Shown here in pieces: positions 1 to 64,000 of a stretch of 64,000 nucleotides of DNA. The DNA comes from Limnohabitans sp. TEGF004 (GTDB lineage Bacteria > Pseudomonadota > Gammaproteobacteria > Burkholderiales > Burkholderiaceae_C): assembly GCF_027924965.1 (NCBI RefSeq), contig NZ_AP027056.1, positions 1,550,001 through 1,614,000 on the forward strand. Direction: 5' to 3'. Each line of letters starts with the position of its first letter. The stretch's first letter is position 1. The notes under the pieces are model-generated. The model did no database searches. It was not told where the DNA came from and saw nothing but the letters and a program-made list of their open reading frames with translations. Made by a program: the position numbers and the translations under genes.

Positions 1-671
1 TTGCTTGCGTCGAACTGCGCGACCTGCACCTGAAGACAAACATTGGTACGTACGGCCCGCACGATGTGGTGCCCGATGCCCACATGCTTGACCTCACGCT
101 GTGGCTGTCGCCCGCGCTGGTGCTGATCGCCCAAGACGGCATGGCCCATGTGTTTGATTACGACCCCTTGGTGGCCGAGATTGACCGCCTGGCAGCCGAC
201 GGCCATTACGAAACACAGGAGCGCCTCATCACACGCATCGTCCAAGCCTGTGCGGCTTACCGTGAAATAGAAGCCCTGGACATTGGCTTGTGCAAGTCAC
301 CCGTGCGCCAAGGCTCGGGCGCGCTGGGCGTGCGCGTATCGGTGGATGCCCACACGCTCAACGCCCTGCGCCAAATTGAATCCACAGACGTGCAACAGGC
401 GATGAACTCTCTATCTGGGTGGGCGCTAGACACGCACCCACAGCACCACACGGCCTGCCTGTTCAAAAGCTGGACACTGCCCAGCTTCGAGGCGGCGGTG
501 GCACGGTTCAACCAAATCGCCCAACTCGCCCAAACCCAAGACCACCATCCCGAAGTGCTGTCGAGCTACACGCAGCTGCAGGTGCGCATTTGGACCCATG
601 ATGCAGCTGGCCTGACGCACAAAGATTTCACCCTCGCCCAAGCCATCGACCAACTGAGCACCACCCCATGA
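1..671 (+). CDS. FolB-like dihydroneopterin aldolase fused to pterin-4a-carbinolamine dehydratase (5' partial)
   Basis: The reading frame is open from base 3, so the gene begins upstream of the window. The N-terminal part (LRDLHLKTNIGTYG, then FDYDPLVAEIDRLA and the lysine of GLCKSPV) matches the dihydroneopterin aldolase fold of folate synthesis. The glutamate usually found just after the G-x-Y is not obvious here (Gly-Pro-His-Asp). The last 100 residues are a pterin-4a-carbinolamine dehydratase (DCoH) domain with the DHHPE motif followed by VRIWTHDAAGLTHKDF. The protein therefore appears to join two pterin enzymes in one chain. Its stop codon overlaps the next start (ATGA). Family assignment is good for the C-terminal domain and fair for the truncated N-terminal one. 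A GTG at 66 also exists but would cut the aldolase domain. Confidence 0.75.
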   Translation, partial: ACVELRDLHLKTNIGTYGPHDVVPDAHMLDLTLWLSPALVLIAQDGMAHVFDYDPLVAEIDRLAADGHYETQERLITRIVQACAAYREIEALDIGLCKSPVRQGSGALGVRVSVDAHTLNALRQIESTDVQQAMNSLSGWALDTHPQHHTACLFKSWTLPSFEAAVARFNQIAQLAQTQDHHPEVLSSYTQLQVRIWTHDAAGLTHKDFTLAQAIDQLSTTP

Positions 672-1015
672 AGTACCTCCAAAAACTCGATGGCTTTCAA
701 CGCTCCCCCGCAGGCTTGGAGTGGCAAATTTGGAAAAAGTTGCACCTCATTTTGGCCGTCGGCACAGCCCTGCCGCTGCTGGCCAGTGCCGGTGCGTATG
801 TGTTGGATGGGCTGGATTCCGCCACACAAAATGCACGCGCGGTGGAGCAGTTTTTTTATGTGATGCTCGGCGTGGTCATGCTGCACTGGACACTGGTGCT
901 GACACTGGCCATTGGCTGCGTGATCGTGATGTTGATGAAAGGCCCCGCCTACGTGGCCGACGCCTACGAGATGGAGGAACTGCCCCTTGGCTCAGAAAAA
1001 CACATTCAAAGGTAA
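668..1015 (+). CDS. Small two-helix membrane protein, unknown function
   Basis: This 115-residue protein has two clear hydrophobic segments, about residues 26-47 and 63-90, separated by a short polar loop, and a charged C-terminus. I recognise no family. Its ATG overlaps the stop of the pterin fusion gene (ATGA), and the following DUF2256 gene begins inside its 3' end, so it is probably co-transcribed and translationally coupled within the pterin/photolyase operon. Its position suggests a role linked to that operon, but nothing in the sequence defines it. Confidence 0.6.
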   Translation: MKYLQKLDGFQRSPAGLEWQIWKKLHLILAVGTALPLLASAGAYVLDGLDSATQNARAVEQFFYVMLGVVMLHWTLVLTLAIGCVIVMLMKGPAYVADAYEMEELPLGSEKHIQR

Positions 1016-1154
1016 CAAGCAAAGCCTGCCCAGCAAGCCCTGCAAAACCTGCGGGCGTAACATGACGTGGCGCAAAGCGTGGGCTAAAAATTGGGAGCAA
1101 GTGCTGTACTGCTCGGACGCTTGCCGCAAAAACAAATCAGCCACGGCCTCATGA
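987..1154 (+). CDS. DUF2256 small zinc-ribbon protein (55 aa)
   Basis: A TTG-initiated frame encodes 55 residues with the core SLPSKPCKTCGRNMTWRKAW and then YCSDACRKNK. Two CxxC-type knuckles (CKTC and CSDAC) and the aromatic/basic stretch between them match the short DUF2256 family, which is typically found beside cryptochrome or photolyase genes. The start overlaps the upstream membrane protein gene, and the TGA stop overlaps the photolyase ATG (ATGA), so translation is probably coupled to the photolyase. The only in-frame ATG lies after the first cysteine pair and would destroy the ribbon, which favours TTG. A structural or metal-binding accessory role is likely, but the family has no established function that I know of. 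Confidence 0.8.
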   Translation: MAQKNTFKGNKQSLPSKPCKTCGRNMTWRKAWAKNWEQVLYCSDACRKNKSATAS

Positions 1155-2812
1155 GTTACGAGCTGGTTTGGTTCAAGCGAGACCTGCGCTGGCAAGACCA
1201 TGCGGCCCTGGCCCAAGCCGCGCTGCGCGGGCCTGTGCGCTGCATTTATGTGGTGGAGCCCGAGCTGTGGCTGCAACCCGATGCCGCCTTGCAGCACTTT
1301 GAGTTTGTACGTGAATCCCTGCAAGCCCTGGATGACGCGCTGCGTTTGCAAGGCTGCTGCGTTGAAGTGCACACGGGTGAACTACCCGACGTGCTGAGCC
1401 GCATTTGGGCGCAAGCGCCCTTTCGCCAAATACACGCGCACCAAGAAACAGGCAACGGTTTTACCTACGCACGCGACCTGAGGGTGGGCGCTTGGTGCCA
1501 AGCGCACAACGTGGGTTGGCACGAGTACCCACAGTTTGGCGTGGTGCGCAGACTGAAAAACCGCAACCTGTGGCAACCCGCTTGGGAGCGGCACATGGCC
1601 GAGCCTGTGCAAGATGTGGGTGAGTTGAAGTTTTGGCAGCCGTCTGTCAACGCACCCGCGACCACATCGCCACATGCCATGCCCCATACATCGCGTCACA
1701 CATGGTGTACGCCATTGCACATGCAAGCCCCCTCGCATCTGCAACACAACCCACCGCTGCGCCAACGCGGTGGCCGTCCTTTGGCACTAGACACCTTGCA
1801 CAGTTTTTTGCACGCACGCAGCTTGGGCTATCGCGGCGGTATTTCGTCGCCGTTGTCGGCGCCCGATGCATGCTCGCGTTTGTCCGCTTACTTGGCATGG
1901 GGATGCATCAGTATGCGCGAAGTGGTGCAACACACACGGGCACACATCGCGCAGCTTCCCCCCAGCGCCAGCCGTCACCGCGCAGGCTTGACGGGCTTCA
2001 TCAGCCGTTTGTACTGGCACTGCCACTTCATTCAAAAGTTAGAGAGCGAGCCCGCCATCGAGTGGCGAAACATGCACCGCGGTTACGACGGCCTGCGCGA
2101 ACACGATTTCAACGAAGCACACTTCGAAGCCCTCAAAGCCGCACGCACAGGCTGGCCCATGGTGGACGCGTGTGTGACCATGTTGCGCGAAACGGGTTGG
2201 CTGAACTTTCGCATGCGCGCCATGCTGGTGTCGGTGGCAGCCTATCCGCTGTGGCTGCATTGGCGCCCCATGGGCGAATGGCTGGCCACGCAGTTTTTGG
2301 ACTACGAGCCAGGCATCCACTGGAGCCAACTGCAGATGCAATCGGGCACCACGGGCATCAACACCACGCGCGTGTACAACCCCATCAAACAAGCGCAAGA
2401 CCATGACCCTCATGGTCGCTTTGTTCGGCAGTGGCTGCCCGCCCTGCGCCAAGTGCCCGACACCTGGCTGTTTGAGCCGTGGCTCATGCCGCACACGATG
2501 CAGGCACACCTTGGCGTTTTTGTGGGCAGCAATATGGGCAACGACATGGGCCGTGACGCAGGCAGCACTTTGGCAGAGCCCGTCGTCGACTTAGCCCAAG
2601 CCACACGCGAGGCCAAACAGTTGCTGCACAGCCGACGGCAAACCGACGAGGTCAAAGCTGCCAAGAAAGCCGTGGTGGACAAACACGCCTCGCGCAAAAA
2701 CTGGGGCACACGGACAGGCGCTGGTGCAGATTCAACACCTTCACGCAAAGCCACACGAGCCTCTGCCGACAACACCCAAGCGGCCAAAGCGCAACTTGGT
2801 TTTGATTTTTAA
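1151..2812 (+). CDS. phr: Deoxyribodipyrimidine photolyase / cryptochrome (FAD-binding)
   Basis: The 553-residue protein starts MSYELVWFKRDLR, the typical opening of the photolyase alpha/beta antenna domain. The helical FAD domain follows, with AYLAWGCIS (246-254), a TGWPMVDA block (333-340) and the conserved GINTTRVYNPIKQAQ flavin region (402-416). The enzyme is expected to bind FAD and repair UV photoproducts using blue light, or act as a light sensor. The start at 1151 is chosen over an upstream in-frame codon because the family begins there and because it forms an ATGA overlap with the DUF2256 gene. The last 50-60 residues are a Lys/Ala-rich tail without family conservation. Repair and sensory members are hard to separate by eye. 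A second photolyase follows 9 bases downstream. Confidence 0.88.
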   Translation: MSYELVWFKRDLRWQDHAALAQAALRGPVRCIYVVEPELWLQPDAALQHFEFVRESLQALDDALRLQGCCVEVHTGELPDVLSRIWAQAPFRQIHAHQETGNGFTYARDLRVGAWCQAHNVGWHEYPQFGVVRRLKNRNLWQPAWERHMAEPVQDVGELKFWQPSVNAPATTSPHAMPHTSRHTWCTPLHMQAPSHLQHNPPLRQRGGRPLALDTLHSFLHARSLGYRGGISSPLSAPDACSRLSAYLAWGCISMREVVQHTRAHIAQLPPSASRHRAGLTGFISRLYWHCHFIQKLESEPAIEWRNMHRGYDGLREHDFNEAHFEALKAARTGWPMVDACVTMLRETGWLNFRMRAMLVSVAAYPLWLHWRPMGEWLATQFLDYEPGIHWSQLQMQSGTTGINTTRVYNPIKQAQDHDPHGRFVRQWLPALRQVPDTWLFEPWLMPHTMQAHLGVFVGSNMGNDMGRDAGSTLAEPVVDLAQATREAKQLLHSRRQTDEVKAAKKAVVDKHASRKNWGTRTGAGADSTPSRKATRASADNTQAAKAQLGFDF

Positions 2813-2821
2813 AAAGCCCAC

Positions 2822-4366
2822 ATGACCACATCACGCAAACGACTCATCCTCATCTTGGGCGACCAGCTGGACGAAGACGCATCAGCTCTGAGCGACTTCG
2901 ACCCCACGCACGACACACTCTGGATGGCCGAGGTGCTGGAAGAATCCACACACATCCCCTCGTCCAAGCAACGCACCACGGTGTTCTTAAGCGCCATGCG
3001 TCACTTCGCTGAGCACCTGCAAGCCCGCGGCTGGCCCATGGTGTACAGCCAGCTCGACGACGCAGACAACACGGGCACCTTGCCCGGTGAACTGAGCAAA
3101 GCCATTGCGAAAGTGCAGCCTCAGCAACTGGTGATGACCGCCCCCGGCGACTGGCGCGTGTTGCAAAGCCTGCGCGCTGTGGCACAGCAACATGACTTGC
3201 CGCTAGAGATCAAAGACGACACACATTTCTTCAGCACCGTGCTCGACTTTGCCGCGCATGCCGAAGGACGCAAACAGCTGCGCCTTGAATATTTCTACCG
3301 CGAGCTACGCCAAAAAAATGGCATTCTGATGGAAGGCAAAAAACCCATTGGCGGCCAATGGAACTTTGATGCCGACAACCGCGGCAGCTTTGGCAAACAA
3401 GGTCCGGGCATGTTGCCCTTGCCCACTCGCATCGCACCCGACGCCATCACCCAAGACGTGATGCGTTTGGTCAACGACAAACTGGCGCATCACCCCGGCT
3501 CCATCGCGCAGTTTGGTTGGCCCGTCACACGTGCGCAAGCCTTGGTGGCCTTGGATGAATTCATCACGCACCGACTGCCTAGCTTTGGGCTGTACCAAGA
3601 CGCGATGTGGGAAGGCGAAGTGTGGCTCTACCACTCGCACCTGTCGTGTGCGCTCAACTTAAAGCTGATCAACCCACGCGAGGTATTGGCTGCGGCTGAG
3701 GCAGCTTTTCACAATGGCCATGCGCCGTTGCAAGCGGTGGAAGGTTTTGTGCGCCAAATTTTGGGCTGGCGTGAATACGTGCGCGGCATTTACTGGACCC
3801 ACATGCCCGACTACGCCGAGGGCAACGCCCAACAAGCGCACGAACCGTTGCCCGAGTTTTACTGGACCGGCAACACCGAGATGGCCTGCTTGCGCGATGC
3901 CATTGGCCAAACGCTGCAACACGGCTACGCGCACCACATCCAGCGCCTGATGGTCACAGGTCTGTATGCATTGCTCTTGGGTGTAGAGCCAAAACAAGTG
4001 CACCAGTGGTATTTGGGTGTCTATGTAGACGCCGTGGAATGGGTGGAGCTGCCCAACACGCTGGGCATGAGCCAGTTTGCCGACGGCGGCCTGATGGCCA
4101 GCAAGCCCTATGTGGCCAGTGGCAAATACATCGACCGCATGAGCAACCACTGCAAAGGCTGCCGTTTCAACCCCGCCGAATCCACGGGTGACACCGCCTG
4201 CCCTTTCACCACTTTGTATTGGGATTACTTGGGTCGCCACACCGACATGCTGGCCAAAAACCCTCGCATGTTGATGCAACTGAAAAACCTCAACCGACTC
4301 ACGCCTGAGCAGCGCGAAGCCATTGCCGCGCAGGCAGAGACACACCGCAAACAACTTCGGGTCTAA
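2822..4366 (+). CDS. Fe-S bacterial cryptochrome/photolyase (PhrB-like, candidate (6-4) photolyase)
   Basis: This 514-residue protein opens with RLILILGDQLDEDASAL, typical of the deoxyribodipyrimidine photolyase-related family. Four cysteines (C356, C444, C447, C460) have the spacing of the [4Fe-4S] ligands of Agrobacterium PhrB, and adjacent histidines at 371-372 match the pair reported as important for (6-4) photoproduct repair. The family uses FAD and a lumazine-type antenna. The gene follows the conventional photolyase by 9 bp, so the operon appears to supply two complementary light-driven enzymes. Length is as expected for the family. Whether it repairs DNA or signals cannot be told from sequence. 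Confidence 0.88.
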   Translation: MTTSRKRLILILGDQLDEDASALSDFDPTHDTLWMAEVLEESTHIPSSKQRTTVFLSAMRHFAEHLQARGWPMVYSQLDDADNTGTLPGELSKAIAKVQPQQLVMTAPGDWRVLQSLRAVAQQHDLPLEIKDDTHFFSTVLDFAAHAEGRKQLRLEYFYRELRQKNGILMEGKKPIGGQWNFDADNRGSFGKQGPGMLPLPTRIAPDAITQDVMRLVNDKLAHHPGSIAQFGWPVTRAQALVALDEFITHRLPSFGLYQDAMWEGEVWLYHSHLSCALNLKLINPREVLAAAEAAFHNGHAPLQAVEGFVRQILGWREYVRGIYWTHMPDYAEGNAQQAHEPLPEFYWTGNTEMACLRDAIGQTLQHGYAHHIQRLMVTGLYALLLGVEPKQVHQWYLGVYVDAVEWVELPNTLGMSQFADGGLMASKPYVASGKYIDRMSNHCKGCRFNPAESTGDTACPFTTLYWDYLGRHTDMLAKNPRMLMQLKNLNRLTPEQREAIAAQAETHRKQLRV

Positions 4367-4406
4367 CTTAGCGTCTAATTTCGCGCCTAACTTTGCGCTC
4401 AGCAAA

Positions 4407-4438
4407 AAGCCCCTCAAGCTTTTGGGCTTGAGGGGCTT
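4407..4438 (-). terminator. Rho-independent terminator for icd
   Basis: A perfect 13-bp stem (4407-4419 with 4426-4438) encloses a 6-nt loop. Read on the minus strand, the stem is followed by a run of T residues, which suits termination of the leftward icd transcript. It could also slow the rightward photolyase transcript. Confidence 0.8.
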
Positions 4439-4500
4439 AGAGGGATATGGTAGTCAGGCTACCTCGCCAAGCTTGCCAGAGGCCTGAACCTCTGTGAGGC

Positions 4501-6732
4501 TTAAACGCTAGCCAAAGCAGCGTTCAGCGTGGCGCTTGGGCGCATCACGGCTTCAAGCTTCTTAGCATCGGGCAGGTAGTAGCCGCCGATGTCAACAGGC
4601 TTGCCTTGCACGGCATTGAGCTCGTCGACGATCTTCTTCTCGTTGTCGGTCAGGTTCTTGGCCAAAGGCGCAAACTTGGCTGCCAAGTCTTTGTCTTCCG
4701 TTTGCGCTGCCAACTCTTGTGCCCAGTACATGGCCAAGTAGAACTGGCTGCCACGGTTGTCGAGCTGACCTGTTTTGGGCGATGGGTTTTTGTTGGTGTC
4801 CAACAATTTGCCAGTCGCTGCATCCAAAGTCTTGGCCAACACAGTGGCTTTGGCATTGCCGTTTTTCAGGCCCATGTCTTCGAAAGACACGGCCAAGGCC
4901 AAGAACTCACCCAATGAATCCCAACGCAAGTGGTTTTCTTCCACCAACTGTTGCACGTGCTTAGGTGCAGAACCACCCGCACCTGTTTCGTACATGCCGC
5001 CACCGGCCATCAAAGGCACGATGGAAAGCATCTTGGCGGAGGTGCCGAGTTCCATGATGGGGAACAAGTCGGTCAAGTAGTCACGCAAGATGTTGCCGGT
5101 CACCGAGATGGTGTCCAAGCCACGGCTCACGCGCTCCAAGGTGTAACGCATGGCGCGCACTTGAGACATGTGCTCGATGTGCAAGCCATTGGTGTCGTGG
5201 TCTTTCAAGTACAAGTCAACCTTTTTGATCAACTCGTTCTCGTGAGGACGGTATGGGTCCAACCAGAAGATGGCGGGCATGCCAGAGTTGCGTGCGCGCG
5301 TCACAGCCAACTTCACCCAGTCACGGATGGCAGCGTCTTTGACTTGGCACATGCGCCAGATGTCGCCTTCTTCGACGTTTTGGCTCAACAAGACTTCGCC
5401 TGTGGCCAAGTCGGTGATGTTGGCTACGCCGTCTTCTTGAATCTCGAAGGTCTTGTCGTGTGAACCGTATTCTTCGGCTTGTTGCGCCATCAAACCCACG
5501 TTAGGCACAGTGCCCATGGTCTTGGGGTCGAAGTTGCCGTGCCACTTACAAAAGTTGATCATCTCTTGGTAGATACGGGCGAATGTGGACTCAGGCATGA
5601 CAGCCTTGGCGTCCTTCAAGCGACCATCAGCGCCCCACATCTTGCCGCCATTGCGGATCATGGCGGGCATGGAAGCGTCCACGATGATGTCATTGGGTGA
5701 ATGGAAGTTGGTGATGCCTTTGGCCGAATCGACCATCGCCAATTCTGGGCGGTGCTCGTGGCAAGCGTGCAAGTCACGCTTGATTTCGTCTTGCTGGCTT
5801 TGTGGCAAGGTGGCGATCTTGTTGTACAGATCAGCCATACCGTTGTTCACGTTCACACCCAACTCGTCAAACAACTTGGCGTGCTTGGCAAAGGCTTCTT
5901 TGTAGAAAATCTTCACGCAGTGACCGAACACGATGGGGTGAGACACCTTCATCATGGTGGCTTTCACGTGCAAGGAGAACATCACGCCTGTTTTGTGTGC
6001 GTCTTCGATTTCTTGCTCATAGAACTCGACCAACGCTTTTTTGCTCATGAACATGCTGTCGATGATTTCTTTGTCGAGCAAAGAAACTTTGGGCTTCAAC
6101 ATCACGGTTTTGCCGCTCTTGGTGATGAGTTCCATCTTCACGTCACGGGCTTTGTCCAAGGTCAAAGACTTTTCACCGTGGTAGAAGTCGCCGTGGTGCA
6201 TGTGTGACACGTGCGAGCGAGAGGCTTGGCTCCAGTCGGCCATGCTGTGTGGGTTCTTGCGAGCAAACTCTTTCACAGCGCGAGGGGCGCGGCGGTCAGA
6301 GTTACCTTCACGCAAAACGGGGTTCACCGAGCTACCGATGCACTTGGCGTAGCGAGCCTTGATGGCTTTGTCTTCATCAGTCGTAGGAGCTTCTGGGTAG
6401 TCGGGCAAGGCATAGCCTTTGGACTGCAACTCTTTGATGGCGGCGGTCAACTGGCCCACAGAGGCGCTGATGTTTGGCAGCTTGATGATGTTGGCTTCTG
6501 GCTTCAAAGTCAGTTTGCCCAACTCGGACAAGTTGTGCGGTACGCGTTGCGCTTCAGGCAACAGATCAGAAAACTCACCCAAGATACGGGTTGCCACAGA
6601 GATGTCACTAGACACCACGTCGATGCCAGCAGGCGCGGCAAAGGTACGAATGATGGGCAAGAACGAAGCGGTCGCCAACAAGGGGGCTTCGTCAGTCAAG
6701 GTGTAAACGATTGTGGATTTATCAGCAGCCAT
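4501..6732 (-). CDS. icd: NADP-dependent isocitrate dehydrogenase, monomeric type
   Basis: The 743-residue product has the length and sequence of the large monomeric isocitrate dehydrogenases (Azotobacter/Corynebacterium type), unrelated in size to the 45-kDa dimeric enzyme. The substrate-binding segment [18 protein letters not shown] sits near residue 132, and [20 protein letters not shown] and [19 protein letters not shown] are conserved further on. It oxidises isocitrate to 2-oxoglutarate with NADP in the TCA cycle. It is a single gene with its own terminator on the left and a 230-bp divergent upstream region shared with the cys operon. Confidence 0.95.
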
Positions 6733-6889
6733 TGCTCGGTCTCATTCTTTATTTGGATAGGGTGAAAGAAATACTGTTTTCTTGTGTTTTGCGGCGGTTA
6801 ACCACGCACAACAAAGCGAACATTATCCACGCGACTTTAGTCCAATCGCCCCTGCGCTTTGCTTACGCCACGACCCGCTGAAAAATCCT

Positions 6890-6935
6890 TATTCCAATTT
6901 GACATATATGTACAACTAAGAAATCGTTGGTTTTG
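6890..6935 (+). promoter_or_regulatory. Candidate CysB-type operator/promoter of the sulfate operon
   Basis: About 30-70 bp before the TauE-like gene lies an AT-rich patch with TTATTCCAATTTGACATATA and CTAAGAAAT. The TTATTC half and flanking A/T tract resemble sites bound by LysR-type sulfur regulators (CysB/Cbl family), and TTGACA at 6899-6904 could serve as a -35 element. No convincing -10 hexamer at ideal spacing was found, so this is an inference from position and composition. Confidence 0.4.
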
Positions 6936-6962
6936 GCATAAAGACCACCTACAGTCCATGCC

Positions 6963-7754
6963 ATGCAAGATTTTGGTTTCGTATTCGCGGGTTTCTTTGT
7001 GGGCTTGGTCGTCGGCTTGACCGGGGTGGGCGGCGGCTCGCTGATGACGCCCATCTTGATCTTCTTCTTTGGCGTCAAGCCCTACATGGCCGTGGGCACC
7101 GACCTGCTGTTTGCGGCCTTCACCAAGGCGGGCGGCACGTTCAGCTTTGCGCGTCAACGCATCGTGCCTTGGCGCGTGGTGATTTCCTTGTGCGCAGGCA
7201 GCATTCCAGCTGCGGGCGCCACGTTGTGGGTACTGCACAACATTGGTCCGTCTGACCCCGCTGTGCAAAAAGTGATGACGCTCACCCTAGGCATCGCCCT
7301 GCTGCTGACCGCCAGTGCCATGCTCTACAAAGTGATCCGTGGCAAACAAGCGCCCGTGGTTCTGGCCGAAGAAAACTTGCGCCAAGCCACCCAACCCCGC
7401 CACTGGGCCCTGCCCGTGTTGTTTGGCGCTGCCATTGGCATCTTGGTGACCCTCACTTCGGTAGGCGCAGGCGCCATTGGCGTGACGGTGCTTATGATCC
7501 TGTACCCACAGCTGCCGCTGTCACGCATCGTGGCAGCCGACATTGCCTATGCCGTGCCGCTGACTATGGTGGCGGGCTTGGGCCACGCATCTTTGGGTTC
7601 GGTGGATTGGTCTTTGTTGGGCCTGCTGCTGACCGGCTCTTTACCCGGTATTTGGTTGGGCTCTCGCCTGATGCACAAAACGCCTGAGCGCGTGATTCGT
7701 TCCATTCTTTCTGTGTTGCTGGCATGGGCTGGCAGCAAGTTGGTTTTTGCTTAA
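6963..7754 (+). CDS. TauE/SafE family membrane permease (sulfite/sulfonate export or sulfate uptake)
   Basis: The 263-residue protein is almost wholly hydrophobic, with about eight predicted membrane segments, and carries the TauE/SafE (DUF81) glycine-rich repeat GLTGVGGGSLMTPIL near the N-terminus and a related ILVTLTSVGAGAIGVTVL in the second half. The family moves sulfur oxyanions or organosulfonates. It is the first gene of the assimilatory sulfate-reduction cluster, 21 bp upstream of cysI, so export of excess sulfite or import of a sulfur source is plausible. Direction and substrate cannot be decided from sequence. Confidence 0.85.
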   Translation: MQDFGFVFAGFFVGLVVGLTGVGGGSLMTPILIFFFGVKPYMAVGTDLLFAAFTKAGGTFSFARQRIVPWRVVISLCAGSIPAAGATLWVLHNIGPSDPAVQKVMTLTLGIALLLTASAMLYKVIRGKQAPVVLAEENLRQATQPRHWALPVLFGAAIGILVTLTSVGAGAIGVTVLMILYPQLPLSRIVAADIAYAVPLTMVAGLGHASLGSVDWSLLGLLLTGSLPGIWLGSRLMHKTPERVIRSILSVLLAWAGSKLVFA

Positions 7755-7775
7755 TTTTTTCGTTTGAGTTCTTAG

Positions 7776-9560
7776 ATGTATCAATACACCGCCTTCGATT
7801 CAGAGTTTGTCAAAGCACGCGCGGCGCAGTACCGCGACCAACTCACCCGCAACTTGGCTGGCAAATTGGCCGACGATGACTTCCGCCCTTTGCGTTTGCA
7901 AAACGGCTGGTACGTGCAACGCTACGCCCCCATGCTGCGCGTGGCAGTGCCTTACGGCGAACTCAACAGCGCACAGCTGCGCGTGTTGGCCCAAATCGCC
8001 CGCGACTACGACACGCCATCGGCTGAACTGATCGAACGCGCGCAAAGCACCCAAGACAAGATTGGCGGTATTGACGCGCCCAAGCTGACCACCAACTACG
8101 GTCACTTCACCACCCGTCAAAACGTGCAGTTCAACTGGATTCCTTTGGACAAAAGCGCCGATGTGATGGAACTGTTGGCCAGCGTCAACCTGCATGGCAT
8201 TCAAACCAGCGGCAACTGCATTCGCAACATCACCAGTGACGAGCGTGCCGGCATTGCGGTGGACGAAGACGTCGACCCACGCCCTTACGCCGAAGTGCTG
8301 CGCCAGTGGAGCACCTTGCACCCTGAGTTCGCTTACCTGCCCCGCAAATTCAAAATCGCCATCACCGGCGCCACCGAAGACCGCGCTGCGATTGAGTGGC
8401 ACGACATTGGCCTGCGCCTGCTGCGCGATGAAGAAGGCAATGTGGGTTTCAAAATTTACGTGGGTGGTGGCATGGGCCGCACGCCCATCACAGGCACTGT
8501 CATTCGTGAGTTCTTGCCATGGAACCAAATCATCAACTACCTCGAAGCCGTGGTGCGCGTATACAACGGCTGGGGCCGTCGCGACAACATCTACAAAGCG
8601 CGTATCAAAATTTTGGTGAAGGCCGAAGGCCAACGCTACTTTGACGAAGTCAACGAAGAGTTTGACCGCATCTTGGAGAGCGGCGCACACCACACCATCC
8701 CGCAAGTCGAGCTTGACCGCGTGAGCGCCTGCTTTGTGCTGCCGCCCGTGGACGTGGTGTCGGACGAAGCCCAAGAGAAAGCCGAACAAGCGTTACTGAC
8801 ACAGGCCCGTGCAGACAAAGAGTTCACCCGCTGGTTGCAACAAAACGTGACCAGCCACCAGAACCCTGGCCTACGCGTGGTGACCCTGTCATTCAAACGC
8901 TTGGGCCAAGCACCAGGCGATGCGACAGCCGACCAGTTGGCGATTGCAGCTGACTTGGCTGAGAAGTACAGCTCCAGCGAAGTGCGCGTGAACCACGACC
9001 AAAACTTGGTGCTGCCTTGGGTGCGCATCGACCAATTGGCCGACTTGTACCAAGCCGCCAAAGCCGCTGGCTTTGCCCGCGCCAACGTGCACCTGTTGAC
9101 CGACATGATTGCCTGCCCCGGCGGCGACTACTGTGCCTTGGCCAACGCCCGTTCGTTGCCCATCGCAGCAGCCATCACCGAGCGTTACCAAGACCTCGAC
9201 GAGTTGTTTGACTTGGGCGAGATTGACTTGCACATCAGCGGCTGCATCAACTCATGCGGCCACCACCACAGCGGCCACATCGGCATCTTGGGTGTGGATA
9301 AAGACGGCCAAGAGTGGTACCAAGTCACCCTCGGCGGTTCAGACGGTTCGTTCTTGAGCGGCCCATCCAAAGCTGGCAAAGTGGTTGGCCCATCGTTCGC
9401 AGCCGCCGAAGTGGTGGACGTGGTGGAAGCCGTGCTGGACACCTACCGTGACAAGCGCGAAGGCCACGAGACCTTTGCACGAACGCTGAACCGTGTGGGC
9501 TTTGATGTGTTCAAAGCGGCGGCGAACTCGGCCCGCAACACCACCGCCCGCGCCAACTAA
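7776..9560 (+). CDS. cysI: Sulfite reductase hemoprotein subunit (nitrite/sulfite reductase family)
   Basis: The 594-residue product has two siroheme/ferredoxin-like half-repeats. The siroheme-[4Fe-4S] cysteines are C447, C453, C490 and C494 (CPGGDYC and CINSC). RQNVQFNWIP and the SGNCIRNITSDERAGI segment belong to the substrate-site half. It should reduce sulfite to sulfide. No cysJ flavoprotein is present in the window, so the electron donor may be a ferredoxin. A seven-iron ferredoxin and an NADP reductase lie 3.5-4 kb downstream. A nitrite-reductase role is unlikely given the cysHDN neighbours. Confidence 0.92.
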   Translation: MYQYTAFDSEFVKARAAQYRDQLTRNLAGKLADDDFRPLRLQNGWYVQRYAPMLRVAVPYGELNSAQLRVLAQIARDYDTPSAELIERAQSTQDKIGGIDAPKLTTNYGHFTTRQNVQFNWIPLDKSADVMELLASVNLHGIQTSGNCIRNITSDERAGIAVDEDVDPRPYAEVLRQWSTLHPEFAYLPRKFKIAITGATEDRAAIEWHDIGLRLLRDEEGNVGFKIYVGGGMGRTPITGTVIREFLPWNQIINYLEAVVRVYNGWGRRDNIYKARIKILVKAEGQRYFDEVNEEFDRILESGAHHTIPQVELDRVSACFVLPPVDVVSDEAQEKAEQALLTQARADKEFTRWLQQNVTSHQNPGLRVVTLSFKRLGQAPGDATADQLAIAADLAEKYSSSEVRVNHDQNLVLPWVRIDQLADLYQAAKAAGFARANVHLLTDMIACPGGDYCALANARSLPIAAAITERYQDLDELFDLGEIDLHISGCINSCGHHHSGHIGILGVDKDGQEWYQVTLGGSDGSFLSGPSKAGKVVGPSFAAAEVVDVVEAVLDTYRDKREGHETFARTLNRVGFDVFKAAANSARNTTARAN

Positions 9561-9598
9561 ATACACGGCCTCAGCCTGAACCCGATACGAGAAGAACT

Positions 9599-9970
9599 AT
9601 GAGCCTGCAAATCATTTCCCAACACACTTCTGAAGGTGCCAATGCCCGCGCTTTGGCCAATGACGTGGACGTGCAAACCCTCGACCTCGAAGGCTTGGAA
9701 CGCATCGATTTGAACTTCCCTAAGTTCACCGATGGCCGCGCTTTCAGCCAAGCTTTTGTGCTGCGACGCCGCGGCTTCACCGGCGATATCCGCGCCCACG
9801 GCGATGTGTTGATTGACCAATTGCTGCAAATGCAACGCAGTGGTTTTTCCAGCGCTGTGCTGCGCGATGACCAAGACGCAGCACACGGCGAAAAGCTGTT
9901 GACGCACTACAAAGCTTTCTATCAAGGCGATGCCGTTCAGCCCGTGCCTAATTTCGCTCAAGTGGCGTAA
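9599..9970 (+). CDS. DUF934 protein, sulfite-reduction-associated
   Basis: A 123-residue protein containing DLNFPKFTDGRAFSQAFVLR and the following RRGFTGDIRAHGDVL matches DUF934, a small family nearly always encoded between cysI and cysH in beta- and gammaproteobacteria. Genetic context suggests it assists sulfite reduction, but no reaction is established. It follows cysI by 38 bp and precedes cysH by 46 bp, in the same operon. Confidence 0.85.
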   Translation: MSLQIISQHTSEGANARALANDVDVQTLDLEGLERIDLNFPKFTDGRAFSQAFVLRRRGFTGDIRAHGDVLIDQLLQMQRSGFSSAVLRDDQDAAHGEKLLTHYKAFYQGDAVQPVPNFAQVA

Positions 9971-10016
9971 ACGGCACGAACGGTTTCAATCCTCCCGACA
10001 CACGCTGCATCTTTTC

Positions 10017-10772
10017 ATGAGCCAATCCTCTTTTCTCTCGTCCGGCGGCACGTCCAAAGCCACCACGCTAAATGCTCGCGCCAGCGACGACTTCGCTGCC
10101 AAGCTTGCTGAAACCCAAGCCTTGCTGCAACGCGCAGCGGCTGAGTTTTCGCCTGTCACGCAAGCTTCTAGCCTCGGCGCTGAAGACGTGGTCATCACCC
10201 ACATCATCAACAGCTTGCAGCTCGACATTCCTGTGTTCGTGCTCGAAACCGGCGCTTTGCACACCGAGACTTTGGCTTTGCTGGAGCGCACCGAGGCCAC
10301 CTCACGCGCCACGATCAACGTATATCGCCCTGTGCATGAATCGGTCATCCAATTTGTGCGTCACCAAGGCCAAGACGCGATGTACAAAAGCATAGCCCTG
10401 CGCAAAGAGTGCTGCGGCATCCGCAAGATGGAACCGCTCGCACGCGCCCTGCAAGGCCAACGCGCTTGGATCACCGGCTTGCGCCAAGAGCAATCCACCG
10501 CACGCGCCGATGTACCGTTGCAAGACGACAGCGAAGTGACGACCAAGAATTTGACCAAGCTCAACCCCTTGGCCAAATGGACCTGGGGCGATGTGTGGCA
10601 CTACATCGCCACGAATAACGTGGACTACAACCCACTGCACGACCAGTTTTTCCCCAGCGTGGGCTGTGCACCTTGCACACGTGCCATCAGCCTAGGCGAA
10701 GAGTTTCGCGCGGGTCGATGGTGGTGGGAAGACGAAGCCGCCAAAGAGTGCGGCTTGCACGTGAAGAAATAA
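10017..10772 (+). CDS. cysH: Adenylyl-sulfate (APS) reductase
   Basis: The 251-residue enzyme has the PP-loop-type reductase fold (ASSLGAEDVVITHII). It carries the cysteine set C132-C133 and C217/C220 (KECCGIRK, GCAPCT) that binds a [4Fe-4S] cluster in APS reductases and plant-type enzymes. The catalytic C245 lies in ECGLH at the C-terminus. The cluster cysteines argue for APS rather than PAPS as substrate, and this fits the absence of cysC in the operon. The start at 10017 is preferred because the in-frame codons upstream give an extension without family similarity that overlaps the DUF934 gene. Confidence 0.9.
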   Translation: MSQSSFLSSGGTSKATTLNARASDDFAAKLAETQALLQRAAAEFSPVTQASSLGAEDVVITHIINSLQLDIPVFVLETGALHTETLALLERTEATSRATINVYRPVHESVIQFVRHQGQDAMYKSIALRKECCGIRKMEPLARALQGQRAWITGLRQEQSTARADVPLQDDSEVTTKNLTKLNPLAKWTWGDVWHYIATNNVDYNPLHDQFFPSVGCAPCTRAISLGEEFRAGRWWWEDEAAKECGLHVKK

Positions 10773-10794
10773 AAGTTAGATACCGAGAAACGTC

Positions 10795-11724
10795 ATGAAC
10801 GCTAAAACCCAAAACGAGTTGCACCATTTAAGCAACACCCACCTCGATGCGCTGGAAGAAGAAACCATCTTCATCTTGCGCGAAGTTGCCGCCGCTTTTG
10901 AGCGCCCCACCCTCTTGTTCTCGGGCGGCAAAGATTCGCTGGTCATGCTCAAGTGCGCTGAGAAGGCGTTTGGCTCAGGCCGCATCCCTTACCCACTGTT
11001 GATGATCGATACGGGTCACAACTTCAAGGAAGTGACGGACTTCCGCGACTCACGCGCTAAGGAATTGGGCGCTGAACTGATTGTGCGCAGCGTCGAAGAC
11101 TCGATGAAAAAAGGCACCGTGCGCTTGGCCCATCCGGGTGAGAGCCGCAACGTGCACCAATCGGTCACCTTGCTCGAAGCCATTGAAGAATTCCGCTTTG
11201 ACGCGCTGATTGGTGGCGCACGCCGAGACGAAGAAAAAGCACGCGCCAAAGAACGCATCTTCAGCCACCGCGACAGCTTTGGCCAATGGCAGCCCAAGGC
11301 ACAACGCCCTGAGCTGTGGACCCTGTTCAACCACAAGTTGCAGCCCGGCGAGCACTTCCGTGTGTTCCCCATCTCCAACTGGACCGAGCTCGACGTGTGG
11401 CAATACATCGCCCGCGAAAAAATCGCGCTGCCTTCGATCTACTACACGCACAAGCGTGAAGTGGTGGACCGCCGCGGCCTGTTGGTGCCTGTGACAGAAC
11501 TCACGCCACCCAAAGACGGTGAGAAGGTAGAGATTCGCGATGTACGTTTCCGCACCGTGGGCGACATCACTTGCACTTGCCCGGTCGAGAGCGACGCGGC
11601 TACGCCTGAGCAAATCGTCATCGAGACCTTGGCCGCCGACGTGAGCGAACGCGGTGCCACACGCATGGACGACAAGACATCTGAGGCTTCGATGGAGAAG
11701 CGCAAAAAAGACGGATATTTTTAA
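10795..11724 (+). CDS. cysD: Sulfate adenylyltransferase subunit 2
   Basis: The 309-residue protein carries the ATP-pyrophosphatase PP-loop LLFSGGKDSLVML, the IDTGHNFKEV strand and the family end block DKTSEASMEKRKKDGYF. CysD transfers AMP from ATP to sulfate, driven by GTP hydrolysis in CysN. Length is normal. It lies 22 bp after cysH and 13 bp before cysN. Confidence 0.96.
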   Translation: MNAKTQNELHHLSNTHLDALEEETIFILREVAAAFERPTLLFSGGKDSLVMLKCAEKAFGSGRIPYPLLMIDTGHNFKEVTDFRDSRAKELGAELIVRSVEDSMKKGTVRLAHPGESRNVHQSVTLLEAIEEFRFDALIGGARRDEEKARAKERIFSHRDSFGQWQPKAQRPELWTLFNHKLQPGEHFRVFPISNWTELDVWQYIAREKIALPSIYYTHKREVVDRRGLLVPVTELTPPKDGEKVEIRDVRFRTVGDITCTCPVESDAATPEQIVIETLAADVSERGATRMDDKTSEASMEKRKKDGYF

Positions 11725-11737
11725 GACGGTGAATGAG

Positions 11738-13036
11738 ATGACGACAAAAAATACAACTACCAACAATGACGTTCAAAGCGCCCTCAAGTTCATCACCTGC
11801 GGCTCGGTCGACGATGGCAAAAGCACCTTGATTGGCCGCCTGCTGGTGGACACTAAAGCCGTTCTGCAAGATCACCTAGCCGGTGTGCAGCGCTCGGGCG
11901 AAACTGATCTGGCCCTGCTGACCGACGGCTTAAGCGCCGAGCGTGAACAAGGCATCACGATTGACGTGGCCTACCGCTACTTCAACACCGAAGCACGCAA
12001 GTTCATCATTGGTGACGCGCCCGGTCACGAGCAATACACCCGCAACATGGTGACCGCTGCCTCTAGCGCTGATGCTGCCGTAGTGTTGGTGGACGCCATC
12101 AAGCTGGACTGGAAAAATCCAGCACTCGAGTTATTGCCGCAAACCCGCCGCCATTCGCTGCTGGTCAATATGCTGCGTGTGCCCTCCATCGTGTTTGCCA
12201 TCAACAAACTCGATGCGGTGGAAGACCCCGCACTGGCGTACAAAAACATCGAAGCTGCTTTGCGCAAATTTGCCAAAGAAGCGGGCATCACCATCACAGC
12301 CATGGTGCCCGTATCCGCCCTCAAAGGCTGGAACGTGGTGACCACCGAAAACAATGACCAAGCCGCTTGGTGCGGCTACACAGGCCCTAGTCTGCTGAGC
12401 ATCTTGGAAGAGTTGCCCAACACGCCAGCTGAGACCGAAGTGGCCTTCAGCTTCCCCGTGCAGTGGGTGGAAAAGTTCCACGACTCAGGTGTGACCACCC
12501 AAGGCCGACGCGTGTTCTGGGGCCGTGTGGCCACGGGCACCATTGAGCCAGGCCAAACCATCAAAGTGTTCCCAAGTGGCCAAACCGCTGTGGTGTCGCA
12601 AGTGTTGTCCGCCACACGCGAGCCACAAAACAAAGCCGCAGGCCACAGCGCCGGCATCGTGCTGGACCGCGAAGTGGATGTGTCGCGCGGCGACTGGTTG
12701 CTGGCTGCGGAAGGAAGTCCAGAAGGCCAACGCCAGCTCAACACCACCATCGCTTGGATGGACGACGAGCCCTTGGTGGCGGGCCGTGTGTACTGGGCTT
12801 TGCACGGCCACCGCTGGGTCAAGGCCAAAGTGCAACGGGTGGTGCACCGCCTGAACGTGAACACTTTGGCCGAGGAAGAAGCAACAGAGCTTGCCCCCAA
12901 CGCCATTGGCCACGTGACTTTGGCACTGCAAGAGCCTTTGGTGACGCTGCCTTTCAAGCAGTCGCGCATCTTGGGCGCGCTGGTGTTGGTGGACACGGCC
13001 ACTCACAAAACCTCAGGCGCTGTGCTGGTGAACTAA
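11738..13036 (+). CDS. cysN: Sulfate adenylyltransferase subunit 1 (GTPase)
   Basis: The 432-residue product is an EF-Tu-like GTPase. G1 is GSVDDGKST (22-30), G3 is DAPGH (93-97) and G4 is NKLD (156-159), followed by two beta-barrel domains. It couples GTP hydrolysis to APS formation by CysD. It ends without an APS-kinase (CysC) domain, consistent with the APS-reductase route. The ATG at 11738 is chosen because the upstream extension overlaps cysD and is not conserved. It is the last gene before a strong terminator. Confidence 0.94.
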   Translation: MTTKNTTTNNDVQSALKFITCGSVDDGKSTLIGRLLVDTKAVLQDHLAGVQRSGETDLALLTDGLSAEREQGITIDVAYRYFNTEARKFIIGDAPGHEQYTRNMVTAASSADAAVVLVDAIKLDWKNPALELLPQTRRHSLLVNMLRVPSIVFAINKLDAVEDPALAYKNIEAALRKFAKEAGITITAMVPVSALKGWNVVTTENNDQAAWCGYTGPSLLSILEELPNTPAETEVAFSFPVQWVEKFHDSGVTTQGRRVFWGRVATGTIEPGQTIKVFPSGQTAVVSQVLSATREPQNKAAGHSAGIVLDREVDVSRGDWLLAAEGSPEGQRQLNTTIAWMDDEPLVAGRVYWALHGHRWVKAKVQRVVHRLNVNTLAEEEATELAPNAIGHVTLALQEPLVTLPFKQSRILGALVLVDTATHKTSGAVLVN

Positions 13037-13082
13037 GCCAGCTCAAAGCCCTGAATTGAATCCCGTTTAAAATCATAGGCTT

Positions 13083-13114
13083 GGCGCAACACATGTGTGT
13101 TGCGCCGTCTTTTT
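13083..13114 (+). terminator. Rho-independent terminator of the cys operon
   Basis: A 10-bp stem (13083-13092 with 13097-13106) with a 4-nt loop is followed by TCTTTTT. It lies 46 bp after cysN and just before the ferredoxin gene, so it separates the sulfate operon from fdxA. Confidence 0.85.
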
Positions 13115-13133
13115 ACCCATCGATTGAATTGTC

Positions 13134-13460
13134 ATGACGCACGTTGTCACCGAAGCCTGTATCCAATGTAAGTACACCGACTGTGTGGACGTTTGTCCCG
13201 TCGACTGCTTCCGCGAAGGCCCTAACTTCCTCACCATCGACCCAGACGAGTGCATCGACTGTGCGGTGTGTATCCCCGAGTGCCCTGTGAACGCCATCTA
13301 CGCAGAAGAAGACGTGCCTGAAGGCCAAGAGCACATGACCAAGCTCAACGCTGAGTTGTCGCTCATCGGCTGGCCAAGCATCACCAAGCGCAAAGCGCCT
13401 ATGGCCGATGCGGACGCTTGGAAAGACAAAAACGGCAAGCTCGCCGAACTCAAGCGCTAA
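13134..13460 (+). CDS. fdxA: Seven-iron ferredoxin (3Fe-4S/4Fe-4S), FdxA type
   Basis: The 108-residue protein has nine cysteines at 9, 12, 17, 21, 25, 40, 43, 46 and 50. Their spacing is that of Azotobacter ferredoxin I shifted by one: C9/C17/C50 for the 3Fe-4S cluster and C21/C40/C43/C46 for the 4Fe-4S cluster. The C-terminal extension of about 50 residues is typical of FdxA. It is a low-potential electron carrier. The next gene encodes a matching reductase, and the siroheme sulfite reductase upstream lacks a flavoprotein, so it could feed electrons to CysI. Confidence 0.95.
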
Positions 13461-13483
13461 GCACTTCAGCGCAAATAGCCCCT

Positions 13484-14524
13484 ATGACGGCAGCCACGAT
13501 TCATACTGACGCCGTCATCGTGGGCGCAGGCCCAGTGGGCCTATTTCAAGCTTTTCAGCTCGGGCTGCAAGACATTCGCAGCCACATCATTGATGCACTC
13601 CCCCACGTTGGCGGCCAGTGCGTGGAACTGTACGCAGACAAACCCATTTACGATATTCCCGGCATTCCTGTGTGCACGGGCCGTGAGTTGGTGGCGCAAC
13701 TGCAAACGCAAATTAAACCCTTCGCACCTACGTTTCATCTCAACCAAGAAGTGACCGAAGTCGAACGACTGGACGATGGGCATATCTCTGTTCGCACCTC
13801 CACAGGCCTGTACTTTGTTTGCAAGGTGCTGGTCATTGCAGCGGGCGTGGGCGCATTTCAAGCGCGCAAACTGTCCGTCGAAGGCGCAGCAGAACTTGAA
13901 GGCACACACGTGCATTACCGCTTGGGCGATGCCTCGCGCTTTGCAGGCCAAGACGTGGTGGTGTTGGGTGGCGAAGAGTCTGCCGTGGCGACGGCTTTGA
14001 AACTCACGCTCGAAACAAAAGCACCACGCAGCGTCACGCTGATGCACCGCCGCGATGTGTTCACCGCCGAGCCCGTGCTGCTGCAAGCCATGCGTGATGC
14101 GGTGGCCAGCGGCAAGCTGCAACTGCAAATCGGCCAACCCACCGCCTTGCTGAACACATCCAACCAACTGCACGCCGTGCAAGTGGCCACGCCGGATGGC
14201 CAAACCATCGAGCGCCCAGCACAGCATGTGTTGGCGTTCTTGGGCCTCTCGCCCAAGCTCGGTCCGATTGCCAACTGGGGCTTGGCGATGGAGCGCAAGC
14301 AACTGGTGGTCAACACCGAAACCTTTGCCACCGATGTGCCCGGCATCTTTGCCGTGGGCGACATCAACACCTACCCCGGCAAGAAAAAGCTCATCTTGTG
14401 CGGTTTTCACGAAGCCACCCTCGCCGCTTTTGGCGCGGCCGCCATCGTGCACCCCACACGAAAGACCCTGTTGCAATACACGACAACATCGACCGAGCTG
14501 CACCGCTTGCTCGGACTCGCTTAA
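13484..14524 (+). CDS. Ferredoxin--NADP reductase (thioredoxin-reductase-like type)
   Basis: The 346-residue flavoprotein starts with the FAD-binding motif VIVGAGPVGLFQAF and has a second nucleotide-binding stretch, VVVLGGEESAVATALKL. TDVPGIFAVGDINTYPGKKK marks the C-terminal FAD site. It lacks the CxxC redox pair of thioredoxin reductase, as expected for the TrxB-like ferredoxin-NADP reductases. The start at 13484 fits the family better than an upstream in-frame codon inside fdxA. It lies 23 bp after fdxA and is probably co-transcribed with it. Confidence 0.88.
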   Translation: MTAATIHTDAVIVGAGPVGLFQAFQLGLQDIRSHIIDALPHVGGQCVELYADKPIYDIPGIPVCTGRELVAQLQTQIKPFAPTFHLNQEVTEVERLDDGHISVRTSTGLYFVCKVLVIAAGVGAFQARKLSVEGAAELEGTHVHYRLGDASRFAGQDVVVLGGEESAVATALKLTLETKAPRSVTLMHRRDVFTAEPVLLQAMRDAVASGKLQLQIGQPTALLNTSNQLHAVQVATPDGQTIERPAQHVLAFLGLSPKLGPIANWGLAMERKQLVVNTETFATDVPGIFAVGDINTYPGKKKLILCGFHEATLAAFGAAAIVHPTRKTLLQYTTTSTELHRLLGLA

Positions 14525-14547
14525 AATCCATACCGCGTTAGCAATAA

Positions 14548-14640
14548 CGCATCCGCTAGGGGTGTTGAAGCCGTCACCGACTTCGACTGAGAAAGTCCCT
14601 TTGAACCTGATTGAGGTAATCCTCGCGCAGGGAAGCTTGG
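14548..14640 (+). promoter_or_regulatory. TPP (thiamine pyrophosphate) riboswitch, THI element
   Basis: The conserved core is present in order: AGGGGTG, a P3 hairpin (TTGAAG with CTTCGA), CTGAGA, CCCTTTGAACCTGAT, a short GAGG/CCTC hairpin and CGCGCAGGGAAGC. Spacing agrees with bacterial THI elements. It lies 83 bp upstream of the first TonB-dependent receptor and reads in the same direction. No T-rich terminator follows, so control is more likely at translation. Confidence 0.93.
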
Positions 14641-14701
14641 TCTTACAACGAGGCTCTTCACTCACCAGAGCACACACTCGTTTCAAAGTCAGCCGACCTG
14701 T

Positions 14702-14725
14702 CATAACGTTTAAGGAAACGTCATG
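14702..14725 (+). promoter_or_regulatory. Hairpin enclosing the Shine-Dalgarno and start codon of the first receptor
   Basis: ACGTTT (14706-14711) pairs with AAACGT (14716-14721), leaving AAGG of the ribosome site in the loop. CAT (14702-14704) can also pair with the ATG start codon (14723-14725) across one mismatch. This is a plausible expression platform for the TPP riboswitch, inferred from base pairing only. Confidence 0.5.
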
Positions 14726-16858
14726 GCAAACCATTCGCCATTCTTCAAGGCCACGCGCATTTCTGCGGCAGTGGCGTTTTGCATTGCATCCAACGCTTGG
14801 GCACAACAAAGCCCCACTGAAATCACCATCACCGACAAGTTGCCTGCGCGCGTGTCGGGCTTTGGTGATGTACCAGCGCAAGAGCTGCCCTTCTCCACCA
14901 CCACCATCACCAGCACAACCTTGCAAGACATCGGTGCGCAACGCGTCTCTGATGCCTTGCACTTAGATGCATCGGTCACGGACAGCTACAACTCACCGGC
15001 CTATTGGGACATGCTGAGTGTGCGTGGCTTCACTTTAGACAACCGCTACAACTACCGCCGTGAAGGCTTGCCCATCAGTGCCGAAACCATGATTCCCATG
15101 GACAACAAAGAACGCATTGAATTGCTCAAAGGCACCAGCGGTATTCAAGCAGGCACCAGCTCTCCTGGCGGTTTGGTGAACTATGTGGTCAAGCGTGCGC
15201 CAACAAATGCTGAACAACAAATTCGCAACATCACGATGAGTTACGGTCAAGGTGACAACCGTTTAGTGGCTGCAGATTTGGGCGGCCGCTTTGGCGAGGC
15301 CGCTGAATTTGGCTATCGCTTCAACGTCGCACACGAAGACCTCAACCCCTACATTCGCGACACCAAAGGCCAACGCGATTTAGTTGCGCTAGCGATGGAC
15401 TGGCGCCTTAAGCCAGGCACTGTGATTGATTTTGAATTTGAGCAATCACACCGAGAGCAAATTGGTATCAATGGATATAGCTTGCTCGGAGGTGTGCTTC
15501 CTGCACCCGTTGATCCACGTATTAACTTGACACGCCAACCGTGGGCATTACCTGGCGTTTTTGATGCGATGACGGGCTCGGTGCGTCTACGTCAAGAACT
15601 CGATGCAGGTTGGCAATGGACGACGCAATATGGTGCGCAACGATTAAAAACTGACGATCGTTTGATTTTTGGTTATGGCTGTACAAGCCCAACTGATTAC
15701 ACACAGTACTGTGGAAATGGCGACTTTACGCTTTACGACTATCGCAGCAATAACGAACGCCGCCTGACTGATGCACTAGAAAGCGAGATTTCAGGCCAAT
15801 TAGAAGCAGGTGGACTTAAACATACGCTAGTGGCAAGTGTGTTGCGCCAACGTCAATTAGACAAATTCCCTACGAATCAGTCATACGCTCAAATTCAGGC
15901 GTCTGGAAATGTCGCAACGCCATTCAGCAGCAGCCCCAATCCAGATTTCTCGACCCCCAATTCGAACCGTAGCGAATATGCCACTGAATTGAGCCTGAAA
16001 GATCGTGTCGAGCTCACCAAGAGCACGTCAATTTGGGCTGGATTGCGGCACGTGATGTTTGATCGTAGTAGCGAACGCAATGACCCAGGAAATCCAAACA
16101 GCATGCGTTACACAGGCCATATCAATGCACCATGGTTAGGCGTGTCAACCAAGCTCTCTAGCTTTTTGGTTTATGCATCTCACGGGCACGGCGTGGAGAA
16201 CTTTGTAGTCCCCAACAGCACCAGCACTTATTGGGTCAATGCGGGACAACAACTGGGTGTCGGAAGAAGCCGCCAAACAGAAATGGGGCTAAAAAGCCTG
16301 AATACACAAATCCCTTTGCAATGGCACGCCAACATTTTCCAAATCGAACGTCCTCTTGCCTATGACGATGGCAACGGCAGTCGACTGTTGGACGGCAAGC
16401 AAACGCACCGCGGCATAGAACTAGGTGCGAATTCGAAGATGAGCCAATGGACACTCGGAACAAGCGTGCAATGGTTACACGCTCAAATTTCAGATGTCAC
16501 GCAAACCACTGGCGTTGTCGGCTCAACCCCCCTCAACGTTCCCAAGTTCGTCATGCGCGGCATGGCTGAATACCGCTATGCCAGCGTGCCAGGCTTGCGC
16601 AACGCATTACGTGTGTCACATGAAGGCGAACGCCGCGTCACAGAAGATGGCAGCGTGCAGCTCCCCGCTTGGACGACCCTCGACGCGTCGGCCCACTACG
16701 ATACAAAAGTAAACAACGTGGCATCCACTTGGACATTGGCCATCGATAACGTGGCCGACAAGCGTTACTGGCGGGAGTCGCCCAAACAGTTTGGCCATTA
16801 CTACCTCTACCCCGGAGCCCCGCGCACTTTAAGGGCTAGCGTCCAATTTCGACTCTGA
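14723..16858 (+). CDS. TonB-dependent outer-membrane receptor, TPP-riboswitch controlled (copy 1)
   Basis: The 711-residue protein has a signal peptide ending SNAWA near residue 27 and a TonB-box-like TEITIT. A plug domain follows (LSVRGFTLDNRYNYRREGLP; ERIELLKGTSGIQAG) and then a long beta-barrel ending in VQFRL. By family it resembles TonB-siderophore receptors. The TPP riboswitch directly upstream argues instead for uptake of thiamine, its phosphates or a pyrimidine/thiazole precursor across the outer membrane. The plug is nearly the same as in the next gene, while the barrel and its extracellular loops diverge. The middle of the barrel (about 15400-16400) looks more A+T-rich than its surroundings. 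No inner-membrane thiamine transporter is seen nearby. Confidence 0.88.
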   Translation: MANHSPFFKATRISAAVAFCIASNAWAQQSPTEITITDKLPARVSGFGDVPAQELPFSTTTITSTTLQDIGAQRVSDALHLDASVTDSYNSPAYWDMLSVRGFTLDNRYNYRREGLPISAETMIPMDNKERIELLKGTSGIQAGTSSPGGLVNYVVKRAPTNAEQQIRNITMSYGQGDNRLVAADLGGRFGEAAEFGYRFNVAHEDLNPYIRDTKGQRDLVALAMDWRLKPGTVIDFEFEQSHREQIGINGYSLLGGVLPAPVDPRINLTRQPWALPGVFDAMTGSVRLRQELDAGWQWTTQYGAQRLKTDDRLIFGYGCTSPTDYTQYCGNGDFTLYDYRSNNERRLTDALESEISGQLEAGGLKHTLVASVLRQRQLDKFPTNQSYAQIQASGNVATPFSSSPNPDFSTPNSNRSEYATELSLKDRVELTKSTSIWAGLRHVMFDRSSERNDPGNPNSMRYTGHINAPWLGVSTKLSSFLVYASHGHGVENFVVPNSTSTYWVNAGQQLGVGRSRQTEMGLKSLNTQIPLQWHANIFQIERPLAYDDGNGSRLLDGKQTHRGIELGANSKMSQWTLGTSVQWLHAQISDVTQTTGVVGSTPLNVPKFVMRGMAEYRYASVPGLRNALRVSHEGERRVTEDGSVQLPAWTTLDASAHYDTKVNNVASTWTLAIDNVADKRYWRESPKQFGHYYLYPGAPRTLRASVQFRL

Positions 16859-16879
16859 AGATCAAGTAAAGTCAAAAGG

Positions 16880-19057
16880 ATGAATCGTAAGTCTAGGTTT
16901 TTTGGAGTTCCGCGCGTACAAAGTGCTGTTGCACTTTGTATTGCCGCCACCTCATCGGCTTGGGCCCAGCAAAATCCAACTGAAATCACTATCACTGCGG
17001 AGCCACCCATTTTGGTATCGGGCTTTGATGGTGTGACTCGGCAAGAGTTACCCATCAGCGTCACCTCCATCAGCAACGCCACCTTGCGCGACATCGGTGC
17101 ACAGCGGGTGTCAGACGCACTTCGATTAGACGCCTCGGTCAGCGACAGCTACAACCTGCCTGCCTATTGGGACAAGCTCAGCGTACGCGGCTTCGCACTG
17201 GACAACCGCTACAACTACCGTCGCGAAGGCCTTCCCATCTCTGCTGAAACCATCATTGCGATGGACAACAAAGAGCGTCTTGAATTGCTCAAAGGCACGA
17301 GTGGCGTTCAATCAGGCATCAGTTCACCAGGCGGCTTAGTGAACTACCTGGTCAAACGCGCCCCCACTAGCTCAGGCAAAACCATTCGTGATGTCACACT
17401 AAGCTACGGCCCTGGTGACAACCGTTTGGTCTCGGCTGATTTGGGTGGGCGCTTTGGTGACGGCACTGATTTCGGCTACCGCATCAACCTCGCCCACGAG
17501 GACCTCAACCCCTACATTCGCGACACTCGGGGCTATCGCAACTTGTTTGCCTTGGCGATGGACTGGCGCATCAACAGCAGCAATCGCTTGGAATGGGAGT
17601 TCGAGCAAAGCCACTACGAACAAATTGGCGTCAACTTTTACAGCGTGCTGGGCTCAGACCCAAACAACGGTCGATTTGTTTTGCCAGCGACGGTGGATGG
17701 CACACGCAACATCACGCGTCAGCCCACCTCACAACCTGGTGTATTTGATGGTCTCACCGGGACTGTGCGACTGAAACACCAGCTAGATGATGGCTGGATG
17801 TGGCGCACGCAGTACGGCACACAGCGTTTGCGCGCAGATGACAGACTCACCTATGCCTCTGGCTGCAGCAGCACTCAAACCAAAAGTTTTTGCCTCGCAC
17901 CCATGGGGAATTTTCAAATCCATGACTTTCGCAGTGACAACGAACGCCGTCAAACCGAAGCTGTTCACACAGAACTCAGTGGGCAGGCAGACATTGGCGG
18001 GTTGAGTCACTACATCAAATTCAGCGTGATGCGACAGCGTTACATCAAGCAAATGCCCTACACCGCGGCAGACACGTTATTGGGCAGCACCAACAGCACC
18101 AACGGTGGTTTGACCTCCCCCAGTGGCGCAACCCAATATTGGCCAAACACCAATGCCAGCGACTACAGCACTGAAATTGCCTTCAACGATCACCTGAGCC
18201 TAAGCAAAGCCACCGCGGCTTGGTTGGGCCTGCGCCATACACAACTCAATCGCAGCAGCATCATGACCAACGGTGATGCGATGGTGAAAGACGAACGCGG
18301 CGTCACAACACCGTGGCTGGCGCTGAGTCATCAGCTTGATGCGAATTACCTTATTTATACGAGCTACAGCGAAGGCCTAGAAACGCAATCAGCCCCCAGC
18401 TCAAACAACTACACCAACTCAGGTCAACCACTGCCTGTACTTCGCAGCACGCAGCGCGAGGTGGGTTTGAAAAACCAGCATGAACGAGTTCAATGGCAAG
18501 TGACTTGGTTTGACATCACACGCCCAGCCACAACGGATGCCGGCACTTGCGATACGACCGCGAGTAGCTGCACGCGAAAAATAGATGGCCAAGCCCATCA
18601 CCAAGGCCTAGAACTGAGCGCACAAAACACACTGCAACGCTGGTCTTTCGGCGGCAGCGCCATGTGGCTAGATGCCAAACGTGAAAACGCCACGGTTCAA
18701 AGCGCTCTGAACGGTCAGCGACCAATCAACGTACCTCAATACATTTTGCGTGGCATGCTTGAATACCACTTCGCCAGCGTAACGGGCTTGCGATCTGGCT
18801 TGCGCCTCTCTCGCGAAGGTGAGCGTCATGTCACTAACAAAGACGACGGCAACCTCATTCTCCCCGCCTGGACCACCGTTGATGCCACGACCCATTACGA
18901 CACCAAGGCCAACAGCGTAGCCTCTACTTGGACACTGGCGATTCACAACCTCGCCAACAAGCACTACTGGCGCGAATCGCCCAAGGAATATGGGCAATAT
19001 TTCCTCTACCCAGGGGCACCACGAACCGTTCGTGCAACAGTTCAGTTCCACCTCTGA
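16880..19057 (+). CDS. TonB-dependent outer-membrane receptor, tandem paralogue (copy 2)
   Basis: The 725-residue paralogue starts 21 bp after copy 1, behind an AAAAGG ribosome site, so both are probably under the same riboswitch. It has a signal peptide (SSAWA), TEITIT near the mature N-terminus and a plug domain almost residue-for-residue like copy 1 (LSVRGFALDNRYNYRREGLP). The barrel ends YLYPGAPRTVRATVQFHL. External regions of the barrel, including a Cys-containing insertion around TCDTTASSC, differ from copy 1, suggesting a related but not identical ligand. General annotation by similarity would be 'siderophore receptor'. Confidence 0.87.
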   Translation: MNRKSRFFGVPRVQSAVALCIAATSSAWAQQNPTEITITAEPPILVSGFDGVTRQELPISVTSISNATLRDIGAQRVSDALRLDASVSDSYNLPAYWDKLSVRGFALDNRYNYRREGLPISAETIIAMDNKERLELLKGTSGVQSGISSPGGLVNYLVKRAPTSSGKTIRDVTLSYGPGDNRLVSADLGGRFGDGTDFGYRINLAHEDLNPYIRDTRGYRNLFALAMDWRINSSNRLEWEFEQSHYEQIGVNFYSVLGSDPNNGRFVLPATVDGTRNITRQPTSQPGVFDGLTGTVRLKHQLDDGWMWRTQYGTQRLRADDRLTYASGCSSTQTKSFCLAPMGNFQIHDFRSDNERRQTEAVHTELSGQADIGGLSHYIKFSVMRQRYIKQMPYTAADTLLGSTNSTNGGLTSPSGATQYWPNTNASDYSTEIAFNDHLSLSKATAAWLGLRHTQLNRSSIMTNGDAMVKDERGVTTPWLALSHQLDANYLIYTSYSEGLETQSAPSSNNYTNSGQPLPVLRSTQREVGLKNQHERVQWQVTWFDITRPATTDAGTCDTTASSCTRKIDGQAHHQGLELSAQNTLQRWSFGGSAMWLDAKRENATVQSALNGQRPINVPQYILRGMLEYHFASVTGLRSGLRLSREGERHVTNKDDGNLILPAWTTVDATTHYDTKANSVASTWTLAIHNLANKHYWRESPKEYGQYFLYPGAPRTVRATVQFHL

Positions 19058-19092
19058 AAATGGCGCAAAAAATGCGCTATAATTTTTTGTAT

Positions 19093-19168
19093 TCCTCGAT
19101 AGCTCAGTTGGTAGAGCGCCGGACTGTTAATCCGTAGGTCCCTGGTTCGAGCCCAGGTCGAGGAGCCA
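19093..19168 (+). tRNA. tRNA-Asn (GUU)
   Basis: A 76-nt cloverleaf has the 7-bp acceptor stem TCCTCGA/TCGAGGA, the D-loop AGCTCAGTTGGTAGAGC, anticodon loop CTGTTAA (anticodon GTT), the T-arm GGTTCGAGCCC core and an encoded CCA. It forms the left edge of a decayed accessory region. Confidence 0.97.
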
Positions 19169-19185
19169 AATAGGCAAATGAAATC

Positions 19186-19216
19186 AAGGGGTTACGTGAA
19201 AACGTAGCCCCTTTTT
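19186..19216 (+). terminator. Terminator of tRNA-Asn
   Basis: A stem of AAGGGGTTACGT (19186-19197) with ACGTAGCCCCTT (19202-19213), one G-T pair and a GAAA loop, ends in a T run. It directly follows the tRNA. Confidence 0.85.
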
Positions 19217-19263
19217 CTTTGCTCCACCACTAAAGTCGGAAGTTTAGTGGTAACCGCATTGCT

Positions 19264-19731
19264 TCACCCTCCGATGCTCAGGTACTTATTGAACAAGTCC
19301 TTTGCAGGTTTAGGTTGACTTGCAAACCACTCAAGTTCCTTGTGCATCTCTGCCACCACCTTGGCGTGGTCATAGCCCTCTGGGATATGTTGGGTGTAGT
19401 CTCGATACTGTTCAGACCAAGACCAAAGATTTAAACCTCGTCGATATATTTCATCAATATACGCAGGCACATCTGCATCGAATAAAAAGTCAGCTTCAGA
19501 TACTGCAGTGATGAAAGCGACCAACTCATTGCTAGTTGCCTTTCCTGCGCCTAAGACTCGCCCCAAAATCTGTCTGACTTCCTGATAAATCTTAAGACGA
19601 CGCTCATAACGATCCAAATTTAGTTTTTGTTGATTAGTTTTCCATTGTTGCCAAGCGATGTAAGCCGCAATACCAGCGATGACAGGAGTAAGAAGCCCTT
19701 GAAAAATGAGCAAAAACTTTTCAATACACAT
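19264..19731 (-). CDS. Membrane-anchored protein of unknown function
   Basis: This 155-residue protein has one N-terminal membrane helix (about residues 5-27, FLLIFQGLLTPVIAGIAAYI) followed by a charged cytoplasmic-type helix (QQKLNLDRYERRLKIYQEVR). Similar small anchored proteins occur scattered across proteobacterial accessory regions, without known function. The base composition is more A+T-rich than the core genes, in line with transfer into the tRNA-Asn region. It is 17 bp downstream of the secreted protein gene on the same strand and may be co-transcribed. Confidence 0.6.
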   Translation of the reverse strand: MCIEKFLLIFQGLLTPVIAGIAAYIAWQQWKTNQQKLNLDRYERRLKIYQEVRQILGRVLGAGKATSNELVAFITAVSEADFLFDADVPAYIDEIYRRGLNLWSWSEQYRDYTQHIPEGYDHAKVVAEMHKELEWFASQPKPAKDLFNKYLSIGG

Positions 19732-19748
19732 TAGAAAAACTTTCTAAT

Positions 19749-20168
19749 TCAGAACTTTTTTTGAGGCATTGAACATACGCCACGGTGCATCAATCCACCA
19801 CTGCCAATCAAAACGGAATTTTCAAACTGTCCCGTGTAGCGATTGATTTTGAAGCCCTCTTTCACGTTGAGGTTGCCCATCTGATATAGAGTTTCCGCCA
19901 CAATTACAGCGTCGTTAGATGAACCACGAAACTCTGCGCCGAGCCCCTCTTTGGACAGTATCACCTTAGAACCAGTACTCCGTTTGATTGTCAACAACTT
20001 CGTGTCAATTGTTTCTGACATAGAACCATCTTTTAGATCGGTCGTGCTTTTATAACTACATTCGAGAATAATGTCCTTCATTGGCTCACCAGCAAAACCA
20101 ACAGGGGCGCAGCAAACCAAAGTAATCGATGCAACAAGACCAGTAAGTGCCTTTTTAAATTTCTTCAT
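19749..20168 (-). CDS. Secreted protein of unknown function
   Basis: The 139-residue product begins with a typical signal peptide (MKKFKKALTGLVASITLVCC, cleavage probably after GFA near residue 26). The mature part has two cysteines (LECSY and GVCSM), which could form a disulfide, and beta-rich sequence (GSKVILSKEGLGAEFRGSS). I recognise no family. It sits in the decayed island, transcribed away from the repeat-protein gene. Confidence 0.6.
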   Translation of the reverse strand: MKKFKKALTGLVASITLVCCAPVGFAGEPMKDIILECSYKSTTDLKDGSMSETIDTKLLTIKRSTGSKVILSKEGLGAEFRGSSNDAVIVAETLYQMGNLNVKEGFKINRYTGQFENSVLIGSGGLMHRGVCSMPQKKF

Positions 20169-20294
20169 GGTGACTCAATAAATCAGCAATTATCAAAATG
20201 CCATCTTACGCTCAGTCACTACGATCTAGCCGATAGGACTCGTTAATGCGTGAAGCTACTTTCGGCTATGCAATTCTTTTAATGTATGAAGAAG

Positions 20295-20361
20295 TCCCTA
20301 CAAGGCAGGGTCGGTTCCCACACTGAAAAACCTAAAGCAAAGAGGTAACTTCGTGTAGGGA
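20295..20361. repeat. Inverted repeat in a non-coding island segment
   Basis: TCCCTACA (20295-20302) and TGTAGGGA (20354-20361) are perfect 8-bp arms 51 bp apart. They lie in the 266-bp non-coding stretch 20169-20434. I see no other clear gene or promoter in this stretch. It may be a structured RNA remnant or chance. Confidence 0.3.
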
Positions 20362-20434
20362 TGGGTGAAGCGAGTTGCAATTCCCAAGATGACTTAGTAT
20401 CATCAGAATGATGAACAAAATTCAAGGTCGTAAG

Positions 20435-20731
20435 ATGAAAAAAACATTAGTTGTTTCACTATCTCTGATAGCAGCTTGCACAGCATCTGCCCAAAACTGG
20501 GAGAACAGTCCAAATAACTGGGCTAACAGTCCGAACAACTGGGCTAACAGCTCAAACAATTGGGCAAACAGTCCTAACAACTGGGCAAATAGCCCAAACA
20601 ATGCGAACAGCAATAATGGCGTATTTGACAATAGTGGCAACCGAATTGGCTACTCCTCACAATCGCCGAACGGCGTGACCAACATCTACAACAACAATGG
20701 CGATCGCATAGGGTATCGTCCTGCCCGTTGA
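20435..20731 (+). CDS. Secreted Asn/Trp-rich tandem-repeat protein
   Basis: From the ATG at 20435 the product is 98 residues: a signal peptide (MKKTLVVSLSLIAACTASAQ), five 7-residue repeats of the form W-(A/E)-N-S-P/S-N-N, and a C-terminal part with two D-N-(S/N)-G-(N/D)-R-I-G-Y motifs. An upstream ATG at 20408 would add nine residues before the signal peptide. I recall small secreted proteins with NSPxN repeats and a final GNRIGY in other mobile or cassette-borne genes, but no function. The repeats suggest an extracellular, possibly beta-helical or amyloid-like segment. Confidence 0.65.
   Translation: MKKTLVVSLSLIAACTASAQNWENSPNNWANSPNNWANSSNNWANSPNNWANSPNNANSNNGVFDNSGNRIGYSSQSPNGVTNIYNNNGDRIGYRPAR
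20498..20602 (+). repeat. Five tandem 21-bp coding repeats (WANSPNN)
   Basis: Five consecutive 21-bp units run 20498-20518, 20519-20539, 20540-20560, 20561-20581 and 20582-20602. They differ mostly at third codon positions, which indicates selection on the protein repeat or old duplications. Confidence 0.9.
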
Positions 20732-20735
20732 TCTA

Positions 20736-20867
20736 TTAGGCTGCCAAGGCGCACCTTAAGGTGGAATAAGCCAGTTTGACGCCCTTCTCGCCTTTCAACC
20801 AGCGATGGATAGCAAGCAGACTTAAACCAGCTTCTCGCATCGCCTTCATCTCAGCGATCAGCGCTTG
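20736..20867 (-). pseudogene. 3' remnant of an unrecognised gene cut by an IS3-type element
   Basis: On the minus strand the frame reads QALIAEMKAMREAGLSLLAI and then HRWLKGEKGVKLAYSTLRCA, ending at TAA (20736). It is open upstream only as far as the IS remnant, so the 5' part is missing. The sequence resembles the helical DNA-binding ends of small plasmid or mobilisation proteins, but I cannot name it. Confidence 0.45.
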
Positions 20868-21184
20868 TGAATCGCCCCGTGTTTTGAGGAGGCTCCAACC
20901 TTTGAGAAGATGGAGCTATGAGCAAATCAAATCGTTTTTCCCCCGAAGTACGCGAACGCGCTGTTCGCATGTTGCAAGACCACCGTGGCGAATATCCGTC
21001 CACATGGGCTGCCATTGAATCAATTGCACTCAAGATCGGCTGCGCCCCTCAAACCCTTCACGAATGGGTTCGTAAGCACGAAGTCGACAGCGGCGTGCGC
21101 GGCGGCACCACCAGCGCTGAGCATGACCGAATCAAGGAGCTTGAACGCGAGAACAAAGAGCTGCTCGCTCCGCGCAAGACTTAG
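20868..21184 (+). mobile_element. IS3-family remnant: left end plus truncated OrfA
   Basis: TGAATCGCCCCGTGTTTTGA at 20868 resembles the left terminal repeat of IS3-family elements. OrfA starts at 20918 ([19 protein letters not shown], a helix-turn-helix with [10 protein letters not shown]). It runs normally to ELERENKEL at about 21160, then loses similarity and stops at 21184 after 88 residues. The leucine-zipper end of OrfA, all of OrfB and the right end are absent, so the element cannot transpose. Confidence 0.8.
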
Positions 21185-21297
21185 CCATCAAAACCAATAC
21201 CAGCATATTGGTATCGCTTGATGGCAAAGATGTGGAATTGACGGCTGCAGACCTCATCAAAATGCGTGAAAAAGAAACGCATCAGTCTCGCCACTAA
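21166..21297 (+). pseudogene. 3' fragment of an unrecognised gene
   Basis: Right of the IS remnant a frame reads [20 protein letters not shown] followed by ELTAADLIKMREKETHQSRH and a TAA at 21297. It has no start of its own and its composition looks coding. I read it as a gene tail joined to the IS remnant by deletion. Function unknown. Confidence 0.4.
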
Positions 21298-21367
21298 TCA
21301 ACTGAGCCAGCTACACCGTAGTTTTTGATATCTCAATCCCACGTAGATCTCAGCTACTGAATCTTTT

Positions 21368-21763
21368 CTAGGTCGATTTTGGCAAGTTAAGTTTGTCAAA
21401 AGCTGCATCAATTCGCATAGAAGCTTGACTGATGTCTTCTGAGCTCAGATGAGCGTAACGACGAACCATAGATTCAGACAGCCACCCCCCAAGCTTCTGT
21501 CACTCATCAAGCTGTGTTCCGTTCTGACGTTGCCATGATGCCCATGTATGGCGCAAATCATGCCAGCGGAAATTACTGATATCTGCTCGCTTTAGAGCTT
21601 GCCTCCAAGCCCTCGTATTCGCATTCGCGATTGGTTTTCCGTTGTAAGTGAAGACTCGGATTGGATGCTTTCCAAATTGGCGATACAGAATTGATAAGGC
21701 TGTTTGATTTAGCGGAACGCCAAGGGGCTTGCGGTTTTTGGAATTCAGCGCGCACGGCATCAA
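21368..21763 (-). pseudogene. Tyrosine-recombinase (phage/island integrase) pseudogene
   Basis: The minus-strand frame carries the C-terminal half of an integrase: FRWHDLRHTWASWQRQNG (the H-x-x-R-H catalytic box), then after an in-frame TGA (21497-21499) the same frame continues QKLGGWLSESMVRRYAHLSS, which includes the catalytic tyrosine, to TAG at 21368. The N-terminal half and the first catalytic arginine are missing. The frame begins exactly where the response-regulator gene ends, so the 5' part was lost at that junction. The gene is inactive and is probably what remains of the enzyme that brought in the island. Confidence 0.85.
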
Positions 21764-22437
21764 ACAATCTGAATCGGCACGCTGAGCTGGTAGCCCACAT
21801 TTCGGATGGACTCAATCACGTTACTGGGTGCGCCCGCTTCCACCATTTTTTTGCGTAAGCGAACAATACGTACTTCTAGGCTAGCTTTGTTCAGACCATC
21901 CATCTCAAGCCCCAAGATGTGCGCCAATTGCCATGTTTCTAAGCGGCTGGAAGGGGCACGGGCAAAAGCCATCAACATGTCAGCCTCGGCGGACGACAAG
22001 CGCACCGAGCCAGTAGCGCCCGTGAGTGTGAACTTACTCAGCGTCAAGGCGCCCTCTGGTGAAGCCTGACGACGCCGCACAAACCCTTGCAAGGCAGCGC
22101 ACAGCTCCTCAAAGTCAACAGGCTTGGTCATGTACAAGTCGGCGCCACTTTCGTAGCCCTGCACTTTTTCTTTGGATTGCGAACGTGCGGTCAACATGAC
22201 GATGCCGACCAAAGGATAGGCTTGGCGAATGCGTTTGGCCAAGCTGATGCCATCTTCACCTGGCAAGTTCAAGTCCAAGATGAAGACATCCACTGAACTA
22301 CCTTTGACGGCATCTTCTAGCTCTTCGGCACAAGACAGGCCCAAGACATGGTGGCCTTTGTTGGCCAAGGCCATGCACGTCAGTTCGCGTAAATCTTGGT
22401 GGTCTTCAACGACCACGATGCTCAAATGGGTAGCCAC
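21760..22437 (-). CDS. OmpR-family response regulator
   Basis: The 225-residue protein has a receiver domain (VVVEDHQDLRE, phosphoacceptor D55 in FILDLNLPGEDG, and KPVDFEEL) and a winged-helix DNA-binding domain (LSSAEADMLMAF, SLEVRIVRLRKKM). It overlaps the upstream sensor-kinase gene by 16 bp, so the two form one system. The stop codon abuts the integrase pseudogene, so the last residues (LSVPIQIV) may have been altered by the insertion. Target genes are unknown. Confidence 0.9.
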   Translation of the reverse strand: MATHLSIVVVEDHQDLRELTCMALANKGHHVLGLSCAEELEDAVKGSSVDVFILDLNLPGEDGISLAKRIRQAYPLVGIVMLTARSQSKEKVQGYESGADLYMTKPVDFEELCAALQGFVRRRQASPEGALTLSKFTLTGATGSVRLSSAEADMLMAFARAPSSRLETWQLAHILGLEMDGLNKASLEVRIVRLRKKMVEAGAPSNVIESIRNVGYQLSVPIQIV

Positions 22438-24335
22438 AACACAAACCTCACACGTTTTTCATCGGGCGCATAGCGGCAGTACGCACCAATTCGATTGGCC
22501 AAGCTTGACACCAAAAACAAACCCAAGCCGGTACCCGATTGGCTTTGCGCACCTGTGCTGCGGTAGTATTTTTGAAACACTTTGCTAGGTTCTGGCCATG
22601 CGGCCAAGCCTGGGCGATTAGAAAAAGTCACCGCAACACCTGGCGCACCGTCAGGGCCATCAGATGGCACAACCTGAATATCAACAGGCGTTCGACCATC
22701 GCTGTATCGCAAAGCGTTGTCCAGCAAGTTACCCAGAATGATGCGCAAATACTGGCGGTCTGTCAGCACCTCTGGAACCTCTGGCATTTGTAACGACAAC
22801 CGCTCAGCTTGAATGTTTTGACTGAAGATCAGCTCATTCACCAAGCGCACCACATCCACACGCTCGACCTTGGCTTCTAGAGCGCCTTCTTCGATTTGAT
22901 CTGCGTCAATGCATCGCTCCAGAATGGCTTTCATGTCGACGACAGCTCGGCTGGCATAGGCGGCGGATTTTTCGGGGTCGGTGTGCGTGTGCAGCGCCAT
23001 GTCAATCACGGCCAAGGGGGTTTTCAGCTCATGCATCAGCATGTGCAAGAAATGCGTTTGCTCATCACGGCGCTGTCGCTCAAACGCCACTTGTTGCTGC
23101 GACAAATACAAAGCATTGGAAACCTCACGGCGACCCAGCTCAAAACGACGCGCCCTCACCTGCAAAAGAATGGTCATTAAAAAACCTGAAAAGAAACCAT
23201 TCAGCACCAAGTTATGCAGGCTGTACTCTGTGGCAACGTCAAAACCCAAGCTAGGCCAAACAGCCACCCACAACGCAAAGGTGAGACTGAGGTAATACAC
23301 CGTCACGGTACTTCGATTGAAACGAAACGGAACACCAGCGGTCTGCTTGTTTGGTGGATTTCTTAAAAAAACCAAGACCGCAATCAGTAAAAAAGCGGAC
23401 CCAACACCAATCACCACCATGTTGAATTGAAGCGCCAGACGCGTATAGCCAGAGAACAACAAAGCCATCGCAACGAAGGCCGAAACATAAAAAGATCGCA
23501 CAACGCGCATCAACCATGCAGGTAATTCGTAATCTCGCAAGAAGTGCGTTTCATACCAAAACGCCAACCCTGTCGCAGCGATCACCACGATATTGAAAAG
23601 CAAATTGATACCCGTGGGTGACACCGACTCTCCGAAAAACACGCGGAAATAACCAAAGTACCCCACGGTGTAAAGAATGGAAGCAAGTTGCTTGATCACG
23701 AACGCACGGTTCACATGGTCGCGGTCATTGAGCCAGCTGACAAAAACCCAAGCCAAGAACATCACGATCAACCCTGTGCTGACGGAATAGATCAATTCCT
23801 GCGTATGGTCCAAGCGCGAGGCGTCAAGCTGGGTCAGCACCTCCACATGAATCATCAGGGTACTGGTGCTGCTGACACGCAAATACACATCGCGCGCTTG
23901 TGGCAAAGATGCGATCAAAAATCCGTGGTTCAACGACTGGTATTCACTCTCGGCCCAAGCCGTCATATCCCCGGCATTGACGGGGCCAGTTCGCGTTGTG
24001 TCTGCAGGATCAAACAACACAACTTGGTCAAGAAACGAAGGCCGCACACGGAGTACAAGTTTTTCACTTGCTTGCACTGCTGCGACCGGTTCAACCCTCA
24101 GCCGCAGCCAAAAAACTGAATCGCTGTAGCCCTTGGCCAAGATGCCGTCATATGAGGTGTATGACTGCGTTTGCGCATCATCAAAGGTGGACTGACCTTG
24201 CGCGTCTTCCCAATAGCTGCGCGCGGAGACCAAATCTTTGGCAGCCACATGGGTAGGCAACACGAGCGATAAGAGGCAAAAAGCGCTCAACAAGGTCGCA
24301 CCAGCGCGTAATATCTTTGAAATCAGTGAATACAT
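22422..24335 (-). CDS. Sensor histidine kinase with 7TMR-DISM-like sensory region
   Basis: The 637-residue protein has a signal peptide and a periplasmic domain of the 7TMR-DISM extracellular type 2 (SYWEDAQGQSTFDDA, SDSVFWLRLRVEP; residues about 33-175). Seven hydrophobic helices follow (about 185-395), then HisKA with the phosphorylated H435 in HMLMHELKTP, the N box at LLDNALRYS (538-546) and a G box in GTGLGLFLVSS. This architecture is thought to sense carbohydrates or other small ligands, though its ligand is unknown. It is the first gene of the pair with the response regulator. Confidence 0.9.
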   Translation of the reverse strand: MYSLISKILRAGATLLSAFCLLSLVLPTHVAAKDLVSARSYWEDAQGQSTFDDAQTQSYTSYDGILAKGYSDSVFWLRLRVEPVAAVQASEKLVLRVRPSFLDQVVLFDPADTTRTGPVNAGDMTAWAESEYQSLNHGFLIASLPQARDVYLRVSSTSTLMIHVEVLTQLDASRLDHTQELIYSVSTGLIVMFLAWVFVSWLNDRDHVNRAFVIKQLASILYTVGYFGYFRVFFGESVSPTGINLLFNIVVIAATGLAFWYETHFLRDYELPAWLMRVVRSFYVSAFVAMALLFSGYTRLALQFNMVVIGVGSAFLLIAVLVFLRNPPNKQTAGVPFRFNRSTVTVYYLSLTFALWVAVWPSLGFDVATEYSLHNLVLNGFFSGFLMTILLQVRARRFELGRREVSNALYLSQQQVAFERQRRDEQTHFLHMLMHELKTPLAVIDMALHTHTDPEKSAAYASRAVVDMKAILERCIDADQIEEGALEAKVERVDVVRLVNELIFSQNIQAERLSLQMPEVPEVLTDRQYLRIILGNLLDNALRYSDGRTPVDIQVVPSDGPDGAPGVAVTFSNRPGLAAWPEPSKVFQKYYRSTGAQSQSGTGLGLFLVSSLANRIGAYCRYAPDEKRVRFVLWLPI

Positions 24336-24412
24336 ATAGGTCTCTGACTTGATGCTAACGCCTTGAATGCATAAAGCCTACAATTACCTACATTCTATTT
24401 TTGATAATTGAC

Positions 24413-24931
24413 ATGCATCGCATTACGGTGACCCTTTTGTTAACGAATTTCAACCGCATAGTGGCCGCATGCATGTGTGTGGTTTGCACTAGCAGTTTGG
24501 CCCAAACATCATTCGTTACACCCTGCCAAGCATTAGTTACCGTGGTGGATGCGCAAGTTAGTCAAAAAATAAGGATTGAGACCTTTCAATTGAATATTCA
24601 GCGAACTGAAAACGACGACCTGATCGTGCGCATACAAGGCGAAACTCACATTGAATTCTTCTATGCGACACAACCCTCTGTGTTGAGCCAGCAAAAAATT
24701 CGCCGCATGAGCGCGGACATCACCAATCAGCAATGGCGTTTTCAATACCAACACGTCATGCCGCAAAAGGTCGAGCGGGTTCAGCTCTCACTCAACCCCA
24801 TCACAGGTGCCGTGCAATACAGCCAAGTGAACAACCAGCAACAAACCGTGCACGCCCATGGTTTGTGTGAACTACCGCTACAAGGCAAAGAGGCATTCAT
24901 CGAGGCTCACTCACGGATCACCTCCCCTTGA
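24413..24931 (+). CDS. Secreted protein of unknown function beside the two-component system
   Basis: From the ATG at 24413 the product is 172 residues with an N-terminal hydrophobic export signal (ending near SSLAQT) and a mature part of mixed beta character with two cysteines (TPCQA and GLCELP). A TTG at 24401 could add four residues. It diverges from the sensor kinase gene across a 77-bp gap and overlaps the 3' end of the CapA-like gene by 25 bp in convergent orientation. The divergent layout makes it a possible target of the two-component system. No family recognised. Confidence 0.6.
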   Translation: MHRITVTLLLTNFNRIVAACMCVVCTSSLAQTSFVTPCQALVTVVDAQVSQKIRIETFQLNIQRTENDDLIVRIQGETHIEFFYATQPSVLSQQKIRRMSADITNQQWRFQYQHVMPQKVERVQLSLNPITGAVQYSQVNNQQQTVHAHGLCELPLQGKEAFIEAHSRITSP

Positions 24932-25875
24932 GTTGGCCGTGCAGGAGCACGCGGCAAGCCTTGTTTGTCGATCTTCACGGTGTGTGCCTGCCAATGCCTC
25001 ACCCCCTGCCGATCTAACGTGAGACGCACCACCCAACCTAGATTGTTGACTTTGTCAGGGAAGCCTTCAAACACGAAGTTGCCCAAGCTGTAGAAAATTG
25101 GTTTGCCCTTGTAGATGTCTGTGTCTTGTAACTGGTGCGGATGCCCACCGATCACCGCATCAGCACCCGCGTCAATCATCAGCCTCGCCAACGCACGTTG
25201 GCGTGCATTGGCAATCGGCTCTTCCCAGCCCCAGTGCATGACGGGAATGACCACATCGGCCTTCCACACGCGACGTGCGTCTGTGATGTCACGCACCACT
25301 TGCTCGTCCTCACTCCACGCCACGCCCGGGCGGTCATGGTCGGCCTCAAAGTTACGCGGTTGAAACTCGTCATAGCCAAGTACGGCAATACGCACACCTT
25401 GTCGCTCGAAAATGAGTGGTGTGTGCGCCTCTTTCAAGTTGTGGCCACCGCCGTAATAACCCAAGCCTGATTTTTTGAGCAAGCCCAACATCTGCGCAAA
25501 CGCTTCGGGGCCATAGTCACCCGAATGGTTGTTGGCCAAACCCACCGCATCGAAGTGGCGTTGCACATATTTCAAGCCACGTGGATGTACACGAAACACA
25601 TTCGGCTTTTCGGGTTCAACAGAGCCCACGGTGGCCACCACGCACTCTAAATTGCCAAGGCGTATGTCTGCGCCGTGGAACAAGTGCGCCACACCGGCAA
25701 ACGGGTCACGCCCTCGGCGAATGGCACGGTCTGGGCCACCTTCGAGCATGATGTCACCGGCAAACACCACCGACACCAAAGGCTCGGGTACTTGTGCCGT
25801 TGCAGCGCTCATGCACAGCACAGCACTCATACCGAGTGCTGCGGTTTTCAAAATGAGAGGTTGCAAAAACTTCAT
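24907..25875 (-). CDS. CapA-family metallophosphoesterase-like protein
   Basis: The 322-residue protein has a signal peptide (ending AATAQ) and the PGA_cap fold: VVFAGDIMLEG, LGNLECV, GLANNHSGDYG, VMHWGWE and IGGHPHQLQ. These are the metal-ligand motifs of the calcineurin-like CapA/PgsA family. Members occur in poly-gamma-glutamate systems but many stand alone as exported enzymes of unknown substrate. No other capsule genes are nearby, so a poly-glutamate role is not supported here. The start overlaps the preceding secreted protein gene (ATGA). Confidence 0.85.
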   Translation of the reverse strand: MKFLQPLILKTAALGMSAVLCMSAATAQVPEPLVSVVFAGDIMLEGGPDRAIRRGRDPFAGVAHLFHGADIRLGNLECVVATVGSVEPEKPNVFRVHPRGLKYVQRHFDAVGLANNHSGDYGPEAFAQMLGLLKKSGLGYYGGGHNLKEAHTPLIFERQGVRIAVLGYDEFQPRNFEADHDRPGVAWSEDEQVVRDITDARRVWKADVVIPVMHWGWEEPIANARQRALARLMIDAGADAVIGGHPHQLQDTDIYKGKPIFYSLGNFVFEGFPDKVNNLGWVVRLTLDRQGVRHWQAHTVKIDKQGLPRAPARPTQGEVIRE

Positions 25876-26285
25876 GGCGCCACCGCATGCAAAGCACAGC
25901 CGTACTGCAACTCTTTGCCCAAAAATGGGGAATACAAGGCCACGCGACCGGTCAACGCATCTGGCGTGGGCTGGCGTTGCGCCACGGGGGCCACAAACTT
26001 CACGTGTTGCAACACCATGGGTTGGCGGTCGGTTTGGTAGGACACATACAAGTTGACCAAGTCCACGCGGGTGTCGTTGCCCAACACCACTGCCTTGAAA
26101 CGAAACCGGTCTGCCAAATTGATGCTCTGCACGGCATAGGGCTCAGACACCGGCGCGAAGCTGTGTTCAAAGCGCTCAGCATTGACCTCAAAGTGGCAAC
26201 GCAACTCAGACGCTGCTTGCACCGCAGTTGGCAACACCGCGGGTAACAACATGGCCAGCAGCCACCAACGAAAACGCATGCCCAT
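25872..26285 (-). CDS. Secreted protein of unknown function, coupled to the CapA-like gene
   Basis: The 137-residue product has a signal peptide (MGMRFRWWLLAMLLPAVLPT, cleavage near AVQA) and a beta-rich mature domain with two cysteines (LRCHF and YGCAL). I know no family for it. Its stop codon overlaps the start of the CapA-like gene by 4 bp, so the two proteins are probably made together and may act in the same periplasmic process. Confidence 0.65.
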   Translation of the reverse strand: MGMRFRWWLLAMLLPAVLPTAVQAASELRCHFEVNAERFEHSFAPVSEPYAVQSINLADRFRFKAVVLGNDTRVDLVNLYVSYQTDRQPMVLQHVKFVAPVAQRQPTPDALTGRVALYSPFLGKELQYGCALHAVAP

Positions 26286-26391
26286 CTCCAGACTCTTGAT
26301 GCTGCACAGCCTACTAGACTGGCAAATCGGCCTTTCTATGGGTTTGCCCTTGTAGCTGGCAAAATCAAAGGCTATTCACGAAAGCCTTGCC

Positions 26392-27459
26392 ATGAGTTCT
26401 TCCCTCCCCTCCGCCATCCCTCGCTTGACCAGCCTCTCACACGGTGGCGGCTGCGGCTGCAAGATTGCCCCAGGCGTGTTGAGCGAAATCCTCAAAAGCA
26501 CCAGCGCCATGCCCATCCCACCGCAGTTGTTGGTGGGCATTGAAACGGCCGACGACGCAGCGGTGTACCAGCTCAACGATGAGCAAGCGTTGATTGCCAC
26601 CACCGACTTCTTCATGCCCATCGTGGATGACCCGTTTGACTTTGGCCGCATCGCCGCCACCAACGCCATCAGCGATGTGTACGCCATGGGTGGCACGCCC
26701 ATCATGGCCTTGGCATTGGTAGGCATGCCCATCAACGTGCTGCCCCCAGAAACGATCGGCAAGATTTTGGATGGCGGCCAAAGCGTGTGCCGTGAAGCGG
26801 GCATTCCCATCGCAGGTGGCCACACGATTGACTCGGTCGAGCCGATTTACGGCTTGGTGGTGTTGGGCCTCGTGCACCCCAAACGCATCAAACGTAATGC
26901 TGATGCACGCGTGGGCGACCGTTTGATTTTGGGCAAACCTCTGGGCGTGGGCGTGCTGTCGGCTGCTTTGAAAAAGAACGCACTCAGCCCCGAAGGCTAT
27001 ACCCAAATGATTGCCAACACCACAAAGCTCAACACACCGGGCGCGGCTCTGTCCGCCTTGGCGGGCGTGCACGCCATGACCGATGTGACAGGCTTTGGCT
27101 TAGCGGGTCATGCGTTAGAAATGGCACGTGGCAGCCACCACACGGTGCAACTGAATATGAGCCAAGTGCCTTTGTTGCACGGTGTGCGCGAACTGGCCGA
27201 GCAAGGCATGCTCACCGGTGCCTCGGGGCGCAACTGGGAGGCCTACGGCGGTGAGATCTCGCTTTCAACTGAATGCAACGCGATTGACCAAGCCTTGTTG
27301 AGCGACCCTCAAACCAGCGGCGGATTGCTGGTGGCTTGCGCCCCCGAATCGGTCGCTGAAGTGCTGGCGGTGTTCCAGCAACACGGCTTTGGTGATGCGT
27401 GCGAAGTGGGTGAAATCACGGCGGCGTTGGCCAACGGCATCAAGCTGCAAATTCGTTAA
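26392..27459 (+). CDS. selD: Selenide, water dikinase (selenophosphate synthetase)
   Basis: The 355-residue enzyme has the N-terminal glycine-rich catalytic loop GGGCGCK (C21, C23, K24), with cysteine rather than selenocysteine at the active site. DVYAMGGTPIMALAL, GGHTIDSVEPIYG, TDVTGFGLAGHA and SDPQTSGGLL are conserved. It makes selenophosphate from selenide and ATP for selenocysteine or for 2-selenouridine in tRNA. No selA, selB, selC or mnmH lies in the window, so the pathway it serves here cannot be read. Confidence 0.95.
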   Translation: MSSSLPSAIPRLTSLSHGGGCGCKIAPGVLSEILKSTSAMPIPPQLLVGIETADDAAVYQLNDEQALIATTDFFMPIVDDPFDFGRIAATNAISDVYAMGGTPIMALALVGMPINVLPPETIGKILDGGQSVCREAGIPIAGGHTIDSVEPIYGLVVLGLVHPKRIKRNADARVGDRLILGKPLGVGVLSAALKKNALSPEGYTQMIANTTKLNTPGAALSALAGVHAMTDVTGFGLAGHALEMARGSHHTVQLNMSQVPLLHGVRELAEQGMLTGASGRNWEAYGGEISLSTECNAIDQALLSDPQTSGGLLVACAPESVAEVLAVFQQHGFGDACEVGEITAALANGIKLQIR

Positions 27460-27514
27460 GCACCCAGCTTGGCCTCATCAATTTAAACGGCTCTCACTGA
27501 AAGAAAACAAACAC

Positions 27515-27856
27515 ATGTCAACCATTCCAGCCTGCCCCCAATGCGGCCAAGAAAACACTTACCAAGACAGCGATAACTACGTGTGCGCCGATTGCGCGCA
27601 TGAGTGGCCCATGGTGGCCGCTGCCGCAGCAGATGACGAAGACGAAGCGGTGGTGAAAGACGCCAACGGCACCGTGCTCAAAGACGGCGATGCGGTGGTG
27701 CTCATCAAAGACCTGAAGGTCAAAGGCTCATCGACCACCCTGAAGATGGGTACCAAAGTCAAAAGCATTCGCTTGGTCGGCGGTGACCACGAAGTGGATT
27801 GCAAGATGGATGTGGGTAACTACATGTTGAAGGCTTGCTTCCTGCGCAAAGCCTAA
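27515..27856 (+). CDS. yjdM: YjdM/PhnA-type zinc-ribbon protein
   Basis: The 113-residue protein starts MSTIPACPQCGQENTYQD and has a second knuckle CADCAHEW. The family C-terminal domain follows (VVKDANGTVLKDGDAVVLIK, then VGNYMLKACFLRKA). The family was once called PhnA but its link to phosphonate metabolism is not supported, and the role is unknown. The start at 27515 is chosen because the preceding in-frame extension overlaps selD and is unrelated to the family. Confidence 0.9.
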   Translation: MSTIPACPQCGQENTYQDSDNYVCADCAHEWPMVAAAAADDEDEAVVKDANGTVLKDGDAVVLIKDLKVKGSSTTLKMGTKVKSIRLVGGDHEVDCKMDVGNYMLKACFLRKA

Positions 27857-27869
27857 ACACGCGCAGCGC

Positions 27870-28259
27870 TTAAAGCACCCGACCTCGGTTCGATTTGATC
27901 GCCGAGGTCTTTTTTTTGCTGTCTAAGCGGCGCAGCTTAGAGGCATACGTGGGCTTGGTAGGTTTGCGTTTTTTGGGCGGCTTGGCCACGCTTTGCACCA
28001 ATTCCAGCAAACGCGCAAAGGCTTCGATGCGGTTCATGTCTTGGCTGCGGTGCTCTTGCGACTTGATCACCACCACGCCCTCGTTGGTGATGCGGTGATC
28101 TGACAAGCACATCAAACGTTCTTTCACATCCTCGGGCAAAGAAGACGCCATCACGTCAAAGCGGAGGTGAATCGCACTGGAGACCTTGTTGACGTTTTGC
28201 CCGCCCGCGCCTTGGGCACGGATGGCGGTCACCTCAACTTCGGACTCTTTGATGTGCAT
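27870..28259 (-). CDS. arfB: Alternative ribosome-rescue peptidyl-tRNA hydrolase ArfB
   Basis: The 129-residue protein contains the release-factor GGQ motif (RAQGAGGQNVNKVSSAIHLR) and a basic C-terminal tail (KPPKKRKPTKPTYASKLRRL), which enters the mRNA channel of stalled ribosomes. It lacks codon-recognition domains, as expected for ArfB/YaeJ. The start at 28259 gives the normal N-terminus MHIKESEVEV. An upstream in-frame codon would overlap the AEC transporter gene. Confidence 0.92.
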   Translation of the reverse strand: MHIKESEVEVTAIRAQGAGGQNVNKVSSAIHLRFDVMASSLPEDVKERLMCLSDHRITNEGVVVIKSQEHRSQDMNRIEAFARLLELVQSVAKPPKKRKPTKPTYASKLRRLDSKKKTSAIKSNRGRVL

Positions 28260-28266
28260 GGGCGTC

Positions 28267-29217
28267 TTACACGTGCCAGCCAGGCAGCTCACCCATGGCC
28301 CACAAAATCAGGCTGATGGTGAAGAACGATGCAATGGTGGTCACCAACAAAGCGGCAGCACAAAAGCCTTCTTGGCCATGACGCTGTGCCAACAAAGGAT
28401 AAATGCCCAGCATGGGCATGCCCGCCAACAACACCGCTGAAATTTTGAGGCTAGGCTCAATCGGCCCGACCACCATCAGCATGAGTCCCACTGCCAAGGG
28501 GTGCAGCACCAGTTTGCCCACCGCAATCCAGCGCACCTCTTGAATCAAGCCAACCACGCGCATCCCTACCAAAGAACCACCGTTCACAAACAACGCAATC
28601 GCCGCGGTAGATGCGGCAAAAAGATTAACGGTTTTCGACAGTACCTCAGGCAAGTGCCAACCCATCATGGAGAACACCAGCCCAAGCAAAATGGCTTGCA
28701 TCATGGGCAGTTTGATCATGCGTTTCAAACTTTGAAGCACCGTGTGTTGCCAGGACACATGCTCGGTTTCACCGCTCTCCGCAATGGCCAAAGCCAGTGG
28801 AATAGTGACCAAGTTTTCAATCAATACCGTCAGTGCCAACCCCACGCCCGCCGCTGGCCCTAAAAACTGCAACAGGATGGGATAGCCCACGTAGCCACTG
28901 TTTGAGCAACTCACCCCCATCGCGACCATGCCGCTTTCGGTCAGTGGTTTTTTACGCCACATGCGCCACACCCAAAAGCCCACTGCGAAGGAAAACATCG
29001 ACCCCGCACCGTACGCCATCAGGTAGTTAGGGTTGAGCACCTCGGCAAAGTCGCGTTGAGACAGTGCGTTGAACAACATCGCAGGCAATGCAAAGTTCAA
29101 CACAAAGCGGCCCAACACCTGACCATCGAGTTTGCTGAACATCCCACGACGGGTGGCCGCAAATCCCAGACCAATAGACAAATAAATCGGGCCGGTGATG
29201 GTGAGGATGTTGAGCAT
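28267..29217 (-). CDS. AEC-family (auxin efflux carrier-like) permease
   Basis: The 316-residue protein is strongly hydrophobic, with about ten membrane helices in two halves, starting MLNILTITGPIYLSIGLGFA and containing SNSGYVGYPIL and the matching ALFVNGGSLVG crossover motif of the BART superfamily. Bacterial members carry malate, malonate or related carboxylates. It lies 7 bp before arfB and 13 bp after a TctC-type binding protein gene on the same strand. The substrate is not determined. Confidence 0.88.
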   Translation of the reverse strand: MLNILTITGPIYLSIGLGFAATRRGMFSKLDGQVLGRFVLNFALPAMLFNALSQRDFAEVLNPNYLMAYGAGSMFSFAVGFWVWRMWRKKPLTESGMVAMGVSCSNSGYVGYPILLQFLGPAAGVGLALTVLIENLVTIPLALAIAESGETEHVSWQHTVLQSLKRMIKLPMMQAILLGLVFSMMGWHLPEVLSKTVNLFAASTAAIALFVNGGSLVGMRVVGLIQEVRWIAVGKLVLHPLAVGLMLMVVGPIEPSLKISAVLLAGMPMLGIYPLLAQRHGQEGFCAAALLVTTIASFFTISLILWAMGELPGWHV

Positions 29218-29230
29218 GAGCCGCTGACGT

Positions 29231-30208
29231 TTATTGCTTTTGAATACCCGCGCGTTGAATCACATCACCCCAACGCTTGATCTCGGTTTGCAACCATTCT
29301 TGTGCTTGTGGCACGGTGCTGGGGTGCGGTTCCACATTCAAATCCAACAGCTTTTGGCGCACGGCTGGATTTTGCAAAGCGGCATTCACCTCTTTGTTCA
29401 AGCGGTCCACCACAGCTTGCGGTGTTTTGGCGGGTACGCCCAACCCATTCCATGAGGTGGCGACCAAATTAGGCACGCCGCCCTCTTTGGCCGTGGGCAC
29501 TTGTGGCAAAGCCGTGTTGCGCTTCTGACCTGTGACGGCCAAGGCGCGCAAAGCGCCGCCTTTGATTTGCGGCAGCACAGGGCTCAGCACTTCCACCGCG
29601 ACATCAATTTGACCACCACGCAAGGCGGTCATCACAGCAGGTGTGCCATTAAAAGGCACCACTTGGGCATCCAAACCGGCGACCGATTTGAACAACTCAG
29701 CCGTCAAGTGCTGGGTGCTGCCGATGTTGATGCTGCCAATGTTGAGCTTGCCTGGATTCGCTTTGGCCCAAGCCAACAACTCGGGCAGCGTTTGAAAGCG
29801 TGATTCAGCGCTCGTGACAATGGCCAAATCAAACGTGCCCATCAACGACACAGGTGTGAAGTCTTTGACAGGGTCAAACGGCAATGTTTTGAACAAACCG
29901 GCGCTCACGGCGTTGGCGTTGGACATGAGCAGCAAGGTGTAGCCATCGGGCTCCGACTTGGCCACCATTTCAGCAGCCACAATGCCGCCAGCGCCAGGGC
30001 GGTTGTCAATGACCACAGATTGGCCCAAGCCTTCCGACATTTTTTGCGCGACCGTGCGTGCGGTCAGATCAGCCACACCGCCAGCGCCAAACGGCACCAC
30101 GATGCGCAAAGGCTTGGTGGGATAGGACTGTGCATGGGCCCCTAAGGCACCACACATCAGCAGACATGAAACCAACACACGAGAAACAAAGCAGCGACGA
30201 GCTTGCAT
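29231..30208 (-). CDS. Bug/TctC-family periplasmic solute-binding protein
   Basis: The 325-residue protein has a signal peptide (ending ALGAHAQ) followed by the typical start SYPTKPLRIVVPFGAGGVAD. It also has QSVVIDNRPGAGGIVAA, PDGYTLLLMSNA and the LNIGSINIGSTQHL strand of the Bug fold. It binds a carboxylate in the periplasm. No TctA/TctB membrane subunits are near, as is common for these proteins in Burkholderiales. The start at 30208 is supported by GGAGAGG upstream on the minus strand. Confidence 0.9.
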   Translation of the reverse strand: MQARRCFVSRVLVSCLLMCGALGAHAQSYPTKPLRIVVPFGAGGVADLTARTVAQKMSEGLGQSVVIDNRPGAGGIVAAEMVAKSEPDGYTLLLMSNANAVSAGLFKTLPFDPVKDFTPVSLMGTFDLAIVTSAESRFQTLPELLAWAKANPGKLNIGSINIGSTQHLTAELFKSVAGLDAQVVPFNGTPAVMTALRGGQIDVAVEVLSPVLPQIKGGALRALAVTGQKRNTALPQVPTAKEGGVPNLVATSWNGLGVPAKTPQAVVDRLNKEVNAALQNPAVRQKLLDLNVEPHPSTVPQAQEWLQTEIKRWGDVIQRAGIQKQ

Positions 30209-30354
30209 AGGAACCTCTCCACAAAATTCAAAAGATTGCATTCTCTTCCATCATGAAAGGCCTGACGCCACCGTCAAGAACCACGGGGCCTGCACCCCCC
30301 AAACGTCACTGGGTACACTCTGGGGTTACGTTTTTTGACCCTCAAGGATTTGCC

Positions 30355-30705
30355 ATGAACACGACCCCTTCCGGCCTGCAATACACCGACAACGTGGTGG
30401 GCGACGGCGCAACAGCTGCTGCTGGCCAGCACGTGACCGTGCACTACACCGGCTGGCTCTACAAAGACGGTGAGCAAGGCGCCAAATTCGACTCCAGCCG
30501 CGACCGTAATGACCCGTTTGACTTCCCATTGGGCGCTGGCATGGTCATCAAAGGTTGGGACGAAGGCGTGCAAGGCATGAAGATTGGTGGCCAACGCACC
30601 CTCATCATCCCGCCAGAGCTGGGCTACGGCGTACGTGGCGCGGGCGGTGTGATTCCTCCCAACGCCACCTTGAAGTTCGACGTCGAGCTGCTCGGCCTCG
30701 AATAA
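30355..30705 (+). CDS. FKBP-type peptidyl-prolyl cis-trans isomerase
   Basis: The 116-residue single-domain FKBP has [48 protein letters not shown] and [13 protein letters not shown], covering the whole fold. No signal peptide is present, so it acts in the cytoplasm. The start at 30355 is chosen because the in-frame extension upstream lacks similarity. It has its own terminator and precedes the chaperone operon. Confidence 0.93.
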
Positions 30706-30739
30706 ATTGGGTTCACGGCAGTTTTTGACTGCCGATGAC

Positions 30740-30766
30740 AAGCGGGGCACGGCCCCGCTTTGTTTT
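30740..30766 (+). terminator. Terminator of the FKBP gene
   Basis: A 9-bp G+C-rich stem (30740-30748 with 30752-30760), a 3-nt loop and then TGTTTT lie 35 bp after the FKBP stop. Confidence 0.85.
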
Positions 30767-30794
30767 GCCCCTGCAAATTTTTTACAAAACCCCT

Positions 30795-30820
30795 CTTGAA
30801 ATAGGGTTGGATGCCCTCAG
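30795..30820 (+). promoter_or_regulatory. Candidate sigma-32 (heat-shock) promoter of grpE-dnaK-dnaJ
   Basis: CTTGAAA at 30795-30801 matches the sigma-32 -35 element. After 11-12 bp it is followed by GCCCTCAG (30813-30820), a weak match to the CCCCAT-type -10. It lies about 40 bp upstream of grpE. Confidence 0.5.
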
Positions 30821-30856
30821 CTTCGCTGAATCTCCCTCCAACAAGCCTTACAAAGC

Positions 30857-31447
30857 ATGTCAGAACCTACAGAAAACAAAGATTCCGCAGCCGCACACTC
30901 TGCCGCTGACCATTTGGCGTCCCACATGGCTGGCATGGCGCCCGCCGATCAAACATCGGCCGAGCCTACTGCTGCGCTCGACCCCTTGGCCGCAGCCCAA
31001 GCCGAAGTGGCCGCCTTAAAAGCCAAAGTGGCTGAACTGCAAGACCAATACGTGCGTGGCCAAGCCGAAGTGCAAAACGCCCGCCGCCGCGCAGACGACG
31101 AAGTCTCTAAAGCCCGCAAATTCGCGCTCGAGAGCTTTGCCGACAGCTTGCTGCCGGTGCTCGACAGCCTCGAAGCTGGCTTGGCCGTGCAAACCGCCAC
31201 GCCTGAGCAAATCCGCGAAGGCGCTGAAGCCACGCTGCGTCAGCTCAAAAGCGCGATGGAGCGTAACAAGATTGTGGCCATCGACCCTGCGGCCGGTGCC
31301 AAGTTTGACCCTGCGCAACACCAAGCCATCAGCGTGGTACCTGCTGAGCAAGAAGCCAACACCGTGGTCACCGTGCTGCAAAAAGGCTACTTGATCGCCG
31401 AGCGGGTGTTACGCCCCGCCCTGGTGACCGTTGCGGCACCTAAATAA
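30857..31447 (+). CDS. grpE: GrpE nucleotide-exchange factor
   Basis: The 196-residue protein has a low-complexity Ala-rich N-terminus, a long coiled coil ([20 protein letters not shown]) and the GrpE head with [20 protein letters not shown] and [20 protein letters not shown]. It exchanges ADP for ATP on DnaK. It is the first gene of the heat-shock chaperone operon, 70 bp before dnaK. Confidence 0.95.
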
Positions 31448-31517
31448 ACACTTGAAATCGGCGAAGTTATCCACACCTACGCCTCATCTGAATTTTTAAA
31501 AGTTACTGGAGTTACAC

Positions 31518-33440
31518 ATGGGAAAAATCATCGGTATTGACTTGGGCACCACCAACTCGTGCGTGGCCATCATGGAAGGCAACACGACCAAAGTGATCGA
31601 GAACGCCGAAGGCGCTCGCACCACACCGTCGATCATTGCGTATCAAGAAGACGGCGAAATCTTGGTCGGCGCATCCGCCAAGCGCCAAGCGGTCACCAAC
31701 CCACGCAACACCTTGTACGCGGTCAAGCGTTTGATCGGTCGCAAGTTCAGCGAAAAAGAAGTTCAAAAAGACATCGACTTGATGCCTTACACCATTGCCA
31801 AAGCCGACAACGGCGACGCATGGGTGGAAGTGCGTGGCAACAAGTTGGCCCCTCCTCAAATCAGCGCTGAAATTCTGCGCAAGATGAAGAAAACCGCCGA
31901 AGACTACCTCGGCGAAGAAGTGACCGAAGCCGTCATCACCGTGCCCGCTTACTTCAACGACGCACAACGTCAAGCCACCAAAGATGCAGGCCGCATCGCA
32001 GGCTTGGACGTCAAGCGCATCATCAACGAACCCACTGCAGCCGCCTTGGCCTTCGGTTTGGACAAAACAGAAAAAGGCGACCGCAAGATTGCCGTGTATG
32101 ACTTGGGTGGCGGCACGTTTGACGTCTCCATCATCGAAATCGCGGACGTTGATGGCGAAAAACAATTCGAAGTGTTGTCCACCAACGGCGACACATTCTT
32201 GGGCGGCGAAGACTTTGACCAACGCATCATCGACTTCATCATCACCGAGTTCAAGAAAGAATCTGGCGTTGATCTGTCCAAAGACGTGTTGGCCTTGCAG
32301 CGCCTGAAAGAAGCCGCTGAAAAAGCCAAGATCGAGTTGTCCTCGGCCACATCGACAGACATCAACTTGCCTTACATCACCGCAGATGCCTCAGGTCCTA
32401 AGCACTTGAACATCAAACTCAACCGCGCCAAGTTGGAACAACTGGTTGACGAGTTGGTCGAGCGCACCATCGCACCTTGCCGCACCGCCATCAAAGATGC
32501 GGGCGTGTCTGTGAGCGACATTGACGACGTGATCTTGGTCGGCGGTATGAGCCGTATGCCCAAGGTGCAAGAAAAGGTCAAAGAGTTCTTCGGTCAAGAG
32601 CCACGTCGTGACGTGAACCCTGACGAAGCCGTGGCCGTGGGCGCTGCGATTCAAGGTCAAGTGTTGTCGGGTGACCGCACCGACGTGTTATTGCTCGATG
32701 TGACGCCTTTGTCTCTGGGTATCGAAACCTTGGGCGGCGTGATGACCAAGATGATTGCCAAGAACACGACCATCCCCACTAAGTTTGCACAAACCTTCTC
32801 GACTGCAGACGACAACCAACCCGCCGTGACCATCAAGGTCTACCAAGGCGAGCGCGAAATGGCTTCCGGCAACAAGAGCTTGGGCGAGTTCAATCTCGAA
32901 GGCATTGCACCAGCAGCGCGTGGCACGCCTCAAATTGAAGTGTCGTTTGACATTGATGCAAACGGCATCTTGCACGTGGGCGCCAAGGACAAAGCCACAG
33001 GCAAAGAAAACAAGATCACTATCAAAGCCAACTCTGGTCTGAGCGAAGACGAGATTCAACAAATGGTGAAAGACGCCGAGTTGAACGCTGCTGAAGACAA
33101 GAAGAAACTCGAAATCGTGCAATCACGCAACCAAGCTGACGCCGCTGTTCACAGTGTGAAGAAGAGCTTGGGTGAGCACGGCGACAAGCTCGATGCTGGC
33201 GAAAAAGAAGCCATCGAAGCCGCCATCAAAGAAGTGGAAGAAGCATTGAAAGGCGAAGACAAAGCCGCCATCGATGCCAAGACCGAAGCCTTGATGACTG
33301 CCTCACAAAAGCTGGGCGAAAAAGTCTACGCGGACATGCAAGCAGCGCAAGCCGCTGGTGGCGCAGCCGCCGGCCCTGAAGCCAAACCAGCCGACGACAA
33401 CGTGGTCGACGCTGAAGTGAAAGAAGTCAAAAAAGGCTAA
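31518..33440 (+). CDS. dnaK: Chaperone DnaK (Hsp70)
   Basis: The 640-residue protein begins [20 protein letters not shown], with the actin-like ATPase motifs ([37 protein letters not shown]). The beta-sandwich substrate domain follows, and the lid ends [17 protein letters not shown]. It folds proteins with DnaJ and GrpE. Length and C-terminus are typical. Confidence 0.97.
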
Positions 33441-33469
33441 ACCCTTTTCTCAACTTCTGAGCTGACCTC

Positions 33470-33504
33470 GCCGCGTTTCGCCTGAAAAGGTGAACACGCG
33501 GCGA
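33470..33504 (+). other. dnaK-dnaJ intergenic stem-loop
   Basis: CGCCGCG (33470-33476) pairs with CGCGGCG (33498-33504) in the 101-bp gap between dnaK and dnaJ. There is no T run, so it is not a normal terminator. It could be a processing or attenuation site that lowers dnaJ expression relative to dnaK. Confidence 0.4.
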
Positions 33505-33541
33505 AGTCTTGATCAAGCCCCAACAACGGCAACGCCCCACC

Positions 33542-34681
33542 ATGTCCAAACGCGATTTTTATGAAGTACTCGGCCTTGCCAAAGGCGCGAACGACGACGA
33601 GATCAAAAAGGCTTATCGCAAACTCGCGATGAAGCACCACCCCGACCGCAACCAAGGCGACAAAGCCAAGGAAGCTGAGGCGCAGTTCAAAGAGGTCAAA
33701 GAGGCCTACGAGATGTTGTCCGACCCCGAAAAACGTGCCGCATACGACCAGTACGGCCATGCGGGCGTGGACCCCAATATGCGCGGCGGCCCTGGTGGTG
33801 CGGGCGGCTTTGGCGGTGCGGGTTTTGGTGAAGCCTTTGGCGATATCTTTGGTGACATCTTTGGCCAGCAACGTCGTGGCCCGGGTGGACGTCAGGTGTA
33901 CCGTGGCAACGACCTTAGCTACGCCATGGAAATCACGCTGGAAGAAGCGGCCAATGGCAAAGACGCACAGCTCAAAATTCCAGGCTGGGACGAATGCGAA
34001 ACCTGTGATGGCTCAGGCGCTAAGCCAGGTACCTCGGTCAAGACCTGTACCACTTGCCACGGCAGCGGCCAAGTGCAAATGCGCCAAGGCTTTTTCAGCG
34101 TGCAACAAACCTGCCCACATTGCCGAGGTTCAGGCAAGATCATTCCTGACCCGTGCAATATGTGTCACGGCCAAGGCAAGCTCAAAAAGCAAAAAACACT
34201 CGAAGTCAAAATCCCAGCCGGCATCGACGACGGCATGCGCATCCGCAGCACCGGCAATGGCGAGCCTGGCACCAACGGTGGGCCTCCCGGTGATTTGTTC
34301 ATTGAGATTCGCGTCAAGAAGCATGACATCTTTGAGCGCGATGGCGACGACCTGCACTGCTCGGTGCCCATCAGCATCACCACCGCAGCGTTGGGCGGCG
34401 AAATTCGCGTGCCCACACTGGCCGGCGAAGCAGCGATTGACATTCCCGAAGGCACACAAAGCGACAAGCAATTCCGTTTGCGTGGCAAAGGCCTGAAAGG
34501 CATTCGCTCCAGCTTCCCAGGCGATTTGTATTGCCACATTTCGGTGGAAACACCGGTCAAGCTCACCGAGCACCAGCGCAAGCTGCTCAAAGAGCTGGAT
34601 GAGTCGTTGAAAAAAGGTGGTGCGAAGCATTCACCCGCCGAGGGTGGATGGGCTGACAAGCTCAAGCGCTTCTTTAACTAA
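33542..34681 (+). CDS. dnaJ: Chaperone DnaJ (Hsp40, type I)
   Basis: The 379-residue co-chaperone has a J domain with HPD at 33-35, a Gly/Phe-rich linker ([20 protein letters not shown]), four zinc-binding CxxCxGxG repeats ([32 protein letters not shown]) and the client-binding beta domains. It stimulates DnaK ATPase. The ATG at 33542 is chosen because the family begins [11 protein letters not shown], and an in-frame TTG upstream adds unrelated residues. Confidence 0.96.
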
Positions 34682-34688
34682 GACCTGC

Positions 34689-34723
34689 GCGAAGTATCGT
34701 CACGTAAAGAGGGGATACTTCGC
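34689..34723 (+). promoter_or_regulatory. 10-bp hairpin holding the ribosome site of the downstream nuclease gene
   Basis: GCGAAGTATC (34689-34698) pairs perfectly with GATACTTCGC (34714-34723), and the GAGGGG ribosome-binding site lies in the loop and at the stem edge just before the ATG at 34726. There is no T run. It may regulate translation initiation. Confidence 0.5.
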
Positions 34724-34725
34724 CT

Positions 34726-36090
34726 ATGAGCGTCAACATCACATTCTTGGGCGGAACCGGTACGGTCACCGGTTCTAAATACTTGGTTCAGCACGACGGC
34801 AAGAAATTGCTGGTCGACTGCGGTCTGTTTCAGGGCTACAAACAGCTGCGCTTGCGCAACTGGAACCCAATGCCCATCGAAGCCGCCGATGTGGATGCGG
34901 TGCTGCTCACCCACGCACACTTAGATCACAGTGGCTATTTGCCGCTGCTACATCGCCAAGGCTTTCGAGGCCGTGTGCATGCCACACCGGCCACCTGCGA
35001 TTTGTGCGCCATCTTGCTGCCAGACAGCGGCCACATCCAAGAAGAGGATGCTGCGTTTGTGAATCGCCACGGTTACTCCAAACACGCGCCTGCCCTGCCG
35101 CTTTACAGCAAGCACGATGCCATCGTGAGCTTGAACCTTTTACACCCAGAAGTCATTGGCAAAACGTTTTCGCCACTCCCTGGTTGGAAAGCCACGTTCT
35201 CGTCGGCAGGCCACATCTTGGGTGCAGCCAGCATTCTTTTAGAAGTCGGGGGTCGTCGTATTTTGTTCAGCGGCGATTTGGGACGTCCTGACGACCTCAT
35301 CATGAAAGCGCCTGACTTGCCCCCCGAGGCAGACACCGTGCTGATTGAGTCCACCTACGGCAACCGCAGTCACCCCCAAGAAGATGTGCTGGCCGAGCTG
35401 GCACCGGCTTTGAAACGCGTGGCCTCACGTGGCGGTGTTGCCGTGTTGCCTGTGTTTGCGGTGGGGCGTGCGCAAGCACTGCTCTACGCAATCTCCCTTC
35501 TCAAAGAACGCGGCGAAATACCGCACAGCTTGCCCATCTTTTTGGACAGCCCGATGGCGGTGCACACCACCGAGTTATTGCCACGTCACCCCGATGCGCA
35601 CCGCCTCGATGCCGAAGCTTTGCACCAAGTGAAGCACATCGCCACCATGGTGGAAACACCCGAGCAGTCCAAAGCGCTCGCCAAACGCCATGGCCCCATG
35701 GTGATTTTGTCGGCCAGTGGCATGGCCACGGGTGGGCGCGTGTTGCACCATTTGGCTCACTACCTGCCTGACCATCGCAACATGGTCATCCTCACGGGTT
35801 ACCAAGCACCTGGCACGCGCGGCGACACGCTGGCCAAAGGCGGGACGACCGTGCGCATCCATGCGCAAGAGGTGGCAGTGAATGCCGAAGTGGTACAGCT
35901 TCAATCGTCTTCAGCCCATGCCGATGCCACGCAGCTTTTAGATTGGCTCAAACACATGAAACATGCGCCAGATCAGGTGTATGTCGTGCATGGCGAACTC
36001 GAAGCTTCAGACATGCTGCGTCAGCGCATTGAACACGAGCTCAAGTGGCGTGCCGTGGTGCCAGAGCATGGCAGCACGTGGCCGACTTGA
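34726..36090 (+). CDS. Beta-CASP metallo-beta-lactamase RNA nuclease-like protein
   Basis: The 454-residue protein has the metallo-beta-lactamase motif HAHLDH (63-68), GGTGTVTGSKYLV near the start, SSAGHILGAAS and FSGDLGR. A beta-CASP domain follows (GGVAVLPVFAVGRAQALLYA) with ILSASGMATGGRVLHHL, then an RMMBL end (SAHADATQLLDWL, VYVVHGE). It belongs to the CPSF73/RNase J-related group that cleaves RNA, although the bacterial members of this subgroup are little studied. It follows the dnaJ gene by 44 bp. Confidence 0.88.
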   Translation: MSVNITFLGGTGTVTGSKYLVQHDGKKLLVDCGLFQGYKQLRLRNWNPMPIEAADVDAVLLTHAHLDHSGYLPLLHRQGFRGRVHATPATCDLCAILLPDSGHIQEEDAAFVNRHGYSKHAPALPLYSKHDAIVSLNLLHPEVIGKTFSPLPGWKATFSSAGHILGAASILLEVGGRRILFSGDLGRPDDLIMKAPDLPPEADTVLIESTYGNRSHPQEDVLAELAPALKRVASRGGVAVLPVFAVGRAQALLYAISLLKERGEIPHSLPIFLDSPMAVHTTELLPRHPDAHRLDAEALHQVKHIATMVETPEQSKALAKRHGPMVILSASGMATGGRVLHHLAHYLPDHRNMVILTGYQAPGTRGDTLAKGGTTVRIHAQEVAVNAEVVQLQSSSAHADATQLLDWLKHMKHAPDQVYVVHGELEASDMLRQRIEHELKWRAVVPEHGSTWPT

Positions 36091-36112
36091 AACCCTTAAA
36101 CACGTCAGACGT

Positions 36113-37771
36113 ATGCGCATCATGTTTCTAAAACCTCCTATCCGCACCGCTCGCACGAGTACTAAGTTGTTGGTCGTAGCCAGCCTTTGGCTGGCCGTGG
36201 CAGGGAACTTAGCCCTTTGGAGAACATTGCTCGCGTTGCCCGATCTCACGGGATGGCACGGGATGGGGTTTGGTGTAGCTTTCGCCTTGATGATTGCTTG
36301 CGTGGTCGCCGCCTTGTTGTCACTGCTGGCTTGGCGCTTCACGCTCAAACCCGCCATCACCTTGCTTGTGCTGCTCGCAGCTTTCGCCACACACTACATG
36401 CTGATGTATGGCGTCGTGGTTGACACACCGATGCTGGTGAACGTGCTTCAAACCGACACGCGTGAGGCGCGCGATCAGCTGAGTTGGCAATTGCTCGGTA
36501 CGGTTTTAGTCTTGGCTGTGTTACCGCTCATGTGGCTCTGGCGCCAGCCCATGACCACACGGCCCTTGACGCAACAAATGCTGCGCAATGCTGGGTTGTT
36601 TGCCGTGTCATTGGCATTGGCGTTTGGCACGACGCAACTGGTCTTCAAAGACTTCTCGTCGCTCATGCGCAACCACCCCCAGATGCGCTACCAGATCAAC
36701 CCACTCAACAGCGTCTACGCCGTGCTGGATATGACGGTGATTCCCTCCGATCAGCCCCGCGGTCCTATGCAAAGCTTGGGATTGGATGCACACATTGCAT
36801 CAAGCACCGGCCGCACGCCACAAAAACCACCGCTGTTGGTGTTTGTGCTGGGAGAAACAGCACGCAGCCAAAACTTCTCGCTCAATGGTTACGAGCGCAA
36901 CACCAACCCTTTGCTCGCCAAAGAAAACATCACCAGTTTCAGCCAAGTGAGCTCCTGCGGCACGAGCACGGCGGAATCGGTGCCATGCATGTTTTCGCAC
37001 CTGGGCCGTGCCGAATTTGCCAAACGCGGCAGTGAATTTGAAAACATGCTGGATGTGTTGCAACGCGCGGGCTACGCCGTGTTGTGGATAGATAACCAAT
37101 CGGGCTGCAAAGAGCAATGCGTGCGCGTGCCTCACGTGAACACATCCAACCTCAAACTGCCTGAGCACTGCACAGGTGACGAATGTCGCGATACCGTGAT
37201 GCTCGCGCGCATCGACGCCGAACTCGCCAAGCTCCCCGCCGAGCGCCGCGCACGTGGCACCGTGGTGGTGATGCACCAAATGGGTAGCCATGGCCCCGCC
37301 TACTTCAAGCGCACGCCCGCAGAATTCAAAACCTTCACGCCTGAATGCACCGACACCTCACTGTCGCAATGTGACCGAGCCCAAGTGGTCAATGCTTATG
37401 ACAACACCCTTGTGTTCACTGACTATTTCTTGTCACGTGTGATCACTTGGCTCAAAGCACAAGAAAAAATCAGCACGCCCGCCATGCTTTATGTGTCAGA
37501 CCACGGCGAATCTTTGGGCGAAAAAAACATGTATTTGCATGGCTTGCCCTACAACATAGCGCCGCCTGAACAAACCACAGTCCCCATGATCACTTGGCTA
37601 TCGCCTGGCTTTGAACAGTTCCGCCATGTGAGCACGCGCTGCTTGCAAACCCTACGCGACAAACCGCTGTCACACGACCACTTGTTTCATTCGGTGCTGG
37701 GTTTGATGGCGGTGAAAACCAGCGTCTACCAGCGCGAGCGTGATTTCTTTGCAGCCTGCGAAGGCCGTTAA
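36113..37771 (+). CDS. eptA: Phosphoethanolamine transferase (EptA/MCR family, lipid A)
   Basis: The 552-residue protein has about five N-terminal membrane helices (to roughly residue 180) and a periplasmic alkaline-phosphatase-like domain. The metal and catalytic set matches EptA/MCR enzymes: E248 in LGETARSQNFSLNGYERNT, nucleophile T286 in SCGTSTAESVPCMFSHLGR, and SDHGESLGEKNMYLHG. Several paired cysteines agree with the family. It should transfer phosphoethanolamine to lipid A or a similar glycan, which in other bacteria lowers polymyxin sensitivity. The start could also be at 36122. Chromosomal position and normal composition argue for a resident, not recently acquired, gene. Confidence 0.88.
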   Translation: MRIMFLKPPIRTARTSTKLLVVASLWLAVAGNLALWRTLLALPDLTGWHGMGFGVAFALMIACVVAALLSLLAWRFTLKPAITLLVLLAAFATHYMLMYGVVVDTPMLVNVLQTDTREARDQLSWQLLGTVLVLAVLPLMWLWRQPMTTRPLTQQMLRNAGLFAVSLALAFGTTQLVFKDFSSLMRNHPQMRYQINPLNSVYAVLDMTVIPSDQPRGPMQSLGLDAHIASSTGRTPQKPPLLVFVLGETARSQNFSLNGYERNTNPLLAKENITSFSQVSSCGTSTAESVPCMFSHLGRAEFAKRGSEFENMLDVLQRAGYAVLWIDNQSGCKEQCVRVPHVNTSNLKLPEHCTGDECRDTVMLARIDAELAKLPAERRARGTVVVMHQMGSHGPAYFKRTPAEFKTFTPECTDTSLSQCDRAQVVNAYDNTLVFTDYFLSRVITWLKAQEKISTPAMLYVSDHGESLGEKNMYLHGLPYNIAPPEQTTVPMITWLSPGFEQFRHVSTRCLQTLRDKPLSHDHLFHSVLGLMAVKTSVYQRERDFFAACEGR

Positions 37772-37786
37772 ACCTCTCGAACCGTT

Positions 37787-38266
37787 TTACAAGAAACGGT
37801 CGAGCAGCTTGCGCGTGTGACGGTCTAGCGACGGCAAGTCGCGAATCAAGAACTGCACACCGTGGGCATCGGCCACGATGAGTCGCGAAGCGCTCAAGCG
37901 GCGAATGTCTTCCTCGCCTTTGAGCACCAACTGCGCAGGACCACGGTTAGTTTGCACACGCCAAACGCTGGGCGTGGAAAAGCTGTTCACCCCATCCAAA
38001 CGCAATATCTCCGGCATGAACTCACGGCCTTGCAGCGCTTGCGCCACGATGTCGCGTTCGTTGGCGGGAAGGTCGTTGAGGTTCTCGACCCAGGCCAGTT
38101 CTTTGCCTTCGGCGCTCAAGATAGAAATGCATTGGTCAGGGGTGGCAATCGGAAACGCACGGGCCACCACAGCACCCACGTGTTGTGTGCCATCTGCCAT
38201 GGTGACCACCAGTTTGCCGAAGGGGTCAAAAGCCAAAGAGAAATTTTGTGTCACGACGGTACTCAT
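37787..38266 (-). CDS. DUF1854 protein of the cyanophycin locus
   Basis: The 159-residue product (GKELAWVENLNDLPANERDI and WRVQTNRGPAQLVLKGEEDI) is the DUF1854 type that accompanies cyanophycin genes in betaproteobacteria. It has no signal peptide or membrane segment. It overlaps the ABC transporter gene by 4 bp, so it is made with it. Reaction unknown. The family name and association with cyanophycin metabolism are known from genome context, not biochemistry. Confidence 0.85.
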   Translation of the reverse strand: MSTVVTQNFSLAFDPFGKLVVTMADGTQHVGAVVARAFPIATPDQCISILSAEGKELAWVENLNDLPANERDIVAQALQGREFMPEILRLDGVNSFSTPSVWRVQTNRGPAQLVLKGEEDIRRLSASRLIVADAHGVQFLIRDLPSLDRHTRKLLDRFL

Positions 38267-40548
38267 ACAGACTCCTTCGTCGAAGCGCGCGCCACGGCGT
38301 CTTCTGCATTTTTCGCTTGAGCTTCATACAGGCGGTAATAAGCGCCTTGACGTGCCATGAGTGTGTCGTGGTCACCCTCTTCCACCACCACGCCCTGCTC
38401 CATCACCACCAAACGGTCGGCTTTGTTGAGCGTGGACAAACGGTGGGCAATGGCAATCGTGGTGCGTCCTTGCACCAAGTTGTCCAAGGCCTTTTGAATT
38501 TCTTGCTCAGTCTCGGTGTCCACCGACGCCGTGGCTTCGTCCAAGATGAGGATGCGTGGGTTGATCAGCAACGCACGCGCAATCGAGATGCGCTGACGCT
38601 CACCACCCGACAAGCCTTGGCCGCGTTCACCCACCAACGAGTCGTAGCCTTGCGGCAAACGCAAGATGAATTCGTGCGCATGGGCTGCACGGGCAGCGGC
38701 CACGATTTCTTCGCGGCTTGCATCTGGCAAACCATAGGCGATGTTGTCTGCAATCGTACCGAAGAACAAGAATGGCTCTTGCAACACCATGCCAATGTGG
38801 CTGCGGAAGTCAGACAAAGCGATGTTGCGAATGTCGATGCCATCGAGTTTGATCGAGCCCTCGCTCAAGTCGTAAAAACGGCAAATCAGGTTAACCAAGG
38901 TGCTCTTGCCCGAACCACTTTGGCCCACCAAGCCAATCATCTCGCCAGGGCGAATGGTGAGGTTCATGCCGCGAATCACAGCGCGATTGCCGTAGCGGAA
39001 ACCGGCATCTTGAATTTCAATGCGCCCCTGCAATGGCGTTGGTAAGTTTTGAGGATTGACCGTCTCTGGCACGCTGGACACATGGTCCAGAATTTCAAAA
39101 ATGCGCTTGGCACCTGCAGCAGCTTTTTGCGTGTGCGACACGATGCGGCTCATCGAATCCAAGCGTGTGTAAAAGCGGCCGATGTAGGCCAAAAAGGCAG
39201 CCAAAACGCCCACCGAGATTTGGTTATGCGACACCAAGTAAATGCCAAAACCCCACACCACCAGCAAGCCAACTTCGGTCATCAGCGTGACTGTGGGTGA
39301 GAACAAGGACCACACAAAGTTGATGCGGTCATTCACCGCCAAGTTGTGTTTGTTGGCGTCGCGAAAACGATTGGCTTCGCGTGTCTCTTGGGCAAAGGCC
39401 TTAACCACACGGATACCAGGAATGGTGTCAGCCAGGACGTTGGTCAACTCTGACCACACACGGTCAATCTTCTCGAAACCCGTGCGGAGCTTGTCGCGCA
39501 CTGTGTGAATCAACCACACGATGAAAGGCAGCGGCAGCAAAGTGGCTGCAGCAAGCTTGGGATCAATGCTAATTAAAATGGAGGCGGTCATGAGGATCAT
39601 GAGCACATCGGTGGCGAAGTCCAGCAAATGCAGCGACAAAAACACGCAAATGCGGTCGGTTTCGGCGCCAATGCGGTTCATCAAGTCACCCGTGCGACGG
39701 CCACCAAAGTATTCGAGCGACAAGCGCATCAAGTGCTCATAGGCCGTGGTGCGCAAATCGGCACCAATGCGCTCAGACACCAAGGCCAAGATGTAGGTTT
39801 TGAGCCAACCCAAGCCCCAGGCCAGCAAAGCTGCACCCAGCAAGCCTCCCAGGTACATGTAGACCAAATCGTGGTCAATGTCTTTGCCGTTTTGAAACGG
39901 AATCAACACATCGTCCATCAAAGGCATGGTGAGGTAAGGCGGCACCAAAGTTGCAGCGGTAGAAGCCAGCGTCAACAAGAAGCCTGCCAACAGTCGCCAT
40001 TGATAAGGCTTGGCAAAGCGCCACAGGCGGAACAAGCCCCAGGTCGACAGCGGCGCGTGCTGTTCGCGGCTACAGACGGGGCACTCATCGCCTACGTTTT
40101 CTAGCTGCAATTTGCACTGTGGGCAACGCGCTTGGGCGGATGTGGCCAAGGACTTGCCATGGGTCAAAACCTCAAGATGTTCCGCAAACTTTTCTTGCAA
40201 GCGCATGGCCGTGACGTTGTGCGTCAAGGTGAATCGCCAGCTGGCAATGCGGTGCATGGCATCCACCAAACTCAGGGTGCCCACGCCGGCATGATCGGTG
40301 TGGGTCATCTTCATGCCAGCAGCCAGTAGCCAGCTGTCCCAGACGGGGGTAGAGCCCGTCTCTTGGGAGGCAAAAAGCACCCTCTGGTCTGTCACAATTA
40401 GCAGCCCTAGCGAAAAATGTAATTGGGCGTTCAGGTCAACCTCTAGCCAGGCTAGAACGTTTTCTTGAGGTGACAGTTGTGCAAACGCTGAAGATTGCCA
40501 GCCCTCGGGCAAAACAACTTTGGTCGAAGCCGATAAAGAAGAATTCAT
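38263..40548 (-). CDS. ABC exporter of the cyanophycin locus, with PH-like and zinc-ribbon N-terminal extension
   Basis: The 761-residue half-transporter has an unusual first 175 residues: a PH/GRAM-like stretch (SLGLLIVTDQRVLFASQE) and a four-cysteine ribbon (CPQCKLQLENVGDECPVC). Then comes a six-helix ABC membrane domain (ADLRTTAYEHLMRLSLEYFG) and an ATPase with Walker A GLVGQSGSGKSTLV, signature LSGGERQRISIAR and Walker B ILILDEATASVD. It is of the MsbA/lipid-exporter type and should form a homodimer. It diverges from cphA' and is followed by the overlapping DUF1854 gene. Its substrate is unknown; a role in cyanophycin metabolism is inferred from conserved context. Confidence 0.88.
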   Translation of the reverse strand: MNSSLSASTKVVLPEGWQSSAFAQLSPQENVLAWLEVDLNAQLHFSLGLLIVTDQRVLFASQETGSTPVWDSWLLAAGMKMTHTDHAGVGTLSLVDAMHRIASWRFTLTHNVTAMRLQEKFAEHLEVLTHGKSLATSAQARCPQCKLQLENVGDECPVCSREQHAPLSTWGLFRLWRFAKPYQWRLLAGFLLTLASTAATLVPPYLTMPLMDDVLIPFQNGKDIDHDLVYMYLGGLLGAALLAWGLGWLKTYILALVSERIGADLRTTAYEHLMRLSLEYFGGRRTGDLMNRIGAETDRICVFLSLHLLDFATDVLMILMTASILISIDPKLAAATLLPLPFIVWLIHTVRDKLRTGFEKIDRVWSELTNVLADTIPGIRVVKAFAQETREANRFRDANKHNLAVNDRINFVWSLFSPTVTLMTEVGLLVVWGFGIYLVSHNQISVGVLAAFLAYIGRFYTRLDSMSRIVSHTQKAAAGAKRIFEILDHVSSVPETVNPQNLPTPLQGRIEIQDAGFRYGNRAVIRGMNLTIRPGEMIGLVGQSGSGKSTLVNLICRFYDLSEGSIKLDGIDIRNIALSDFRSHIGMVLQEPFLFFGTIADNIAYGLPDASREEIVAAARAAHAHEFILRLPQGYDSLVGERGQGLSGGERQRISIARALLINPRILILDEATASVDTETEQEIQKALDNLVQGRTTIAIAHRLSTLNKADRLVVMEQGVVVEEGDHDTLMARQGAYYRLYEAQAKNAEDAVARASTKESV

Positions 40549-40744
40549 TATTGGAATTTTGCTGCTTCAATCGATGCAAATCGATGGACGGCGATAAAAA
40601 TAAAAAGCAGGAGCCAGGACTTTGTTGTACCCCCACACGTATGCAAATGATTGTATCGCCGCAGCCTCGGAGGTCGCTGTGGTGACCTCGGCTCCCCCCC
40701 CTGCTTCAGCCACCCAAACCTCCGCTCAAAACCTCCGCTAATTT

Positions 40745-42958
40745 ATGGCCTTCAAAGACATTCAAATCCTGCGCATGAACTACTTGCGTGGGCCCAATAT
40801 TTGGACTTACCGCCCGATCATCGAAGCGCTCATCGACTTGGGTGAGATGGAAGACCACCCCTCCAACAAAATTGATGGTTTCAACGACCGCATCAACGGT
40901 TGGTTGCCCGGCTTGGTCGAGCACCACTGCGGCGTAGGCCATCGTGGCGGCTTCCTCACACGCTTGGTCGGCGGCACTTGGATGGGCCACATCATGGAGC
41001 ACGTCTCCATCGAGTTGCAGCTCTTGGCTGGTGCCCGCGCTGAATTTGGCAAGGCGCGTGAAATCAGCAAACGCGGCATTTACAAAGTGGTGTTTCGCAC
41101 CGAGCACGAAGAGCTGGGCCGCGAAAGCTTCCTCGCCGCCCGTGAGCTCGTGATGGCTGCTGCCAACAACAAACCCTTCGACATCACGGCCACTGTGGAC
41201 CGTTTGAAAAAGATTGCCGACTTGCGCTGTTTAGGCCCCAGCACCGCGTGCATCGTCGATGCAGCGGTGGAACGCAAAACGCCGTTCATCCGCCTGACCG
41301 AAGGCAACTTGGTGCAACTGGGCTACGGCTCTAAGCAACGCCGCATTTGGACGGCCGAGACCGACCGCACCAGCGCCATTGCTGAAAGCATCTCCAGCGA
41401 CAAAGACTTGACCAAACGCTTGCTCACACAGTGCGGCATTCCTGTGCCTGAAGGACAAATTGTCAAAACTGCTGATGAAGCGTGGGAAGCCGCCCAAGAC
41501 ATCGGTCTGCCCGTGGTGGTCAAGCCCCTCGACGGTAACCGTGGCTGGGGCGTGTCGCTCGACGTGAACACCGAAGAAGGCGTGCGCACCGCATGGACGG
41601 CTGCTGAAAAAGAAGGCAGCGAAGTGTTGATCGAGCGCTATGTGCGCGGCGACGAACACCGCGTGCTGGTGGTGGGTGACCGCGTGGTGGCTGCCACACG
41701 TGGCGAAACCGCTTGCATCACAGGCGATGGCACTTCAACGGTGGAACAGTTGATCGACAGCCAAATCAACACCGACCCACGTCGCGGCATCGCTGAAGGC
41801 TTCCCGCTCGACCTGATTCGCTTGCACACCCCACGCGGCGAAATGTCGCTGCTCGAAATCCAACGCCAAGGCTTGAAGCCCGACAGCGTGCCTGAAAAAG
41901 GCCGCATCGTGGTGGTGCAACGCAACGGCAACCTCAACAACGATGTGACCGATTTGGTCCACCCCGAAGTCGCCGCTGTGGCCACCCTCGCCGCACGTGT
42001 GATTGGTTTGGACATTGCTGGCATCGACATCGTCACCCAAGACATCTCTCGCCCTTTGGAAGAAACCAAAGGCGCCATCATCGAAGTCAACGCAGGCCCA
42101 GGCTTGCTGATGCACGTCAAACCCGCCGTAGGCCAACCCCGCCCTGTGGGCAAAGCAATCGTCGAACATTTGTTTGGCCCCAACGAGTCTGGCCGCATTC
42201 CCGTGGTGGGCATTGTGGGCAGCCAACAAACCACCGAGTTATCGCAACTCGTGGCTTGGTTGTTGCACCTGTCTGGCAAACGCACAGGCTTGGCTTGCAA
42301 AGATGGTTTGTACATGGACCAACAGCACTTGGGCAAAACCGACTCGCGTGGGTTCGAAGCCTCCGAGCGTTTGCTCATCAATCGCGCCTTGGATGCCGCC
42401 GTGTTTGAAACCACACCCGCACACATCTTGGACGAAGGCTTGGCCTACGACCGTTGCTTGATTGGCGTGGTCACCAACATGCCCGAGACCAACACAGCGC
42501 TGATTGAAAAACACGACATCCAAACGCCTGAACAAATGCGCACCGTGGTCCGCACCCAAGTTGACTTGGTGCTACCCGAAGGTGCCGCCGTGCTCAATGC
42601 GGATGAAGAAGCGGTGACCACCTTGGCCGAGTTGAGCGATGGTGAAGTGGTGTACTACGCCAAAGCCCAAGACAACGCCACCCTGATGGCCCATTTGCAA
42701 AACGGCGGACGTGCTGTGTTCTGCAAAGACGGTCACGTGACTTTGGCGCGTGGCGACCAAGAAACACAGCTGTTCCACCTCGACCTCGAATTGATTGCAC
42801 GTCTGCTTAAAGACGGCTTGCAAATTTCCACGCTGCTCGCTGCTGTTGCCGCAGCTTGGGCACTGGACATTGCACCATTACTGATTCGCGCTGGCTTGAA
42901 AAATTTCGGACAACAAAACCAACACGTTGCCAAAGACGTTGCAAGGATGAATGGCTAA
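40745..42958 (+). CDS. cphA': Cyanophycin synthetase-like protein CphA' with degenerate Mur-ligase domain
   Basis: The 737-residue protein has the cyanophycin synthetase N-domain (MNYLRGPNIWTYRPIIEALI) and an ATP-grasp domain (PVVVKPLDGNRGWGVSLDVN; VLIERYVRGDEHRVLVVGDR; AIIEVNAGPGLLMHVKP). The Mur-ligase-like third domain is short and its P-loop reads VGSQQTTELS near residues 489-498, where active enzymes have TGTNGKTT, so the ATP-binding lysine is missing. It also lacks the C-terminal Mur lobe present in CphA. Such CphA'/CphA2-like proteins occur beside CphA in Burkholderiales. It may add only one of the two amino acids or act on dipeptides. Stop and next start overlap (TAATG). No good ribosome site is visible before its ATG. 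Confidence 0.88.
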   Translation: MAFKDIQILRMNYLRGPNIWTYRPIIEALIDLGEMEDHPSNKIDGFNDRINGWLPGLVEHHCGVGHRGGFLTRLVGGTWMGHIMEHVSIELQLLAGARAEFGKAREISKRGIYKVVFRTEHEELGRESFLAARELVMAAANNKPFDITATVDRLKKIADLRCLGPSTACIVDAAVERKTPFIRLTEGNLVQLGYGSKQRRIWTAETDRTSAIAESISSDKDLTKRLLTQCGIPVPEGQIVKTADEAWEAAQDIGLPVVVKPLDGNRGWGVSLDVNTEEGVRTAWTAAEKEGSEVLIERYVRGDEHRVLVVGDRVVAATRGETACITGDGTSTVEQLIDSQINTDPRRGIAEGFPLDLIRLHTPRGEMSLLEIQRQGLKPDSVPEKGRIVVVQRNGNLNNDVTDLVHPEVAAVATLAARVIGLDIAGIDIVTQDISRPLEETKGAIIEVNAGPGLLMHVKPAVGQPRPVGKAIVEHLFGPNESGRIPVVGIVGSQQTTELSQLVAWLLHLSGKRTGLACKDGLYMDQQHLGKTDSRGFEASERLLINRALDAAVFETTPAHILDEGLAYDRCLIGVVTNMPETNTALIEKHDIQTPEQMRTVVRTQVDLVLPEGAAVLNADEEAVTTLAELSDGEVVYYAKAQDNATLMAHLQNGGRAVFCKDGHVTLARGDQETQLFHLDLELIARLLKDGLQISTLLAAVAAAWALDIAPLLIRAGLKNFGQQNQHVAKDVARMNG

Positions 42959-45540
42959 TGGAAGTCTCTCGTATCCGCGCTCTGCGCGGCCCTAACCTCT
43001 GGACCCGTCACACTGCCGTGGAAGCCATGGCCACTTGCGATGCGAATGAAATCGACCTGAGCCAACACCCAGATTTCGAAAATCGCTTGCGCAACTTGTT
43101 CCCAGGCGTCGGCAACCTGCAACCCACCGACCACAAGGTCAAACTCAGCATGGCGCACGCCCTCGAAGCGGCCACCTTGCATTTGCAAATTGAGGCGGGC
43201 TGCCCCGTCACCTTCAGCCGCACCACAGCCACCACAGACCACGGTTTGTTCCAAGTGGCCGTGGAATACACCGAAGAGCAAGTGGGCATCATGGCCATCA
43301 AACTCGCTCACGAGCTGTGTCTTGCCGCACTGAACAACACCAGCTTCGATGTCGACGCCGCCATTCACCAACTGCGTGAACTCGACGAAGACATTCGCTT
43401 GGGCCCATCCACAGGCTCTATCGTCAACGCGGCCATTGCGCGTGGCATTCCCTACCGTCGCTTGACCGAAGGCAGCTTGGTGCAATTGGGTTGGGGAAGC
43501 AAGCAGCGACGCATTCAAGCGGCCGAGATTGACTCCACCAGCGCGATTGCTGAGTCCATCGCACAAGACAAAGAACTCACCAAGAAGTTGCTTCATGCGG
43601 CCGGTGTGCCTGTGCCTTTGGGCCGCCCTGTGATTAGCCCCGACGATGCTTGGGCTGCTGCCCAAGAAATCGGCTTGCCCGTGGTCATCAAGCCACGCGA
43701 CGGCAACCAAGGCAAAGGCATCTCTGTCAACGTGACCACCGAAGAAGGCGTCAAAGCCGCTTATGTGGCTGCACGCGCTTGCCGAGAAGAGGTGCTGGTT
43801 GAGCGCTTCTTGCCCGGCAGCGATTACCGCTTGCTGGTGGTGGGCAACAAGCTCGTGGCCGCCGCCCGCCGCGAACCTCCGCTGGTGATTGGCAACGGCA
43901 AAAACACCGTGCGTGAGTTGGTCGACATCGTCAACGCCGACCCGCGTCGTGGTGAAGGCCATGCCACCTCGTTGACCAAAATTCGCTTTGACGACATCGC
44001 GATTGCACGCCTCAAGGAACAAGGCTACGAAGCGACCTCCGTGCCCGCCAAAGGCGCACGCGTGATTCTGCGCAACAACGCCAACCTCTCCACAGGCGGC
44101 ACTGCCACCGACGTGACCGATGACGTGCACCCCGAAGTAGCGTTGCGTGCCATTGCGGCTGCGCAAATGGTGGGCCTCGACATCTGCGGTGTGGACGTGG
44201 TGTGCGAATCTGTCTTGCGTCCCCTCGAAGAACAAAGCGGTGGTGTGGTGGAAGTCAATGCCGCCCCCGGCTTGCGCATGCACCTGAGCCCTTCGTTCGG
44301 CAAAGGCCGTGATGTGGGCGAGGCCGTGATGGCCACCATGTTCCCAGATGGCGGCGATGGCCGCATTCCTGTGATTGCTGTCACGGGCACCAACGGCAAA
44401 ACCACCACCGTGCGTTTGACATCTCACCTGCTGCGCGCCAACGGGTTGCGCGTGGGCATGACCAACACCGATGGCGTGTATGTGAACGGCCGTCAAACCG
44501 ACAGCGGCGACTGCAGCGGCCCACGCAGCGGTCGCAACGTGTTGGCACACCCCGATGTGGATGCAGCCGTACTCGAAACCGCTCGTGGCGGCATGTTGCG
44601 CGAAGGCTTGGCCTTTGACCGCTGCCAAGTGGCAGTCGTCACCAACATCGGCATGGGCGACCACTTGGGTTTGAACTACATCACCACCGTCGAAGACTTA
44701 GCGGTGTTGAAGCGCGTCATCGTGCAAAACGTGGCCGAATCCGGCACAGCGGTGCTCAACGCCACCGACCCCATCGTGGCGGCCATGGCCAACAAGTGCC
44801 CAGGCCAAGTGACCTTCTTTGGTTTGGATTCACACCACCCCGTCATTGCCACGCACCGTGCGCAAGGCAAGCGCGTGTTGTTTGTGGAAGACGACCAAAT
44901 CGTGGCCATGCAAGGCAGCCACTCGGTGCGCATTCCTTTGTCGGAAATTCCTGTCACACGCGGTGGCGCGATCAGCTTCCAAATTGAAAACGCGATGGCC
45001 TCCATCGGCGCGGCATGGGCAATAGGCGTGCCTTGGCAAACCATCTGCAAAGGCTTGGCCACATTTGTAAGCGACAGCAATGCGGTGCCCGGACGCTTCA
45101 ACGTGTTCGACTACAAAGGCGCCACCGTGATTGCCGATTACGGCCACAACCCAGATGCCATCAAGGCACTTGTGCAAGCCGTGACCAACCTGCCCGCGCA
45201 ACGCCGCAGCGTGGTGATCAGCGGTGCGGGTGACCGTCGTGACGAAGACATCCGTGAGCAGACGCGCCTGATTGGTGAAGCGTTTGACGATGTGGTGTTG
45301 TACCAAGACGCATGCCAACGCGGCCGTGTGGACGGCGAGGTGTTGAAGCTCTTGCGTCAAGGTTTGGACGGCGCGAAGCGCACGACACATATCGACGAAA
45401 TTCACGGTGAGTTTTTGGCGATTGACCGTGCGATGGAGCGCTTGCAAAAAGGCGATTTGTGCTTGATCTTGATTGACCAAGTGGACGAGGCTTTGGCGCA
45501 CATCACGCAACGGGTGAACTCGGCGGCTTTGGCTGGCTAA
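42958..45540 (+). CDS. cphA: Cyanophycin synthetase
   Basis: The full-length enzyme is 860 residues. It has the N-domain (VSRIRALRGPNLWTRHTAVE), an ATP-grasp domain that adds aspartate (PVVIKPRDGNQGKGISVNVT; VEVNAAPGLRMHL), and a Mur-ligase domain that adds arginine, with an intact P-loop AVTGTNGKTTTVRLTSHLL around residues 474-492 and ADYGHNPDAIKAL near the C-terminus. It makes the Asp-Arg polymer without a ribosome, storing nitrogen and carbon. It is translationally coupled to CphA'. No cyanophycinase gene (cphB) or isoaspartyl dipeptidase is in the window. The start at 42958 is preferred as it restores the family N-terminus. Confidence 0.95.
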   Translation: MEVSRIRALRGPNLWTRHTAVEAMATCDANEIDLSQHPDFENRLRNLFPGVGNLQPTDHKVKLSMAHALEAATLHLQIEAGCPVTFSRTTATTDHGLFQVAVEYTEEQVGIMAIKLAHELCLAALNNTSFDVDAAIHQLRELDEDIRLGPSTGSIVNAAIARGIPYRRLTEGSLVQLGWGSKQRRIQAAEIDSTSAIAESIAQDKELTKKLLHAAGVPVPLGRPVISPDDAWAAAQEIGLPVVIKPRDGNQGKGISVNVTTEEGVKAAYVAARACREEVLVERFLPGSDYRLLVVGNKLVAAARREPPLVIGNGKNTVRELVDIVNADPRRGEGHATSLTKIRFDDIAIARLKEQGYEATSVPAKGARVILRNNANLSTGGTATDVTDDVHPEVALRAIAAAQMVGLDICGVDVVCESVLRPLEEQSGGVVEVNAAPGLRMHLSPSFGKGRDVGEAVMATMFPDGGDGRIPVIAVTGTNGKTTTVRLTSHLLRANGLRVGMTNTDGVYVNGRQTDSGDCSGPRSGRNVLAHPDVDAAVLETARGGMLREGLAFDRCQVAVVTNIGMGDHLGLNYITTVEDLAVLKRVIVQNVAESGTAVLNATDPIVAAMANKCPGQVTFFGLDSHHPVIATHRAQGKRVLFVEDDQIVAMQGSHSVRIPLSEIPVTRGGAISFQIENAMASIGAAWAIGVPWQTICKGLATFVSDSNAVPGRFNVFDYKGATVIADYGHNPDAIKALVQAVTNLPAQRRSVVISGAGDRRDEDIREQTRLIGEAFDDVVLYQDACQRGRVDGEVLKLLRQGLDGAKRTTHIDEIHGEFLAIDRAMERLQKGDLCLILIDQVDEALAHITQRVNSAALAG

Positions 45541-45557
45541 GTTTTTCTGCTTCAATT

Positions 45558-45589
45558 AAAAAGCCACTCTTTTTGGGAGTGGCTTTTTT
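45558..45589 (+). terminator. Terminator after cphA
   Basis: AAAAGCCACTC pairs with GAGTGGCTTTT around a T-rich loop, followed by T residues, 18 bp after the cphA stop. Confidence 0.85.
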
Positions 45590-45611
45590 GTTTGTGCTTC
45601 TGTTTTTCTAT

Positions 45612-45667
45612 CGCTGATGCTGACAGGGCTGTGCGACGGCTGCCTCACAGCCCCGTCAGCATCAGCG
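45612..45667. repeat. Long 21-bp inverted repeat between convergent cphA and matB
   Basis: CGCTGATGCTGAC (45612-45624) and GGGCTGTG (45626-45633) pair with CACAGCCC (45646-45653) and GTCAGCATCAGCG (45655-45667), with a single A-C mismatch. There is no T run on either strand. It stands next to a regular terminator and just beyond the 3' end of matB, so it may be an extra bidirectional transcript end, a 3'-end protector or a mobile repeat. Confidence 0.85.
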
Positions 45668-45681
45668 TGTGGGTAGGCAAA

Positions 45682-47217
45682 TTAAAACAAGTCTTTGTAA
45701 TGATCGCGCAGCAAATTCTTTTGCACTTTACCCATGGTGTTGCGTGGCAGCTCTGACACCACAAAACACTTCTTGGGAATTTTGAAGTTCGCCAGTTGTG
45801 ACTTGAGTGCGGCAACCACCGCGTCTGCATCCACCTTGGCACCGGGTTTGGCAATGACAACCGCCACGCCCACTTCGCCGAAGTCAGGATGCGGCACACC
45901 GATCAAGGCGCTTTCAGCAACACCGGGCATGTCGTTGATGTAGCCCTCAATCTCTGCGGGATAGACGTTGTAGCCGCCGCTGATGATGAGGTCTTTGCTG
46001 CGGCCCACGATGACCACGTAACCGCGCTCATCTACCTTGCCCACGTCGCCGGTTTTGAAATAACCGTCGGCGGTGAACTCTTCTTTGGTTTTTTCGGGCA
46101 TGCGCCAGTAGCCGCCAAACACGTTGGGGCCTTTGACTTGAATGCCGCCAATTTCGCCCACGGGTAAGGCCTTACCTTCGTCGTCTTGCACGCGCAAGGA
46201 CACGCCGGGCAATGGAAAGCCCACCGTGCCGCCACGGCGTTCGGTTTGGCCGGGGTAGCGCGCATCAGCAGCATAAGGGTTGGAGGTGAGCATAACTGTT
46301 TCGCTCATGCCGTAGCGCTCGAGGATGGTTTGACCTGTGCGCTCTTGCCACTCGTTGAATGTTTCCAACAACAACGGGGCTGAACCTGCCACAAACAAAC
46401 GCATGTTCGACGCTTGGGCTTTGGTGAGGCTTGGTTCGGCCAACATGCGCACATACAACGTGGGCACGCCCATGAACACGGTGGCTTCGGGCATTTTGGC
46501 GATGACGAGTTTGGGGTCGAACTTGGACATCCAAATCATCTTGCTGCCGTTGAGCAAAGCACCGTGGATGGCCACAAACAAACCGTGCACATGGAAGATG
46601 GGCAAGGCGTGAATCAGCACATCACCGGGCTTCCAGCCCCAGTAGCTTTTCAAGGTTTGTGCGTTGCTCAACATGTTGCCGTGCGAAAGCATGGCGCCTT
46701 TGCTGCGACCTGTCGTGCCACTGGTGTACAAAATGGCGGCCAAATCATCGGCTTTGTTTTGTACCACTTGGTGTTGGTCTGAGCCATGTGCCGCGCGCTC
46801 TAGCAAGCTACCTGTGCGGTTGTCGTCCAAGGTGAACACGTTTTGCGTGCCCGCCTTGAAGGCAATTTTGCTGACCCAGCCAAAGTTCTTGCTGCTACAC
46901 ACCACCACAGCGGGCTCAGCGTTACCGATGAAATATTCAATCTCTGCACTTTGGTACGCCGTGTTCAAAGGCAAAAACACATAGCCTGCACGCAAGGTGG
47001 CAAGGTACAGCATGACGGCTTCGACCGACTTCTCCACTTGCACCGCCACGCGTGAACCTTTGGGAATGTGAAGCGAGTCAAGCAGATTGGCCATCATCGC
47101 GCTGGCACGCTCTAGGTCGGACCAGCTGTAGTGCAAGCCATCGTCTGTTTCGATCGCAGTTGCGTTTAAATCTTTCGGAAACGCGGCACGCAAAGCCGCA
47201 TACAGGTTGTGATTCAT
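45682..47217 (-). CDS. matB: Malonyl-CoA synthetase (MatB-type AMP-binding ligase)
   Basis: The 511-residue acyl-CoA ligase has the AMP-binding motif ILYTSGTTGRSKGAMLSHGN, FMGVPTLYVRML, ILERYGMSETVMLTSNPY, GYFKTGDVG, IVGRSKDLIISGGYNVYPAE and the C-terminal catalytic lysine region RNTMGKVQKN. Its sequence fits MatB, which makes malonyl-CoA from malonate, ATP and CoA. The malonyl-CoA decarboxylase gene in the same operon supports this over a general fatty-acid ligase. Last gene of the mat operon. Confidence 0.92.
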   Translation of the reverse strand: MNHNLYAALRAAFPKDLNATAIETDDGLHYSWSDLERASAMMANLLDSLHIPKGSRVAVQVEKSVEAVMLYLATLRAGYVFLPLNTAYQSAEIEYFIGNAEPAVVVCSSKNFGWVSKIAFKAGTQNVFTLDDNRTGSLLERAAHGSDQHQVVQNKADDLAAILYTSGTTGRSKGAMLSHGNMLSNAQTLKSYWGWKPGDVLIHALPIFHVHGLFVAIHGALLNGSKMIWMSKFDPKLVIAKMPEATVFMGVPTLYVRMLAEPSLTKAQASNMRLFVAGSAPLLLETFNEWQERTGQTILERYGMSETVMLTSNPYAADARYPGQTERRGGTVGFPLPGVSLRVQDDEGKALPVGEIGGIQVKGPNVFGGYWRMPEKTKEEFTADGYFKTGDVGKVDERGYVVIVGRSKDLIISGGYNVYPAEIEGYINDMPGVAESALIGVPHPDFGEVGVAVVIAKPGAKVDADAVVAALKSQLANFKIPKKCFVVSELPRNTMGKVQKNLLRDHYKDLF

Positions 47218-47230
47218 CGTCTGTTTTCAG

Positions 47231-48223
47231 TTAATCGAGTTTGGCGCCAGAGGCTTTCACCACAGCAGCCCATTTTTTAATTTCGCCTGTGACAAAGCTA
47301 CCAAACTGAGTGCCCGTCACGTTTGGAAACTCGGCACCACTGTTCGCCCAGCTGGTTTTGATGTCGTCTGAAACTGCGGCTTTGCGCACTTCTTCGATGA
47401 TGCGGGCTTGCACATCGGCCGGTGTACCTTTGGGCGCCCATAGGCCATACCAAGTGGTCACGTTGTAGTCGGGCATGCCCAGTTCAGCTGCGCAGGGCAC
47501 ATCGGGGAACGAGGGGTTGCGTTTGTTGCCAGACACCATCAACGCTTTGATGCGACCGCCTTTGATGTGCTGAGCCGAAGATCCCAAACCGTCGAACATC
47601 ATGTCCACGTTGCCCGCAATCAGGTCTTGCAAAGCTGGGCCTGCACCACGGTAAGGAATGTGCGTGATGAAAGTTTTGCTTTGCAGCTTGAACAACTCAC
47701 CCGCCAAATGGTGCGAGGTGCCGCCGCCTGCCGAACCGTAGTTGAACTTGCCTGGGTTGTTGCGCACCATTTGCATGAAGGCTTTGAAGTCACCCGGCAC
47801 ATTCTTGGGGTTGACCACCAGCACGTGTGGCACGCTGGCCACCATAGCGAGAGGCACAAAGTCACGCTCTAAATCGTAGTCGAGCTTGGGATACATCGCG
47901 GGTGCGATTGAGTGATGCACCGCGCCCATGAACAAGGTGTAGCCATCGGGCGCAGCTTTGGCTGCAACGCCTGCGCCTAAGTTGCCACCCGCACCACCAC
48001 GGTTGTCAATGACCAATGTCTTGCCGCTTTGCTTGGAAAACTGTGCAGAGAAAGGACGTGCAAATGTGTCTGTACCACCGCCTGCTGGAAATGGGACAAC
48101 CAGCGTCACGGGTTTGGTGGGCCATGTGCTCTGTGCTTGCGCACCAAAGCTGAATGCAGCACATGCAGCAGCAGTCAGCGCTAGCCACTGTCGACGGTTG
48201 GATGTTGTTTTGAAATTTTTCAT
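47231..48223 (-). CDS. Bug/TctC-family solute-binding protein, probable malonate binder
   Basis: The 330-residue protein begins with an export signal (…AAFSFGAQAQ, with a twin-Arg-free but RRQWLAL-containing n-region) and then STWPTKPVTLVVPFPAGGGT. It shows the Bug-fold motifs KTLVIDNRGGAGGNLGA and PDGYTLFMGAVHHS. It sits between the malonyl-CoA decarboxylase and synthetase genes, where classical mat operons have a membrane malonate carrier (matC). By position it should bind malonate in the periplasm, but no tctA/tctB membrane partner is in the window. Confidence 0.87.
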   Translation of the reverse strand: MKNFKTTSNRRQWLALTAAACAAFSFGAQAQSTWPTKPVTLVVPFPAGGGTDTFARPFSAQFSKQSGKTLVIDNRGGAGGNLGAGVAAKAAPDGYTLFMGAVHHSIAPAMYPKLDYDLERDFVPLAMVASVPHVLVVNPKNVPGDFKAFMQMVRNNPGKFNYGSAGGGTSHHLAGELFKLQSKTFITHIPYRGAGPALQDLIAGNVDMMFDGLGSSAQHIKGGRIKALMVSGNKRNPSFPDVPCAAELGMPDYNVTTWYGLWAPKGTPADVQARIIEEVRKAAVSDDIKTSWANSGAEFPNVTGTQFGSFVTGEIKKWAAVVKASGAKLD

Positions 48224-48254
48224 ACGTGTCTCCTGATGGTTTTATTGAACTAGC

Positions 48255-49691
48255 TCACTTGAAATACATGTCTTCTACATCGCCTGAGGCTGGGGCAATG
48301 CCTTTTTCCAGCAGTTGGCGGTGTTTGTCTAAACGCTTGAGGTCATAGAGGTAGTTGACCATCAAGCCGTGCGATTGTTTGATGCCTTTGGTCGATGGGT
48401 CAGCAAACCAATTGATGCGCTCAATGCGTGCGCCATTACCCAAGTGGAATCGTGCCACAGGGTCTAGCACTTGTTCGCCCTGCTTACCAAGACCTAGGTA
48501 ATGCGCACCCGCACGCGTGAGGAACTGGCGCAAGGGTGACTTAGCCGACAACACCTCCAACACTTGAGGCTGTTCAATGGCTGCCAACACATGGCTGGCG
48601 GTGGGAGGCTCAAAACTGATTTCACGCCCCAAAGCAGACAGCTCTTTCTCATTGAGTTGGCCTAGTAACTCTGCAGCATTTTTTGACAACCAAGGACGCA
48701 AGCCTGGAATGGGCGACAAGGTGGCAAACGTTTTGAGCTTAGGAAATTCTTCTTTGAGTGTTTCCACCACACGCTTGATGAGTGAATCGCCAAAGCTCAC
48801 GCCTTTCAAACCACCTTGTGTGTTGCTGATGGAATAAAAAATCGCCACCGTCGATTTTTGCAAATCCTCTGGCGCAGCTGATTCATCCAGCAGCGGCATG
48901 ATGTTGTTAGCCATCTCGTTCAACAATGCGACTTCCACAAAAATCAGAGGCTCATTGGGCAAGCTAGGGTGAAAGAAACCGTAACAGCGGCGGTCACTGT
49001 CTAGGCGATTTTTCAAATCGGCCCAGCTGCGAATGTCGTGCACAGCTTCGTACTTGATGAGCTTTTCAATCAAGGAAGCAGGCGAGTCCCAGCTGATGCT
49101 GCGCAACTCAAGGAATGCCACATCAAACCAAGTTGAGAACAGGTTTTCCAGCTCGGCGTCCAAAGCTTGCAAACGCTTATTGCCTTTGAGGTGAGGCAAC
49201 AACTCAGCGCGCAAATCCACCAAGAAACGCATGCCGCCCGCAGAAGCCGCAAAGCGTTGCAGCAAGCGTGTACGCGGTGACACCAAGGCACGGCGCAGGC
49301 GAATTTCAGCAGGCCCTTCATCCACGGTGCCCAGAGCAGCGTCGTAGTCATCGCGTGCGGCGCGCACTTTGACGGCATCAGGGCCGAACTGCTCGCTGAT
49401 GAGCAGCCACAAATCTTGTCGCTCTGCGGGCTCGGCTTTAGCGTACCAATCGGCCAAGGCCTTGGCGCGGCGACCGCCCTCGACTTCGCTGACACGTGGG
49501 TCAACCACAGCTTGTAAGAGCGTGAGGGTGCGACGCAAAGTACGGGGCGACAGGGCCTCTTTCTTTTGACGCAAGGTGGCATCCAAACGTTCGCGCGTGG
49601 AGCGATCTTCTGGCTTGGAGGCTTCGGCAGCAGCAGGCGCCGAGTTACGTAGCAAATTGAGTTTGCTGCTGAGCCAAGTTGTCGCGTTCAT
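48255..49691 (-). CDS. matA: Malonyl-CoA decarboxylase
   Basis: The 478-residue enzyme has the helical N-domain and an acetyltransferase-like catalytic domain containing RRCYGFFHPSLPNEPLIFVE with the catalytic HPS(L/M)PxEPL motif, then STVAIFYSISNTQGGLKGVS and PIPGLRPWL. It converts malonyl-CoA to acetyl-CoA and CO2, so with MatB it turns malonate into acetyl-CoA. Length agrees with bacterial MatA/MLYCD homologues. First metabolic gene after matR. Confidence 0.94.
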   Translation of the reverse strand: MNATTWLSSKLNLLRNSAPAAAEASKPEDRSTRERLDATLRQKKEALSPRTLRRTLTLLQAVVDPRVSEVEGGRRAKALADWYAKAEPAERQDLWLLISEQFGPDAVKVRAARDDYDAALGTVDEGPAEIRLRRALVSPRTRLLQRFAASAGGMRFLVDLRAELLPHLKGNKRLQALDAELENLFSTWFDVAFLELRSISWDSPASLIEKLIKYEAVHDIRSWADLKNRLDSDRRCYGFFHPSLPNEPLIFVEVALLNEMANNIMPLLDESAAPEDLQKSTVAIFYSISNTQGGLKGVSFGDSLIKRVVETLKEEFPKLKTFATLSPIPGLRPWLSKNAAELLGQLNEKELSALGREISFEPPTASHVLAAIEQPQVLEVLSAKSPLRQFLTRAGAHYLGLGKQGEQVLDPVARFHLGNGARIERINWFADPSTKGIKQSHGLMVNYLYDLKRLDKHRQLLEKGIAPASGDVEDMYFK

Positions 49692-49710
49692 CCAATTCCT
49701 CTTTCTCGGT

Positions 49711-50379
49711 TTAAGCCGTCAACACACTGCGTTGGGTCGAGGCCAGCTCACGCAAGGCCTCGCGTTGCTTCAGCAAATGGTCACGCATAGCGGCATCAGC
49801 CCCTGCGGCATTGCCCGCTTTGAGTGCATCGAAAACCGCCAAGTGTTCTTTCAAACTTTGCTTCAAACGCCCGGGCGCATGCAACTGCTGCAAGCGTGCG
49901 AGCTTCAAAATTTTGCGCAAATCAGCAATGGTTTGCGCCAGCCATTTGTTGTTGGCCAATTGAATGATGGCTTCGTGAATGGCGAAGTTGGCTTCGTAGT
50001 AATCGTTGATACGCCCTGCCTCAGCGTGCTGTTTGAGGCGTTGGTGCCAAACCTCTAGCGCTTGCACATCAGCGGGCGTGGCGCGTTGTGTGGCATCGAA
50101 TGCGCAGCGGCCTTCGAGCATGGCGATGACGGGAAAGATGTCATCCAAGTCTTGCTCTGTGACTTCATTCACAAAGCAACCGCGGCGGGGTTCGTGTCGC
50201 ACCAAGCCTTCGGCCGTGAGCACCTTGAGTGCTTCGCGAAGCGGCGTGCGAGAGATGGACCACAGCTCGCACAAGGTCACTTCGTCGATGAAGCTGCCAG
50301 GCCGCAACTGACCATCAAAGATGTAGTTGCGCAGCTGTGAAGCCACATCGTCGTGCAAAGAGCTGGGAAGCGCGCGCAT
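49711..50379 (-). CDS. matR: GntR-family (FCD) regulator of malonate metabolism
   Basis: The 222-residue regulator has an N-terminal winged helix (DVASQLRNYIFDGQLRPGSF and SISRTPLREALKVLTAEGLV) and an FCD ligand domain with the metal-binding pattern FAIHEAII and LKEHLAVFDALKAG. It is the first gene of the mat operon, 19 bp before matA, and a perfect palindrome lies 30 bp upstream. MatR in rhizobia responds to malonate; the same is inferred here from context. Confidence 0.9.
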   Translation of the reverse strand: MRALPSSLHDDVASQLRNYIFDGQLRPGSFIDEVTLCELWSISRTPLREALKVLTAEGLVRHEPRRGCFVNEVTEQDLDDIFPVIAMLEGRCAFDATQRATPADVQALEVWHQRLKQHAEAGRINDYYEANFAIHEAIIQLANNKWLAQTIADLRKILKLARLQQLHAPGRLKQSLKEHLAVFDALKAGNAAGADAAMRDHLLKQREALRELASTQRSVLTA

Positions 50380-50408
50380 AAAGGTAAGGGTGTCTTTCGA
50401 TTGCTCTG

Positions 50409-50424
50409 TAATTACGCGTAATTA
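50409..50424. promoter_or_regulatory. 16-bp palindromic operator upstream of matR
   Basis: TAATTACGCGTAATTA is a perfect dyad 30 bp upstream of the matR start. Its length and symmetry suit a GntR-family dimer site, so autoregulation of the mat operon is likely. No experimental data here. Confidence 0.65.
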
Positions 50425-50501
50425 TGAGAGCCAAGACCAAACAAATAAGCCCTGATGCGCAGGGACTTTCCCTCAAGGGGCTAACCCTTAATACAAAAAA
50501 A

Positions 50502-51317
50502 TTAAGCGGGGATTGGATGGCGGGCAGCGCGCAGCCACAAGGCCACACCAACCAACACCATGGGCACGCACAGCCATTGACCCATGCTCATGCCCAAGGC
50601 CAACAAGCCCAGATGCGCATCGGGCTCACGGAAGTATTCAGCCATGAAGCGCAAGCTGCCATAGCCAATCATGAACACACCCGACACAGCGCCAATGGCG
50701 CGTGGCTTACGCGCATAAAGCCACAACACAATGAACAACACAATGCCTTCGCCCAAGAATTGGTAAATCTGCGAGGGATGGCGAGCCATCAGCGCACCGC
50801 TTTGCGGAAATACCATGGCCCATGGCAGCGATGGGTCTGCCGCCCTGCCCCATAACTCACCGTTGATGAAGTTACCCACACGGCCTGCGGCCAGGCCGGT
50901 CGGCACACACGGCGCAATGAAGTCAGTCACCCACAACCAAGGGCGGTGACGCTGCCAAGCAAACACGGCCGTGGCAACAAACACCCCCAGCATGCCACCA
51001 TGAAAGCTCATGCCACCTTGCCACACGGCCAACACTTCGAGCGGGTGCTCAAGGTAATACACGGGGTTGTAGAACACGCAATAACCAATGCGCCCGCCCA
51101 AGACCACACCCATGACACCGTAAAACAAAATGTCTTCGACGTCTTGCTTCGACCACGAACCCAACACCACTTGTGCGGCATAGGGTTCGTGCTTCAATCG
51201 TAAGTGACCCAAGCCCACAAACAATGCAAACGCAGCCAAGTAAGTCAGGCCGTACCAATGAATGGCGATGGGCCCCAGCGCGATGGCGACGGGGTCAATT
51301 TGCGGGTGAATCAGCAT
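50502..51317 (-). CDS. lgt: Prolipoprotein diacylglyceryl transferase
   Basis: The 271-residue inner-membrane enzyme has about seven helices, opening [20 protein letters not shown], with the conserved [31 protein letters not shown] (active histidine) and [14 protein letters not shown] (family signature, catalytic arginine), and the C-terminal [11 protein letters not shown]. It transfers diacylglycerol to the lipobox cysteine of prolipoproteins. Length is normal. It is transcribed after ilvD with an 18-bp gap. Confidence 0.96.
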
Positions 51318-51335
51318 GCGTGTTTGCCCTGTGAC

Positions 51336-53192
51336 TTAGTCGAGCAGCGACAAATCGCGCACCGCACCTTTGTCCGCCGAAGTGGCCAACAAGGCATAGG
51401 CTTTGAGCGCAGCCGAAATTTTGCGTGGACGTGGCAACACAGGCTTCCAGCCCAGTTTGTCTTGCTCAACGCGGCGCTTGGCCAACTCGTCATCGCTCAC
51501 CAACACGTTGATGCTGCGGTTAGGAATGTCAATGCGAATGCGGTCGCCGTTCTTGACCAGGCCAATCGTGCCGCCAGCTGCAGCTTCGGGCGAGCAGTGA
51601 CCAATCGACAGGCCCGATGTGCCGCCAGAGAAACGACCATCGGTCAACAAGGCACAGGCCTTGCCCAAGCCTTTGGACTTGATGTAGCTGGTGGGGTACA
51701 ACATTTCTTGCATGCCTGGGCCGCCCTTAGGGCCTTCGTAGCGCACCACCACGATATCGCCTGCTTTGACCTGATCGCTCAAGATGTGCTCCACGGCTTC
51801 GTCTTGTGACTCGACCACGTGGGCGGGGCCTTCAAATACCAGCAAGCTGTCGTCCACGCCTGCAGTCTTGACCACACAACCGTCCAAAGCGATGTTGCCC
51901 GTCAACACGGCCAAGCCACCTTGTTGGCTGAAGGCGTGATCAACGGCACGAATACAACCCTCTGCGCGGTCGGTGTCGAGGCTAGGCCAGCGGGTGTTTT
52001 GGCTGAAGGCGACTTGCGTGGGAATGCCAGCGGGGCCGGCCATGTAAAACTTCTTCACTACATCGGATGGGTTGCGTGCAATGTCCCACTCGTCCAAGAC
52101 TTCTCTCATGGTCTTGCCCAGCACGGTGCCCACATCGGTGTGCAGCTTGCCTGCGCGGTCCAACTCACCCAAGATGCCCATAATGCCGCCTGCGCGGTGC
52201 ACGTCTTCGATGTGGTACTTGTTGGTGTTGGGTGCGACCTTGCACAACTGAGGCACGATTTTGGACATGCGGTCGATGTCGGCCATGGTGAATTCAATTT
52301 CCGCTTCTTGGGCAATCGCCAAGATGTGAAGAATAGTGTTGGTCGAGCCGCCCATGGCGATGTCGAGCGCAATCGCGTTTTCAAACGCTTTGAAGCCCAT
52401 AGAACGTGGCAACACAGAGGCGTCTTCTTGCTCGTAATAGCGTTTGCACAGCTCCACGATCGTGCGACCAGCTTGCTTGAACAATTGCTCGCGGTCCGCG
52501 TGCGTGGCAACCACAGTGCCGTTACCAGGCAAGGCCAAGCCCAAAGCTTCAGCCAAGCAGTTCATGGAGTTGGCGGTGAACATGCCAGAGCATGAACCGC
52601 AGGTCGGGCAAGCGGAGCGTTCAACTTCGGCCAAGTCAGCGTCCGACACTTTGTCGTCTGCCGCCATCACCATCGCATCGATCAAGTCGAGCTTTTTGAA
52701 TTCCATGACTTGCGTTTGCGGATTGGCCAAACGCACCTTGCCCGCCTCCATCGGACCACCTGACACGAAGATCACAGGGATGTTCAGGCGCATGGCAGCC
52801 ATCAGCATCCCGGGGGTGATCTTGTCGCAGTTGGAAATGCACACAATGGCGTCTGCGCAATGCGCGTTGACCATGTATTCCACCGAGTCCGCAATGATGT
52901 CGCGGCTAGGCAGCGAATACAACATGCCGTCATGGCCCATGGCAATGCCGTCGTCCACCGCAATGGTGTTGAACTCTTTGGCCACACCGCCTGCGGCCTC
53001 AATTTCACGCGCCACCAATTGACCCAAGTCTTTCAAATGCACATGGCCTGGCACAAACTGCGTGAACGAGTTGGCAATGGCGATGATGGGCTTTTGGAAA
53101 TCGTCATCCTTCATGCCTGTGGCGCGCCACAAAGAGCGGGCACCCGCCATGTTGCGGCCAGCGGTGGATGTCTTGGAACGATAAGCAGGCAT
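51336..53192 (-). CDS. ilvD: Dihydroxy-acid dehydratase
   Basis: From the start at 53192 (preceded by a GGAG site on the minus strand) the product is 618 residues. It contains [17 protein letters not shown] and [19 protein letters not shown], with the Fe-S cluster cysteines, and the C-terminal [20 protein letters not shown]. It dehydrates dihydroxy acids to 2-keto acids in valine, isoleucine and leucine synthesis. An earlier in-frame start exists but adds 67 residues unlike any IlvD. Confidence 0.96.
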
Positions 53193-53362
53193 GTGTGGGC
53201 TCCGGTCAGTAAAACAGCTAAAAAGTCTGCAGATTATGGCCCACAGCCAAACAGCCACATGTCTCACAAGTGCATACCGCGGGGCATATGCATAAAAATA
53301 AGTACAGCCAACACGCACGCTAAACTGGTCAGGCACTTCACCAACTTTGACGAGGTATTGCC

Positions 53363-53674
53363 ATGCACAAGTTACTCTTAAAACTCGCAACATTTGCCGC
53401 CATTGCGTTGTGTACGCCCGCGTGGGCAGACTTGGCCTTGGCCACCTCTAAAAACTGCATGGCCTGCCACGCCACAGACAAAAAACTGGTGGGCCCAGCG
53501 TTCAAAGACGTGGCAGCCAAATACGCCAACGACAAAACAGCGGCTGACAAACTCGCCATCAAAATTCAAAAAGGTGGCGCTGGTGCATGGGGCCCCGTGC
53601 CCATGCCAGCCAACACCCAAGTGAACGATGCCGACGCCAAAAAACTGGCCGCTTGGGTGCTGACCATCAAGTAA
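53363..53674 (+). CDS. Periplasmic class I cytochrome c (c551/c8-like)
   Basis: The 103-residue precursor has a signal peptide (cleaved after PAWA near residue 22), the heme site CMACH (C32, C35, H36) and WGPVPMPAN, whose methionine is the likely distal ligand. It resembles small c551-type electron carriers. It is transcribed divergently from ilvD and is followed by a weak terminator. The redox partner is not evident. Confidence 0.92.
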
Positions 53675-53695
53675 GCCCACGCTGAAAGCATTCCG

Positions 53696-53729
53696 ACAGC
53701 GGCTTTGAGTAAACTCAGTCGCTGTTTTT
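53696..53729 (+). terminator. Possible terminator after cytochrome c
   Basis: ACAGCG (53696-53701) pairs with CGCTGT (53720-53725), with a GAG/CTC inner pair and a TTTTT end. The stem is imperfect, so confidence is modest. Confidence 0.45.
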
Positions 53730-53757
53730 ACCTCTGGCCTTTTTCAGGACTTCATCC

Positions 53758-55308
53758 ATGACCACGATCCGCCAAAACGACCTGATTGAATCGGTCGCTG
53801 CCGCTCTGCAATACATCAGCTACTACCACCCTGCTGATTTCATTTCGCACTTGGCCAGCGCCTACGAACGCGAGCAGAGCCCTGCAGCCAAAGACGCCAT
53901 CGCGCAGATCTTGACCAACAGCAAGATGAGCGCCTTGGGCCACCGACCAATTTGCCAAGACACCGGCATCGTGAACGTGTTCTTGAAAGTCGGTATGGAC
54001 GTGCGCTGGGAAGGGTTCACCGGCAGCTTGGAAGACGCCATCAATGAAGGCGTACGTCGTGGCTACAACCACCCAGACAACATGCTGCGTGCATCTGTGG
54101 TCGATGACCCACAGTTCGCCCGCAAAAACACCAAAGACAACACCCCTGCAGTGATCTTCACGCAAATCGTGGCGGGCGATAAGGTGGACGTGACCGTGGC
54201 GGCTAAAGGCGGCGGCAGCGAAAACAAATCCAAGATGTACATGCTCAACCCAAGCGACAACGTGGTTGACTGGGTGCTTAAAACTGTACCCACCATGGGC
54301 GCAGGCTGGTGCCCTCCTGGCATGCTCGGCATCGGCATTGGCGGCACCGCTGAAAAAGCCGTGCTGATGGCCAAAGAAAGCTTGATGGACGACCTCGATA
54401 TGTACCAGTTGCTGGAGAAATCCAGCAAGGGCGAGAAGCTCACTCAAGTCGAAGAACTGCGTTTGGAGCTGTACCACAAGGTCAACGCTTTGGGCATTGG
54501 CGCACAAGGCTTGGGCGGCTTGACAACCGTGCTTGATGTGAAGATCAAGATGTACCCCACGCACGCGGCCAGCAAGCCGATTGCGATGATCCCCAACTGC
54601 GCTGCCACACGCCACGCCCACTTTGTGATGGACGGCTCTGGCCCTGTGTATTTGGAAGCCCCTTCGCTGGATCTGTGGCCCAACGTCAACTGGACACCCG
54701 ACACAGAAAAAAGCAAACGTGTGGACCTCAATACCCTCACCAAAGAAGAAGTGGCGAGCTGGAAGCCAGGCCAAACCATTTTGCTCAACGGCAAGATGCT
54801 CACTGGCCGCGATGCCGCACACAAGCGCATTCAAGACATGCTGGCCAAAGGCGAGAAGTTGCCAGTGGACTTTACCAACCGCGTGATTTACTACGTGGGC
54901 CCCGTTGACCCAGTGGGCGACGAAGTGGTGGGCCCTGCAGGCCCCACCACCGCCACACGCATGGACAAGTTCACCGAGATGATGCTGTCGCAAACTGGCT
55001 TGATCTCGATGGTGGGCAAAGCTGAACGCGGCCCAACAGCCATTGAAGCGATCAAGAAGCACAAGTCGGCTTACCTCATGGCGGTGGGCGGCGCAGCTTA
55101 CCTCGTGTCTAAAGCCATCAAGCACGCCAAAGTGGTGGGCTTTGCCGACCTCGGCATGGAAGCCATTTACGAATTCGACGTGGTCGACATGCCCGTAACG
55201 GTGGCTGTGGACTCAGGCGGTACCAGCGCACATATCACCGGCCCAGCCGAGTGGGAGAAACGCATTGCCACGGGTGAGTTCAAAGGCATTGGCATCAAGT
55301 CCAACTGA
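53758..55308 (+). CDS. Class I (iron-sulfur) fumarate hydratase
   Basis: The 516-residue protein joins the alpha and beta parts of the class I fumarase. It has RPICQDTGIVNVFLKVGMDV, GAGWCPPGMLGIGIGGTAEK (cluster cysteine) and MIPNCAATRHAHFVMDGSGP, then the beta part with GRDAAHKRIQDMLAKG and YVGPVDPVGDEVVGPAGPTT. Three cluster cysteines (CQDTG, WCPPG, NCAA) are present. It converts fumarate to malate. A single gene with a strong terminator. Confidence 0.93.
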   Translation: MTTIRQNDLIESVAAALQYISYYHPADFISHLASAYEREQSPAAKDAIAQILTNSKMSALGHRPICQDTGIVNVFLKVGMDVRWEGFTGSLEDAINEGVRRGYNHPDNMLRASVVDDPQFARKNTKDNTPAVIFTQIVAGDKVDVTVAAKGGGSENKSKMYMLNPSDNVVDWVLKTVPTMGAGWCPPGMLGIGIGGTAEKAVLMAKESLMDDLDMYQLLEKSSKGEKLTQVEELRLELYHKVNALGIGAQGLGGLTTVLDVKIKMYPTHAASKPIAMIPNCAATRHAHFVMDGSGPVYLEAPSLDLWPNVNWTPDTEKSKRVDLNTLTKEEVASWKPGQTILLNGKMLTGRDAAHKRIQDMLAKGEKLPVDFTNRVIYYVGPVDPVGDEVVGPAGPTTATRMDKFTEMMLSQTGLISMVGKAERGPTAIEAIKKHKSAYLMAVGGAAYLVSKAIKHAKVVGFADLGMEAIYEFDVVDMPVTVAVDSGGTSAHITGPAEWEKRIATGEFKGIGIKSN

Positions 55309-55325
55309 GTTTCATTGCCCTAATG

Positions 55326-55354
55326 AAAAAAACCGCGCTGAGCGCGGTTTTTTT
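55326..55354. terminator. Bidirectional terminator between fumarase and the next gene
   Basis: A G+C-rich core CCGCGC/GCGCGG with a TGA loop is flanked by seven A residues on the left and seven T residues on the right, so it terminates in both directions. Confidence 0.9.
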
Positions 55355-55366
55355 ATGTCTGGAGCA

Positions 55367-55996
55367 TCAGTGCAAGTGGCGAGGCTTGCGCCCACCATGA
55401 CCGCCACCACCGTGGCCGCCATTGGGGCCTCGCGGTGGACGGCCCAAATCGAGTGAGTTCACGAGGTTGTCAAAACGCTCTGAGAACAGCTTGTCGATTT
55501 CGTTCACCACGCCACCCAGCTCGGCGCCATCAAAGTGGCGCTCCATCAGGTGAATCACGTCGTTGACCAACATGTCGCGTTGAGCTTGCATGATGTCGGC
55601 GGGCGTAGGGCCTACAAACAGCATCACAAAGTCATCTCGTGAGTCTTGGCCGCGGGTTTCGTCTTCTTCGTCAAAGTCGTTATCGTAAAACGTGACTTCG
55701 ATCGGTGCACCAGCCGCTGTTAGCTCGTTCAAGTTCATGCACATCTCATCTACGCTTTGACGGAAGTCATCGTCGCCAGACACGGTCCAGCACATTTGCA
55801 ATGTGCGTTCTTCGGGGTTAAAACGAATGCCTGGCTCTTCAGGGTATGAGCTGGTCGCACCGTCTTCGAGGGATGAGGCGCCTGCGTATTGCCACAAAGG
55901 GCGCAAAGCGTCTTGCAATTGTTCTAAGCCGACTTCGGCTTGTAGAGGAACCAGCCCATGCACATGGATTTCATACGCGGCGTTGTAGCGTGCCAT
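55367..55996 (-). CDS. Conserved acidic protein with Gly/His-rich tail, unknown function
   Basis: The 209-residue product has a structured acidic domain (MARYNAAYEIHVHGLVPLQA; EVTFYDNDFDEEDETRGQDS; FVGPTPADIMQAQRDMLVND) and ends in a low-complexity tail RPPRGPNGGHGGGGHGGRKP followed by RHLH. It has no signal peptide. The tail could bind metal or RNA. It looks like a protein family restricted to betaproteobacteria, but I cannot name it with certainty. It lies between the fumarase and tRNA-Leu. Confidence 0.7.
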   Translation of the reverse strand: MARYNAAYEIHVHGLVPLQAEVGLEQLQDALRPLWQYAGASSLEDGATSSYPEEPGIRFNPEERTLQMCWTVSGDDDFRQSVDEMCMNLNELTAAGAPIEVTFYDNDFDEEDETRGQDSRDDFVMLFVGPTPADIMQAQRDMLVNDVIHLMERHFDGAELGGVVNEIDKLFSERFDNLVNSLDLGRPPRGPNGGHGGGGHGGRKPRHLH

Positions 55997-56025
55997 GACG
56001 AAACTCCTTCCTTGTGCTTATTCAG

Positions 56026-56115
56026 TGGTGCCCGAGGCCGGAATCGAACCGGCACGCCCCTTACGGAAGCGAGAGATTTTAAGTCTCTTGTGTCTACCAA
56101 TTTCACCACTCGGGC
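56026..56115 (-). tRNA. tRNA-Leu (UAA)
   Basis: A 90-nt class II tRNA on the minus strand has acceptor stem GCCCGAG/CTCGGGC, anticodon loop CTTAAAA (anticodon TAA), a long variable arm and an encoded CCA. Confidence 0.95.
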
Positions 56116-56268
56116 AGTGTCGTTGTGTAGACAGATTTTACGCCAGCGGCCTCTGAGACTCGGGCAAGTCATGACTGATTTCTGATATTTTTTCGTCTAT
56201 ATTGACGATGTAAATTTTTAAGCGTCGCTTAAAACATCAAAGTACAAGACCTATTAAGGAAACCGCTC

Positions 56269-56631
56269 ATGACACAACGCACTACACACCATTTCTTGCT
56301 GGCTGTCCTGCTTGGCTTGGGACTGAACATGGCTCACGCCGCAGACCCTGTGGTTAAGAAGTCGGATGCAGGCATTTGCCACGACAAAACCAGCCCCTCT
56401 TTCGGTAACACCAAGAAATTCACAGGCTTCGCATCGATGGACGAATGCGTCAAAAGCGGTGGTCGCCCTGCTGCAGGTCAAACCGCTGCAGCAGAACCCG
56501 TCGTGAAAAAATCTGACTCAGGCATTTGCCACGACCCAAAGAGCCCCAGCTACGAACGCACCAAAAAATTCACAGAATTCAAAACTGTAGATGAATGCGT
56601 GAAGAGTGGCGGCACGTTACCTAAGAAGTAA
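56269..56631 (+). CDS. Periplasmic protein with two ICHD/TKKF/DECVKSGG repeats
   Basis: The 120-residue precursor has a signal peptide (ending MAHA near residue 24) and two copies of a 35-residue module: VVKKSDAGICHDKTSPSFGN…DECVKSGG and VVKKSDSGICHDPKSPSYER…DECVKSGG. Each has two cysteines that could form a disulfide. The module also occurs at the C-terminus of some secreted nucleases and short exported proteins, without established role. It stands alone between tRNA-Leu and tRNA-Gly. Confidence 0.75.
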   Translation: MTQRTTHHFLLAVLLGLGLNMAHAADPVVKKSDAGICHDKTSPSFGNTKKFTGFASMDECVKSGGRPAAGQTAAAEPVVKKSDSGICHDPKSPSYERTKKFTEFKTVDECVKSGGTLPKK

Positions 56632-56643
56632 AGCCAGAATAGA

Positions 56644-56675
56644 AAAAGCCCTCAAATTTTCATCTGAGGGCTTTT
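56644..56675. terminator. Bidirectional terminator
   Basis: AAAAGCCCTCA (56644-56654) pairs with TGAGGGCTTTT (56665-56675). It serves the repeat protein on the plus strand and tRNA-Gly on the minus strand. Confidence 0.85.
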
Positions 56676-56680
56676 AAATA

Positions 56681-56756
56681 TGGAGCGGGAAACGAGGCTC
56701 GAACTCGCGACCTCAACCTTGGCAAGGTTGCGCTCTACCAACTGAGCTATTCCCGC
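56681..56756 (-). tRNA. tRNA-Gly (GCC), copy 1
   Basis: A 76-nt cloverleaf on the minus strand has acceptor GCGGGAA/TTCCCGC, anticodon GCC and encoded CCA. Its sequence is the same as the tRNA at 61313-61388. Confidence 0.96.
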
Positions 56757-56830
56757 ATGGAGTGATTAATTCCGAAGCTATTATTCTAATCGCAAATTCA
56801 CAGGTTTTCGAGCGAGGCACGAAGAATTTT

Positions 56831-58759
56831 TCAATAACCAAGCGCCTTAGCAATCTTGTGGCGAGGCACCGTGCTTTTGGGGCACTGGCCTTTGGGTAAT
56901 TCAAACCATTGCCGCACGTCCTCCTCCAATCCCACGCCATGCATGTAGTTGTAAATGGCCTTCTTCAAACCGCGACCCAAGGTGTCATGATCGGTCCCTG
57001 TCGGGTCGATGAAAGCAATGTCGTTTTTGGCAAAGCTCACCTCAGGTAAAGGGACTACTTGCACGCCATAGTCAGCGGGGTTCTTGCCTACAGGTGAATG
57101 CACCGTGCAGGCAAAGCGATGGAAGAAACCGCTTTGAATGCAACCGTTCTCAAATAACTGGCGCACGTACTCCAATGCATCGACCGTGTCTTGCAAGGTC
57201 TGAGTTGGAAAGCCATACATCAGGTAGGCGTGAACCAAAATACCAGCCTCTGAAAAACCTTTGGTGACTTGCGCCACTTGCTCGACTGACACGCCTTTTT
57301 TCATCAAGCTCAAGAGCCTGTCTGAGGCAACCTCTAAGCCACCCGACATGGCAATGCAACCACTCTCGGCAAGCAGCTCGGCCAACTCGGGCGTAAAGGT
57401 TTTCTCAAACCGAATATTGCCCCACCACGAGATATGCACCTTACGACGCAACAGTTCTTCAGCCAAGGCTTTCAATGCTTTAGGTGGCGCAGCCTCATCG
57501 ACAAAGTGAAAGCCCGTCTGCCCTGTCTCAGCCACAATTTGTTCAATGCGGTCAACCAGCGTAATGGCTGAGGCGGTTTCGTAACGAGATATGTAGTCCA
57601 AGCTCACATCGCAAAAACTGCATTTCTTCCAATAGCAGCCATGCGCCACCGTCAACTTGTTCCAACGGCCATCACTCCACAAACGGTGCATGGGGTTGAG
57701 CATGTCGAGCAACGACAAATAGCGGTCTAGCGGCAAACCATCCCATGTGGGTGTGCCAACGTCTTCAAACGGCACATCGGGCTCGGCCCAGTTCATCAGC
57801 TGGACCTTGCCTTCATCGTTACGCACAAAGGTGCGGACCAAGCGCTGCACACTGCGTTTGCCTTGCAAGTGTTCTAGCAAAGCCAACAAAGGCCGTTCGC
57901 CTGCGTCTAGGCTGATGAAATCCACATAGTCAAACACGCGGGGTTCGGTCAGCTCACGCAACTCGGTGTTCACAAAGCCTCCGCCCAAACTAATGCGGAT
58001 CTGCGGATGATGCGTTTTGATGGTCTGCGCCATGCGAAACGCGGCATACACCGCACCTGGAAACGGCACAGACAACAACACCAACTGCGGCTGGTGTTTG
58101 GCAATCACCTCTAAGGTCAGCGCTTCTAGCGTGTCATCGACCAAGGTAGGTGCCGCCGCTAAGGCTTGTGCCAATGGCTCAAACGTGGCTTGGCTACCTG
58201 CCAGCTGTTCGGCATAGCGCACAAATTCAAAACGGCTGTCGACGGCATCTCGCAGCACATCCGCCAAATCGTTCAAGTACAAAGTGGCCAGATGGCGTGC
58301 ACGGTCTTGCTGACCTAAAGCACCGAAGGCCCAAGCCAGGGGGTCACCACTGCCCTCGTCGTCATAAGCATCCAGTGCGGCAAAGCGCGGGCCTTCAGGC
58401 AAGAAGCCCCGACCTGCGATGCGATGGCTCAAGGTCGAGTCGCGCCCCTGCAAAAACGCAATCGTGGGAGCAACGGTAGATTGGTAACGCTCGAAATAGT
58501 CCAAAAAGTAGTTCACACAAGCGGTGCGTTTGGCCTCGGGTTTGGCAAGCGCACAGCCACGCACCTGGGCTAACCCCTCGGGCGTGAACAAGGCCAGCAC
58601 CAAAGCTAAAGCCAAATCTTCTTGCACGGCATCCACGCCTTGAGAACGCAAAAAGCCCGTCAAATACGCCGTCGAGGGATAAGGCGTGTTGAGTTGCGTC
58701 ATCGGGGGGATGAGGCTCAGAACACGAAAAGATGAGGAGGAGGGAGAAGATTCAGACAT
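56831..58759 (-). CDS. B12-binding-domain radical SAM protein
   Basis: The 642-residue product starts with a Ser-rich stretch and then an extended N-domain; VLLSVPFPGAVYAAFRMAQT and ISLGGGFVNTELREL resemble the cobalamin-binding fold. The radical-SAM cluster motif is HGCYWKKCSFCDVSLDYISR, a C-x4-C-x2-C arrangement. Later SGGLEVASDRLLSLMKKGVS and YLMYGFPTQT belong to the SAM barrel. It probably performs methylation or rearrangement on an unknown substrate. The ATG at 58759 is preferred to an upstream TTG. No neighbouring biosynthetic genes point to the product. Confidence 0.82.
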   Translation of the reverse strand: MSESSPSSSSFRVLSLIPPMTQLNTPYPSTAYLTGFLRSQGVDAVQEDLALALVLALFTPEGLAQVRGCALAKPEAKRTACVNYFLDYFERYQSTVAPTIAFLQGRDSTLSHRIAGRGFLPEGPRFAALDAYDDEGSGDPLAWAFGALGQQDRARHLATLYLNDLADVLRDAVDSRFEFVRYAEQLAGSQATFEPLAQALAAAPTLVDDTLEALTLEVIAKHQPQLVLLSVPFPGAVYAAFRMAQTIKTHHPQIRISLGGGFVNTELRELTEPRVFDYVDFISLDAGERPLLALLEHLQGKRSVQRLVRTFVRNDEGKVQLMNWAEPDVPFEDVGTPTWDGLPLDRYLSLLDMLNPMHRLWSDGRWNKLTVAHGCYWKKCSFCDVSLDYISRYETASAITLVDRIEQIVAETGQTGFHFVDEAAPPKALKALAEELLRRKVHISWWGNIRFEKTFTPELAELLAESGCIAMSGGLEVASDRLLSLMKKGVSVEQVAQVTKGFSEAGILVHAYLMYGFPTQTLQDTVDALEYVRQLFENGCIQSGFFHRFACTVHSPVGKNPADYGVQVVPLPEVSFAKNDIAFIDPTGTDHDTLGRGLKKAIYNYMHGVGLEEDVRQWFELPKGQCPKSTVPRHKIAKALGY

Positions 58760-58917
58760 GGTGAACAATCATTATCGACGCCCCCTTAGATGGGGAGAGT
58801 CAGGGGGTTAAATCAAAGCAAATTCTGTAAAAATCACCAAAATCGCTAAATATCATCGGCTTGATGCCGAAACCAAAAAGCTAACTTTCTTTTTTAAAAC
58901 ACAACAAGGACACCACT

Positions 58918-59496
58918 GTGAGCCACATGACCCCTACTTGCGCCTGCTGCGGATCGCTTCAATTGGCCGGCAATCACTCGCGCCGAGGCTTCTTGGCCGC
59001 CAGCGCTGCCACAGTGGCAGGCGGTTTGATAGGCATGACACCCTTTCAAACCCAAGCTGCCAGCGGCAACTACGAAGCCATGTTGGTCAACTGCATTGAC
59101 CCACGCTTCACCACCCTAAGCTGGCAATACATGGGCCTGCTGCAAGGCATTGGTCGTGAAAAGCTGAGTGACAACTACAGCCAGTTTGTCATCGCTGGTG
59201 GCCCCATCGGCGCGGTGCACCCCAAGTTCTCCGCTTGGCACAAAGCCTACTGGGACAACTTGGACATCACCGTGTCTTTGCACCACATCAAGCGCGTGGT
59301 CGGCATCACGCACCGCGATTGCGGCGCTGCCAAGCTGGCATTTGGCGAAGACAAAGTGGCCAACAAAGAAATTGAAACCGAATCACACGCTGAAGCCTTG
59401 AACGAGTTTCGTCGTCAAGTGCAAAAGCGCCATCCCAAGCTGAGCGTCATCACCGGCGTGATGAGCCTGGACGGTCGTGTCGATTTGATTGGCTAA
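58918..59496 (+). CDS. Tat-exported beta-carbonic anhydrase-like protein
   Basis: The 192-residue protein has the zinc ligands of beta-carbonic anhydrases: C59 and D61-x-R63 (NCIDPRF), H132 and C135 (THRDCGA). A twin-arginine signal SRRGFLAASAATVAGGL with A-x-A cleavage (TQA) precedes them. Export of a beta-class enzyme to the periplasm is notable. GTG at 58918 is chosen because AAGGA lies 7 bp upstream; the ATG at 58927 would be 16 bp away. The N-terminus CACCGSLQ before the Tat motif is unusual. It stands alone. Confidence 0.8.
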   Translation: MSHMTPTCACCGSLQLAGNHSRRGFLAASAATVAGGLIGMTPFQTQAASGNYEAMLVNCIDPRFTTLSWQYMGLLQGIGREKLSDNYSQFVIAGGPIGAVHPKFSAWHKAYWDNLDITVSLHHIKRVVGITHRDCGAAKLAFGEDKVANKEIETESHAEALNEFRRQVQKRHPKLSVITGVMSLDGRVDLIG

Positions 59497-59558
59497 ACCG
59501 CTAAAGCCTTGGCACCTTGGGCCGATATATAGGGTTCAAGGTTGCTCAGGTTTATGAT

Positions 59559-59620
59559 CGCTCTCGCCACCAGCCCGAAGTTTTAGGGCGCGTGTGGACT
59601 CCAATTCACCGCCGAGAGCG
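59559..59620. repeat. Inverted repeat between convergent genes
   Basis: CGCTCTCG (59559-59566) and CGAGAGCG (59613-59620) flank a loop with smaller pairings (AGCCC…GGGC), followed by a CCCCTTTTTATT tract. It may be a terminator for the carbonic anhydrase gene. Confidence 0.4.
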
Positions 59621-59629
59621 GTCCCCTTT

Positions 59630-60085
59630 TTATTTACAAGCGACCTCGTGCATGCGGTAGTGCCGAATGTCGTCAAAGTGCAGTGGCGTCTTAATAAACT
59701 GCTTGGCAAATTCTGAATTGCTACCTTGAATAAACGCATCTTTCGTCTGATGCGTGATGAACGGCACCTTACCCACCATGTCGCGGTAAAAGATGCGCTC
59801 AATCAACTGAATCGATTGCTCTTGGCAGTTGATCTCATAAGTCGATTGCTCAGATGAATAGTTGTACAACGTCACCTTCACCACGGCTTTAGGCGTGTGG
59901 AACGGCACTTTGGCGTCCACCGGCATTTGCGTGAATGTGCGCAACACTTTGACCTTGCCTTTGTCCTCTATCGGTGCGTAGTAGTAATCGTTAGACCCAT
60001 GGCTGTTGTTGGTGAAGAACACCCAACCTGCCCAACCCAATGGAGACCAAGCAATCGCGCAAAGTATGAGTAAATATTTAGACAT
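59630..60085 (-). CDS. Surface-adhesin E-like secreted protein
   Basis: From the ATG at 60085 the product is 151 residues with a signal peptide (MSKYLLILCAIAWSPLGWAG). The mature domain (WVFFTNNSHGSNDYYYAPIE; VKVTLYNYSSEQSTYEINCQ) resembles the surface-adhesin protein E family common in beta- and gammaproteobacteria. Its function in these bacteria is largely unproven. An upstream in-frame start would precede the signal peptide. Confidence 0.65.
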   Translation of the reverse strand: MSKYLLILCAIAWSPLGWAGWVFFTNNSHGSNDYYYAPIEDKGKVKVLRTFTQMPVDAKVPFHTPKAVVKVTLYNYSSEQSTYEINCQEQSIQLIERIFYRDMVGKVPFITHQTKDAFIQGSNSEFAKQFIKTPLHFDDIRHYRMHEVACK

Positions 60086-60150
60086 AACGTGGCTCGATTT
60101 TATTTGCAAACATATGACAAAGCGCATCTATATCAACAAGCACTTAAATC

Positions 60151-60417
60151 ATGGAAAATCAACACATGACTGAAGCAACAACACAACGCCCCGCCCTTCC
60201 CGATCATTTGTCTATCGACCCACGCAGCCCGCACTATGCGCCTGCGGTGTTTGAATATGAAATTGGCATCCGTTTCAACGACAAAGAACGCTTTGATGTT
60301 GAAGAGTATTGCCTGTCTGAAGGTTGGGTCAAAGTCCCTGCCAACAAAACGCTGGACCGCAAAGGCAAACCTCTGCTGATCAAAATCAAAGGCAAAGTCG
60401 AAGCCTTCTACAAGTAA
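60151..60417 (+). CDS. DUF3297 protein
   Basis: The 88-residue protein (LPDHLSIDPRSPHYAPAVFE; VGV-type region GIRFNDKERFDVEEYCLSEG; DRKGKPLLIKIKGKVEAFYK) matches DUF3297, a small cytoplasmic family of unknown function. A second ATG six codons in (60166) is an alternative start. It is followed by a DUF1330 gene 11 bp downstream. Confidence 0.88.
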   Translation: MENQHMTEATTQRPALPDHLSIDPRSPHYAPAVFEYEIGIRFNDKERFDVEEYCLSEGWVKVPANKTLDRKGKPLLIKIKGKVEAFYK

Positions 60418-60428
60418 GAATGCAGCTT

Positions 60429-60725
60429 ATGAGTAAGGCGTATTTGATCGGCCAAATCACGGTCACCAACCCGCAAGCTTATGCGGTGTATTCCGCACAA
60501 GTACCGCACACCATTGCGGCATTTGGCGGCAAATATTTGGTCCGTGGTGGCCATGCCACTCAATTGGAAGGGCAAGCCCAAGGCGAACGCAACGTGGTGG
60601 TGGAGTTTCCAAGCCGAGAAATTGCTGAAGCTTGGTACAACAGCGAAGCCTACCAAGCCATCCTTCAACACCGCGTCAACAACTCCACAGGAGCGCTGGC
60701 TTTGGTCGATGGTTACGACCTATGA
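60429..60725 (+). CDS. DUF1330 protein
   Basis: The 98-residue protein begins MSKAYLIGQITVTNPQAYAV and carries RGGHATQLEGQ and REIAEAWYNSEAYQAILQHR, the hallmarks of DUF1330, a small ferredoxin-like-fold family related to EthD/monooxygenase-type proteins. An ATG nine bases upstream is possible. Its stop overlaps the next start (ATGA). Confidence 0.88.
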   Translation: MSKAYLIGQITVTNPQAYAVYSAQVPHTIAAFGGKYLVRGGHATQLEGQAQGERNVVVEFPSREIAEAWYNSEAYQAILQHRVNNSTGALALVDGYDL

Positions 60726-61123
60726 AGCTGACACGAATTCAAAAAATTGGCCTCGTCTTTTTTGTTTGCAGCCTACTGCCAGCTTATTGGATTGCCAACT
60801 GGCGCTACGAAGCAAACTTAGCCAACCTCACTGAAACCCTGAATAAAGAGCAGGCACTGCACCTCAGCACAGACAAGCTGCTGAGCAATTGCGAAAAGAA
60901 TGCCGATGGCAAAGCACATCCATACGATGCAACGCATCAAATCTGCAACCAAGGTTCGGACATCCATGCGCGTACGGATCATGCAATGGATTTGTTAACG
61001 CAAGAAAAAGCAAACAATGAAACCAAGTGGTATCGCAACTTTGCACTGTCTGTCTTGTTCTTTAACCTATTCGCTGCGGCCCTTTACCGCTTGAATACTT
61101 ACCTCAACCCAGACGTTGGATAA
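60722..61123 (+). CDS. Two-helix membrane protein of unknown function
   Basis: From the ATG at 60722, which overlaps the DUF1330 stop, the product is 133 residues. It has membrane helices near residues 9-25 and 108-125 and a polar, probably periplasmic, segment between them with two cysteines (NCEKN, ICNQG). No family recognised. Co-translation with the DUF1330 and probably the DUF3297 gene is likely. Confidence 0.65.
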   Translation: MKLTRIQKIGLVFFVCSLLPAYWIANWRYEANLANLTETLNKEQALHLSTDKLLSNCEKNADGKAHPYDATHQICNQGSDIHARTDHAMDLLTQEKANNETKWYRNFALSVLFFNLFAAALYRLNTYLNPDVG

Positions 61124-61152
61124 GCACCGTCAAGCTGGCTAAACAGACAAGA

Positions 61153-61186
61153 AAAAAGCCGTTACTGCAAGCAGTAACGGCTTTTT
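61153..61186. terminator. Terminator between the membrane protein gene and tRNA-Cys
   Basis: A long stem AAAAAGCCGTTACTG/CAGTAACGGCTTTTT with a CAAG loop ends in T residues on both strands, so it can stop both the rightward mRNA and the leftward tRNA transcript. Confidence 0.9.
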
Positions 61187-61189
61187 GTT

Positions 61190-61263
61190 TGGAGGCGCGA
61201 CCCAGAGTCGAACTGGGCTAAACGGATTTGCAATCCGGTGCATAACCGCTTTGCTATCGCGCC
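61190..61263 (-). tRNA. tRNA-Cys (GCA)
   Basis: A 74-nt cloverleaf on the minus strand has acceptor GGCGCGA/TCGCGCC, anticodon GCA within TTGCAAA, and encoded CCA. It follows tRNA-Gly by about 50 bp in the same direction. Confidence 0.95.
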
Positions 61264-61312
61264 ATTCACTTTGACGAAAAAGGGAAGCATGGTGTGCTTC
61301 CCTTGTCGAATG

Positions 61313-61388
61313 TGGAGCGGGAAACGAGGCTCGAACTCGCGACCTCAACCTTGGCAAGGTTGCGCTCTACCAACTGAGCTATTCCCGC
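61313..61388 (-). tRNA. tRNA-Gly (GCC), copy 2
   Basis: A 76-nt cloverleaf identical in sequence to the copy at 56681-56756, with anticodon GCC and encoded CCA. It is the first of a Gly-Cys tRNA pair. Confidence 0.96.
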
Positions 61389-61445
61389 ATTAGACGCATA
61401 TTCTAGCGCATTTTTCACCCTGTTTTGGTGTGCGCTAGAAAAATC

Positions 61446-63863
61446 TTAATGCTTGATTGCTTCGGCTTTCGCCACAGCGTCTGCGGCAGCTGCGGCAGCC
61501 ACCGCTGGCACTTCATCAGGCAATGGCGTGGGCATCTTCTCAAGTGCAATTTCCAGCACCTTGTCGATCCAACGCACAGGCACGATTTCCAAACCGTTCT
61601 TCACGTTTTCTGGAATCTCTTGCAGGTCTTTCACGTTTTCTTCTGGGATCAACACCGTCTTGATGCCTCCGCGCAAGGCTGCCAATAGCTTCTCCTTCAA
61701 ACCGCCAATGGCTGTGACTTCACCACGCAGGGTGATCTCGCCCGTCATGGCCACATCTGCACGCACAGGGATGCCTGTGAGGGCCGAAACCAAAGCAGTG
61801 GTCATGGCTGCGCCGGCACTTGGACCGTCTTTGGGCGTAGCACCGTCAGGCACGTGAATGTGGATGTCGCGCTTCTCTAGCAACTCCTCCGAGATGCCCA
61901 AGCGACGCGCACGACTACGCACCACAGTGCGAGCGGCTTCAACAGACTCTTTCATCACATCGCCGAGTGAACCGGTGCGTGTGATGGTGCCCTTACCAAT
62001 CATGATGGCAGCTTCGATGGTCAGCAAATCGCCGCCCACTTCGGTCCATGCCAAACCGACAACTTGGCCCACTTGGTTTTCTGCTTCGGCGCGGCCATAG
62101 GTGTACTTGCGTACGCCCAGGAAGTCAGGCAAGTTATCAGCCGTCACTTTGACTTGTGGCGTCATTTGCTTGAGCAACAAAGCCTTGACCACCTTGCGGC
62201 AAATCTTGGACATTTCGCGCTCAAGCGAACGCACACCTGCTTCACGTGTGTAGTAACGCACGATGTCGCGCACAGCCGCTTCGTCGACCGACAGCTCTGA
62301 GTCTTTCACACCATTATTTTTCATTTGCTTGGGAAGCAAATATTTGATGGCAATGTTTGTTTTCTCGTCTTCGGTGTAGCCCGACAAACGAATCACTTCC
62401 ATACGATCCAGCAAGGCTGGCGGAATGTTCATCGAGTTAGAAGTAGCCACAAACATCACGTCGCTCAAGTCGTAATCGACTTCCACGTAGTGATCAGCAA
62501 ACTTGTTGTTTTGTTCGGGATCCAACACCTCGAGCAAGGCGCTAGAAGGATCGCCACGCGAATCCATGCCGAGTTTGTCGATTTCGTCGAGCAAGAACAA
62601 AGGGTTGCGCGTGCCGACCTTGGTCAGGCTTTGCAGCACCTTACCGGGCATTGCGCCAATGTAGGTGCGGCGGTGGCCGCGAATTTCAGCTTCGTCACGC
62701 ATACCACCCAAAGCCATGCGCACGTACTTACGTCCCGTGGCTTTGGCAATGGATTGACCCAGCGAGGTTTTACCCACACCAGGAGGGCCCACTAAGCAAA
62801 GAATAGGCGCCTTGACCTTGTCCACGCGTTGTTGCACAGCAAGATATTCCAAGATGCGGTCTTTGACCTTGTCGAGGCCGTAGTGATCTTCGTTCAACAC
62901 GGTTTCGGCATTGCCCAAGTCGTGTTTGATTTTTGTTTTCTTGTTCCAAGGCAAACCCACCAGCACGTCAAGGAAGTTACGCACCACGGTGGCTTCGGCT
63001 GACATGGGGGACATGAGCTTGAGTTTCTTCAACTCAGCCTCAGCTTTTTTGCGTGCCTCTTGAGGCATGCGTGCAGCTTTGATCTTTTTCTCGATCTCTT
63101 CAATGTCCGCGCCCTCTTCGCCTTCGCCCAGTTCTTTCTGGATGGCTTTGACCTGCTCGTTCAGATAGAAGTCGCGTTGGTTTTTCTCCATTTGGCGCTT
63201 GACGCGGCCACGGATTTTTTTGTCGACGTTGAGAATCTCGACTTCGCGTTCGATTTGTTCAAACAAGTTGGACAAGCGCTCACGCACAGGCGATAAGTCA
63301 AGAACGACTTGCTTGCTCTCAAGCTTCAAGGGCAGGTGCGCAGCAATGGTGTCAGCCAAGCGGCCTGCGTCATCAATGCTGGCGATGGAGGTCAAAATTT
63401 CGGGAGGGATCTTTTTATTCAGTTTGACGTATTGGTCAAACTGTTGCATCACCGCGCGGCGCAAAGCCTCGACTTCGCTGCCGGTTTCAGCGGGCAGCAC
63501 TTCGATGGGCGTGACGTGGGCCGTGAAATGCGACTCACCATCTTCAATGCCATCCACCTTGGCGCGTTGCTGGCCTTCGACCAACACCTTGACAGTGCCA
63601 TCGGGCAGCTTGAGCATTTGCAAAATGGTCGACACGCAACCCACTTCGAACATGTCAGCCACAGAGGGCTCATCTTTGGCTGCGGCTTTTTGTGCCACCA
63701 ACATGATGCGACGCTCAGCAGCCATGGCGGCTTCGAGGGCCTTGATGCTCTTAGGTCGGCCCACAAACAAGGGGATGACCATGTGCGGGAATACCACCAC
63801 GTCACGCAAAGGCAACAACGGCAGTTCAAGAGGGGTAGCGGGCAGCGGGGGTTGTCCAGACAT
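61446..63863 (-). CDS. lon: ATP-dependent protease Lon
   Basis: The 805-residue protease has an N-terminal substrate domain (ELPLLPLRDVVVFPHMVIPL), an AAA+ module with Walker A GPPGVGKTSLGQSIA and LDEIDKLG, and a protease domain with the catalytic serine in DGPSAGAAMTTALVS and lysine in GGLKEKLLAALRGGIK. It degrades misfolded and regulatory proteins. The C-terminus ends in an Ala-rich stretch. The start at 63863 gives the normal N-terminus. It lies just after clpX, the usual clpP-clpX-lon order. Confidence 0.97.
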   Translation of the reverse strand: MSGQPPLPATPLELPLLPLRDVVVFPHMVIPLFVGRPKSIKALEAAMAAERRIMLVAQKAAAKDEPSVADMFEVGCVSTILQMLKLPDGTVKVLVEGQQRAKVDGIEDGESHFTAHVTPIEVLPAETGSEVEALRRAVMQQFDQYVKLNKKIPPEILTSIASIDDAGRLADTIAAHLPLKLESKQVVLDLSPVRERLSNLFEQIEREVEILNVDKKIRGRVKRQMEKNQRDFYLNEQVKAIQKELGEGEEGADIEEIEKKIKAARMPQEARKKAEAELKKLKLMSPMSAEATVVRNFLDVLVGLPWNKKTKIKHDLGNAETVLNEDHYGLDKVKDRILEYLAVQQRVDKVKAPILCLVGPPGVGKTSLGQSIAKATGRKYVRMALGGMRDEAEIRGHRRTYIGAMPGKVLQSLTKVGTRNPLFLLDEIDKLGMDSRGDPSSALLEVLDPEQNNKFADHYVEVDYDLSDVMFVATSNSMNIPPALLDRMEVIRLSGYTEDEKTNIAIKYLLPKQMKNNGVKDSELSVDEAAVRDIVRYYTREAGVRSLEREMSKICRKVVKALLLKQMTPQVKVTADNLPDFLGVRKYTYGRAEAENQVGQVVGLAWTEVGGDLLTIEAAIMIGKGTITRTGSLGDVMKESVEAARTVVRSRARRLGISEELLEKRDIHIHVPDGATPKDGPSAGAAMTTALVSALTGIPVRADVAMTGEITLRGEVTAIGGLKEKLLAALRGGIKTVLIPEENVKDLQEIPENVKNGLEIVPVRWIDKVLEIALEKMPTPLPDEVPAVAAAAAADAVAKAEAIKH

Positions 63864-63920
63864 GGTCAGCCTTCCTGTAAAAAAGGGACGTGTGCTAGGC
63901 ACCGTCCCCGAGATGAATCT

Positions 63921-64000
63921 TTAAGCTTTCTTGGCAGCTTCTCGGTACACCAACAAAGGTGGCTTGTTCTCATCAATGGTGGCCTCGTCAACCACCACCT
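63921..64000 (-). CDS. clpX: ATP-dependent Clp protease ATP-binding subunit ClpX (3' end only)
   Basis: The last 25 codons on the minus strand read VVVDEATIDENKPPLLVYRE then AAKKA, which matches the ClpX C-terminus (compare VVIDESVIDG…KPLLIY in E. coli). The rest lies beyond the window. Position 57 bp upstream of lon on the same strand supports the call. Confidence 0.9.
   Translation of the reverse strand, partial: VVVDEATIDENKPPLLVYREAAKKA

What the first reader, a model, noticed from the sequence alone, without database searches (positions are those of the whole stretch)
14548..19057. TPP riboswitch in front of two tandem TonB-dependent receptors
A complete-looking THI element precedes a pair of receptors that family similarity alone would call siderophore receptors. 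The riboswitch predicts repression by thiamine pyrophosphate, so the pair more likely imports thiamine, thiamine phosphates or a pyrimidine/thiazole precursor through the outer membrane. No thiamine synthesis gene or inner-membrane carrier is adjacent, so the partner transporter must lie elsewhere. TPP-regulated outer-membrane receptors are known in some groups, but a tandem pair of this receptor subtype in this lineage deserves attention.
Basis: partly seen in the sequence, partly recalled or inferred. Interest (0 to 1): 0.8.

Follow-up and report, generated by a model that had tools for sequence, protein, structure and literature searches.

The report
Riboswitch-controlled paired vitamin B1 receptors
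A freshwater bacterium that appears unable to make vitamin B1 keeps two outer-membrane uptake receptors side by side behind an RNA switch that senses the vitamin, a clear example of a known kind of system in which the doubling is the unusual part.

Summary
Window 14548-14650 is a TPP riboswitch (RF00059, 58.7 bits, gathering score 54.3), the only one found in the genome. Two adjacent TonB-dependent receptors follow, R1 and R2, 56% identical, which family models would call siderophore receptors. In 44 near-complete genomes of the genus, the 10 with this arrangement lack detectable ThiC, CytX, ThiD, ThiG and ThiE; each of the other 34 has at least one. Such cells need the finished vitamin (thiamine or its phosphates); imported precursors could hardly be used. 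The receptor is common in the bacterial family: of 40 orthologue loci examined, 40 have a TPP riboswitch by a model built here and 38 have it directly upstream. A Variovorax case is in print (PMC10409787, passages). The tandem is what is peculiar to this lineage: an old duplication, plug 82% and remainder 51% identical. The inner-membrane partner is unresolved; a PnuC-family carrier is a candidate but may serve nicotinamide riboside. Verdict: real, thiamine reading supported, new member of a known kind.

The parts
14522..14527 (+). TAAAAT, a -10-like element overlapping the stop codon of the upstream gene; inferred start region of the riboswitch transcript
   Evidence: by eye TA[AG]AAT stands some 20 to 50 bases before the aptamer in the window and the 30 loci printed, also where the sequence upstream differs; the consensus scan does not report it as a sigma-70 promoter, so this is inference
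14535..14550 (+). GCGTTA-GCAA-TAACGC hairpin at the 5' edge of the aptamer
   Evidence: read from the sequence; many relatives show a different but complementary pair there (by eye, no statistics)
14548..14650 (+). TPP riboswitch aptamer (THI element)
   Evidence: RF00059 58.7 bits, gathering 54.3
14699..14728 (+). predicted expression platform: hairpin that encloses the Shine-Dalgarno AAGGA and pairs the AUG start codon of R1
   Evidence: 96-base leader folds with z-score -3.0, 2 of 200 shuffles as good; motif in 48 of 49 leaders; in 31 aligned leaders 91.4% of cells paired against 23-49% with slid strands, but 90.8% in the column shuffles and only one covarying cell
14723..16858 (+). R1, TonB-dependent receptor
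   Evidence: Pfam PF07715 and PF00593, TIGR01783; same place behind fdxA and FNR as the riboswitch-linked receptor of other Limnohabitans
16880..19057 (+). R2, tandem TonB-dependent receptor, 56% identical to R1
   Evidence: PF07715, TIGR01783; its clade contains two receptors that end riboswitch-led lux/thi operons
19060..19080 (+). terminator-like hairpin after R2
   Evidence: 9 found in the region against 6.6 (sd 2.4) expected, so weak

Best explanation
R1 and R2 are TonB-energised outer-membrane importers of vitamin B1 itself (thiamine and/or thiamine phosphates), made when the cell runs short of TPP. When TPP binds the aptamer, the leader favours a hairpin that hides the ribosome-binding site and start codon of R1, and translation of the pair falls (inferred). 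The genome has lost the synthesis route, so the pair is the regulated entry point of its B1 supply. ThiL, which is present, completes TPP from thiamine monophosphate. Two receptors are kept because their outer barrels differ in ligand or ligand range (inferred). Shown by sequence: riboswitch, receptors, missing genes, conservation, duplication. Inferred: ligand, direction of control, roles of R1 against R2, inner-membrane step.
For: RF00059 match, the only one found in the genome. Of 44 genus genomes at least 90% complete, the 10 receptor genomes have none of ThiC, CytX, ThiD, ThiG, ThiE (five have one weak hit, E 1e-12 to 5e-11; the four such rows shown are 26% identical to the ThiD part); each of the other 34 has a match at E <= 1e-120 to at least one. 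Of 30 genomes behind named receptor loci (three of them already in the genus set, completeness not told) 26 also lack all five; in the four exceptions the receptor lies in thi operons. ThiL over its cut-off in G000 (312.5 bits) and in 41 of 44. Orthologues at 339 bits or more in 109 of 200 family genomes; 40 of these loci fetched, 40 with a riboswitch by the model, 6 of 8 tried over the Rfam gathering score. Conserved leader motif in 48 of 49. No Fur consensus within 3 mismatches in the window.
Against: By sequence the nearest solved structures are siderophore receptors FemA, BauA and FhuA. No binding or expression data. In Bacteroides thetaiotaomicron the riboswitch-linked transport operons did not change significantly with thiamine (PMC5613172, passage). 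One receptor genome (G055) has no ThiL over the cut-off, perhaps an assembly gap. TPK was found in 0 of 44 genomes, so free thiamine would need another kinase. The start-codon hairpin is no better than column shuffles, since its columns hardly vary. Two of 8 family loci did not pass the Rfam gathering score.
Confidence: 0.86

Rival explanations
1. The pair are siderophore receptors that happen to lie behind a TPP riboswitch.
For: TIGR01783 over the cut-off; closest solved structures by sequence are siderophore receptors.
Against: Riboswitch at 40 of 40 family loci; receptor inside thi operons in several genomes; no Fur-box match within 3 mismatches in the window, best 11 of 19 in the leader.
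Confidence: 0.05
2. The receptors import a thiamine precursor (HMP-type pyrimidine or thiazole), as might be so in the salvage operons of sister genomes.
For: R2-type receptors end lux-ABC-SDR-thiD-thiO-thiG-thiE operons in L119 and L125; L. planktonicus II-D5 has thiE-thiD-cytX-receptor (L115).
Against: G000 and 9 other receptor genomes show no ThiD, ThiG or ThiE; the same query found a ThiE only 34% identical in G085 and G086, so a diverged ThiE would probably have been seen. ThiM, TenA and unrelated TMP synthases were not tested.
Confidence: 0.08
3. The tandem is a plain gene-dosage duplication without difference in ligand.
For: Plug 82% identical; one receptor genome (G006) has a single receptor.
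Against: First and second copies are split by one branch with SH-aLRT 100 in a tree of 20, so both have been kept apart for long; outside the plug they are only 51% identical.
Confidence: 0.35
4. Inner-membrane step: the PnuC-family protein and the NadR-like kinase behind eno carry and phosphorylate thiamine (PnuT-like).
For: PF04973 in 10 of 10 receptor genomes and over the cut-off in 0 of 34 others, and in 25 of 30 genomes behind named receptor loci; neighbours conserved; no TPK and no ThiP over the cut-off.
Against: The protein passes TIGR01528, nicotinamide riboside transporter. NadA is over its cut-off in 0 of 44, so the whole genus may salvage NAD precursors. No TPP riboswitch at these loci (0 hits in 28 loci, some overlapping). 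Three receptor genomes without thi genes lack it (G097, G099, G102). The 10 genomes are related, so this may be one event.
Confidence: 0.35

Closest known systems
[quoted passage not shown]
   Same: TPP riboswitch control and a TonB-dependent receptor predicted to import thiamine; Variovorax is a Comamonadaceae (recalled). The order cytX-thiD-thiO-thiG-thiE-receptor in L227 and L228 resembles that operon
   Different: Variovorax is described as making thiamine, with the receptor in a biosynthesis operon; here synthesis genes are missing and two receptors stand alone. Its protein was not aligned here
OMthi (BT2390) of Bacteroides thetaiotaomicron (PMC5613172, passages)
   Same: TPP riboswitch before a predicted TonB-dependent thiamine transporter; the double transporter mutant (with pnuT) grew poorly at low thiamine
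   Different: Bacteroidetes, single receptor, makes its own thiamine; the single OMthi mutant grew like wild type. No sequence comparison made here
omr1 (PMC10881298, passages)
   Same: TonB-dependent binding protein near a TPP riboswitch in SAR86 and Flavobacteriales clusters, proposed B1 transport
   Different: other lineages; no sequence comparison made here
FhuA, FemA and BauA type siderophore receptors
   Same: domain order and profile similarity
   Different: ligand class, and iron control instead of TPP control (recalled)

Membership tests
TPP riboswitch RF00059 | covariance score over the gathering threshold with full-length match | tested here: met
   58.7 against 54.3 bits, positions 1-105
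TPP riboswitch RF00059 | binds TPP and changes expression | not testable with these tools
   needs in-line probing and a reporter
TonB-dependent receptor | plug domain plus beta barrel | tested here: met
   Plug in both, PF00593 in R1 only, TIGR01783 nearly full length in both. The structure prediction was not finished when last asked
TonB-dependent receptor | TonB box near the mature N terminus | tested here: inconclusive
   EIT invariant at residues 33-35 of R1 after a signal-peptide-like start; assignment recalled, no tool scored it
Siderophore receptor (functional class) | iron (Fur) control and siderophore ligand | tested here: inconclusive
   no Fur consensus within 3 mismatches in the window (consensus recalled); ligand not testable
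Thiamine TonB-dependent receptor (OMthi/omr1 kind) | controlled by a TPP riboswitch | tested here: met
   riboswitch at the expected place; control itself not measured
Thiamine TonB-dependent receptor (OMthi/omr1 kind) | sequence homology to OMthi or omr1 | not tested
   those sequences were not fetched
Thiamine TonB-dependent receptor (OMthi/omr1 kind) | transports a thiamine species | not testable with these tools
   needs uptake or growth assay

The most novel reading that the evidence does not exclude
The tandem is a two-channel B1 intake: R1 and R2 take different forms of the vitamin (for example thiamine and its phosphates), and the free form enters by a PnuT-like carrier and is trapped by a NadR-like kinase acting as a new thiamine kinase that feeds ThiL.
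Probability: 0.15. Interest if true: 0.65.

Novelty: new member of a known kind. Interest (0 to 1): 0.47.

Why it matters
Limnohabitans are described as globally ubiquitous in freshwater, and a 2025 paper treats them as strains without thiC that depend on pyrimidine uptake by ThiV, ThiY or CytX (PMC12637900, abstract and passages). The data here point to a further group that lacks the whole route and depends on intact B1 through a regulated outer-membrane gate. Within one genus a TPP riboswitch precedes four different supply strategies (thiC, cytX-thi, lux-ABC-SDR-thi, receptors), which makes the order and cost of vitamin dependence testable.

Tried and rejected
Siderophore function: rejected as first choice because the riboswitch is found at every orthologue locus examined (40 of 40). 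Precursor import in this genome: disfavoured. ThiBPQ as partner: ThiP over the cut-off in 0 of 44 genomes. TPK: 0 of 44. A conserved gene downstream of the receptor in 25 loci plus the window: none; the widest cluster covers 6 sources at differing distances. Iron control: no Fur-box match. NAD auxotrophy as an explanation of the PnuC pattern: NadA is over the cut-off in 0 of 44 genomes, with and without PnuC, so it does not explain the split but keeps the nicotinamide riboside reading alive. Literature, read as listings unless said: TonB-dependent with TPP riboswitch (4 papers), Limnohabitans with thiamin and auxotroph, THI element with TonB, PnuT or thiamine kinase (15 of 60 listed), thiamin with TonB-dependent receptor and auxotroph, with Gammaproteobacteria, LuxE/LuxC (15 of 19 listed), Limnohabitans with TonB and vitamin, with Betaproteobacteria. 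No listed title names this Limnohabitans receptor pair. Passages were read of PMC10409787, PMC10881298, PMC12637900, PMC5613172 and PMC5955585; PMC12632268 was searched and held none of the terms.

Full report
Observation. A covariance search scores window 14548-14650 as a complete TPP riboswitch, 58.7 bits against a gathering score of 54.3. It is the only one found in the genome that holds the window (2.77 Mb, listed as 100% complete). Two open frames follow on the same strand: R1, 14723-16858, 711 aa, and R2, 16880-19057, 725 aa. Both carry a TonB-receptor plug and pass the siderophore-receptor subfamily model TIGR01783, without reaching the cut-off of any named equivalog. A profile of 18 such receptors finds FemA, BauA and FhuA as closest solved structures.

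Genus comparison. Of 84 genomes of the genus, 72 have a TPP match at E <= 0.001, three of them two (that search used stricter filters that can lose weak matches). I fetched the surroundings and classed the 75 riboswitches by the first recognised gene behind them: cytX 31, luxE 22, the receptor 11, thiC 8, thiE 1, none recognised 2, one of which has only 31 bases of contig left.

Thiamine genes. One query joining ThiC, CytX, ThiD, ThiG and ThiE was run on the 44 genomes at least 90% complete. The 10 receptor genomes (G000, G001, G003, G006, G024, G027, G028, G038, G045, G055) have no match, or one weak one at E 1e-12 to 5e-11; the four weak rows shown are 26% identical to the ThiD part and are read here as another kinase. 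Each of the other 34 has at least one match at E <= 1e-120; they do not all have all five, for example G031 shows ThiC and otherwise only a 27% hit. An eleventh receptor genome, G076, is below 90% completeness and was not in this set. The same query on 30 genomes behind named receptor loci gave none of the five in 26 (at most a weak kinase-like hit) and thi genes in 4: G085 and G086 (L. planktonicus II-D5 and strain DM1), G088 and G094. Completeness of these 30 is not told. ThiL is over its cut-off in 41 of 44, including G000; not in G035, G055 and G056. TPK is in 0 of 44.

Wider family. A scan of named genomes gave 54 loci, titled Limnohabitans, Comamonadaceae, Burkholderiaceae, Burkholderiales or Betaproteobacteria. 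With a model built from 19 genus riboswitches the riboswitch is found in 48 of 54; in 46 it lies directly before the receptor. In L115 and L117 it leads a thiE-thiD-cytX-receptor run; L119, L125 and L162 are pieces of lux/thi operons with the receptor last; L128, L149 and L151 begin inside the receptor. In 45 of 54 the FNR-like gene stands upstream. In 200 genomes drawn from the family, 109 have an orthologue at 339 bits or more and 4 more only weaker matches of 207 to 225 bits (at most five candidates a genome were scored). All 40 have a TPP riboswitch by the model, 38 directly before the receptor, the other two (L227, L228) at the head of a cytX-thiD-thiO-thiG-thiE-receptor operon. As a check, 8 of the 40 were given to Rfam: 6 pass the RF00059 gathering score, L257 and L264 do not; all 8 also have a tRNA within about 140 bases after the receptor, as in the window. 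So the neighbourhood FNR-riboswitch-receptor-tRNA is an old one, though FNR is within 1 kb on the same strand in only 21 of the 40.

The tandem. In the family sample only the window's genus shows two copies of this receptor group (G000 and G027). Among 20 receptors of the genus (two of them fragments) the first and second copies are split by one branch with SH-aLRT 100. In a 77-row tree (quick method, no bootstrap) the copies form a group of 21, sister to those of other Limnohabitans (99), and the R2 group (100) also contains the receptors of the lux/thi operons L119 and L125; the first copies do not form one clade there, since G001 and G027 stand apart at an unresolved fork. So the duplication is older than these genomes. 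R1 and R2 share 82% of the plug (89 of 109) and 51% of the rest (274 of 541). I read this as specialisation in the outer, ligand-binding part; it is inference.

Regulation. The leader folds into a hairpin that hides AAGGA and the start codon (z -3.0). The motif AGCCGA[AC]CTG[CT]CAT...[AG]TGGCA is present in 48 of 49 leaders, two of which belong to the L115/L117 operons. In 31 aligned leaders 91.4% of cells pair against 23 to 49% when the strands are slid, but column shuffles give 90.8% and there is one covarying cell, so covariation does not prove the hairpin. Control of translation start is the best guess.

Inner membrane. A PnuC-family gene with a NadR-like kinase, behind genes that I take by recall for kdsA, eno and ftsB, is in 10 of 10 receptor genomes, over the cut-off in 0 of 34 others of the genus (two fragments at 22 to 25 bits), and in 25 of 30 genomes behind named receptor loci. 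It passes the nicotinamide riboside model, NadA is over the cut-off in 0 of 44, no riboswitch is near, and three receptor genomes without thi genes lack it. So it is a candidate partner and no more.

Known or new. TPP-linked TonB-dependent receptors are in print for Bacteroides (PMC5613172), for SAR86 and Flavobacteriales (PMC10881298) and for Variovorax (PMC10409787); passages seen. In Bacteroides the transport operons did not respond significantly to thiamine in RNA-seq, which counts against taking control for granted. The window is therefore a new member of a known kind; the tandem together with loss of the synthesis genes is its distinctive trait. That the genus is Limnohabitans is inferred from the named locus of strain Jir61 (L153), which has the contig length and coordinates of G006.

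Noticed in passing
L048:1699-7929, L101:1690-7668; luxE is first behind 22 of 75 genus riboswitches: A TPP riboswitch leads luxE-luxC-ABC ATPase-permease-NMT1/THI5-like binding protein-SDR, often followed by thiD (antisense) and thiO. LuxE, LuxC and an SDR could reduce a carboxylate to an alcohol, perhaps a salvage route to the HMP pyrimidine (inference). A literature search for LuxE, LuxC, thiamin and riboswitch listed 15 of 19 papers, none on this by title.
   Followed up: partly
L099:1501-1642, also in L097, L100, L101, L102, L103, L104 (142 nt) and L098, L105 (152 nt): Nine of 75 genus aptamers carry an insert (39 bases in the 142-nt ones) with predicted hairpins between the 5' strand of P4 and P5, next to the pyrophosphate-sensing side (recalled). 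The 62 bases around it in L099 fold with z -5.7, and pairing survives sequence changes by eye. Five of the 11 receptor riboswitches have it; the window's own does not. Ligand response of this variant is open.
   Followed up: partly
G000:C1:1053811-1054347 and kinase L174:7159-7785: PnuC-family carrier and NadR-like AAA_28 kinase behind eno, in 10 of 10 receptor genomes and over the cut-off in 0 of 34 others of the genus.
   Followed up: partly
genus, 44 genomes: Quinolinate synthase NadA is over its cut-off in 0 of 44 near-complete genomes (one fragment in G012), so the genus may depend on NAD precursors.
   Followed up: no
L115, L117: L. planktonicus II-D5 and strain DM1 have thiE-thiD-cytX followed at once by the receptor, with a ThiE only 32-34% identical to that of the window's genus.
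   Followed up: no
window 56684-56756 and 61316-61388 (-): Two tRNA genes printed with identical sequence about 4.6 kb apart, each with another tRNA nearby.
   Followed up: no
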